Source of the DNA: a virus
DNA: 32,139 nt
IMG/VR virus record: IMGVR_UViG_3300022187_000122
Span: 1-32,139 of that record
Strand: one strand, 5' to 3'
Shown piece by piece: positions 1 through 32,139 of the stretch (the stretch's first letter is position 1; each line of letters starts with the position of its first letter). The translations under genes and the position numbers were made by a program. The notes beneath the pieces were generated by a model, which was given only the letters and a program-made list of their open reading frames with translations, was not told the DNA's origin and did not search any database.

Positions 1-440
1 TCAAACTTCACAGAACAATATCAGATTGGGAATGGTATACTGACGCAAATGTTATGCGCCTGTTCCTGCATCTTTTGATAAAAGCAAATTACAAACCATC
101 AAGATTCCGTGGCTTTGATGTGCCTGTCGGGTCTGTTGTTGCTGGTCGCACAGCGTTGGCTGCACAGCTTGGCATGTCAGAGCAGCAAGTTCGCACTGCC
201 TTAGATAAGCTTTTATCAACCAACGAAATAACCATCAACTCAACAAACAAATTCTCAATAATATCAATATGTTGCTGGGATAAATACCAAGACGATAACC
301 AGCAAGATAACCATCACGTAACCAACAAACAACCAACAGATAACCAACAAGTAACCACATCTAAAGAAGGTAATAAGGGTATAATGGAAGAAGGTAAGAA
401 TATACCAGGGATTTCAGAACCAACTCAATTTTCTCAATGG
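1..440. repeat. Left copy of the window-end overlap
   Basis: Bases 1-440 match 31700-32139 without gaps. There are 8 substitutions, at 128, 158, 159, 164, 173, 245, 317 and 409. Five are synonymous in the initiator frame and three change a residue (Ala to Ser, His to Gln, Gly to Val). This most likely marks a circular or circularly permuted genome assembled from a mixed population. Confidence 0.9.
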
Positions 441-740
441 TATGATTCTTACCCTCGTAAGATTGGCAAGAAGGCAGCAGAGAAAGCATTCAACAGCGCC
501 ATCAAGTCTGGTGTCACAATCGAGCAATTAACCAAAGGTGTCGCAGCCTACAATCAGGAGATAAGAGATGCAGGAACTTCAACGCAATACATTAAGCACC
601 CTAGCACATGGCTCAACCAAGGCTGTTACGACGACGACCACGCACAGATCGTCCATGACAACGCCGGGAGAGATAACAAAAAGCCTCGAAGCATATTTGA
701 AATCGGGGATGAAGTTGCAGCCCGTATGGGGTGGGAGTGA
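1..740 (+). CDS. Phage replication initiator (replisome organiser), 5' end cut by window edge
   Basis: The reading frame is open from the window edge (first full codon at base 3). The missing start is seen in the second copy at 31687, giving a full protein of about 250 residues that begins MAGWLKLHR. The N-terminal ~100 residues look like the winged-helix domain of phage replisome organisers (W-x-W-Y near the start, then a helix-turn-helix region with a QLGMSEQQVRTAL-type helix). A Gln/Asn/Thr-rich linker follows, then a C-terminal domain with the FSQWYDSYPRK and KHPSTWLNQG signatures common in phage replication proteins. Inferred role: binds the origin and recruits the helicase loader. The linker DNA contains phased repeats (295-356) that may be the origin. 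A putative loader gene follows directly. The family call is good; the biochemical role is inferred. Confidence 0.75.
   Translation, partial: KLHRTISDWEWYTDANVMRLFLHLLIKANYKPSRFRGFDVPVGSVVAGRTALAAQLGMSEQQVRTALDKLLSTNEITINSTNKFSIISICCWDKYQDDNQQDNHHVTNKQPTDNQQVTTSKEGNKGIMEEGKNIPGISEPTQFSQWYDSYPRKIGKKAAEKAFNSAIKSGVTIEQLTKGVAAYNQEIRDAGTSTQYIKHPSTWLNQGCYDDDHAQIVHDNAGRDNKKPRSIFEIGDEVAARMGWE
295..356 (+). repeat. Phased TAACC iterons, candidate replication origin
   Basis: Six copies of a hexamer ending in AACC (ATAACC, GTAACC or ACAACC) begin at 295, 307, 318, 329, 340 and 351. The spacing is 12 then 11, 11, 11, 11 bases, about one helical turn. The consensus unit is roughly AACAAGTAACC. A purine-rich, AT-leaning stretch (about 357-400) follows. 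The array sits inside the initiator gene, as the lambda origin sits in O. The second copy near 31994-32055 keeps all six, and its one change there (base 317) moves iteron 3 closer to consensus. The Asn/Gln/Thr linker codons could produce such repeats by chance, so origin function is inference. Confidence 0.5.
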
Positions 741-1092
741 CACGCACGATGTTGTGGGATTTGATATTGCTAATGCTGACATTACACATTTAGACGAAGC
801 GGTTGCAGCTTGTCAGCCAATGCCCAAGAAGACTATCGCAAGGCTGGTTCAAAAAATGATTTTAACAATGCCGATGCGAAACATGGACGATATGGATAAG
901 GCTGCTATAATCGCAATCTATGTTGAGGACTTGGAAGAATACCCGGCAGATGTCGTTGAATACGTTTTGATGACGATACGCAGGTCAAGTAAGTTCTTCC
1001 CGACATGGGCAGAGCTTTATGAGAACCTTGAGCTTTGGGGCAGACGTAGGATGATGATCAAGGCAGCAATAGAAAGGGCAATCAGTGACTGA
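709..1092 (+). CDS. Putative helicase-loader-like phage protein
   Basis: A 127-residue protein if it starts at ATG 709, which overlaps the initiator end by 32 bases. The C-terminal ~85 residues (helical, with EEYPADVVEYVL then SSKFFPTWAEL and a following RRR cluster) resemble phage proteins placed after DnaD/O-like initiators and distantly the G39P-type helicase loaders. Position right after the initiator supports a role in loading the host replicative helicase, but no ATPase motif is present, so this is context-based. The start is uncertain: the frame is open upstream, no strong ribosome site precedes 709, and a GTG at 754 is an alternative. The 3' end overlaps the next gene by 8 bases. Confidence 0.55.
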   Translation: MKLQPVWGGSDTHDVVGFDIANADITHLDEAVAACQPMPKKTIARLVQKMILTMPMRNMDDMDKAAIIAIYVEDLEEYPADVVEYVLMTIRRSSKFFPTWAELYENLELWGRRRMMIKAAIERAISD

Positions 1093-1351
1093 CATCATAG
1101 CAACACTTGAAGAGCGAGCGAAAACGCATGGGGATTTCACTGAGGTGGCATTCATTTCACAAACCATTAAAACGCTGATCAATCAATCAAAGGTTGACCT
1201 GCCAAACGAACAACGTGAAGCACTTGACCTTATTGCGTCAAAAATAGGGCGTATAATCGCAGGGAACAACAACGAGATCGACCACTGGCGCGATGTTGAA
1301 GGCTATGCTAGATTAGTACGTCAACGACTTGAAAGAACGGAGGATAAATAA
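1085..1351 (+). CDS. Small conserved phage protein (DUF6378-like)
   Basis: An 88-residue acidic, helical protein with the pattern ERAKTHGDF near residue 10, then QREALDLIASKIGRIIAGN and DHWRDVEGYARL. These match the DUF6378 family found widely in phages, usually near replication or nucleotide-related genes; its function is not known. It overlaps the preceding gene by 8 bases and is followed without a gap by the next gene at 1352, so it is part of one translational run. The family call is by recognition of the motif string only. Confidence 0.75.
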   Translation: MTDIIATLEERAKTHGDFTEVAFISQTIKTLINQSKVDLPNEQREALDLIASKIGRIIAGNNNEIDHWRDVEGYARLVRQRLERTEDK

Positions 1352-1522
1352 ATGTCACTATACGACAACATCCACGCGAAACGGAAACGGATTAAAGCTC
1401 AAAAAGCTGCGGGGAAGACACCAGAGCGGATGCGCAAGCCCGGCTCTAAAGGTGCGCCAACGGCTAAGTCATTCAAGGCAGCAGCCAAGACAGCTAATCC
1501 AGCACCAAAGAAAAAGAAATAA
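1352..1522 (+). CDS. Small basic phage protein, 56 residues
   Basis: A 56-residue protein beginning MSLYDNIHAKRKRI and ending in a run of lysines. The start directly follows the stop at 1349-1351 and has a clear ribosome site, GGAGG at 1339-1343, 8 bases upstream. The opening plus the segment MRKPGSKGAPTA is a string I recognise from many phage small proteins of unknown role. About one third of residues are Lys or Arg, so nucleic-acid contact or a structural role is possible, but nothing in the sequence settles it. Confidence 0.7.
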   Translation: MSLYDNIHAKRKRIKAQKAAGKTPERMRKPGSKGAPTAKSFKAAAKTANPAPKKKK

Positions 1523-1524
1523 CG

Positions 1525-1779
1525 ATGGCAACAAAACCCGCAAAAGGCAAAGCCAAAGTCAAAGTCACAGCCTCTGGTAAAAAAGTCAGTTACGGTCAAG
1601 CTGGCAAAGCCAAAGGTGGTGGCGCACGGGTAAAGCCGGGAACTGCAAAAGGCAACTCATACTGCGCAAGATCGGCTGGTCAAATGAAGGACCACCCCAA
1701 GGCAGCAAAGAACCCAAACAGCCCGTTGCGTCTTAGTCGTAAGCGGTGGAAGTGCGCTGGAAGTAAATCAACAAAATAG
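1525..1779 (+). CDS. Small basic conserved phage protein (DUF6321-like)
   Basis: An 84-residue very basic protein. The N-terminal ~30 residues are Lys/Ala/Gly-rich and probably disordered. The C-terminal half has the conserved string PGTAKGNSYCARSAGQMK and ends LSRKRWKCAG, typical of the DUF6321 family seen in marine phages. The two Cys residues near positions 47 and 77 might bind metal, but a single pair so far apart is weak evidence. It starts 2 bases after the previous stop and lies just before the ParB-methylase gene. Function unknown. Confidence 0.7.
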   Translation: MATKPAKGKAKVKVTASGKKVSYGQAGKAKGGGARVKPGTAKGNSYCARSAGQMKDHPKAAKNPNSPLRLSRKRWKCAGSKSTK

Positions 1780-1788
1780 CAGGATAAA

Positions 1789-3060
1789 ATGAAACACAAA
1801 AATAACATATGGCCAGCGGACAAAGTAGAGCGAAGAAAAACAGACTCACTTGTTCCGTATGCTCGCAACTCACGAACGCACAGCGAGCAGCAAGTGTCAC
1901 AGATAGCGGCCAGCATTAAAGAATGGGGATGGACTACGCCTGTATTGATTGACGAAGAAGGCGGCATCATTGCAGGTCATGGCAGGGTACTAGCAGCGCA
2001 GAAACTTGGCATAGATGAAGTTCCTACAATGGCAGCGACAGGTTGGACTAAAGCTCAGAAGCAAGCATATGTCCTTGCAGACAATCAACTGCCCCAGAAC
2101 GCAGGGTGGGACATGGACCTGCTATCAGTTGAGATGAAAGACTTGGACGCAGAAGGCTTTGACCTTTCGTTGATGGGTTTTGACGACGACATGATGGCGA
2201 ATATGCTCAATGAAGAAACCGAAGGGCTGACCGACGAGGACGCGGTGCCGGAAGTCCCTGACGTTCCAGTAACGGTTGAGGGCGATATTTGGGTGTTAGG
2301 TAAGCATCGTTTGATGTGTGGGGACTCGACTAGCATTGATGCGGTTGATAAGCTGATGGGCGGCGTTAAAGCCGATATGGTGTTTACAAGCCCGCCTTAT
2401 AACGCGAATACGAAAGCTGGTGATGGCGATATCTTCAATAAGAGGAAATCAAAGAAGCTGTACGCTGATGGTTATTCGGACAATCTAGGTTCAGAGCAAT
2501 ATATTAAATTTACAAAAGACGTTCTTGAAGTTTGCTTTATGAATACGGATGGATTTGTATTCTGGAATGTTAGCTATAACGCTAATTCCCGCAATGAGTA
2601 TATCAAACAGATCGAAGACAGAATTGATTTTCTTGTGGAGCAAATTTGCTGGAAAAAAAGCAGTACAATTCCGTTTAAGGGCTGCCTGATGAGGGATTGG
2701 GAGCCTGTATACATATTTTCAACAAACAAGCAGGGTCTTAATTTAAAGAATGTCGTAAGCAATTTCTGGGAGATCAGCAACACTGGGTCGCAGCAAGAAA
2801 ATCACAAGGCTTGCTTCCCCGTTGCTTTGCCAGAGAAAGCCATCGGTCTAGTGAATAAGAATACAGGAATTGTCTTTGAGCCATTTTCAGGAAGCGGCAC
2901 AACATTAATTGCTTGCGAGAAAACAGGCCGAGAAAATAGAAGCATGGAACTAGACCCCAAGTACTGCGACGTGATTATAAAACGCTGGTGTGATTTCACC
3001 GGGAAAGATGCTATAAACGAAGCAACGGGTGAGAAATTCCCGACTATAAAGGCAGAATGA
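1789..3060 (+). CDS. ParB-like domain fused to a beta-class DNA methyltransferase
   Basis: A 423-residue two-domain protein. Residues ~15-110 are ParB/Srx-like (ARNSRTHSEQQVSQIAASI and GGIIAGHGRVLAAQKLG). Residues ~165-415 are an N4-cytosine/N6-adenine methylase: SPPY at 201-204 (motif IV, catalytic) precedes FEPFSGSGTT at 363-372 (motif I, SAM binding), the order of the beta class. An acidic linker (about 125-160) joins them. Such fusions are common in phages as orphan methylases. The ParB-like part may aid DNA binding; that is inference. No restriction endonuclease is next to it, so it probably protects phage DNA. It overlaps the small terminase gene by 4 bases. Confidence 0.9.
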   Translation: MKHKNNIWPADKVERRKTDSLVPYARNSRTHSEQQVSQIAASIKEWGWTTPVLIDEEGGIIAGHGRVLAAQKLGIDEVPTMAATGWTKAQKQAYVLADNQLPQNAGWDMDLLSVEMKDLDAEGFDLSLMGFDDDMMANMLNEETEGLTDEDAVPEVPDVPVTVEGDIWVLGKHRLMCGDSTSIDAVDKLMGGVKADMVFTSPPYNANTKAGDGDIFNKRKSKKLYADGYSDNLGSEQYIKFTKDVLEVCFMNTDGFVFWNVSYNANSRNEYIKQIEDRIDFLVEQICWKKSSTIPFKGCLMRDWEPVYIFSTNKQGLNLKNVVSNFWEISNTGSQQENHKACFPVALPEKAIGLVNKNTGIVFEPFSGSGTTLIACEKTGRENRSMELDPKYCDVIIKRWCDFTGKDAINEATGEKFPTIKAE

Positions 3061-3407
3061 TGGCAAAGAAGCCCGTAAAACGTGTCACAAAGCCAAGCCA
3101 CAAGCCAACGGATGAGACTAAGAAGCTGGTCAGGCAATGGACTGGACTAGGGTTTCAGCAAGAGCGTGTTGCTCGAAAGCTGGACATTGACCCTAAGACA
3201 TTGCGCAAGCATTACCGTGACGAGCTAGACCTTGGCGCTGACGAAGCCAACGCAATCATGGGCGCTGCATTGTTCAACAAGGCAAAGAACGGTGACACAG
3301 CAGCTTTGATCTTTTGGATGAAAACACGTTGCGGCTGGTCTGAGAAGCAAATCCATGAGCTTCAAGGCAAGGACGGAGGACCAGTAGTTCTATGGCCTAC
3401 GAAATAG
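3057..3407 (+). CDS. terS: Terminase small subunit
   Basis: A 116-residue protein with a basic N-terminus, a helix-turn-helix at about residues 20-60 (ERVARKLDIDPKTLRKHYRDEL), then helical oligomerisation-type segments with NGDTAALIFWMKTRCGW, typical of small terminase subunits. It would recognise the pac site and feed DNA to the large subunit. Two Met codons (3057 and 3060) are possible starts. It overlaps the methylase by 4 bases and the large subunit by 16. The family call rests on the motif plus position before the large terminase. Confidence 0.85.
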   Translation: MMAKKPVKRVTKPSHKPTDETKKLVRQWTGLGFQQERVARKLDIDPKTLRKHYRDELDLGADEANAIMGAALFNKAKNGDTAALIFWMKTRCGWSEKQIHELQGKDGGPVVLWPTK

Positions 3408-4633
3408 GTAGAGCTTACGACTTCGCACACGACTTAGTCGGCCCTTCACGCTACAAAGCGATGTACGGAGGCAGGGGTAGCGCCAAGTCACATTTCTTTG
3501 CAGAATGTATGGTTGGGAACGCTGGTGGCACAAAAGGGTTCAGAGGCGTATGCATCAGAGAGGTGCAGAAGTCTCTGCAAGAATCAGCCAAGCGTCTGAT
3601 CGAAGACAAGATTGCAGCCATGGGTATGGAAGACAAGTTCGACATCCAAAAGGACCGTATCATAACACCGGGCGACGGGGTCATCATCTTCCAAGGTATG
3701 AACCAGCACAACTCCCACTCTATCGCGTCGTTGGAAGGTTTCAATGTTGCGTGGGTTGAAGAGGCTGCAACTCTCAGCGAGACATCACTCCGATTACTCA
3801 GGCCGACGATAAGGTCAGAGGGTTCTGAGATTTGGTTCAGTTGGAATCCAAGGTTTGCCGCTGACCCGGTCGATAGGTTCTTCCGAGGCCCAACCCCGCC
3901 TGACAATGCAATCATTCGGAAAGTCAATTACGACGAGAACAAGTTCTTCCCTGACACGTTGGAGCAAGAGCGTCAGCACGACTATAACAACCTGCCAGAT
4001 ATGTACTCACACGTCTGGCTTGGTGAACACATGCCAATGGCTGCAAATGCAATATTCAACATGACGAACATTCACGAGAACCGCAGAGACGAAGCGCCTC
4101 TGATGAACAGGGTATTGGTAAGTGTTGATCCTGCTATATCGAATGAGAGCGGGTCTGACGAGCACGGCATAACAGTCGGCGGCATCGGCGAAGACAAGCG
4201 CGGCTATCTCTTGGACGACGTGACAATGAAAGGCTCGCCCCGCCAGTGGGCTGAGAGAGCCATAGCAACGTATGACCGATACGAGGCAGATGCCATTGTC
4301 GTTGAGCGAAACCAAGGTGGCGACATGGTGCGGCACACACTTCACACGGTTAGACCAAACATTAAGATAGTTGAGGTTGTCGCAACTCGTGGAAAACACG
4401 TCCGTGCGGAGCCTATCAGCGCATTATACTCAAGCAACACGATAAGCCATGTTGGGTCGTTCCCAGAGCTTGAGATGCAGCTTTGTCAGATGACATCTGC
4501 GGGGTACGAGGGGCCAGGGTCGCCGGATCGAGTTGATAGCGCCGTCTGGCTTTTCACGGAATTGTTCCCGGCGTTGATACGCAAAAAGCCTAACAAAACA
4601 CGTCAGCCAAAGCGCGGGGGATGGATGGCTTGA
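3392..4633 (+). CDS. terL: Terminase large subunit
   Basis: A 413-residue packaging motor of the Terminase_3 type. ATPase: Walker A GGRGSAKS at 26-33 and Walker B-like VAWVEEA at 119-125 with catalytic Glu at 123/124. Nuclease: SVDPA with Asp246, VERNQGG with Glu305, and SPDRVD with Asp379 and Asp382, the acidic set of the RNaseH-like fold. The length is typical for PBSX/SPP1-like subunits and shorter than P22 gp2. It pumps DNA through the portal and cuts concatemers. Headful cutting would fit the circular layout, but the sequence does not prove the mode. It is followed by a 57-base gap before the portal. Confidence 0.95.
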   Translation: MAYEIGRAYDFAHDLVGPSRYKAMYGGRGSAKSHFFAECMVGNAGGTKGFRGVCIREVQKSLQESAKRLIEDKIAAMGMEDKFDIQKDRIITPGDGVIIFQGMNQHNSHSIASLEGFNVAWVEEAATLSETSLRLLRPTIRSEGSEIWFSWNPRFAADPVDRFFRGPTPPDNAIIRKVNYDENKFFPDTLEQERQHDYNNLPDMYSHVWLGEHMPMAANAIFNMTNIHENRRDEAPLMNRVLVSVDPAISNESGSDEHGITVGGIGEDKRGYLLDDVTMKGSPRQWAERAIATYDRYEADAIVVERNQGGDMVRHTLHTVRPNIKIVEVVATRGKHVRAEPISALYSSNTISHVGSFPELEMQLCQMTSAGYEGPGSPDRVDSAVWLFTELFPALIRKKPNKTRQPKRGGWMA

Positions 4634-4690
4634 GAAATATGTGGTTATGTGTTAATTTTTAAAATCTTTTAACGCTTTGAGGGCGAATGA

Positions 4691-6961
4691 ATGGCAATGT
4701 ACGATGGCGACAACAGCGGGTCTTCCGAAGAAGATCAACTTGAAGACATCCACGAGGAAGCCCTAGAGCAGTTTGAACAGTCTCAGGAAGTGTGGGAAGA
4801 AAACCAACGTCGCTATGAGCAGGACGTGAAGTTTGCCCGTATGGGTGAGCAGTGGGACGACAACGACGCAGAACGACGACGCCAAGATGGTCGGCCAATG
4901 CTGACAGTAAACAGGTTGCCGTCGTTTATCCGTCAAGTATCTAACGACGCAAGACAGAACAAGCCGCAGATCAAGGTTATGCCGCAGGACAGTTCTGGCG
5001 ATCCAAACACAGCGGAAGTCCTCAACGGACTAATTAAAAACATTGAAAACATCTCAAAGGCTGACCTTGCATACGACACTGCAATCGATTGCGCCGCGTC
5101 TGGCGGCATGGGGTACTTCAGAGTTGACGTAGACTATAGTGACGCAGACACGTTTGATATGGACATCAGGATCAATCGCATCCTCAACCCGCTGACAGTT
5201 TACCCAGACGCCAACTCAACCGCAGCAGACTCTAGCGACTGGGATTATTGTTTTATTACGGAGATGATGCCACTTGACGAATTTGAGGTGGCCTACCCTG
5301 ACGCAGACCCGATTGACTTCAACGCGGGTTCATACACCGACAGAGAGGCGTTGTGGTTTGAGGACAAGTCAGTCCGTCTCGCTGAGTACTGGTGCCGCAA
5401 GCAAGAAGAATACGACATCCACCAGCTAGACACTGGCGACGTTGTGACAGACGAGATGCTTGACGAGATGCAGGCCACGCTAGATGCAATGGGCATCCAA
5501 GTGGTGAAGACGCGCAAGTCAACGAAAAGCGTTGTGAAACGATACGTTCTGAACGGTCAAGAAATTCTGGAGACCGACGAGTGGGAGGGGTCGTTTATTC
5601 CTGTCATTCCCGTTTATGGCGAAGAGGTTTATCACGAGGGCGAGCGACACTTCTATAGCTTAATTCACTTCGCAAAAGATGCGCAGCGGATGTACAACTA
5701 CTGGAGGACAACAACGACAGAGCTAGTCGCATTGGCTCCAAAAGCTCCGTGGATAGGCCCAGCAGGTTCGTTTGATACAGACCTGCAAAATTGGCAAGTA
5801 GCCAACACTGAGACGCTTCCATTTCTAGAATACGACGGCGATGTCCCGCCACAGCGTCAGCCGTTTGCTGGACCACCAGCCGGAGCGCTACAAGAAGCAC
5901 TAAACGCATCAGACGACATGAAGTCTGTGATGGGTCTACACGATGCTTCTATGGGCGCACAGTCAAACGAGATCAGTGGCGTAGCGATCAGCAAGAGAAT
6001 ACGCGAGGGCGACACGTCAACGTTTCATTTCATTGACAACATGAGCCGCGCCATTCGCCATGCTGGCATTGTTATCCTTGACCTGATCCCACACATATAC
6101 AGCCAAGATCGTATCCTGCGGATTATCGGGCAAGACGAGCAACCGCAGACCGTTCGAGTTAACGCGCCATTCCAATCTAAAGAAGAAATGCTCCCAGATC
6201 ATGCGAAGAATCAAATGGAAGCCATTAACAGCGTATACGACTTGCGTGTCGGAAAGTATGACGTTGTGGTCAAGGCTGGGCCGTCATACACGACCCAACG
6301 TGAAGAGGCTAGAAACAGCATGATTGCCTTGCTCCAAGCGTTTCCACAGGCAGCGCAGGTCACCGGAGACTTGGTTGTTGAGAGCATGGACTGGCCAAAC
6401 GCTGACGCCTTCGCTAAACGCTTGAAAGCTATATTGCCACCGGGCGTAATTGACGAAGCGCAAGACCCGCAAGCTGCGGCACTCGCAAATCAAGTCAAAG
6501 AGATGGACGCAGTCATTCAACAGTTGATGGCTGGCCGTGAAGCAAAGATGGCAGAGATTCAAGTGGATCGTGAGAAGCTAGGGATTGATTCAGCCAACGC
6601 TGAGACTAACCGCTTGAAGGCTGAGACGGAGCGCCTCAAGGCTGAAGTCGATGCAGAATACAAGCGTCAACAGTTAGAGCTAGACGCAGCAAAGGCAATG
6701 CAGCAAGACCCGGTAGACGACACGCCTGTTGTCATTAAGCAGATGGAGTTGAGCCATGACCAAGCGAAGGTTGAAATTGATTCCGCGCTTGAGGAAAGAA
6801 AGCTGTCGATTGAAGAGGCGAAAGTATCTATTGACCAGCAGAGATTAGACATTGAACGGTTCAAGGCTGAAGCTGATGCAAGCGTAATGGTCTCAGAGGC
6901 AATGGCACCAGAGATAGACATAAGCATTGTTGACTTGGCTAACGGAAAAGATTTGGAATAA
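4691..6961 (+). CDS. Portal protein, P22-like
   Basis: A 756-residue portal, close to P22 gp1 (725). The N-terminal wing/clip region contains YEQDVKFARMGEQWDD, RPMLTVNRLP and ASGGMGYFRVDVDY, all typical of P22-type portals. The region around 320-420 (ALNASDDMKSVMGLHDASMGAQSNEISGVAISKRI) is the conserved crown-side core. From about residue 590 to 735 there is a long charged helix with repeats such as NRLKAETERLKAE, as in the P22 helical barrel. The dodecamer forms the packaging and ejection channel. The start at 4691 is preceded by GAGGG at 4679-4683. Confidence 0.93.
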   Translation: MAMYDGDNSGSSEEDQLEDIHEEALEQFEQSQEVWEENQRRYEQDVKFARMGEQWDDNDAERRRQDGRPMLTVNRLPSFIRQVSNDARQNKPQIKVMPQDSSGDPNTAEVLNGLIKNIENISKADLAYDTAIDCAASGGMGYFRVDVDYSDADTFDMDIRINRILNPLTVYPDANSTAADSSDWDYCFITEMMPLDEFEVAYPDADPIDFNAGSYTDREALWFEDKSVRLAEYWCRKQEEYDIHQLDTGDVVTDEMLDEMQATLDAMGIQVVKTRKSTKSVVKRYVLNGQEILETDEWEGSFIPVIPVYGEEVYHEGERHFYSLIHFAKDAQRMYNYWRTTTTELVALAPKAPWIGPAGSFDTDLQNWQVANTETLPFLEYDGDVPPQRQPFAGPPAGALQEALNASDDMKSVMGLHDASMGAQSNEISGVAISKRIREGDTSTFHFIDNMSRAIRHAGIVILDLIPHIYSQDRILRIIGQDEQPQTVRVNAPFQSKEEMLPDHAKNQMEAINSVYDLRVGKYDVVVKAGPSYTTQREEARNSMIALLQAFPQAAQVTGDLVVESMDWPNADAFAKRLKAILPPGVIDEAQDPQAAALANQVKEMDAVIQQLMAGREAKMAEIQVDREKLGIDSANAETNRLKAETERLKAEVDAEYKRQQLELDAAKAMQQDPVDDTPVVIKQMELSHDQAKVEIDSALEERKLSIEEAKVSIDQQRLDIERFKAEADASVMVSEAMAPEIDISIVDLANGKDLE

Positions 6962-6982
6962 CATAGATACAATGGGTGTGGT

Positions 6983-7036
6983 TCTTGTTGTAGCGGCAGC
7001 AACAAGAGTAGCCAAAAATAACGTCATTCCGACGTT
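6983..7036. other. Two short stem-loops between portal and scaffold genes
   Basis: The 110-base gap 6962-7071 holds two inverted repeats. TCTTGTTG (6983-6990) pairs with CAACAAGA (7000-7007) across a 9-base loop, and AACGTC (7020-7025) pairs with GACGTT (7031-7036) across 5 bases. Neither has a clean T tract on the plus strand, so termination is doubtful. They may be mRNA processing or stability elements that set the portal to scaffold ratio. Confidence 0.4.
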
Positions 7037-7071
7037 GTTACTTATTCTTGCCGATTATTAGGGTTTTTGTT

Positions 7072-8016
7072 ATGATAGAAGAAGAAATGGGTAGCGTTGC
7101 AGTTGACACGTCCATGCCTGATGCTGATGAAGTCGAATACGACCAGCCTGATGCAGATGAAGAAGTCACTGGAGAGGACGATAACAAGTCCATTGACACG
7201 GAGCCTGACGAATATGACGGCTTCGATGACGACGACGAAGACGACGATGATGAGTCTGAATCTGAAGAGTTGTCGGGCAGTGTCGAGATTGAGTTCGACG
7301 GCAAGAAGTTTAAAGTTCCGGCAGAAATCAAAGATGCGGTTATGCGGGAACAGGACTACACTCACAAGACTCAAGCGCTCGCAGAGCAGCGGAAGGTCAT
7401 TGAGGCTGAACAACAGCAATTTCGTCAATATGCCGAAGTGTCAGCGGCTCATTCTGAGAATATGGCAAACATTGCGGCGATTGATCAACAGTTGTCACAA
7501 TTCCAAGCCTACGATTGGAATGCAGCTTATGACGCAGATTTAGCTTCCGCGACCAAGCTCCGACATCAGATGGAGCAGTTAGGGCAAGCGAAAAACGCTC
7601 TCGTTCAAGATGTACAGGTAGCCGAACAGAAGCGTCAGCAGATTTACAACGAAAACTTGGCCACGACGGCCAAGCGCACTGACGACGCAATGCGGTCTGA
7701 AATTCCAAACTGGGGCGACGAGCTTAAAACTGAGCTTGGCAAGTTTGCAGTTGAGACAATGGGGTTCGATGCAGAATCAGTATCGAAGGCAGTAACACCT
7801 CAAGAGATCAAAGCAATCTACTATGCACAAGTTGGGTACAAAGCTATTCAAGCGGCGAAGTCTAAAAGCGCCAAGTCGAAGCAGCCTGTTGAGGCAAAGA
7901 AGCCACCAAAGGCAGTTAAAGCAAGGCGACAGAGGGCACCGTCAGACCTCTCCAAGATTTCCGATCCTGCCACATACAGAGAGGCATACATGGCTCGGAA
8001 GCGTAAACAAGGATAA
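7072..8016 (+). CDS. Capsid scaffolding protein
   Basis: A 314-residue protein (P22 gp8 is 303). The first ~75 residues are extremely acidic (long runs of Asp and Glu), the middle is a long helix beginning FDGKKFKVPAEIKDAVMREQ then YTHKTQALAEQRKVIEAEQQ, a pattern common to phage scaffolds, and the last ~55 residues are strongly basic (KSAKSKQPVEAKK, ARRQRAP), like the coat-binding tail of P22 scaffold. It lies directly before the coat gene. Start chosen at ATG 7072 with AGGG at 7060-7063; a TTG at 7048 or the ATG at 7087 are alternatives. It would direct procapsid assembly and then leave the shell. Confidence 0.85.
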   Translation: MIEEEMGSVAVDTSMPDADEVEYDQPDADEEVTGEDDNKSIDTEPDEYDGFDDDDEDDDDESESEELSGSVEIEFDGKKFKVPAEIKDAVMREQDYTHKTQALAEQRKVIEAEQQQFRQYAEVSAAHSENMANIAAIDQQLSQFQAYDWNAAYDADLASATKLRHQMEQLGQAKNALVQDVQVAEQKRQQIYNENLATTAKRTDDAMRSEIPNWGDELKTELGKFAVETMGFDAESVSKAVTPQEIKAIYYAQVGYKAIQAAKSKSAKSKQPVEAKKPPKAVKARRQRAPSDLSKISDPATYREAYMARKRKQG

Positions 8017-8021
8017 CGACT

Positions 8022-9221
8022 ATGGCTAACACTAACCTAACGATTGATATGATCACCAACCAAGCGTTGATGATCCTCCATCAAAAACTTAACTTTATCG
8101 GTTCCGTCAACCGTCAATACGATGCAAGTTTTGCAAAGTCTGGCGCTAAAATTGGTGACACTCTCCGCGTTCGTTTACCAAACGAATACACTGTTCGTTC
8201 TGGCGCAACACTTTCCGCGCAAGACACGACAGAGACAAGCGTTGCTCTCCCGGTTACAAACCAGAAGGGCGTTGACGTTAACTTCTCATCTGAAGAATTG
8301 ACGATGGACATCGACAGCTTCTCAGAGCGGATTCTTGAGCCAGCAATGTCAGTACTTGCAGCCAATATCGAGCACGACATGATGGATAGCGTTTACAAAG
8401 AAGTATACAACTTTGTAGACAACGCTGGTTCTGCAATGACGTTTGCAAAAGCTCTTGAAGCTGGCAAGCGCCTTACAGACAGCCTTGCTCCATATGATGC
8501 GCGTTGCCTTAACTTGGACACGCAATCAAACATCGATATGGTTGACGCTCTCAAGGGCTTGTTCAATGCTCAAGACAAACTTTCTAGCAACTACAAGCAA
8601 GGTCGCTTGGCTGGTCCGTTTGCTGGCTTTGACGGCATTTACGAAAACACCCTGTGGCCAACTCATACCTCTGGTACTGACGACGGCACGGGTGATCACC
8701 TTGTTGACGGCGCAAGCCAAGTTGGCTCGGCAATCACTACAGGCTCAGAAGGTTCTGGCACGTTGACGGCAGGTGACATTGTCACAATTACTGGCGTTAA
8801 CCGCGTACACCCAGAGACCAAAGCTGACACAGGCGAGCTACAACAGTTTGTTGTAACTTCTGACTACAGTGCATCAGCAACTACTCTGAACATCTCCCCG
8901 GCAATTGTCGTATCAGGTGGTGCTCAGAACGTTACTGCTTCACCAGCGAACGACGCTCCGATTAACAAACTCGGTGGCGGTGCTTCGTCTGTCTACTCAT
9001 GCTCAATGGCATATCACAAAGACGCATTTGCTTTTGCAACGGCTGACTTGGTAATGCCAAAGGGTGTTGACATGGCTGCTCGTAAGCAGCTTGACGGCGT
9101 CTCAATGCGGATCGTCCGTGACTACGACATCAACAACGACAAGTTCCCTTGCCGTATGGATGTCCTCTACGGGTACAAGGCTATCCGTCCACAGTTGGCT
9201 TGCCGCATCGGCAACAACTAA
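8022..9221 (+). CDS. Major capsid protein, P22 coat-like
   Basis: A 399-residue coat protein with the HK97 fold expected for the P22 gp5 family (430 in P22). The N-terminal arm MITNQALMILHQKLNFIGSVNRQYD, the segment GDTLRVRLPNEYTVRSG, and TNQKGVDVNFSSEELTMDID match this family closely. A small beta-rich insertion around residues 240-285 (GDIVTITGVNRVHPETKADTG) is also usual in P22-like coats. It begins 5 bases after the scaffold gene and is followed by a strong terminator, consistent with high expression relative to downstream genes. Confidence 0.95.
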   Translation: MANTNLTIDMITNQALMILHQKLNFIGSVNRQYDASFAKSGAKIGDTLRVRLPNEYTVRSGATLSAQDTTETSVALPVTNQKGVDVNFSSEELTMDIDSFSERILEPAMSVLAANIEHDMMDSVYKEVYNFVDNAGSAMTFAKALEAGKRLTDSLAPYDARCLNLDTQSNIDMVDALKGLFNAQDKLSSNYKQGRLAGPFAGFDGIYENTLWPTHTSGTDDGTGDHLVDGASQVGSAITTGSEGSGTLTAGDIVTITGVNRVHPETKADTGELQQFVVTSDYSASATTLNISPAIVVSGGAQNVTASPANDAPINKLGGGASSVYSCSMAYHKDAFAFATADLVMPKGVDMAARKQLDGVSMRIVRDYDINNDKFPCRMDVLYGYKAIRPQLACRIGNN

Positions 9222-9230
9222 GTAGAATGG

Positions 9231-9263
9231 CGGGGAGGGTTTCTGCTCTCCCCGTTTTCTTTT
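9231..9263 (+). terminator. Rho-independent terminator after the coat gene
   Basis: CGGGGAG (9231-9237) pairs with CTCCCCG (9248-9254) across a 10-base loop and is followed by TTTTCTTTT. It lies 9 bases after the coat stop. Downstream structural genes continue on the same strand with no clear promoter, so it probably works as a partial terminator that makes coat mRNA more abundant than tail mRNA. Confidence 0.85.
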
Positions 9264-9277
9264 ATTGGAGGGGTAAC

Positions 9278-9463
9278 ATGGCGTCTCGTTGTAAGGTATA
9301 CCGTAAAAACAATGACGGTGGGTTTGACCAAATGATTGTCAACCGCGCAGATATCCCTTCTGGTTGGTCACCAGACCCTGGCGCTGTTGATAAGCCTACC
9401 CCTGTTGTAAAGCCTGTGAAGGCTGTGAAGTCGCGCAAGGGGAAGAAAAATGGCAATAACTAA
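9278..9463 (+). CDS. Small basic protein between coat and adaptor genes
   Basis: A 61-residue protein. The ATG at 9278 has a strong ribosome site (GGAGGGG at 9267-9273) just after the coat terminator. The N-terminal half (residues 1-35, SRCKVYRKNNDGGFDQMIVN) looks folded; the C-terminal half is Pro/Val/Lys-rich with a VVKPVKAVKSRKGKK tail. It overlaps the adaptor gene by 14 bases. Position suggests a head-associated accessory role, but I recognise no family. Confidence 0.65.
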   Translation: MASRCKVYRKNNDGGFDQMIVNRADIPSGWSPDPGAVDKPTPVVKPVKAVKSRKGKKNGNN

Positions 9464-10100
9464 TTACACCAATTTAAAGACAACCCTTGCCGATTACTTG
9501 CACCGCTCTGATTTATCAGACACGGTGCTTTCTAACTTCGTGCAGTTTGCTGAATCTCGATTGAACAGAAAGCTACGTCTGCTCCAACAAGAGACGACGA
9601 CAACGCTGTCAGTCCCTGCTGGGACAAACACTATTGCATTGCCTTCGGATTGGATTGAGACAATCGACGTTATCCACTCGGATGACAAAGATTCTTTGAC
9701 GGCTCAGTCAGTCAAGAACCTAAACAGCCAGACAAGTTATGGGTCAACTTCGGGCAGACCAAGACTTTACGCCATCACTAATGGCTACAACTTGCTGTTC
9801 AATATAATCACAGACAAGGCATACGACCTTTCATTGAACTACTTTAACAAGTGGGACGTTGAGACAGACGACACGAACTGGCTTCTGCAAAATGCACCAG
9901 ATGCATATTTGTATGCGTCACTTCTTGAGGCGAAAGCATACACCAAGAAGCTGGAAGACGTGGGACTGTGGTCAAGTGGTCTTGATGTTGCAATAAATGA
10001 CTTAAATCGTAACGACAACCGTTCTCGTCGTAACGCAACTTCCCGCGTTGATAGCGCCATTATTAAGGCTGGCCGATTTGACATAAACAGGGGTTATTAA
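9450..10100 (+). CDS. Head-to-tail adaptor protein (gp4/gp11-like)
   Basis: A 216-residue, mainly helical protein. The opening YTNLKTTLADYLHRSDLSDTV, then VQFAESRLNRKLRLLQQET and LPSDWIETIDV, is the recognised pattern of podovirus adaptor proteins (T7 gp11 and P22 gp4 class), which form a ring below the portal. Later parts (LNYFNKWDVETDDTNWLLQNAPDAYLYASLLEA) also fit. It sits after coat and before the tail-hub gene, the expected order. P22 gp4 has muramidase activity; no such motif is evident here. Confidence 0.88.
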   Translation: MAITNYTNLKTTLADYLHRSDLSDTVLSNFVQFAESRLNRKLRLLQQETTTTLSVPAGTNTIALPSDWIETIDVIHSDDKDSLTAQSVKNLNSQTSYGSTSGRPRLYAITNGYNLLFNIITDKAYDLSLNYFNKWDVETDDTNWLLQNAPDAYLYASLLEAKAYTKKLEDVGLWSSGLDVAINDLNRNDNRSRRNATSRVDSAIIKAGRFDINRGY

Positions 10101-10101
10101 G

Positions 10102-11607
10102 ATGCTTGAATTCGGTTCTTGGGAGCCTGACAAGGCCGACTATCAAAACCCCGGCGCAACAATTGCTCAGAACGTTCTCTCGACCACAGGTTCATCATAT
10201 GGGCCTATGCCAAAGTTGTCGTCAGTTGTGGACGCGCTGACTGAGCGGCCAAGGGGCGCTGGAGCGTTCCGTGCTTCGGATGGTACGTTTGCAACATTTG
10301 CAGGGGATTCAAGCGATCTATACAAATTAAATGCTACAGCATGGGACGAAATCTCAAAGAGTACTGGAGCCTATACTGTCGCTGCGAAAGACAACTGGGA
10401 GTTCATTTCATACGGCAACAGAGTTATTTGTTGCAACGGTCACACAGACCCAATACAGAGCTACGTTATGCTCTCCAGTTCCGACTTTGCTGACTTAGCA
10501 GCCGCAGCGCCGCGAGCAAAACACATTGCTGTCATTAACAATTTTGTCATGACGGGGAACACTTGGGACTCAACAGACGGATCGGTTCCTAACCGTGTTT
10601 GGTGGTCATCCATTGACGACCCCACTACGTGGCCGTCTATTGGGTCAAGCGCTGCGGCGCAAGCTCAGTCTGATCGGCAAGACCTCCCGTCTGGTGGGAA
10701 AGTGCAAGCTATCACTGGTGCTGTTGGTGGTGCTGACGGTGCTGTATTCATGGACAAGTCAATATACCGGGTTAGTTATGAGGGTGCGCCGTTAGTCTTC
10801 AGCTTTACGGAAGTAGAGCGTGGGCGCGGTGCGTTTATTGCAAACTCTGTTGTCAACGTCGGCCCTTTTGCGGCTTACATTGGCGAGGACGGGTTCTTCT
10901 TATTCGACGGGTCACAATCTCAACCAATAGGGGCGCAGAAAGTTGATGAGTTCTTCTTCGACGATTTGGATTTTAATTACATTGACAGAGTTAGCAGCGG
11001 GGCTGATCCCGTAAAGAAACAGATATACTGGTCATACCCTTCGGCCCCTAGTTCTACAGGCGAGCCTGACACGTTGATAGTTTACAACTGGGAGACCCAG
11101 CGGTGGACTTATGGCAAGCAGAGTTGCTACACGCTGTTCTCAGAGATCACAAAGTCATACACACTAGAGCAGCTAAACAGCTTCGGTAATGTTGACACGA
11201 TCACAACTTCTTTCGACAGCCGCATCTGGATTGAGGGGCAGCTAGTGTTGTCTGGCTTTGACGCTAATTTCAAGCTGGCTTCTTTTGCTGGTGGTGCATT
11301 ACCCGCAACAATGACAACAACGGAAGTCGGGGGCATGGAACTGTTCACAAAGCCCAATGAGAGGCTCTACGTTGATGGTGTGCGGCCATACGTTGACGGT
11401 GGCACCTATACGGCCAGCTTAGTCTACAGGGACAGCCCCAGCGGCTCTGTATCGACTGACGGGCCTAACTCAGTGGACACTGACGGCATGGCTAACTTCA
11501 CACGATCTTGCAGATATGCGCGTATCCAAATTGACATTGCAGAAGACGCCTTGTGGTCACACGCGCAGGGAGTTGACTTAGCTGTAACAGAAGATGGTGA
11601 GTTCTGA
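10102..11607 (+). CDS. Tail hub / DNA stabilisation protein (P22 gp10-like)
   Basis: A 501-residue beta-rich protein (P22 gp10 is 472). Repeated blade-like segments such as SYGNRVICCNGHTDPIQSY, FVMTGNTWDS, PNRVWWSSIDDPTTWP and YWSYPSAP fit the beta-propeller-like tail hub (nozzle) of P22-type podoviruses. It would plug the portal-adaptor channel after packaging and carry the fibres. The position after the adaptor is the classic one. The stop overlaps the next start by one base (TGATG). Confidence 0.88.
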   Translation: MLEFGSWEPDKADYQNPGATIAQNVLSTTGSSYGPMPKLSSVVDALTERPRGAGAFRASDGTFATFAGDSSDLYKLNATAWDEISKSTGAYTVAAKDNWEFISYGNRVICCNGHTDPIQSYVMLSSSDFADLAAAAPRAKHIAVINNFVMTGNTWDSTDGSVPNRVWWSSIDDPTTWPSIGSSAAAQAQSDRQDLPSGGKVQAITGAVGGADGAVFMDKSIYRVSYEGAPLVFSFTEVERGRGAFIANSVVNVGPFAAYIGEDGFFLFDGSQSQPIGAQKVDEFFFDDLDFNYIDRVSSGADPVKKQIYWSYPSAPSSTGEPDTLIVYNWETQRWTYGKQSCYTLFSEITKSYTLEQLNSFGNVDTITTSFDSRIWIEGQLVLSGFDANFKLASFAGGALPATMTTTEVGGMELFTKPNERLYVDGVRPYVDGGTYTASLVYRDSPSGSVSTDGPNSVDTDGMANFTRSCRYARIQIDIAEDALWSHAQGVDLAVTEDGEF

Positions 11608-12260
11608 TGGCTGTCCTTAATTACACACCGCAAGATGGTGTTCTCCCAGTAGACCAAGAATTAACATTGGATGAGATATTGCAGCTTCTTAATGTCCCGG
11701 TATCGCCAGATGGAGAATCTGCGGTAGACTACGCAGATGCAAACCAAGAGATAGCATACACAGGAACCCCAGAAGAAACAGATTTTATGCCTCAAAGAGG
11801 ACTGCCAACGCCCCCGTCAATCGCTGATGAGATAGCACAGTCTTTTAGAATTCATGGTAGCGGGTCGGGGAAGCCTGTTACTGATGTTGGGGAACACGGC
11901 GTAAGGCAAGGTGGATATGGGGTGTCGGGTGGTGTAGAGGCAAGGCTACCCGCTGATTTTCTAGCTAAAAATGCTCTGCTTGGGGCGTCCCTTGGCGGGT
12001 CGCACTATAGAGGTGATGTCTACCTGCCGCAAGAAATGCAAGACATGGGCGCACCAGCAGAGATAAGCTATGGCGACACGTTCATTGACAATGTAGGTCT
12101 CAACTACCAAGACGGCGATATATCTGCTGGGGCAAACTACAACCCACAATCTGACGACATCAGCGCAAACTTTAAGAATGGCGGTTTTTCGGCTAACGCA
12201 AGATATAACCCTACCACAAGAGATAAAATGTTATACGCAAAATATATTTTAAATTTTTAG
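11607..12260 (+). CDS. Virion-cluster protein with barrel-like C-terminus
   Basis: A 217-residue protein of unknown family. The N-terminal ~100 residues are acidic and proline-rich, likely flexible. From about residue 105 the chain becomes a series of short amphipathic beta strands separated by Asn/Asp/Gly turns (GVSGGVEARLP, NVGLNYQDG, DISAGANYNPQSD, DISANFKNG, GFSANARYNP) and ends in YILNF. Alternating hydrophobic residues and a terminal Phe are features of outer-membrane beta-barrel strands. There is no signal peptide. It is placed between tail hub and ejection genes, so a virion or membrane-crossing role is possible. The function is not known. Confidence 0.7.
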   Translation: MAVLNYTPQDGVLPVDQELTLDEILQLLNVPVSPDGESAVDYADANQEIAYTGTPEETDFMPQRGLPTPPSIADEIAQSFRIHGSGSGKPVTDVGEHGVRQGGYGVSGGVEARLPADFLAKNALLGASLGGSHYRGDVYLPQEMQDMGAPAEISYGDTFIDNVGLNYQDGDISAGANYNPQSDDISANFKNGGFSANARYNPTTRDKMLYAKYILNF

Positions 12261-12315
12261 TAATGGTGATTTTTAATGGGCGTTCTGCCAACTCTTAAAA
12301 AATAGGCAAAGATCA

Positions 12316-12651
12316 ATGACAGTCTCAACATTCCCAGAGCCGCCAACAGACCTAGAAGACCAACGACGATTCAACCGCATTCAGTCGCAGTCAATATCTG
12401 CGGTGCTTAAAGGTCGCACAAACAACGTCATCGACTTCACGGCAACGGCAAGTGCGCATTCTACAACAGTCACAGACAGCCGCATAGGCGTTAACACTGT
12501 GGCAATAGCAATCCCAACAACTGCGAACGCCGCGTCTGCGGCAGTGTTCCCATACAGAGACTTTAGCAACCCTGTAAATGGGTCGATGTCACTAATCCAT
12601 ACAAACAGCGGCCACACGGATAATACATACAAGATAATATTGGTTGGCTAA
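12316..12651 (+). CDS. Conserved small phage structural protein
   Basis: A 111-residue protein with VLKGRTNNVIDFTATASAHS, then TVTDSRIGVNTVAIAIPTTANAASA, and a C-terminal HTNSGHTDNTYKIILVG. This string recurs in small virion-associated proteins of many phages, often with beta-rich folds, though I cannot name a family. It lies between the barrel-like protein and the acyltransferase. The start at 12316 is preceded by a weak AAAG-type site. The stop overlaps the next start by one base. Confidence 0.65.
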   Translation: MTVSTFPEPPTDLEDQRRFNRIQSQSISAVLKGRTNNVIDFTATASAHSTTVTDSRIGVNTVAIAIPTTANAASAAVFPYRDFSNPVNGSMSLIHTNSGHTDNTYKIILVG

Positions 12652-13073
12652 TGACTGAGGTATTTTCCCCAGCGCCATTGGATCACGTTATACATTTAAT
12701 GTCGCAATCGGATGTTCATAAAAACTGGAACATGGAGCAAGTCTCTCGCATTATTATCCCGCCTGTTAACTCTATGCAAAACATCGGATTGTTTCGAAAT
12801 AATCAATTACACGGTTGGGTGTCATGGGGATTTACAGACAGAGAAAAAGCTGATATGTTTCTTGACGGTAGCTACAGATTGCAAGTTGAAGATTGGAGAA
12901 GCGGCAACGTTCTTATCTTCGCAGATTTCATAACCCCATTTGGGGATGCTCGAAAACTGTACCGTAAATGCCGCGACCTATTCCCAGACTATCCAAAAGC
13001 AGAATGGCGGCGGCACAAAAAATCAAGACGGATCAGTTCCGATTTGATGGTAAAGCAAAGGGTTATTAAATGA
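12651..13073 (+). CDS. HlyC-like toxin-activating lysine acyltransferase homologue
   Basis: A 140-residue protein of the RTX toxin-activating acyltransferase family. His23 sits in SDVHKNW and Asp92 in IFADFITPFGD; these match the catalytic His23 and Asp92 of E. coli HlyC in both number and motif. GWVSWGFTDREKADMFLDGS and DWRSGN are further family signatures. HlyC uses acyl-ACP to acylate toxin lysines in the cytoplasm. Here no RTX toxin is encoded; the gene sits between structural genes and overlaps a Gly-rich protein gene by 4 bases, so the substrate could be a virion protein. That is inference. Confidence 0.85.
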   Translation: MTEVFSPAPLDHVIHLMSQSDVHKNWNMEQVSRIIIPPVNSMQNIGLFRNNQLHGWVSWGFTDREKADMFLDGSYRLQVEDWRSGNVLIFADFITPFGDARKLYRKCRDLFPDYPKAEWRRHKKSRRISSDLMVKQRVIK

Positions 13074-13678
13074 GTGGTGACGGCGAAGGCGGCGACGAGG
13101 GCGGCGACGAGGGCGACTCAGGCGCGGGTGCTGATGTCGGCGGCGCGGGTGGTGTTGGCACTGGTCCTGACGGCGGTCAAGGTGCTGGCGGTCAAGGTGC
13201 CGCCGTTCAAGGTTCCGCTGGTTCTAATGTTGGTCCTGCATCATTTGCACCAGCTTTCTTCGCGGAACCAAATGTTCACACCCCCAACGCGCCAATGACA
13301 GGAGTTGGTTTCACAGGCCCAACATCTACAAGCACAACGACTGATGTAGCAGGATTTTTAAGCGATCTATTTTCGCCTGTCCCCGGCGTTAGGGAGTCAA
13401 TAACAGGGATTAACCCCGCCTATGGCACGTTAGCTGACGCAATGGAAGCTGCAAACCCGCCAAGCGATCCAAACCCTTTGGGGATAATTGGCGACGATGA
13501 TTCAGATGGTGGGCCTGACTATCTATACAAACCCATACTCCAAGCCCCTCAAGCCCCTCAAGCAAATCCAACGTTGTTAAACCCTGTTCCAGTAGCAATG
13601 CGCCCACAATATGAGTTCAAAAGAAATTGGTGGGAAGGCAACAAGTTTGTTCCCGCCCCAATTACGAGGATAACCTAA
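13070..13678 (+). CDS. Gly-rich virion-cluster protein
   Basis: A 202-residue protein. Residues 1-55 are a Gly/Asp/Glu/Ala-rich low-complexity stretch, the centre has a TSTSTTTD run and a hydrophobic GFLSDLFSPVPGV segment, and the end is proline-rich with QAPQAPQ (a tandem 9-base repeat in DNA) and RNWWEGNKF. It has only three Lys residues, all in the C-terminal quarter. The start codon overlaps the acyltransferase stop (ATGA), and its stop overlaps the next gene by one base. It is most likely a minor virion protein; no family recognised. It is the closest neighbour candidate for acylation. Confidence 0.6.
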   Translation: MSGDGEGGDEGGDEGDSGAGADVGGAGGVGTGPDGGQGAGGQGAAVQGSAGSNVGPASFAPAFFAEPNVHTPNAPMTGVGFTGPTSTSTTTDVAGFLSDLFSPVPGVRESITGINPAYGTLADAMEAANPPSDPNPLGIIGDDDSDGGPDYLYKPILQAPQAPQANPTLLNPVPVAMRPQYEFKRNWWEGNKFVPAPITRIT

Positions 13679-14514
13679 TGAGTGGTGACAGCGAACCAGC
13701 AACATATCAAACTGTCCAAACAGACAACGCCCCTTGGGCCAAACAGCAGCCATACTTGGAATCAGGGTTTGAGCTTGCAAAGACAAATGTCTTAGAGAAG
13801 CCCACAGAGCCATACCCAAATAGTGCAGTTGTGCCATTTGCGCCTCAGTCTGAGACAGGTCTGCAAATGCAAGAACAACGCGCATTGGCTGGATCACCAG
13901 TTACGCAAGCTGGGCAGGCAATGGTTCAAGACACGCTTGAGGGCGACTATTTGTCGGCGGGGAACCCGTATTTCCAACAGGCAGTCACCGCAGCAACACG
14001 GCCTATGGTTGAGACGTTCAACGAAGATGTCCTTCCGGGCATTCAGTCTGGGTTCAGTGGCGCAGGTCGATACGGCTCTGGTCTACAGCAACGCGGTCAA
14101 CAACGTGCAGGTGAGACATTACTAAGGCAAGTTGGCGACGTTGCTGGAACAATGTCTGCGTCTATGTATGGTGACGAGCGTAACCGTCAAATGCAAGCGG
14201 GACTGCTCGCACCTGACATGGCTGCTCAAGATTACACAGACATTGCTCAGTTGAAGCAGGTTGGCGCAGAACGTGAAGGCATGGCTGGCGTTGAATTGCA
14301 AGATGATATTAACAGGTTCTACGCAGAACAGAATGCACCTAAAGATGCCTTGTCTAATTACATGGCACTAATCAAGGGCGGGTATGGGTCACAAGGTTCT
14401 CAGACTACGCCCCTCTATCGCAATAAACCCGCTGAATATCTTGGGGCGGCATCGTCACTTGCTGGGATCGGGACTTCATTGTTTGGAAAGGGTTCGGGGA
14501 TATTCCGTACATAA
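13678..14514 (+). CDS. Putative DNA ejection (internal virion) protein, first of three
   Basis: A 278-residue protein starting at ATG 13678 (GAGG at 13666-13669 upstream). The centre, ETFNEDVLPGIQSGFSGAGR then YGSGLQQRGQQRAG, is a pattern shared by many podovirus internal virion proteins, with helical, Gln/Ala-rich content. Size and order fit the P22 ejection protein gp7 slot (229 residues), followed here by two larger proteins in the gp20 and gp16 slots. Homology to gp7 itself is not shown. The first six residues (MSGDSE) nearly repeat those of the preceding gene (MSGDGE). Confidence 0.65.
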   Translation: MSGDSEPATYQTVQTDNAPWAKQQPYLESGFELAKTNVLEKPTEPYPNSAVVPFAPQSETGLQMQEQRALAGSPVTQAGQAMVQDTLEGDYLSAGNPYFQQAVTAATRPMVETFNEDVLPGIQSGFSGAGRYGSGLQQRGQQRAGETLLRQVGDVAGTMSASMYGDERNRQMQAGLLAPDMAAQDYTDIAQLKQVGAEREGMAGVELQDDINRFYAEQNAPKDALSNYMALIKGGYGSQGSQTTPLYRNKPAEYLGAASSLAGIGTSLFGKGSGIFRT

Positions 14515-14525
14515 GGATCAATTAA

Positions 14526-15728
14526 ATGGCGACATACAAACCATTACTACCCACCGCTGCTGATAAAGAGCGAGGACTTACGCAAGGCTTGTTGCAACTT
14601 GGTCAAAGCCTATCTGCCTCTGGGGGATACTCAAAGATGCCGACATCATTCATGTCTGCACTGGGTCAAGGTGGCGCTGCATTTGGTCAAGGTTACCAGA
14701 GCGAAATAGAAAGAGCAAAAGAGGGGCAGCTTCAGAACTTACAATATCAGCAAGCTCAAGCCCAGATGGAGCAAACGCGAATGGATATTGATGCTGCCAA
14801 GCGGAAACAGGCGCAAGAGGCCCAAGCACAACTTGTCGCGGATCGATACGTCAATAGCAAGACAATGGGCGGCGGTGCTGCGGGTGGTCAGATGGGGCCA
14901 ACAGTTGGCGCTGGTGCTGCTTTAAGTGCAATGGACCCCTTACAGAGGGCAAGGATGGAAGCTAACTCAGTCGGGGCTTTGCAGGCAGACATTGCTGCGA
15001 AGGCTGCGTCTGATGCTGCTACCCTTGATTTTGAGCGTAAAAAGGAAATCGAGCGCCTCAAAGTTTCCGGTGAAGGTGGGTTGAAGGCAAAAGATATTGT
15101 TACACTTGAGAGTGCCGCAAACAAGAGAGTCTCGGCAGCACTTAAACCCTCGCTGGAGCGTATCAACGCGTTCAAAGCACTTGAGGCAACGCAAGACAAC
15201 CCGGCAATGGCAACGCAGCAAATAAGGGATGGCTTCTCGATTGACGGGGTGCCTATCAACCCTTCTCAGGTTATAGCGTCAGGTCAGGGCGCTGCTGACC
15301 TTGCACTGATCTTCGGCTTTATGAAAATGCTTGACCCGACTTCTGTCGTCAGAGAAAGTGAATTTGGCATGGCTGCACAGACGGGCGGCTTGCCGGGGTA
15401 TTTGAAAAGTATGTTGGGCAAGGTGTCGAGCGGTGATGTTTTGACTCCTACTGAGCGCAAGAAACTTTTAGGCCAAGCCAGAAACCAATTCGACACTGCT
15501 GACAGAACGGTACAAAACAGGTTGACGTCTGAAAGGGAACGGTTTGCCAGTTATGGGTACGGGGGGCTTGATGCAAACCGCGCTTTCAGTGGTATCTATG
15601 ACCTGTACAAGCCACGAATTGATAGAAGTATATTTTCAACGGGTAGTCCACCACCCCCAATGACAGAAAGTGAACTTAAAGAGTTAGAGGCGCTTAAAGC
15701 AAAACATAGGAAAGGGCCAAACCAATGA
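14526..15728 (+). CDS. Putative DNA ejection (internal virion) protein, second of three
   Basis: A 400-residue protein. Residues ~30-110 are Gln/Ala-rich coiled coil (QNLQYQQAQAQMEQTRMD). The segment ADLALIFGFMKMLDPTSVVRESEF followed by AAQTGGLPGYLKSMLGKV (about residues 255-305) is a conserved domain of phage internal or DNA-transfer proteins. It occupies the P22 gp20 position (471 residues). It would be packaged in the head and ejected with DNA. It overlaps the third ejection-type gene by 4 bases (ATGA). Confidence 0.65.
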   Translation: MATYKPLLPTAADKERGLTQGLLQLGQSLSASGGYSKMPTSFMSALGQGGAAFGQGYQSEIERAKEGQLQNLQYQQAQAQMEQTRMDIDAAKRKQAQEAQAQLVADRYVNSKTMGGGAAGGQMGPTVGAGAALSAMDPLQRARMEANSVGALQADIAAKAASDAATLDFERKKEIERLKVSGEGGLKAKDIVTLESAANKRVSAALKPSLERINAFKALEATQDNPAMATQQIRDGFSIDGVPINPSQVIASGQGAADLALIFGFMKMLDPTSVVRESEFGMAAQTGGLPGYLKSMLGKVSSGDVLTPTERKKLLGQARNQFDTADRTVQNRLTSERERFASYGYGGLDANRAFSGIYDLYKPRIDRSIFSTGSPPPPMTESELKELEALKAKHRKGPNQ

Positions 15729-17626
15729 CCCCACAAGAAGAACTTCAAGAATTACGAGAACTTGAAAGGCTTAAAGAATTAGAGGCCAAAGCGGCTGGGC
15801 AGGTTCCTAATGGGTTTGATCCGAATTTGGTCGATTATGCACAGCAGATTTTTGGTCAAGGTATGCTTATGGGCGTCGGCGATGAAATATCTGCTGCATT
15901 TCAAGCGGGTGCAGACGCAATTGTCCAAGGCAAACCTGTCCAAGAAGCATATGCTGAAAGACTCAAACAAGTACGCGCCGACATGAAGGCGACAGAAGAC
16001 GATTTAGGAACACTCGGAACTCTTGCGTTGCAAGGTGGTGGTTCGCTGCTTACGGGAGGTCTGGGTGCTGGGAGGTTTATCGCAGGAAAAGGTTTATCAC
16101 TAGGCGCGAAGGCACTGCGTGGCAGTATGCAAGGAGCGGCTCAAGGCGCTGGTACAGGCTATGGCATGAGCACAAAGGGGACTGTGGATAATCCATTAGG
16201 CACCCTTGGCGACACGGCGCTTGGTGGTGCGATTGGCGCATTTGGTGGCGCTGCTTTCCCAGCGATAGGACACGCCATTCAAAAAGGCGTTTCGGCTGTT
16301 GGTCGCATTCTCCCCGGCGGCGCTCAAAGACAAGCGGCAAACGTAATTCAAGCGACCATCCCAAGGAAGCAAGTCGCTGCATTAGAGAAAAAGGTCAATG
16401 CCGACCCTCTAAGCGTTATCGCTGATTATGCCCCTGTTGACACTCAACGTGCGGCGGGTGCGGCTGTCAGAAACATTGGTGGTGGGCCACAAGCGAAGTT
16501 CTTGGCTGCTCGACAGGCGTCACAGGACGCACGTATCTTGCCGCAGGTTAACAAGCAAATATCAAGCGATGGTGCTGCTGATACGATTGAAGCAATCGGG
16601 AAGTCAAGACGCGCACTCGCTAGTAAAAACTATGGCAAGGTCTACGAGACAAAGGTGCCACTTACTGACGAATTAAAGGGCTTCTTTGAAACCAAAGACG
16701 CAAAACAGGCGTACAAGCTCGCTCAAACAATCGCAGAGCGTGAGGGTGTAACATTGCCTAAACTCTTTACCAAGACAGACGCTGGAAAAGTGTATGCACA
16801 GCCTAACGCAAGAATGCTCGACTATATGAAGCAGGGTTTTGACGCGATTGTTGAGAAAGAATTTAAGAAAAGCGGCACTATGGGTTCAAGCGCGAAAGGT
16901 CTGCGTGATAGGTTCCGTGACCACTTAGACGATATAATCCCAGATTACAAGAACGCCCGCTCAACTTATGCAGGGCAGTCGGCAGCAATGGAAGCTGCTG
17001 AAAATGGTCGAAAGTTTATGCAGAGCTTGGATGCCGAAAAAAGCGCCATGGCTGGGTTTGGCAAAGCTGACATTGCCAAAATGGGGGCGCATGAGCTTGA
17101 GGCTTTCCGTTCGGGTGCTGCTTCGGTATTAGTCAAGAAGATCAAAGGCAAGCCGCCATACGCTGACGTTACAAATATATTTAATTCAAGAGCCGCTAGA
17201 GAAGCAATGGACGATCTCCTTGGGAAGGCTGGCGCACGCGAGTTCCGTAAAACAGTAAAGAGTGAAGCCGCAAAAGCCAAAACATTTGCTGAACTTAGTG
17301 GGTCACAAACATCACAACGACAGAGTGCTGGTAATAGTTTGCTTAATTACATTCCCGAAGTTGTTACGGGTGCAGACCCGACGACGATGCTTCTTCGTGG
17401 CGCTTTAAATAAAATGGCACCTCAGCCAGAAGATGTTTCTCAAGTCGTGTCTCGTCTGCTCGCCTCACCTAAAGCCGCAGACAAGGCAGAAGCATTTCGG
17501 ATTATGCAAGAAGGTGCAATTATGCGCCCATTAAGTTATGGTGGCGGTCTATTCCAAGGTGCAACTAGCGGCCTTGGCGGGTACACTGGCGGCGTGTTAG
17601 GAGCACAACAACAATGGCTGAAATAA
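15725..17626 (+). CDS. Putative DNA ejection (internal virion) protein, third of three
   Basis: A 633-residue protein (P22 gp16 is 609). It starts with an Arg/Glu/Leu-rich helix, then has several Gly/Ala-rich hydrophobic stretches between residues ~95 and 190 (LALQGGGSLLTGGLGAG, LGGAIGAFGGAAFPAIG) that could insert in membranes, and a long helical remainder. This architecture is typical of the largest ejection protein, which would cross the inner membrane and help DNA enter. It overlaps the tail fibre gene by 13 bases. I see no lytic transglycosylase motif. Confidence 0.7.
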   Translation: MTPQEELQELRELERLKELEAKAAGQVPNGFDPNLVDYAQQIFGQGMLMGVGDEISAAFQAGADAIVQGKPVQEAYAERLKQVRADMKATEDDLGTLGTLALQGGGSLLTGGLGAGRFIAGKGLSLGAKALRGSMQGAAQGAGTGYGMSTKGTVDNPLGTLGDTALGGAIGAFGGAAFPAIGHAIQKGVSAVGRILPGGAQRQAANVIQATIPRKQVAALEKKVNADPLSVIADYAPVDTQRAAGAAVRNIGGGPQAKFLAARQASQDARILPQVNKQISSDGAADTIEAIGKSRRALASKNYGKVYETKVPLTDELKGFFETKDAKQAYKLAQTIAEREGVTLPKLFTKTDAGKVYAQPNARMLDYMKQGFDAIVEKEFKKSGTMGSSAKGLRDRFRDHLDDIIPDYKNARSTYAGQSAAMEAAENGRKFMQSLDAEKSAMAGFGKADIAKMGAHELEAFRSGAASVLVKKIKGKPPYADVTNIFNSRAAREAMDDLLGKAGAREFRKTVKSEAAKAKTFAELSGSQTSQRQSAGNSLLNYIPEVVTGADPTTMLLRGALNKMAPQPEDVSQVVSRLLASPKAADKAEAFRIMQEGAIMRPLSYGGGLFQGATSGLGGYTGGVLGAQQQWLK

Positions 17627-19650
17627 ATTCACTAAACGTCGTAGACGCAGACAACACGTCACGGTTCCCAGAGAACCAGTTGCCGTCCACAGTGAACAAT
17701 GGCGCTCGCGCATTAGAGGGCATCATTGCACGTTGGGACAAGGACACGAACGCCTCACTTTCTGCTGGAGGGTCGGCTAACGCAATTACTATCTCTGCGA
17801 ACCAAACTCTGTCAGCATACTATGACGGCCTTGTCATAGCCTTTGAGGCTGGTGCAACAAACACTGGCGCGGTGACGATTAACGTGGACAGCGTTGGCGT
17901 TAAATCATTAAAGAAGAACGTCACTGACGCGATGGACGCCGGGGATATTGTCAACGGCCAAAAGGTTATTGCCATTTATGACGGCACAAACTTCCAGATT
18001 GTTTCTGCATACATTGATATCACTCAGTCAACGTTGGCCGAGAACTGGGCAACAAAAACTGACGGAGTGGTGGAAAGCTCTGAGTACAGTTCCAAGGCGT
18101 ATGCGATAGGCGGTACAGGTGTCACAGACACTGCTGGCAAGGGCGCAGCCAAAGAGTGGGCTACCGCAGCAGAAGACGATACTGTTGATGGCAGCGAATA
18201 CAGCGCCAAGCACTATTCTACCAAAGCATCCGCAAGCGCATCATCAGCATCGACATCAGCTTCTGCGGCGTCTGCATCAGCTTCTGCGGCGTCTGCTTCT
18301 GTCTTATCATACAATTTTAGCACAACAACAACTATGGCTGATCCGGGTAGCGGAAATGTCAGATTTAATAATGGAACAATATCTAGCGTCTCCGCGATTG
18401 CAATCGACGATTTAGACGCAAGCGGTAATGACAGGTCAGCCGTCATCATATCTTTTGATGATAGCACAAACACCGTCAAAGGGTCGTTAAGTTTTACAAC
18501 GGCAAGCGGTGACATTGCTAGTTTTGACATAACTGGCCTAACCGACAATTCTGGGTGGGTCCAAATTGCAGTCACTCATGTTTCATCTAACGGAACATTT
18601 AGTAATTCTGAAGCCACATTTATTGGCTTTGCTCGTGCTGGCGATAAAGGCACAGATGGGTCTGGTGACGTATCTGGCCCAGCATCTGCCACAGACAATG
18701 CGTTAGCTCGGTATGATGGAACAGGCGGTAAAATATTACAAAACTCTGGTGTAACGGCTGACGACAGTGGAAACATTGCAGCCAACAATTTAAGTGGCAC
18801 AAACACGGGTGATGAGTCGGCTGCGTCGGCAACAGCTTCCGGTATTGTGGAGCTTGCAACGTCGGCTGAAGTCACAACAGGAACCGACACGGTGAGAGCC
18901 GTCACACCTGCCGGACTTCACGCTGGACTAGCTGGATTAACAGACACAACAATCACAGCGGCTGATGCAATTATTTTCTCTGACGCAACGGACAGCGGCA
19001 AATTAAAAGAAGACACTGTCCAAGGCATCCTTGATTTAGCACTTCCGTATGTAGCACCGTCAACATCAGGTAATGTGTTGACTTCTAATGGTTCTGCATG
19101 GACTAGCGCAGCCCCTGCTGGCGGGGGAGCATGGGAGTTTGTTGAGAAAGAAACAGCATCGAGCAGCACAACAATGACATTCAGTCATACTATTGAAGCC
19201 GGGTACGACTATTACATTACCTGCACAGACATAAAAAACAGCGCAGATACTTCAGCCGCAAACGCGCCAAAGGTTCAGTTAGGGACAGGCGCTGGCCCAA
19301 CCTTTGTAACATCTGGCTACAAGGGCGGCGGATTTCGTTATGACACTACTGTGATCAGCGCTGCCAACGCCCCAACGGCTGGTTTTACTTGGTGGGTCTT
19401 GTCAACACTAGGTGGCGCAGTCGCTACTGAGAAGTGGCACGGTGACATGGTAATTCACAATCCTGCGGCAAATGAATTTACACAAGCTATTCTGAGATTT
19501 TGGGGCGAAAATAGCGCTGGTGACTACGTCGGGGGTTTGCTTTCACAAGCGCACGAAACAGCGGCAGTTGTTACTGCACTTCGCGTAGTTGCAACGTCAG
19601 GCAATTTTACTTCGGGCGAGTTCATATTATATAGGCGGGCAAGAGCATGA
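17614..19650 (+). CDS. Tail fibre / receptor-binding protein
   Basis: A 678-residue fibre. The N-terminal ~190 residues (FPENQLPSTVNNGARALEG, GTNFQIVSAY, ENWATKTDGVV) are a recognisable phage tail-fibre attachment region. A Ser/Ala repeat of about 25 residues near 205-230 forms a flexible neck. A central part contains SATDNALARYDGTGGK and GIVELATSAEVTTGTDTVRAVTPAGL, a common fibre repeat. The C-terminal ~170 residues look like a beta-sandwich ending FTSGEFILYRRARA, probably the receptor-binding tip. The start has AGGAG upstream (about 17600-17604). The following gene encodes its probable assembly chaperone. Confidence 0.88.
   Translation: MAEINSLNVVDADNTSRFPENQLPSTVNNGARALEGIIARWDKDTNASLSAGGSANAITISANQTLSAYYDGLVIAFEAGATNTGAVTINVDSVGVKSLKKNVTDAMDAGDIVNGQKVIAIYDGTNFQIVSAYIDITQSTLAENWATKTDGVVESSEYSSKAYAIGGTGVTDTAGKGAAKEWATAAEDDTVDGSEYSAKHYSTKASASASSASTSASAASASASAASASVLSYNFSTTTTMADPGSGNVRFNNGTISSVSAIAIDDLDASGNDRSAVIISFDDSTNTVKGSLSFTTASGDIASFDITGLTDNSGWVQIAVTHVSSNGTFSNSEATFIGFARAGDKGTDGSGDVSGPASATDNALARYDGTGGKILQNSGVTADDSGNIAANNLSGTNTGDESAASATASGIVELATSAEVTTGTDTVRAVTPAGLHAGLAGLTDTTITAADAIIFSDATDSGKLKEDTVQGILDLALPYVAPSTSGNVLTSNGSAWTSAAPAGGGAWEFVEKETASSSTTMTFSHTIEAGYDYYITCTDIKNSADTSAANAPKVQLGTGAGPTFVTSGYKGGGFRYDTTVISAANAPTAGFTWWVLSTLGGAVATEKWHGDMVIHNPAANEFTQAILRFWGENSAGDYVGGLLSQAHETAAVVTALRVVATSGNFTSGEFILYRRARA
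18254..18295 (+). repeat. Tandem 21-base repeat in the tail fibre neck
   Basis: Two identical, adjacent 21-base units (18254-18274 and 18275-18295) encode part of the Ser/Ala-rich neck. Flanking bases are similar but not identical. The length is a multiple of three, so gain or loss of a unit would keep the frame and change fibre length. Confidence 0.85.
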
Positions 19651-20048
19651 CATACATATGTGTAGCCGAATGGGACAGCAATAACGTAATCCTCGCTGAA
19701 GGCAGAGCAGACACAGAAGATGCTGCACAAGCGAATGTAGCGATTATGGTCAGCGAAGGGTACAGCAACGCATTCTATGCGGAACTGCCAAGTGGTTCTC
19801 AAGGCTATCTTAGAGTATCTGGAAGTTCAGTTGTTGTAGATACGGATCAAGAAGCCGCTGACGCTCTTGCAGCTAAGTGGGCTGAAGTTAGATCACAACG
19901 AGACCAGCTTCTTGCTGCATCCGACTACACCCAAGTAGCAGACGCCCCCGGCGACACAGCGGCATGGGCAACGTATCGCCAAGCCCTGAGAGACGTGCCA
20001 TCACAGTCTGACGTGGATAATATTACTTGGCCTCAAGAGCCTAGCTAA
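19647..20048 (+). CDS. Tail fibre assembly chaperone-like protein
   Basis: A 133-residue protein. The C-terminal ~45 residues (RSQRDQLLAASDYTQVADAP, AWATYRQALRDVPSQSD, NITWPQEPS) are the signature of the phage tail assembly chaperone family (Phage_tail_APC type). These small proteins help fibres trimerise or fold. Direct position after the fibre gene with a 4-base ATGA overlap supports this partner. The N-terminal half (residues 1-60) is beta-rich and not assigned. Confidence 0.8.
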   Translation: MTYICVAEWDSNNVILAEGRADTEDAAQANVAIMVSEGYSNAFYAELPSGSQGYLRVSGSSVVVDTDQEAADALAAKWAEVRSQRDQLLAASDYTQVADAPGDTAAWATYRQALRDVPSQSDVDNITWPQEPS

Positions 20049-20050
20049 CA

Positions 20051-20617
20051 ATGATCGCTGAATCTCTTGCAGCATTTGCCTTAGTTAAAGGTGCAGTCGA
20101 TGCTGTTAAGTCAGCGGTTGATACGGCTAATGACGTGCAAGGAATTAGTGCAGGACTAGACGCGCTGTTCCATCACCGGGACGCGGCTGCAAGAGAACTC
20201 AAAAAGAAACAGAAGACGGCCAAGCCTAAGTCAAAGCTGCACAAGTTCTTTAGTAAGAAGATGGGCGAAGACGAAGAAGACGAACTAAGCGTCGGTGCAG
20301 TAGCTGCTATGGTCTTAGAGCAGAAGCAGGTGGATCGCCAGATAGAAAATTTGGGCATCCGAATCGATAATCGCTTTGGCCTTGGGGCGTGGGATGAAAT
20401 TCTAGCTACTCGTGAAGCACTGCTTGAAGAGCGTAAGGCAAAGCGTAAGAAAGCTAAAGAAGCAGCGGCTGCACAAGCGCTAGAAGATGAAGCGTTCTAC
20501 GATAAAATTATTAGGTACATTATTGAGGCTTTAAAAATGATAGCCGTCATTTCGGCAGTGGTCATCGCTGGAGCAATCGTGTGGGCCAACCGGGCAGGGG
20601 CTAAACTATGGAACTAG
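20051..20617 (+). CDS. Membrane-anchored charged phage protein, unknown function
   Basis: A 188-residue protein. An N-terminal amphipathic stretch (SLAAFALVKGAVDAVKSAV) is followed by a Lys-rich region (residues ~45-75), a helical acidic centre (EDEEDELSVGAVAAMVLEQ), a basic coiled coil (about 120-145) and one transmembrane helix near the C-terminus (IAVISAVVIAGAIVWA, residues ~164-180). This layout is seen in many phage proteins located after the tail fibre; their role is unknown. Possibilities are a virion-associated or lysis-related protein. It overlaps the next gene by 10 bases. Confidence 0.65.
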   Translation: MIAESLAAFALVKGAVDAVKSAVDTANDVQGISAGLDALFHHRDAAARELKKKQKTAKPKSKLHKFFSKKMGEDEEDELSVGAVAAMVLEQKQVDRQIENLGIRIDNRFGLGAWDEILATREALLEERKAKRKKAKEAAAAQALEDEAFYDKIIRYIIEALKMIAVISAVVIAGAIVWANRAGAKLWN

Positions 20618-20940
20618 GAACCCGTGAGTTAGTACAGTTTATCAGCCTTGTTGCAACTTTGGCTGGGGCGTTCGCAGTGGTGAAATCTCAGCTTTCCCGT
20701 GTCATTGAAGACCTAAAGGCTGTCCAAAGAGAGATGGAAATCATTAACACGAGGCTTGATACTATTGAGAGTGGTTCGGCGGTGTTTAAACATCAGGTAG
20801 GCGTACTAGGTCATATACTATCACCAGCGAACCTCGACAAACAGTCGCGAGAAATTGCAGAAGTTAAGAAAGAATTAACGTATCTGCGCGAGAGTTCTGA
20901 GCGGATGTACAAAATGCACAACGGGAGCCACCCGAAATGA
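20608..20940 (+). CDS. Small membrane protein with coiled coil
   Basis: A 110-residue protein with one N-terminal transmembrane helix (FISLVATLAGAFAVV, about residues 11-25) and a coiled coil (DLKAVQREMEIINTRLDTIE, about 35-55) plus a second charged helix at the end. The topology is like an inner-membrane spanin subunit, but no matching outer-membrane lipoprotein with a canonical lipobox is visible, so spanin function is only a possibility. It lies in a run of small membrane genes before holin and lysozyme and overlaps both neighbours. Confidence 0.6.
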   Translation: MELGTRELVQFISLVATLAGAFAVVKSQLSRVIEDLKAVQREMEIINTRLDTIESGSAVFKHQVGVLGHILSPANLDKQSREIAEVKKELTYLRESSERMYKMHNGSHPK

Positions 20941-21107
20941 AAGACAAAATTGCAGCCGACATTGCCGTCATCGTGCCAGCCATCAGTCTGACATGGATGG
21001 ATTTCTTTGATGGCGGAATTAGTATCGCAGTTGGGCTAGTCACATTAGTGGCGGTGATTATTAGGCTGAAGATCGTGTGGGCTGAGTGGAAGTCTAAAAG
21101 AAAATGA
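20937..21107 (+). CDS. Very small membrane protein (possible holin-like)
   Basis: A 56-residue protein, MKDKIAAD at the start, with one or two hydrophobic segments (IAVIVPAISLTWMDFF and ISIAVGLVTLVAVIIRL) and a strongly basic tail ending EWKSKRK. Start overlaps the previous stop (ATGA at 20937-20940) and its own stop overlaps the next start (21104-21107). Size, hydrophobic core and basic C-terminus resemble class II or III holins, and the neighbourhood is lytic. A larger holin-like gene occurs at 22427, so this one could be a holin, antiholin or other membrane protein. Confidence 0.65.
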   Translation: MKDKIAADIAVIVPAISLTWMDFFDGGISIAVGLVTLVAVIIRLKIVWAEWKSKRK

Positions 21108-21481
21108 AATACGTCTGCGCGATAATCGTCTTTTCATTTGGCTTAATTTTGTGTGGCGTTACGAACGCGGAATGCGCAAATGGATTATTTGCTAGATATG
21201 AGATATGGCGAGAAGACACGCTGCGGCGCAATTCAAATCAGTTACTGGAGCGGGTTTTAGAAAACGGTGAGGCCCAAGCGTTTGTTTCTGCGTACAACGA
21301 AACCCCACCACAGTCTCAAAGGGTGGCAGACAAGGTTGCAATCTGGTATACCCCTCAAGCACCTTGGATGCTGGTTGCTTGGATTACTGGGGACTGCATC
21401 GATAATACGGAAAAGATTCCGGTTCAAGTAATGGCCGCGCTGCTACAAGGTCGTCCCTACGGCTTGAAGCAACCGATTTAA
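21104..21481 (+). CDS. Secreted or periplasmic small protein
   Basis: A 125-residue protein with a clear signal peptide (Lys at 2, hydrophobic VCAIIVFSFGLILCG, likely cleavage after VTNA near residue 22). The mature part is about 100 residues with two Cys (one after cleavage at about 24 and one in TGDCID), which could form a disulphide in the periplasm. No lipobox fits well. The context between small membrane genes and holin/lysozyme suggests a role at the cell envelope. I recognise no family. Confidence 0.6.
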   Translation: MKYVCAIIVFSFGLILCGVTNAECANGLFARYEIWREDTLRRNSNQLLERVLENGEAQAFVSAYNETPPQSQRVADKVAIWYTPQAPWMLVAWITGDCIDNTEKIPVQVMAALLQGRPYGLKQPI

Positions 21482-21492
21482 GGAGACTGGGC

Positions 21493-22425
21493 ATGCCGAC
21501 ACCTGTTTGTTCGGATGAAGATTTTATTGGGTTGTTCACACAATTTGGGGCAGCACAAACAGCAAGAAAACTTGGAATCAATGTTCGTGCTGTGTTAGGT
21601 CGAAGGAGACGGCTTGAGAAGAAATACGACAAGCCTATTCATTCCCCTTCCGCCGTCCCAACCGAATATCATCCTAACCGTCAGACAATGGACATTGAGA
21701 ACGGCGTCGTGCTGGTGGGCAGTGATGCACACTATTGGCCTGACATCGTGTCTACGGCACACAGAGGGTTTGTCATGGCTTGTGAAATGCTCAAGCCTAA
21801 GATCGTGGTAATGAACGGTGACGCCTTTGACGGCGCTAGTGTCAGCCGTCACCCACCAAACGGATGGGAATCCACACCAACTGTAGAGGAGGAGATCAAT
21901 GCGTGTACGGAAAGGCTTGGGGAGATACAATCAGCGGCGAAGGGTGCAAAACTTGTCTGGACGCTTGGAAATCACGATGCCAGATTTGAGGCCCGTCTCG
22001 CGTCTGTGGCACCGGAGTTTGCTGGCGTTGCAGGACTTCATCTTAGCGACAGCTTTCCAGACTGGATACATTGCTGGTCGCTTTGGCTTAATGATGAGAC
22101 GGTTATCATGCACCGTTGGAAAGGTGGCGTCCATGCGACCCATAACAACACTGCTGGATCAGGCAAAAGTATGGTTACAGGTCATCTACATTCGCTTAAA
22201 GTAACTCCTTACTCTGATTACAACGGAACTCGCTACGGTGTAGACACTGGCACAATGGCACACCCTTGGGGGCCGCAGTTCCAATACGCTATGGACACGC
22301 CTCGCAACTGGCGGTCAGGCTTTGCAGCTTTAACATTCGTTGATGGTCGCCTAATGTGGCCGGAAGTGTTCCACGTTATTGACGAGGGCATGATAGAATT
22401 TCGCGGGAAAATATACGAGGTATAA
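21493..22425 (+). CDS. Metallophosphoesterase with N-terminal HTH-like region
   Basis: A 310-residue protein. Residues ~8-45 (FTQFGAAQTARKLGINVRAVLGRRRR) look like a helix-turn-helix, possibly DNA-binding. Residues ~70-305 carry the metallophosphatase motifs: SDAH (77-80), NGD (108-110), GNHD (159-162) and GHLHS (230-234), all with the metal ligands in place. It is therefore likely an active phosphatase, nuclease or phosphodiesterase; the substrate cannot be told. It sits, unusually, between small membrane genes and the holin. Related HTH-phosphoesterase proteins occur in other phages. Confidence 0.85.
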   Translation: MPTPVCSDEDFIGLFTQFGAAQTARKLGINVRAVLGRRRRLEKKYDKPIHSPSAVPTEYHPNRQTMDIENGVVLVGSDAHYWPDIVSTAHRGFVMACEMLKPKIVVMNGDAFDGASVSRHPPNGWESTPTVEEEINACTERLGEIQSAAKGAKLVWTLGNHDARFEARLASVAPEFAGVAGLHLSDSFPDWIHCWSLWLNDETVIMHRWKGGVHATHNNTAGSGKSMVTGHLHSLKVTPYSDYNGTRYGVDTGTMAHPWGPQFQYAMDTPRNWRSGFAALTFVDGRLMWPEVFHVIDEGMIEFRGKIYEV

Positions 22426-22426
22426 A

Positions 22427-22873
22427 ATGATTAGTTTACTCGGCTCACTTTTAGGTTTTGGCACGTCGTTTCTTCCTAAAGTCATGGATTATTTCCAAGA
22501 CCGTCAGGACAAGGCACACGAGCTACAACTTATGGATAAACAACTAGAGCAACAAATTCAGATCGGCAACCAGAAGCTAGACATGGTTCACGTCGAGGCA
22601 GACATACGTGAGACTGAGGCACTGTTAAAAAGCCAGACATCTCTCACGAAACAATCGTCTCAATGGATTACCGACTTAGCTGCCAGCGTGCGTCCGTTTA
22701 TAACCTACCTCTTGTTCATTGAATTTATGGCCCTGACATTATTGCTGGCGTTTGGCTACATCGATACCGATATGTATTCGCTGGTCTGGTCTGATGAGAT
22801 CGTCGGCATCTGGGCGGCAGTAATTTCATTTTGGTTTGGATCACGCACTTTTAATCGTAAGCAACAGACGTGA
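22427..22873 (+). CDS. Holin-like membrane protein (GTA 3TM-holin-like)
   Basis: A 148-residue protein: amphipathic N-terminus (LLGSLLGFGTSFLPKVMDYF), a charged coiled coil (residues 27-70), then two hydrophobic helices (FITYLLFIEFMALTLLLAFGY, about 90-110, and IVGIWAAVISFWFGSRTF, about 123-141). The SVRPFITYLLF and SFWFGSRT motifs match the holin family described from gene transfer agents. It directly precedes the lysozyme and shares a 4-base GTGA overlap with it. It would permeabilise the inner membrane for lysozyme release. Confidence 0.75.
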   Translation: MISLLGSLLGFGTSFLPKVMDYFQDRQDKAHELQLMDKQLEQQIQIGNQKLDMVHVEADIRETEALLKSQTSLTKQSSQWITDLAASVRPFITYLLFIEFMALTLLLAFGYIDTDMYSLVWSDEIVGIWAAVISFWFGSRTFNRKQQT

Positions 22874-23313
22874 GAACAGGGAAGCCCGGTCTTGAAATTA
22901 TCAAACACTTTGAGGGCTTCAGCCCTGACCCGTATCTTTGCCCGGCTAACGTCGCTACCATTGGCTTTGGCGCTACTTATGGCTTCGATCATAAAAGGGT
23001 CACTATGGATCACCGTCCAATATCCTTGGAAGAAGGTGAAGCACTTCTGGCGCAGGAGTTGCAAAGTGTGGAACGATCCGTTCGACGGCTTGTTCGGGTA
23101 GCACTAACTCAAAACCAGTTTGACGCTCTAGTGAGCTTTACCTTTAATCTAGGCTCTGGCCGATTGCAATCCTCAACCCTCCGATCTAAACTAAACCGTG
23201 GAGATTACGAGGGCGCGGCAGATGAGTTCCCCAAATGGCGTAAAGCTGGGGGAAAGGTTTTGCTAGGTCTGGTTAAACGTAGAGCCGTAGAACGAAAGTT
23301 ATTTTTATTATGA
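22870..23313 (+). CDS. Endolysin, T4/P22-type lysozyme (GH24)
   Basis: A 147-residue muramidase. The catalytic set fits the family spacing E-8-(D/C)-5-T: Glu15 in HFEGF, Cys24 in YLCPA and Thr30 in ATIGFG. Later conserved parts are LTQNQFDALVSFTFNLGSG and FPKWRKAGGKVLLGLVKRR. It starts with GTG at 22870 that overlaps the holin stop. There is no signal peptide or SAR segment, so it depends on the holin. It cleaves the MurNAc-GlcNAc bond in peptidoglycan. Confidence 0.93.
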   Translation: MRTGKPGLEIIKHFEGFSPDPYLCPANVATIGFGATYGFDHKRVTMDHRPISLEEGEALLAQELQSVERSVRRLVRVALTQNQFDALVSFTFNLGSGRLQSSTLRSKLNRGDYEGAADEFPKWRKAGGKVLLGLVKRRAVERKLFLL

Positions 23314-23537
23314 CAGACAACGTAGTTAAATTCCCATCAGACATAACTGCCGACGAAATTTTAGAGGGTTCTACAGGGCTTTTTGAATCCTGCATAGTGG
23401 TGGGCTGGGATAAAGAAGATGGCTCCCTATACATGAGAGGAAATTTACATCACAGTGAATCGGTGATTTTGCTGCTTGAGCTTGCCAAATTTACATACTT
23501 GCAGGAGGCCTTTGGTGAAGACTACTCTGTGCATTAA
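23310..23537 (+). CDS. Small conserved phage protein after lysozyme
   Basis: A 75-residue acidic protein. NVVKFPSD at the start and CIVVGWDKEDGSLYMRGNLH in the middle recall a widespread small phage protein of unknown role, followed by a helix (ESVILLLELAKFTYLQEAF). It overlaps the lysozyme stop by 4 bases (ATGA) and is the last gene of the plus-strand unit; the minus-strand unit converges on it. Confidence 0.7.
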   Translation: MTDNVVKFPSDITADEILEGSTGLFESCIVVGWDKEDGSLYMRGNLHHSESVILLLELAKFTYLQEAFGEDYSVH

Positions 23538-23667
23538 TTATCCTTGAGTAGACCGCGTAGACGTTCTCCGGCCCTTTATAGCCGATGTCTGCTTTGACCA
23601 TAGGTAGCTGTCGACCCGCCCGGTGACACGCCTCACAAGGCAAACAAAGTTTGATGTCCAAAACCAT
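23491..23667 (-). CDS. Possible small Cys-rich protein at the convergence point
   Basis: A 58-residue frame that starts at ATG 23667, one base after the stop of the membrane protein gene (TGA-C-ATG), with AGGA upstream. It holds CLPCEACHRAG near residues 8-18, a Cys/His cluster that could bind zinc. Its last 47 bases run antisense to the end of the 23310 gene. Translational coupling and the Cys cluster favour it as real; the overlap with a plus gene and lack of a known family argue for caution. Confidence 0.4.
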   Translation of the reverse strand: MVLDIKLCLPCEACHRAGRQLPMVKADIGYKGPENVYAVYSRIINAQSSLHQRPPASM

Positions 23668-23668
23668 G

Positions 23669-23917
23669 TCATTTATCCTGCTCCTTCTTGTAAAAGTCAG
23701 ATGGCGGGCCGTGCCGTGGCAGATCACGATCAAGAATGTCAGGGATTAAGATTTTCATAACCCCAAAAAATATCACCAAAACCCAAGCGATAGGCCAAAG
23801 ACAAACGGACATCATCGCTATTTCAAGCTGAATTTTTTCTCTAAAGTGCCACTCCCCAACCCGCAGTGTAATTGCGCCGATAATCAGGTATGCAAAAACG
23901 TATGCGACATAGATCAT
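23669..23917 (-). CDS. Small two-helix membrane protein
   Basis: An 82-residue protein with two hydrophobic helices (YVAYVFAYLIIGAITL, about residues 3-18, and SVCLWPIAWVLVIFFGVMKILI, about 37-58) and a charged tail ending FYKKEQDK. The start overlaps the stop of the XRE-like gene by 4 bases (ATGA). It is a probable inner-membrane protein expressed early; possibilities include exclusion or other host-interaction roles, none shown by the sequence. Confidence 0.6.
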   Translation of the reverse strand: MIYVAYVFAYLIIGAITLRVGEWHFREKIQLEIAMMSVCLWPIAWVLVIFFGVMKILIPDILDRDLPRHGPPSDFYKKEQDK

Positions 23918-24189
23918 AGCTCTGCCCCCGCGCCTTCAAAGTTCTCCCACGCCTTATCCAGCGCGTCTTGCTTTGGGTTGTGTATCTTCATTATCTCCAA
24001 CTCATAGCCTAGAACAGACAGCACCGCTTGTAGCTTCTGCCACGGCTGACTGCGATAGTTGAACGGTCGAGCGTTGCGATATGAAGATAAAAGCTGTGAG
24101 GAAATGTTTGCCGCTTCAGCGATCTCCCTCGCATTCCGAGAATCTTCGTTGATAAGCTCGTCAATAATCTTTGAGATTTCGTTAGTCAT
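23914..24189 (-). CDS. XRE/Cro-type DNA-binding regulator
   Basis: A 91-residue protein with a helix-turn-helix of the XRE type at about residues 20-50 (AREIAEAANISSQLLSSYRNARPF) and a following helix (KLQAVLSVLGYELEIM). The C-terminal ~25 residues are acidic. It lacks the cleavable domain of lambda CI. It has no good ribosome site of its own; it likely depends on coupling to the 22-codon gene whose stop overlaps its start. It may regulate one of the promoter modules at 26.5 or 30.1 kb. Confidence 0.65.
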   Translation of the reverse strand: MTNEISKIIDELINEDSRNAREIAEAANISSQLLSSYRNARPFNYRSQPWQKLQAVLSVLGYELEIMKIHNPKQDALDKAWENFEGAGAEL

Positions 24190-24254
24190 CTTGATTTACT
24201 TTCAGCCATGCGTTTTGCCCATTCTTCGATGATGCTGACTATAGATAATATCAT
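24186..24254 (-). CDS. 22-residue mini-protein between cytosine methylase and regulator
   Basis: An open frame of 22 codons. Its ATG (24254-24252) overlaps the methylase stop (ATGA), its own TGA (24188-24186) overlaps the start of the regulator, and GGAGG at 24266-24262 lies 7 bases upstream, the best ribosome site in this stretch. The peptide has a hydrophobic start (MILSIVSII) and ends EEWAKRMAESKSR, nearly the same as the end of the 78-residue protein before the methylase (EWAKRMAASKLRC). It is either a working leader peptide or the surviving tail of a duplicated gene. Confidence 0.5.
   Translation of the reverse strand: MILSIVSIIEEWAKRMAESKSR
24187..24227. repeat. Degenerate direct repeat, left of the cytosine methylase gene
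   Basis: A 41-base segment that matches 25136-25176 at 32 of 41 positions by eye, in the same orientation. Each copy encodes an EWAKRMA-x-SK-x-R C-terminus and contains the start codon of the following gene. The two copies flank the whole methylase gene. Confidence 0.65.
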
Positions 24255-25138
24255 GTTTCTGCCTCCAATATCGCGTTGCCAATTATCTCTGGTATTTGCG
24301 GAACAACCGCGTTGCCTAGTCCTTTAAGTCTGTCCACCCGCTTGGGAACCCCATGAGCCACTCGACCCACGTCGGGTTCAGTGAGCCACCGCGCTCCATG
24401 TTCTGAGTTTGCTCTGCTTCTCTTATAATCCTCTTGTCCCAGGCCAAGATTGATCCGATTTGATTGTTTCGTTCCCCCTTCTGCGCCTTTTCTACTTTTT
24501 CTTTCTGGTGTTTGAATGGAGTGTCCTTGCTTATTGACGCATCCGGCGTCGGCCATAAACTCCTCGCAACCATTGTCTCTAAATTGGGAAACTTGTCGTT
24601 TACTCTGTTCTGAATATTCTCCGCCGCCATCGCACTGCAACTCCGAGCGGTGGGCCAAAATCCACACCCTGTCGCGTCTGTGCGAGGCATTGACGGCGCA
24701 AGCTGGAACAACAACCGGGAACCCGGTGTAGCCTTCTGCTTCCAAGTCAGATAGCACTTCGTCGAGGCCCATGCTGACGTGTCCAGCAACGTTCTCAAAC
24801 AATCCCCAACGGGGCCGGACGGTAGCCATGAGCCTTTTAACTTCTGGCCAGAGGTAACGGTCATCTTCCGCGCCTCGTCGCTCCCCGGCATGACTAAATG
24901 GCTGGCACGGGTATCCCCCGCAGATGAGGTCAATTCTTCCAAGTCCATCTGCTTCCAATCGCTCATGTGTTAATTCCTTCACATCCTCATAAATTGGCAC
25001 ATCAGGCCAATGCTTTGCTAAAATGCGACGTGGGTATTCTTCAATCTCGCAAAACGCAACGGTTTTAAATCCACCTGTACGCTCTAATCCAAGGCTAAAC
25101 CCACCAATGCCGCTAAACAAATCTAATACTTTTAGCAT
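24251..25138 (-). CDS. dcm: DNA C5-cytosine methyltransferase
   Basis: A 295-residue methylase with all key motifs: DLFSGIGG (6-13, SAM binding), GGYPCQPFS (74-82, catalytic Cys78), ENV (115-117), RRDR near 154-157, and GLGNAVVPQ (273-281). The variable target-recognition zone lies at about 165-255. It methylates position 5 of cytosine in an unknown target. No cognate endonuclease is adjacent, so it is an orphan, probably for anti-restriction. It overlaps the 78-residue gene upstream by 7 bases. Most of its length also carries a second long open frame (24316-24966), and degenerate repeats flank it. Confidence 0.93.
   Translation of the reverse strand: MLKVLDLFSGIGGFSLGLERTGGFKTVAFCEIEEYPRRILAKHWPDVPIYEDVKELTHERLEADGLGRIDLICGGYPCQPFSHAGERRGAEDDRYLWPEVKRLMATVRPRWGLFENVAGHVSMGLDEVLSDLEAEGYTGFPVVVPACAVNASHRRDRVWILAHRSELQCDGGGEYSEQSKRQVSQFRDNGCEEFMADAGCVNKQGHSIQTPERKSRKGAEGGTKQSNRINLGLGQEDYKRSRANSEHGARWLTEPDVGRVAHGVPKRVDRLKGLGNAVVPQIPEIIGNAILEAET
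24316..24966 (-). CDS. Candidate overprinted gene nested inside the cytosine methylase
   Basis: A 216-codon frame shifted by one base, wholly inside the methylase gene and on the same strand. Its ATG has AAGGA 8 bases upstream. The protein shows a pattern I recognise from annotated phage and bacterial proteins: LTSSAGDTRASHLVMPGSDE, KCYLTWKQKATPGSRLLFQL, PSMPRTDATGCGFWPTA, SLWPTPDAS, and an end LNPTWVEWLMGFPSGWTDL. The WPT-P-x-A motif occurs twice. Conserved methylase motifs constrain this frame too, so similar strings in databases may be shadows of other methylases. Dual coding is plausible but unproven. Confidence 0.4.
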   Translation of the reverse strand: MSDWKQMDLEELTSSAGDTRASHLVMPGSDEARKMTVTSGQKLKGSWLPSGPVGDCLRTLLDTSAWASTKCYLTWKQKATPGSRLLFQLAPSMPRTDATGCGFWPTARSCSAMAAENIQNRVNDKFPNLETMVARSLWPTPDASISKDTPFKHQKEKVEKAQKGERNNQIGSILAWDKRIIREAEQTQNMERGGSLNPTWVEWLMGFPSGWTDLKD

Positions 25139-25368
25139 CTCAATTTACTCGCAGCCATTCTCTTTGCCCACTCTGCATCAGCCAGACGATAGGTGTGCTT
25201 GTTCTCCTCGCCTTCTCGTTGGACGCTGCTAGGCCACCCGGTTCGCTGTTCACGAGCGCGATCCGCTGCATTCTCCATCGCCTTGCGGCGCTGTGATGGA
25301 CTCAAACTGGCCATTCCTGAACCATTCCACACTTGAGGTTTTCCGCTTCTGTGATGTCCAATCGGCAT
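25132..25368 (-). CDS. Small basic early protein upstream of the methylase
   Basis: A 78-residue basic protein with LSPSQRRKAMENAADRAREQ in the middle and a C-terminus YRLADAEWAKRMAASKLRC. A perfect GGAGG lies 8 bases before its ATG. It begins immediately after the stop of the 46-residue protein and overlaps the methylase start by 7 bases. Its last ~13 codons are repeated at 24187-24227. No family recognised; the Arg/Lys-rich helices might bind nucleic acid. Confidence 0.65.
   Translation of the reverse strand: MPIGHHRSGKPQVWNGSGMASLSPSQRRKAMENAADRAREQRTGWPSSVQREGEENKHTYRLADAEWAKRMAASKLRC
25136..25176. repeat. Degenerate direct repeat, right of the cytosine methylase gene
   Basis: Partner of 24187-24227 (32 of 41 identical by eye). 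It covers the end of the 78-residue gene and the start codon of the methylase. See the left copy for the shared coding content. Confidence 0.65.
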
Positions 25369-25509
25369 CTACTTTTCCTCCGCTTTGCAATATTTGTAGC
25401 CACACTCTTGGTATTCAACCATGTGATTGTCGATTGAATGAAATAATTGCAGCATCATCACGAAAACAAATGTGCACATCGCCGCCATACAAAAGCAAAA
25501 TCTAATCAT
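25369..25509 (-). CDS. 46-residue membrane protein
   Basis: Starts at ATG 25509, overlapping the stop of the zinc-ribbon-like gene (ATGA), with GGAGG 5 bases upstream; the stop abuts the next start. Residues 3-23 are hydrophobic and rich in Met, Phe and Cys (FCFCMAAMCTFVFVMMLQLF), a likely transmembrane segment, and the acidic tail has two more Cys (ECGYKYCKAEEK). No family recognised. Strong translation signals make it likely real. Confidence 0.6.
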   Translation of the reverse strand: MIRFCFCMAAMCTFVFVMMLQLFHSIDNHMVEYQECGYKYCKAEEK

Positions 25510-25745
25510 TGTTTCCTCCCGCATTTAGGACAGAAATCAGCCGCGCTATCGTCTATTTCAATGCCAAACAACATGATTATTTCTGGAGTGGGGTATGCAA
25601 TAGATGTATGTTCGCTAAGTGCACACCGAAATGCTTTCGCTGCATCGGAAGTTTTAAACGTGATTTTTACATCATTGCGTTCAAGATTTTGCTGTTCAAG
25701 CCACATACTTAAACCCGCAACCGCGTCCAACATTTTATTCGTCAT
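25506..25745 (-). CDS. Small protein with C-terminal CPKCG motif
   Basis: A 79-residue protein. Helical N-terminus (KMLDAVAGLSMWLEQQNLE), a beta-like centre (VKITFKTSDAAKAFRCALSE), and FCPKCGRKQ at the end. A single CxxC could bind zinc on dimerisation or be half of a ribbon. Both ends overlap neighbours by 4 bases, so it is embedded in the early minus operon. Function unknown. Confidence 0.6.
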   Translation of the reverse strand: MTNKMLDAVAGLSMWLEQQNLERNDVKITFKTSDAAKAFRCALSEHTSIAYPTPEIIMLFGIEIDDSAADFCPKCGRKQ

Positions 25746-25882
25746 CCATCATCTCCGTCGTCTCCCAGCAAAGCCAGCGCCATCGTCACAGTTATCCCGT
25801 GAACTTGCAGCCACTCGACGGCGTCCAGCGTGTCTATTTCACCAGCATTAATCTGAGTTTTAAGAATTTCAGAATATGTCAT
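25742..25882 (-). CDS. 46-residue acidic protein
   Basis: Starts at ATG 25882 within the stop of the upstream gene (ATGA) and ends overlapping the next start. The peptide is helical, with QINAGEIDTLDAVEWLQVHG, then ITVTMALALLGDDGDDG. GGAGCAG upstream is a moderate ribosome site. No family recognised; coupling to both neighbours supports translation. Confidence 0.55.
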   Translation of the reverse strand: MTYSEILKTQINAGEIDTLDAVEWLQVHGITVTMALALLGDDGDDG

Positions 25883-26130
25883 TCGGCTGCTCCCAAAGCT
25901 TTAGCGATGACCGACTTGATGTCCTCTTTGATTGTGTCAATGCTGTGCATATTGTAGGTGACGTAGCTGCCATCATCTGGCGTGTCTCCCCAAGATGCCA
26001 TGCCGTCATTCTCAATGATTGAAAGGATGTCCTCAAGCGTCTGCATCATGTCGGCTGCTGCTGCGATTAGATCGGCGTTTGCTTCTGAATTCTCTACTTT
26101 CCATGGGCCTTCTGTAAATAAGTATTCCAT
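25879..26130 (-). CDS. Small early phage protein
   Basis: An 83-residue acidic protein starting at MEYLFTEGPWKV (ATG 26130 with AGGAG upstream); an in-frame ATG at 26169 lies within the terminator stem and is less likely. The string NADLIAAAADMMQTLEDILSIIEN is a common helical module in small phage proteins of unknown role. It follows a terminator and probably relies on read-through or a weak promoter. The stop overlaps the next start by 4 bases. Confidence 0.65.
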   Translation of the reverse strand: MEYLFTEGPWKVENSEANADLIAAAADMMQTLEDILSIIENDGMASWGDTPDDGSYVTYNMHSIDTIKEDIKSVIAKALGAAE

Positions 26131-26154
26131 TTTAGTCTCCTGTTGTTGATACCC

Positions 26155-26184
26155 GAAAACCCCAGCCACCTTTCGGCTCTGGGG
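26155..26184 (-). terminator. Rho-independent terminator on the minus strand
   Basis: Read on the minus strand, CCCCAGAGCC pairs with GGCTGGGG (two-base bulge, 7-base loop) and is followed by TTTTC. It lies between the 81-residue gene (ends 26239) and the gene starting at 26130, so it should limit read-through from the promoter at 26.5 kb. Confidence 0.7.
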
Positions 26185-26211
26185 AGGGGAGGTCTGGCAC
26201 CTCAGCTTGTT

Positions 26212-26226
26212 GGGGATGCGATCCCC
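26212..26226. other. Short hairpin before the terminator
   Basis: GGGGAT-GCG-ATCCCC is a perfect 6-base stem with a 3-base loop, 13 bases after the stop of the 81-residue gene. There is no T tract. It may protect the 3' end of that transcript or act with the terminator at 26155-26184. Confidence 0.5.
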
Positions 26227-26238
26227 TGCGTTGTTGTG

Positions 26239-26484
26239 TTAGGCAGCGAATATCTTTTTCGCTACAGCGCTGCGGTGGCTGTTTTCTGCCCCAGCGTAAT
26301 AGTCGAGGCTGTTTAGGAAAGCATCAGAAGCAATCGACAATCCAGTCTTTGCAACAAGGCGCTTGTAACGTGCAACAGCGGCTATTGGATTGTCGAGCAT
26401 TGATCGCCCGTTGGTCAAATCCAGCATATCGCTGTGAAGGTGTACGAGCATAACTGCATCTGTTTTTGAAATCATGTTGTCCAT
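26239..26484 (-). CDS. Small early protein driven by promoter copy 1
   Basis: An 81-residue helical protein (KTDAVMLVHLHSDMLDLTNG, NPIAAVARYKRLVAKTGLSI, FLNSLDYYAGAENSHRSAV). GGAG lies 8 bases before the ATG, and a later in-frame Met is 4 codons in. It has its own promoter (26517-26545) and its own terminator, so it is a single-gene transcript. Its leader is nearly identical to that of the 58-residue gene at 30062, although the proteins are not alike. Function unknown. Confidence 0.65.
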   Translation of the reverse strand: MDNMISKTDAVMLVHLHSDMLDLTNGRSMLDNPIAAVARYKRLVAKTGLSIASDAFLNSLDYYAGAENSHRSAVAKKIFAA

Positions 26485-26516
26485 TTGTTTTCTCCGTTTG
26501 CGTTGTTGATGATTAG

Positions 26517-26575
26517 ATATTACCTAACCCTGCAAACATTGTAAACACTTAATTGCATTATTTTGTAATTAATTA
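26517..26575 (-). promoter_or_regulatory. Early promoter/operator module, copy 1
   Basis: On the minus strand: -35 TTTACA (26545-26540), 17-base spacer, -10 TAATAT (26522-26517), followed by CTAATCATCA. Upstream of -35 lies an AT-rich 27-base block (26549-26575) containing the palindrome TAATTAATTA and the imperfect dyad TTACA-N6-TGCAA (26568-26553). The same block recurs at 29822-29848 and 30130-30156. Its upstream edge overlaps the end of ninB. Confidence 0.7.
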
Positions 26576-26947
26576 TTCCCAGTCAGGCAACGGCAGGACA
26601 ATCGCGTACTCAGCAGCAAAGCGTTCGATGTGATTTAGATATTCTGCCATCTCTTTGACCTTGAGTTGCTTGGTGGAATATACCTCGACTGGCCCGCTCA
26701 TAGTGTCAATCATGACCGGGGGCAAAAACTTGCGCATAAATTCTTCGTGCATCTCGTCTTTGGTGTATCCTAGATGATCCCCTATGATGGTGTTCCACTT
26801 CCACATCAAAGCGTTCTGCTCAAGACTGCGGTTCTTCTTGTATGGCTTGATTGATATGTCCCAGACAGTCTCAATATTGAGCGCTGCTATCCTGTCAATG
26901 GCGTGAAGGCGCTGGCGTTCCTCTCGGATGATGATTCTTTGTGTCAT
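26573..26947 (-). CDS. ninB: NinB-like recombination protein
   Basis: A 124-residue protein of the NinB (lambda Orf) family. The diagnostic stretch is ISIKPYKKNRSLEQNALMWKW (residues ~32-52), then EEFMRKFLPP and the end HIERFAAEYAIVLPLPDWE. Lambda Orf binds single-stranded DNA and SSB and assists recombination as a mediator. Here it belongs with ERF, exonuclease and SSB encoded in the same direction. It overlaps the HNH gene by 4 bases. Confidence 0.85.
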   Translation of the reverse strand: MTQRIIIREERQRLHAIDRIAALNIETVWDISIKPYKKNRSLEQNALMWKWNTIIGDHLGYTKDEMHEEFMRKFLPPVMIDTMSGPVEVYSTKQLKVKEMAEYLNHIERFAAEYAIVLPLPDWE

Positions 26948-27231
26948 TTTGACTCCACAAACATTTGATATCGGCGTTGAGCTATTGGCTTCAATACATT
27001 CTCAAGCCACCACTCTGCGCCGGGGTTGTCCTCCTGATCTGAATGGCATTGGAAGCAAAGCGGCAAAACTAAGTCGTCGCTTGGCTTACGTCCCATCCCT
27101 GCGTTTGATCCTTTACGAATGTGCGCACCGATAACGGTTCCATCATTGGTGCCGCAACTCCAGCACGACTCATCTTTGAATGATTTGCGGTAATTTTTAT
27201 CTTTGACGTGATGCTGTTTAGGAATCAGCAT
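26944..27231 (-). CDS. HNH-type nuclease-like protein (YbcO/DUF968-like)
   Basis: A 95-residue protein with start chosen at ATG 27231 (AGAGGA upstream, 14-base overlap with the previous gene); a longer frame to 27303 is open. CWSCG and LCFQCHSDQ give a Cys4-type zinc site around a GAHIRKGSNAGMGRKPSDD segment, the pattern of YbcO/DUF968-type HNH nucleases found near ninB or rusA in lambdoid phages. A role in cutting branched or single-stranded recombination intermediates is likely but inferred from relatives. Confidence 0.7.
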   Translation of the reverse strand: MLIPKQHHVKDKNYRKSFKDESCWSCGTNDGTVIGAHIRKGSNAGMGRKPSDDLVLPLCFQCHSDQEDNPGAEWWLENVLKPIAQRRYQMFVESK

Positions 27232-27472
27232 CGAACGATTCCTCTTTCCAATCCAAGAACCGATTTGGCCATTTGTCCATAACTTCGTGAGCAATGGGGT
27301 CAACAGGCGCGTTTTTCTCGCGGCACACGCGGATTATGATGTCTTTGGTACTGCCTATATACCCAAGAGCAGTTGGCGACCCAACACCCTTTTCCCTGGC
27401 TTTAGCGACAACCCATTGGTTTGCGTCTGCGTAGATGTCAAAGCCTTCGGATAGATTTAAAATGTGTTTCAT
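27218..27472 (-). CDS. Small conserved phage protein (DUF5405-like)
   Basis: An 84-residue protein. HILNLSEGFDIYADANQWVVAK at the start and FLDWKEESF near the end resemble a family of small phage proteins (DUF5405-like) with unknown role. AAGGA lies 7 bases before its ATG. It follows a 122-base gap after ssb that contains a GC-rich hairpin, and overlaps the HNH gene by 14 bases. Confidence 0.6.
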   Translation of the reverse strand: MKHILNLSEGFDIYADANQWVVAKAREKGVGSPTALGYIGSTKDIIIRVCREKNAPVDPIAHEVMDKWPNRFLDWKEESFDADS

Positions 27473-27496
27473 TGTTTTGTCCTTTGTTGAAAAGGT

Positions 27497-27522
27497 GCCG
27501 GGATATTAATTCCCGTCCCGGC
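27497..27522 (-). terminator. Hairpin in the gap after ssb
   Basis: On the minus strand GCCGGGA pairs with TCCCGGC across a 12-base loop, followed by ACCTTTTC. It could be a weak terminator between ssb and the small gene at 27472. An alternative nested hairpin (CGGGA/TCCCG) overlaps it. The rest of the 27473-27594 gap has no open frame. Confidence 0.5.
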
Positions 27523-27594
27523 GCGGGCAGCTTAGGATTCAACGAGGAGGGAGTTTCCTCTGACGGGCTTTCGCGTCGTCAATCCATACCAATC

Positions 27595-27978
27595 TCAGAA
27601 GGGGATTAAATCATCCCCCAGATCGTCATTTACCTGTGGTGGTGGTGACTGGTCGTAACTATCGTTATTACTATCACCGCCCATCAGCTTAACCTCTGAC
27701 ACACGCAATTCCAACGATGTTTTTGCAATTCCATCTTTTCCAACATATTCATTGATTGTCGGTTCACCTGTAACAACGACCTTGGTGCCTTTTTTAATGT
27801 AGGCAGACAGTTTCTCTCCGCGCTCTCCCCACATCGTACAGCGCACCCATGTCGTCTTTTTCTTGTCTCCAAAACCAGTGTCACAAGCGACGGACCAGCT
27901 TGCATTGCTTTTGCCAGATTGAGTTGTTCTGACTTCGCTGTCTCTGCCGACGTTGCCAGCTACCATTAAGTGCATCAT
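27595..27978 (-). CDS. ssb: Single-stranded DNA-binding protein
   Basis: A 127-residue SSB. The OB fold covers residues 1-100 (MVAGNVGRDSEVRTT, WSVACD, TTWVRCTMWGERGEKLSAYI, KGTKVVVTGEP, LELRVSEV). A disordered Asn/Asp/Pro linker and an acidic tip ending DDLIPF, a variant of the DDDIPF tip that recruits partner proteins, complete it. It overlaps the exonuclease gene by 4 bases. It would coat ssDNA in replication and in ERF-mediated annealing. Confidence 0.93.
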   Translation of the reverse strand: MMHLMVAGNVGRDSEVRTTQSGKSNASWSVACDTGFGDKKKTTWVRCTMWGERGEKLSAYIKKGTKVVVTGEPTINEYVGKDGIAKTSLELRVSEVKLMGGDSNNDSYDQSPPPQVNDDLGDDLIPF

Positions 27979-28586
27979 TTCTTTAATCCTTCTAGTTTTG
28001 TTACTTGCTCATTTAATTCTTCAAGGAACTTTGAAACCTCAGTTTCTAGCTCCCCGATATACTCATCGTCCCGATCCACACGTTTGCAGAAGAAATCCAG
28101 TCCTTCCGGCATACGAGGGTCAAATGAAACGAAGTCGCACCACTGACGACCTGCACAGGCCATCTGCCATTGCATTTGGTCGATGTACTTCTTTGCAATT
28201 TTGCCAGATAGAAGCGTTGCATAGTGGGTCTTGCTCATGGGACATTTTATCTCAAGCATTCCCTCGTCATTTACCATGCCATCTGGCGATGCCCCTGACA
28301 TTGGTATAGACGGGTGTTCAATAAAGCCTTCTTCAACGACCACTGCGTCATTTAGAAACTCATAAGCCGCTCGCGCTTGTGGTTCTACGTCGGTTCCCCA
28401 CTGCATCGCAGCATTGGCATAGAACTCTGTTGGGTTCCCTGTCAGGCGTTCGATGGCTAGGTCAGTCATGTACGTTGACCGTGTTGCGCCATATCCGCTT
28501 TTGGTCTTTGCCACCACATCCGAAACTTTGGATGCAGTGACTTTGCCAAGGCGAGCAGCGAACCATTCATCTGTGCGCTGTTCCAT
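27975..28586 (-). CDS. YqaJ/lambda-Exo-type exonuclease
   Basis: A 203-residue nuclease of the YqaJ viral recombinase family. RTDEWFAARLGKVTASKVSD at the start, a Glu in WGTDVEPQARAAYE, then SGASPDG (Asp102) and LEIKCP (Glu112, Lys114) give the PD-(D/E)xK core. It degrades the 5' strand of DNA ends to make 3' tails for the annealing protein. It starts at the last base of the ERF gene stop (TAATG) and precedes ssb, forming a recombination operon. Confidence 0.9.
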   Translation of the reverse strand: MEQRTDEWFAARLGKVTASKVSDVVAKTKSGYGATRSTYMTDLAIERLTGNPTEFYANAAMQWGTDVEPQARAAYEFLNDAVVVEEGFIEHPSIPMSGASPDGMVNDEGMLEIKCPMSKTHYATLLSGKIAKKYIDQMQWQMACAGRQWCDFVSFDPRMPEGLDFFCKRVDRDDEYIGELETEVSKFLEELNEQVTKLEGLKK

Positions 28587-29170
28587 TATTCAGCGCCCAC
28601 ATCTTGTTTCTTCTCAAGAGCGTCCTTTGCTTGAACGTATTTCGATTGAGGCAATTCGGAGACCGTCGAGACTCCGAAGTATTTCATAAAAGCCTCGGCG
28701 TTTGCTCCCTTACGCTCAATCAAGTCGTTGATGATTTTTGCGTTCTCTGGTGTGATTAGCTTCTCTGGTGCGGCTGGTGCTGATTGCGCTGCGTTGGCAT
28801 CATCATCTTCATCCGCACTAATGTTGCAAATTGCAGCAAGCCCGTATCTCCGAGCGTATGTAAGCGCAGAGCCGTATGGTTGAGGCTTAGATGTATCAGA
28901 GCAGATCGGTGTCTCTGATTGGATAACGCCACCCAGCGAGTGAGCAATCGTTGTCACAAGAACCTGTTGCCCGTCGATTGTTGTAGGCGACTGAAACACG
29001 CAAAGGCTGTTCTTGGTTAGCGCAGGAATTACTGCATCCCTGATAGCACTCAAGTCTGCGTAGCGGCTTTTAAAGTGCGGGTTGACCTTGTTGAGTGGCG
29101 CGTTCTTCATCTCAGATTGCGCTTTTGCTAGTGCGCCAAACAAGGCGGCTTGTGGGTTAATGTCAGACAT
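28586..29170 (-). CDS. erf: ERF-family single-strand annealing protein
   Basis: A 194-residue recombinase of the ERF family (P22 Erf is 204). AALAKAQSEMKNAPLNKVNP-type N-terminus, FKSRYADLSAIRDAV, IAHSLGGVIQSETP and QPYGSALTYARRYGLAAICN are all family hallmarks. Residues ~128-150 are an Asp/Ala linker, with a helical C-terminal domain after it. GGAG lies 8 bases before the ATG. It pairs complementary single strands made by the exonuclease, allowing circularisation and concatemer formation. Confidence 0.92.
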   Translation of the reverse strand: MSDINPQAALFGALAKAQSEMKNAPLNKVNPHFKSRYADLSAIRDAVIPALTKNSLCVFQSPTTIDGQQVLVTTIAHSLGGVIQSETPICSDTSKPQPYGSALTYARRYGLAAICNISADEDDDANAAQSAPAAPEKLITPENAKIINDLIERKGANAEAFMKYFGVSTVSELPQSKYVQAKDALEKKQDVGAE

Positions 29171-29194
29171 TAGTTATTCTCCATTTCAAGTTGA

Positions 29195-29386
29195 TTATTC
29201 GAAAGTGCATCCGGTGCCAGCCAAATGTGATTCGGCTTGTGCACGAGCGATATTTTTCGTCGTTGCGAACTCAGTGATACTGTCAAGGTCTCCCCGACCA
29301 TCACGGATAGTGAATGTGAAATGCTGCTTTGCAGTTCTGATGCCAAGGTTTTTTTTGTTCAAGGCGTTTTTGATTGATGCGTTCAT
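29195..29386 (-). CDS. Small protein, first gene of the recombination operon
   Basis: A 63-residue basic protein, helical N-terminus (SIKNALNKKNLGIRTAKQ) then a beta-like part (HFTFTIRDGRGDLDSITEF). GGGAG lies 7 bases before its ATG, and a strong promoter (29417-29444) lies just upstream. It is followed by erf after 24 bases. No family recognised. Confidence 0.6.
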   Translation of the reverse strand: MNASIKNALNKKNLGIRTAKQHFTFTIRDGRGDLDSITEFATTKNIARAQAESHLAGTGCTFE

Positions 29387-29416
29387 TTTGATTCTCCCAA
29401 ATCGTTGATGTTTATA

Positions 29417-29444
29417 ATTATAAGTAATTATCGCGCAGTGTAAA
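29417..29444 (-). promoter_or_regulatory. Sigma70-type promoter of the recombination operon
   Basis: On the minus strand -35 TTTACA (29444-29439) and a perfect -10 TATAAT (29422-29417) are separated by 16 bases, about 30 bases before the first ATG. Unlike the other early promoters it lacks the shared AT-rich upstream block. Confidence 0.7.
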
Positions 29445-29464
29445 GTTTTATTTACGCTGGCCCA

Positions 29465-29728
29465 TCAAGCCCCCCTGGAGAAGTTCCAGAGGGAAGTTGC
29501 GCGACCTCTTGGCCCGAAGTCTACCAACTCAAGGTCATCATTCGCCCGTAGGCAAATGCTCGTCACGCTGGCGATGCCGCTGTCTTTCGACATTGTGCGG
29601 AGAGCAGATGCTTTCGCGTCTGCATATGTTGGAGCAAGACGCTCGCCTGTGCCGATTGGCGCAAGGTCGGAAGCGATGTCAAAACGCTCGCGGAGCGGAG
29701 AAGAAGAAAGAGGAAGAAAATGTGCCAT
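29465..29728 (-). CDS. Small early protein driven by promoter copy 2
   Basis: An 87-residue protein. Start chosen at ATG 29728 (MAHFLPLS) because GGGAGG lies 6 bases upstream; an earlier in-frame ATG at 29758 has none. Central segments LAPIGTGERLAPTYADAKASAL and ASVTSICLRANDDLELVDFG look folded. It is flanked by promoter copy 2 upstream and the recombination promoter downstream. No family recognised. Confidence 0.55.
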   Translation of the reverse strand: MAHFLPLSSSPLRERFDIASDLAPIGTGERLAPTYADAKASALRTMSKDSGIASVTSICLRANDDLELVDFGPRGRATSLWNFSRGA

Positions 29729-29790
29729 GGAAACCTCCCGGTCTGGCTGCGCTGGCAACTGCTGCCGCGCTTCGTTTTGCTGATGATTAG

Positions 29791-29848
29791 AGTTTACACT
29801 ATTTGGTAAGTTTGTCTACCCTTAATTTGCATTATTTTGTAATTAATT
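29791..29848 (-). promoter_or_regulatory. Early promoter/operator module, copy 2
   Basis: On the minus strand -35 TAGACA (29818-29813), 16-base spacer, -10 TAAACT (29796-29791), then CTAATCATCA. The AT-rich block is at 29822-29848, with the dyad TTACA-N6-TGCAA at 29842-29827. The leader after the promoter differs from copies 1 and 3. Confidence 0.65.
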
Positions 29849-29861
29849 TACCGGGCAGTTG

Positions 29862-29879
29862 AGGGGGCCGAAGCCCCCT
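29862..29879 (-). terminator. Strong hairpin after the 58-residue gene
   Basis: AGGGGGC pairs with GCCCCCT around a TTCG tetraloop on the minus strand, 6 bases after the stop at 29886. There is no T tract behind it on the minus strand, so it may stop transcription weakly or shield the 3' end. It separates transcript 3 from promoter copy 2. Confidence 0.6.
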
Positions 29880-29885
29880 GCTAAC

Positions 29886-30062
29886 CTATTTTTGCGGGTT
29901 TGCCACTAACATGATTTTGTGTGGGCCGTAATCCACTTTAACAATATTTGTGTGATTCATGTAGAACTCCATAACTTTATCAAATACGACCTCGGCGTTG
30001 ATTGGCTTGCGAGGGAGGATCAGAAAGGCATCACCGCGAATTGCATTTTTAGGCGTTTTCAT
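29886..30062 (-). CDS. 58-residue early protein driven by promoter copy 3
   Basis: A 58-residue basic protein beginning MKTPKNAIRGDAFLILPRK, start chosen at 30062 because GGAG lies 9 bases upstream; a longer frame to 30125 runs through the promoter. A helix EVVFDKVMEFYMNHTN and strand IVKVDYGPHKIMLVAN follow. It is the first gene of the minus unit next to the divergent control region. No family recognised. Confidence 0.6.
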   Translation of the reverse strand: MKTPKNAIRGDAFLILPRKPINAEVVFDKVMEFYMNHTNIVKVDYGPHKIMLVANPQK

Positions 30063-30097
30063 TTTGTTTTCTCCGTTTGCGTTGTTTTGATGATTAG

Positions 30098-30156
30098 AGT
30101 TTATACTATCTGGTAACTTATACAAGCACTAATTTGCATTATTTTATAATTAATTA
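30098..30156 (-). promoter_or_regulatory. Early promoter/operator module, copy 3
   Basis: On the minus strand -35 TTGTAT (30125-30120), about 16-base spacer, -10 TAAACT (30103-30098) with an overlapping TATAAA, then CTAATCATCA. The AT-rich block is at 30130-30156 (dyad TTATA-N6-TGCAA at 30149-30134). The block abuts the -35 of the divergent plus promoter, so a protein bound here could affect both directions. Confidence 0.65.
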
Positions 30157-30158
30157 TG

Positions 30159-30187
30159 TTTACATATAATTATTTTTACCGTATACG
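30159..30187 (+). promoter_or_regulatory. Plus-strand promoter of the Cro-like gene
   Basis: -35 TTTACA (30159-30164), 17-base spacer, -10 TATACG (30182-30187); the expected start of transcription is near 30194. It is back-to-back with promoter copy 3 and is the only clear promoter ahead of the plus-strand early genes. Confidence 0.6.
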
Positions 30188-30193
30188 TTAAAT

Positions 30194-30219
30194 TCCCAGG
30201 AACCCCAGGGTTGTTGGGA
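30194..30219. promoter_or_regulatory. Nested dyad at the transcription start, candidate operator
   Basis: The arrangement is TCCCA-N2-AACCC-N2-GGGTT-N2-TGGGA: two perfect inverted repeats, one inside the other, 26 bases in all. It covers about +1 to +26 of the predicted transcript and lies 30 bases before the Cro-like start codon. It may be an operator for the adjacent regulator or a 5' hairpin in its mRNA. Confidence 0.6.
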
Positions 30220-30248
30220 TTCTTTAAATTTAACCAAAGGATTTAAAA

Positions 30249-30440
30249 ATGCACAAACATAACGAACTGCTCAATCGCCTTGGACGAACTCGTGATATTG
30301 CCAAGTCAATTGGCATCGTAGACCCGCACATTTCAAAATGGCGGCGCGGTGGCATTCCTTCGAAATACGTCCCAGCTATTGTGGCTCTAGCACGAGCAAA
30401 TGGTTACGAGCCAACGTTGTCGGATTTCTTTGATGTCTAA
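30249..30440 (+). CDS. Cro-like HTH regulator
   Basis: A 63-residue protein with a helix-turn-helix covering most of its length: LLNRLGRTRDIAKSIGIVDPHISKWRRGGIPSKYVPAIV. The size and IxxPHISKWRRGGIP string are those of Cro/YdaS-type phage repressors. AAAGGA lies upstream of the ATG. It is the first gene of the plus unit, next to a dyad operator and opposite the minus early promoter, so it probably controls the early switch. There is no CI-like repressor. It overlaps the nuclease gene by 8 bases. Confidence 0.75.
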   Translation: MHKHNELLNRLGRTRDIAKSIGIVDPHISKWRRGGIPSKYVPAIVALARANGYEPTLSDFFDV

Positions 30441-30765
30441 CAGAAACAAACAGCGAGGTTATGAACTCGAAGCTGAGACAGTAAAATTTTGGCAGGGGCT
30501 TGGCGTTGAAAGCAAGCGAGTGTTCGCGTCAGGCGCACACAAGCATCACCTTGGCGACGAATACGCTGGCGATTTAAATATTGCTGGGTTTATGGTCGAG
30601 GCCAAACGAAAGAAATCAGGTTTTAAATTCTTATATGACGCATTGGCGCAGGACGACGGTATAAGTGATATGCTTGTCGTCAAACAGGATCGGCATTCAA
30701 GGCTCTACGTCTTGAGAGAGGAAACTCTGGTGGCATTGTTCAGACAATCAGGAGTAGTCAAATGA
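30433..30765 (+). CDS. PD-(D/E)xK nuclease, Holliday junction resolvase-like
   Basis: A 110-residue protein starting at ATG 30433. N-terminal RGYELEAETVKFWQGLGVESKRVFASGA is a helix plus strand, and GDLNI then VEAKRKKSG gives the D-xn-ExK core of the restriction-nuclease fold. A similar layout is known for archaeal-type or phage resolvases and single-domain nucleases. It would resolve branched DNA before packaging. Its stop overlaps the next start (ATGA). Confidence 0.65.
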   Translation: MSNRNKQRGYELEAETVKFWQGLGVESKRVFASGAHKHHLGDEYAGDLNIAGFMVEAKRKKSGFKFLYDALAQDDGISDMLVVKQDRHSRLYVLREETLVALFRQSGVVK

Positions 30766-30917
30766 GTTTTGTGAAGAAAGCGGCAATCGTTAAACACGCT
30801 GACGCGGTCAAGCGGTACGCAAAAGCAACGCCGGGTTACAAACGTGGGCATCAGCGGGCAGTTAAAAAGGCAATGACGAAGATGCTCAAGATGGAGGTTG
30901 GTCATGGGAAAGCGTAG
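30762..30917 (+). CDS. 51-residue basic protein
   Basis: Starts inside the nuclease stop (ATGA at 30762-30765) and overlaps the methylase gene by 14 bases. It is strongly basic and helical (VKKAAIVKHADAVKRYAK, HQRAVKKAMTKMLKM), consistent with a nucleic-acid-binding peptide. No family recognised. Confidence 0.6.
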   Translation: MSFVKKAAIVKHADAVKRYAKATPGYKRGHQRAVKKAMTKMLKMEVGHGKA

Positions 30918-31413
30918 CAATTTTGAACGGGTAGAGCGTGACTTTTACCCAACGCCGTATGAAGCTGTTGTGCCATTGCTTCCACACCTTCCTGACAAAA
31001 CTGTTTATGATGAGCCTTGCGCTGGGGAAGGTCACCTTATTGAATTTCTATGGGAGCATGGACATGAGTGCGACTATGCATGGGATATATCCCCGCCTAA
31101 AAATTATACGCCTAAAAATGCATTAGACTTGACGTTTTGTGGTGGAGATATGTTTATCACAAACCCTCCATACGATTGGAAAATATTGAACCCTTTGATA
31201 ACACACCTTTCAGACATAGCTCAGACTTGGCTGCTATTGCCAGCCGACATGATGCACAACATACGCATGGGGCCGCATATGAAGCGTTGCGTAAAGGTTG
31301 TTTCTGTTGGGCGGGTGAAGTGGTTTGGTAATCAAGCTGGCAAGGAAAACTCAGCTTGGTATTTATTTGATGCAATACACACAGGTCCAACAACATTCGT
31401 CGGTAGGTCATAA
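30904..31413 (+). CDS. NPPY-type DNA methyltransferase (likely N6-adenine)
   Basis: A 169-residue methylase. Start at ATG 30904 with GGAGG 6 bases upstream. DFYPTPYEAVVPLL at the start, EPCAGEGHLI (37-46, SAM-binding motif I) and FITNPPYDW (84-92, catalytic motif IV) are clear. LLLPADMMHN and GRVKWFGN follow as in phage adenine methylases. It is short with no separate target domain. It is the third orphan methylase in the genome. The stop overlaps the next start (TAATG). Confidence 0.85.
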   Translation: MGKRSNFERVERDFYPTPYEAVVPLLPHLPDKTVYDEPCAGEGHLIEFLWEHGHECDYAWDISPPKNYTPKNALDLTFCGGDMFITNPPYDWKILNPLITHLSDIAQTWLLLPADMMHNIRMGPHMKRCVKVVSVGRVKWFGNQAGKENSAWYLFDAIHTGPTTFVGRS

Positions 31414-31592
31414 TGTGTAAAGTATGTGGCGGCTCTGGCGTTACGATCATGCCAGCCCGTGTCGTTACCTTTGTGATTGAAGACATAGACGTTGAGATTC
31501 CAGCGCATCTGGACTTATGCAGTTACTGCGTCACTAAACACGAGTTAGAGTATCAAAAGGCTTTGCTTGAGCGCGAGCATAGTGTAGAGTGA
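31413..31592 (+). CDS. 59-residue protein with two CxxC motifs
   Basis: Begins MCKVCGGSG and has LCSYC near residue 36; the two CxxC pairs about 30 residues apart fit a small zinc-ribbon. The part between them (VVTFVIEDIDVEIPAHL) is beta-like. It starts on the last base of the methylase stop. The end is acidic and helical. No family beyond zinc-ribbon recognised. Confidence 0.6.
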   Translation: MCKVCGGSGVTIMPARVVTFVIEDIDVEIPAHLDLCSYCVTKHELEYQKALLEREHSVE

Positions 31593-31637
31593 TTTTGCGG
31601 TGAAAAAAACATCTTGGTTGCTCTTGATGTGGTTTCG

Positions 31638-31668
31638 CTCTCCGGCCCGCCGCCTACTACTTGGAGAG
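31638..31668. other. Inverted repeat upstream of the initiator gene
   Basis: CTCTCC (31638-31643) and GGAGAG (31663-31668) can pair around a 19-base GC-rich loop, just ahead of the initiator ribosome site (AGGAGA at 31676-31681). It could affect initiator translation. The 94-base gap has no clear promoter. Confidence 0.35.
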
Positions 31669-31686
31669 TAATGATAGGAGAGACAA

Positions 31687-32139
31687 ATGGCCGGATGGCT
31701 CAAACTTCACAGAACAATATCAGATTGGGAATGGTATACTGACGCAAATGTTATGCGCCTGTTCCTGCATCTTTTGATAAAAGCAAATTACAAACCATCA
31801 AGATTCCGTGGCTTTGATGTGCCTGTTGGGTCTGTTGTTGCTGGTCGCACAGCGTTATCTGCGCAGCTTGGTATGTCAGAGCAGCAAGTTCGCACTGCCT
31901 TAGATAAGCTTTTATCAACCAACGAAATAACCATCAACTCAACCAACAAATTCTCAATAATATCAATATGTTGCTGGGATAAATACCAAGACGATAACCA
32001 GCAAGATAACCATCAAGTAACCAACAAACAACCAACAGATAACCAACAAGTAACCACATCTAAAGAAGGTAATAAGGGTATAATGGAAGAAGGTAAGAAT
32101 ATACCAGTGATTTCAGAACCAACTCAATTTTCTCAATGG
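31687..32139 (+). CDS. Phage replication initiator, second copy, 3' end cut by window edge
   Basis: Shows the true start of the initiator: ATG 31687 with AGGAGA just upstream, 13 bases before the repeated segment. It encodes the first 151 residues and then leaves the window. It is the same gene as 1-740 seen across the circular join, with three residue differences (Ala/Ser, His/Gln, Gly/Val). All six iterons are present in this copy too. It should be counted once. Confidence 0.8.
   Translation, partial: MAGWLKLHRTISDWEWYTDANVMRLFLHLLIKANYKPSRFRGFDVPVGSVVAGRTALSAQLGMSEQQVRTALDKLLSTNEITINSTNKFSIISICCWDKYQDDNQQDNHQVTNKQPTDNQQVTTSKEGNKGIMEEGKNIPVISEPTQFSQW
31700..32139. repeat. Right copy of the window-end overlap
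   Basis: Equals bases 1-440 with 8 substitutions and no gaps (about 98% identical). It implies that base 31699 joins base 1 and that the genome unit is 31,699 bases. Confidence 0.9.

Follow-up and report, generated by a model that had tools for sequence, protein, structure and literature searches.

One stretch of DNA in this virus, an IMG/VR virus record of 32,139 nucleotides (IMGVR_UViG_3300022187_000122, positions 1 to 32,139, analysed at full length and called the window here), carries two proteins in overlapping frames, and we consider it highly likely that these are the two chains, alpha and beta, of one split cytosine-5 methyltransferase. The overlap itself is established: 24316-24966 is a selected gene, and both frames are under selection at the protein level. 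The features of the locus are as follows.

24251-25138, minus strand: alpha, catalytic chain of a cytosine-5 DNA methyltransferase, 295 aa, motifs I-VIII and X (PF00145, phrog_363, superposition on M.HhaI)
24316-24966, minus strand: beta, putative motif IX/recognition subunit, 216 aa, in the +1 frame (phrog_1008, dual-coding tests)
24975-24979, minus strand: AAGGA, the Shine-Dalgarno-like site of beta, 8 bases upstream of its ATG at 24964-24966 (from the sequence)
24905-24907, minus strand: codon of the predicted catalytic Cys78 of alpha (motif IV, PCQ), already within the overlap (invariant P77, C78 and Q79 in alignment A3)
24382-24657, minus strand: variable zone of beta, with two WPTP-type modules (residues 104-137 and from 138; from module spacing)
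24331-24381, minus strand: candidate motif IX of beta, LNPTWVEWLMGFPSGWT (profile alignment to the single-chain motif IX)
24296-24316, minus strand: motif X of alpha, GNAVVPQ, at the end of the overlap (alpha alignment; C-terminal helix)

The description given in the original prediction, a 216-codon ATG frame lying within the methylase ORF on the same strand, shifted by +1 and preceded by AAGGA, agrees with these coordinates, and both peptides that it quoted are found, the methylase frame giving VGRVAHGVPKRVDRLKGLGN and the +1 frame LNPTWVEWLMGFPSGWTDL. Its repeated WPT motif is present in beta as two copies, FWPTA and LWPTP. At 24331-24381, most of alpha EPDVGRVAHGVPKRVDR is read from the DNA of the candidate motif IX of beta. 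Alpha EPDVGRVAHGVP and beta NPTWVEWLMGFP are likewise encoded by shared bases.

Relatives, mostly from metagenomic viral contigs, were drawn in two ways: via the beta ORF, and via the methylase alone, blind to beta. The stop and similarity tests use a blind set of 41 non-redundant methylase genes, picked without regard to the beta frame, and the null is a synonymous-codon shuffle that keeps the methylase protein and its codon usage exactly. In the window gene, the +1 frame stays open for as many as 217 codons, whereas the longest open run of the shuffles averages 84 and 0 of 300 shuffles attain 217; the +2 frame has the open-run length of its own null. Nearly all genes of the blind set have a +1 open frame of 150-390 codons, well above the shuffles and at GC contents of 0.41-0.66, while openness of the +2 frame equals the null; +1 openness falls short of significance in one short locus and in a small number of GC-rich genes. 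Stop codons in the beta frame of the 41 genes number 11 in 5841 codons within the overlap versus 98 in 2140 and 74 in 850 in the flanks. Among 104 non-redundant methylases, the beta frame has 261 stops in 54 columns upstream, 39 in 187 columns of the overlap (mostly at the natural end of beta), and 194 in 22 columns downstream.

Similarity in the beta frame exceeds the shuffles by z = 37 in the zone of motifs IV-VIII, 11 in the recognition zone, and 52 in the motif IX zone, compared with 1.8 and -1.8, i.e., no excess, in the flanks (41 blind sequences, only pairs below 55% identity). Within the overlap there is an excess for the +2 frame as well (z = 14, 4, and 16), as is expected because the shared bases are constrained, yet this frame contains many stops. 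In the motif IX zone the beta frame is better conserved than the methylase frame (2.49 vs. 1.95), and the third bases of beta are near-fixed, with a mean entropy of 0.52 bits. The codon positions of close pairs show which frame prevails: the ratio of methylase position 3 to position 1 changes is 4.85 in the N-terminal flank, 1.93, 0.57, and 0.38 across the overlap, and 2.66 after it. In the recognition zone (0.57) and the motif IX zone (0.38), change is fastest at the third codon position of beta, and beta is therefore the dominant frame in both. Furthermore, a Shine-Dalgarno site and ATG start for beta are found in 73% of the blind genes, where 9% would be expected. The claim that the frame is a genuinely overprinted partner of the methylase thus stands, on the near-absence of stops in relatives and on constraint well beyond what the methylase frame accounts for. 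In bacterial genomes, the long open-frame effect is seen in 6 of 6 split methylases, and 18 of 19 single-chain methylases lie at the open-frame null, the remaining one being at p = 0.01.

Cytosine-5 methyltransferases have two domains: the large one bears motifs I-VIII and X, the small one the variable recognition region and motif IX (PMC3404938). Alpha belongs to the C-5 cytosine DNA methyltransferases (PF00145), having PCQ, ENV, and motif X; its match to PF00145 is above the cut-off (1.8e-39) and takes in only profile positions 1-182 of 324, and it matches phrog_363 at 1.3e-81. Within the alignment of alphas, PCQ, EN, and R155/R157 are invariant and the GN residues nearly so. The AlphaFold model is confident for residues 1-165 and 281-295, including the motif X helix (281-294, pLDDT 95), and is disordered at residues 182-249 (pLDDT about 36-43 across 181-250). 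It superposes on M.HhaI with Z 23.8 and rmsd 1.9 over 187 of 327 residues. The small domain is absent from the model, and the match to single-chain enzymes is confined to motifs I-VIII and X. As modelled, then, alpha is the large catalytic domain, with the predicted AdoMet site, catalytic Cys78, ENV, the RRDR motif, and the motif X helix.

Beta matches phrog_1008 as a full-length member (E 1.5e-32, residues 6-214 on profile positions 32-281 of 329); it has no match in Pfam or NCBIfam. At its C-terminus, LNPTWVEWLMGFPSGWT aligns to motif IX (LSVREAARLQSFPDHFV in locus L254) with P 0.0011, and motif IX is the best place for this C-terminus in a 471-column single-chain profile, though the match is short, 17 columns at an hhalign probability of 20%. 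Judged by this alignment, the predicted motif IX of the enzyme is supplied by beta. Upstream of it, the variable zone holds zero to five WPTP-type modules per protein, at a median spacing of 34 aa and with ~24 residues added per module. The zone that is disordered in the alpha model is selected in the beta frame, and beta probably holds the target-recognition region, in WPTP modules of ~34 residues. The original prediction had placed the methylase's own target-recognition zone in the overlap; on the evidence, no such domain is encoded at that place by the methylase frame. On its own, beta gives a poor model (pLDDT 63, pTM 0.24), neither structure nor profile comparison finds it a match in the PDB, and direct profile comparison of alpha with beta yields no homology (P 0.086). 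Single-chain relatives bearing WPTP modules were not seen; Bacteroides phage genes considered as such were rejected, as they are also split.

The division of labor can be followed through the relatives. When PF00145 members were sampled from bacterial genomes, every full-length beta ORF accompanied an alpha whose match covers about the first 165-216 profile positions, and the single-chain enzymes that match through ~320 are without one. A motif IX pattern could be matched in the reading frame of many single-chain genes of this sample but of no split gene. In two relatives (L080 and L233), the beta frame continues from LNPxWVEWLMGFP into motif X (W-EPDI-RV--LGNAVVP), and the alpha frame is broken by several stops. 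Beta here runs in frame through motif IX into motif X and therefore reads as an ordinary methyltransferase C-terminal half.

These observations bear on whether beta might be an overprinted protein with some other job: a modulator, an anti-restriction factor, or a methylase inhibitor. A long conserved N-terminal region of beta is without an assigned role and no known fold is matched, as such a protein would allow, but the motif IX-like element of beta, the lack of a small domain in alpha, and the continuation into motif X in the two relatives make this reading improbable. Nor was beta seen apart from an overlapping methylase: a stand-alone frame, which the original prediction had proposed looking for, is not found among 257 beta ORFs. 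Of the "partner or modulator" first suggested, the partner is upheld, and the modulator gives way to a subunit that is better read as structural and motif IX-bearing.

Four loci had been considered as possible stand-alone betas. L080 and L233 were rejected because of their M.AquI-like order, L156 because of a one-base frame change, and L159 because of a frame change together with an intein. L121, L166, and L222, considered as new architectures, look by eye like one-base frame changes. The second of these is Mycobacterium phage Ochi17 (L166:1444-2203), in which two "DNA methylase" genes, gp73 and gp74, look like a single alpha gene that a one-base frame change interrupts.

For the split methyltransferase, we envisage that one mRNA with two starts would be translated into alpha and beta, the latter from its own Shine-Dalgarno site and ATG, and that the two would assemble into the active enzyme. 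Alpha would bind AdoMet and hold Cys78, beta would give motif IX and presumably recognition, and both chains would be needed for activity. Because alpha is disordered there, beta could gain and lose modules freely. By analogy with other phage methyltransferases, the enzyme probably protects phage DNA from restriction.

Programmed frameshifting would instead have ribosomes leave the alpha frame for that of beta, with one fused chain as the product. The geometry would permit motifs I-VIII to be joined to the recognition zone and motif IX of beta, but the independent Shine-Dalgarno site and start are strongly conserved, and selection on beta is strong across motifs IV-VIII, where a late shift has no need of it; we regard this as very unlikely. 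Least probable of all is a mere shadow frame, in line with the counter-view raised at the outset: no protein would be made, and openness and similarity of the +1 frame would be by-products of strong methylase motifs and codon usage. This view has in its favor a weak similarity of two single-chain genes (L252 and L253; E 3e-9 and 5e-8) to the first ~55 residues of beta and accounts for only a little of the signal, since synonymous shuffles reproduce neither openness nor similarity, single-chain methylases behave as the null, the fastest codon position belongs to the beta frame, and the beta start with its Shine-Dalgarno site is enriched eightfold.

A more general reading of the split methyltransferase, which we put forward tentatively and hold at somewhat below even chances, makes overprinting the rule for a large class of cytosine-5 methyltransferases in phages. 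Beta, on this reading, would be a modular recognition array with as many as five WPTP modules, spaced ~34 residues apart; by gaining or losing them the enzyme might alter its target sites or acquire further ones, and alpha would tolerate this as a disordered linker.

M.EcoHK31I is also an enzyme in which the small chain is read from another frame within the large gene. Of its two polypeptides, as far as they are outlined in PMC3404938 (there from Lee 1995), the large chain carries motifs I-VIII and X and the small chain motif IX, with the recognition domain predicted on the large chain. By described motif layout, our locus is like it in that alpha has motifs I-VIII and X without IX, which is assigned to the second chain. 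It differs in that selection and structure prediction here point to the small chain for recognition. M.AquI likewise consists of two polypeptides, the small one holding motifs IX-X (PMC3404938), and resembles the present pair in being split into a catalytic and a C-terminal chain; motif X, however, is on alpha here and with motif IX on the small chain in M.AquI. The pAQ5 plasmid methylase of Picosynechococcus was considered as M.AquI itself, an identity that could not be made.

The M.AquI order is that of L080 and L233 among the relatives and, by eye, of two mycobacteriophage loci, Artemis2UCLA gp90/gp89 (L250:1450-2446) and Shida gp6/gp5 (L251:1432-2383). These are adjacent overlapping pairs in which all genes are named "DNA methylase"; they look like split methyltransferases, and their second genes have LPTP modules, a motif IX-like EWMMGW, and motif X.

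The family occurs widely among phages and has an entry in PHROGs (phrog_1008); its members frequently lack an annotation or bear the wrong name. The expectation that it would be widespread and usually missed is therefore right in its first half, and in its second only in part, as phrog_1008 exists and some records annotate both frames: Paenibacillus phage Leyra (61/62), K1ind1 (ORF29 and the "Mte8-like" ORF28), and PhiXhv-5. In phage N15, only the methylase is annotated (gene 58, L294:906-1901), and a K1ind1 ORF28 query matches within it. PHROGs labels both phrog_1008 (beta) and phrog_363 (alpha) "DNA methyltransferase," and their shared two-frame DNA is not conveyed. We found no earlier report of this phage overlap in the open literature, with subscription journals, where one is possible, largely outside the search; what seems under-described, and fresh here, is how prevalent the overprinting is and that beta is modular.

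The overlap would explain why many phage "cytosine methylases" seem to be without motif IX and a recognition domain: both would lie in the overlapping gene, which annotation tools tend to suppress. The annotated gene expressed alone would be expected to give an inactive enzyme. Hundreds of divergent homologues also make this a large natural data set for a long, well supported same-strand overlap, in which one can test how two parts of one enzyme are written over each other.

Finally, some individual loci deserve mention. In L157, L158, and L159 (each at position 1457 and upstream), there is an apparent intein in alpha at the motif IV catalytic cysteine (PC/Q). The ATG that opens beta falls within the 3'-terminal part of the intein DNA, and the beta start thus seems to have moved into the intein. 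On a Paenibacillus bovis plasmid (L306:2290-3400), alpha is missing from the gene table and beta is present as a "hypothetical protein" fragment; in this locus, alpha has the motif IX shadow in one stretch and the segment before motif X in another. In E. coli ECCTRSRTH03 (L291:2363-3532), the annotation breaks a prophage methylase of this group into two partial pseudogenes, one without its C-terminus and the other without its N-terminus.
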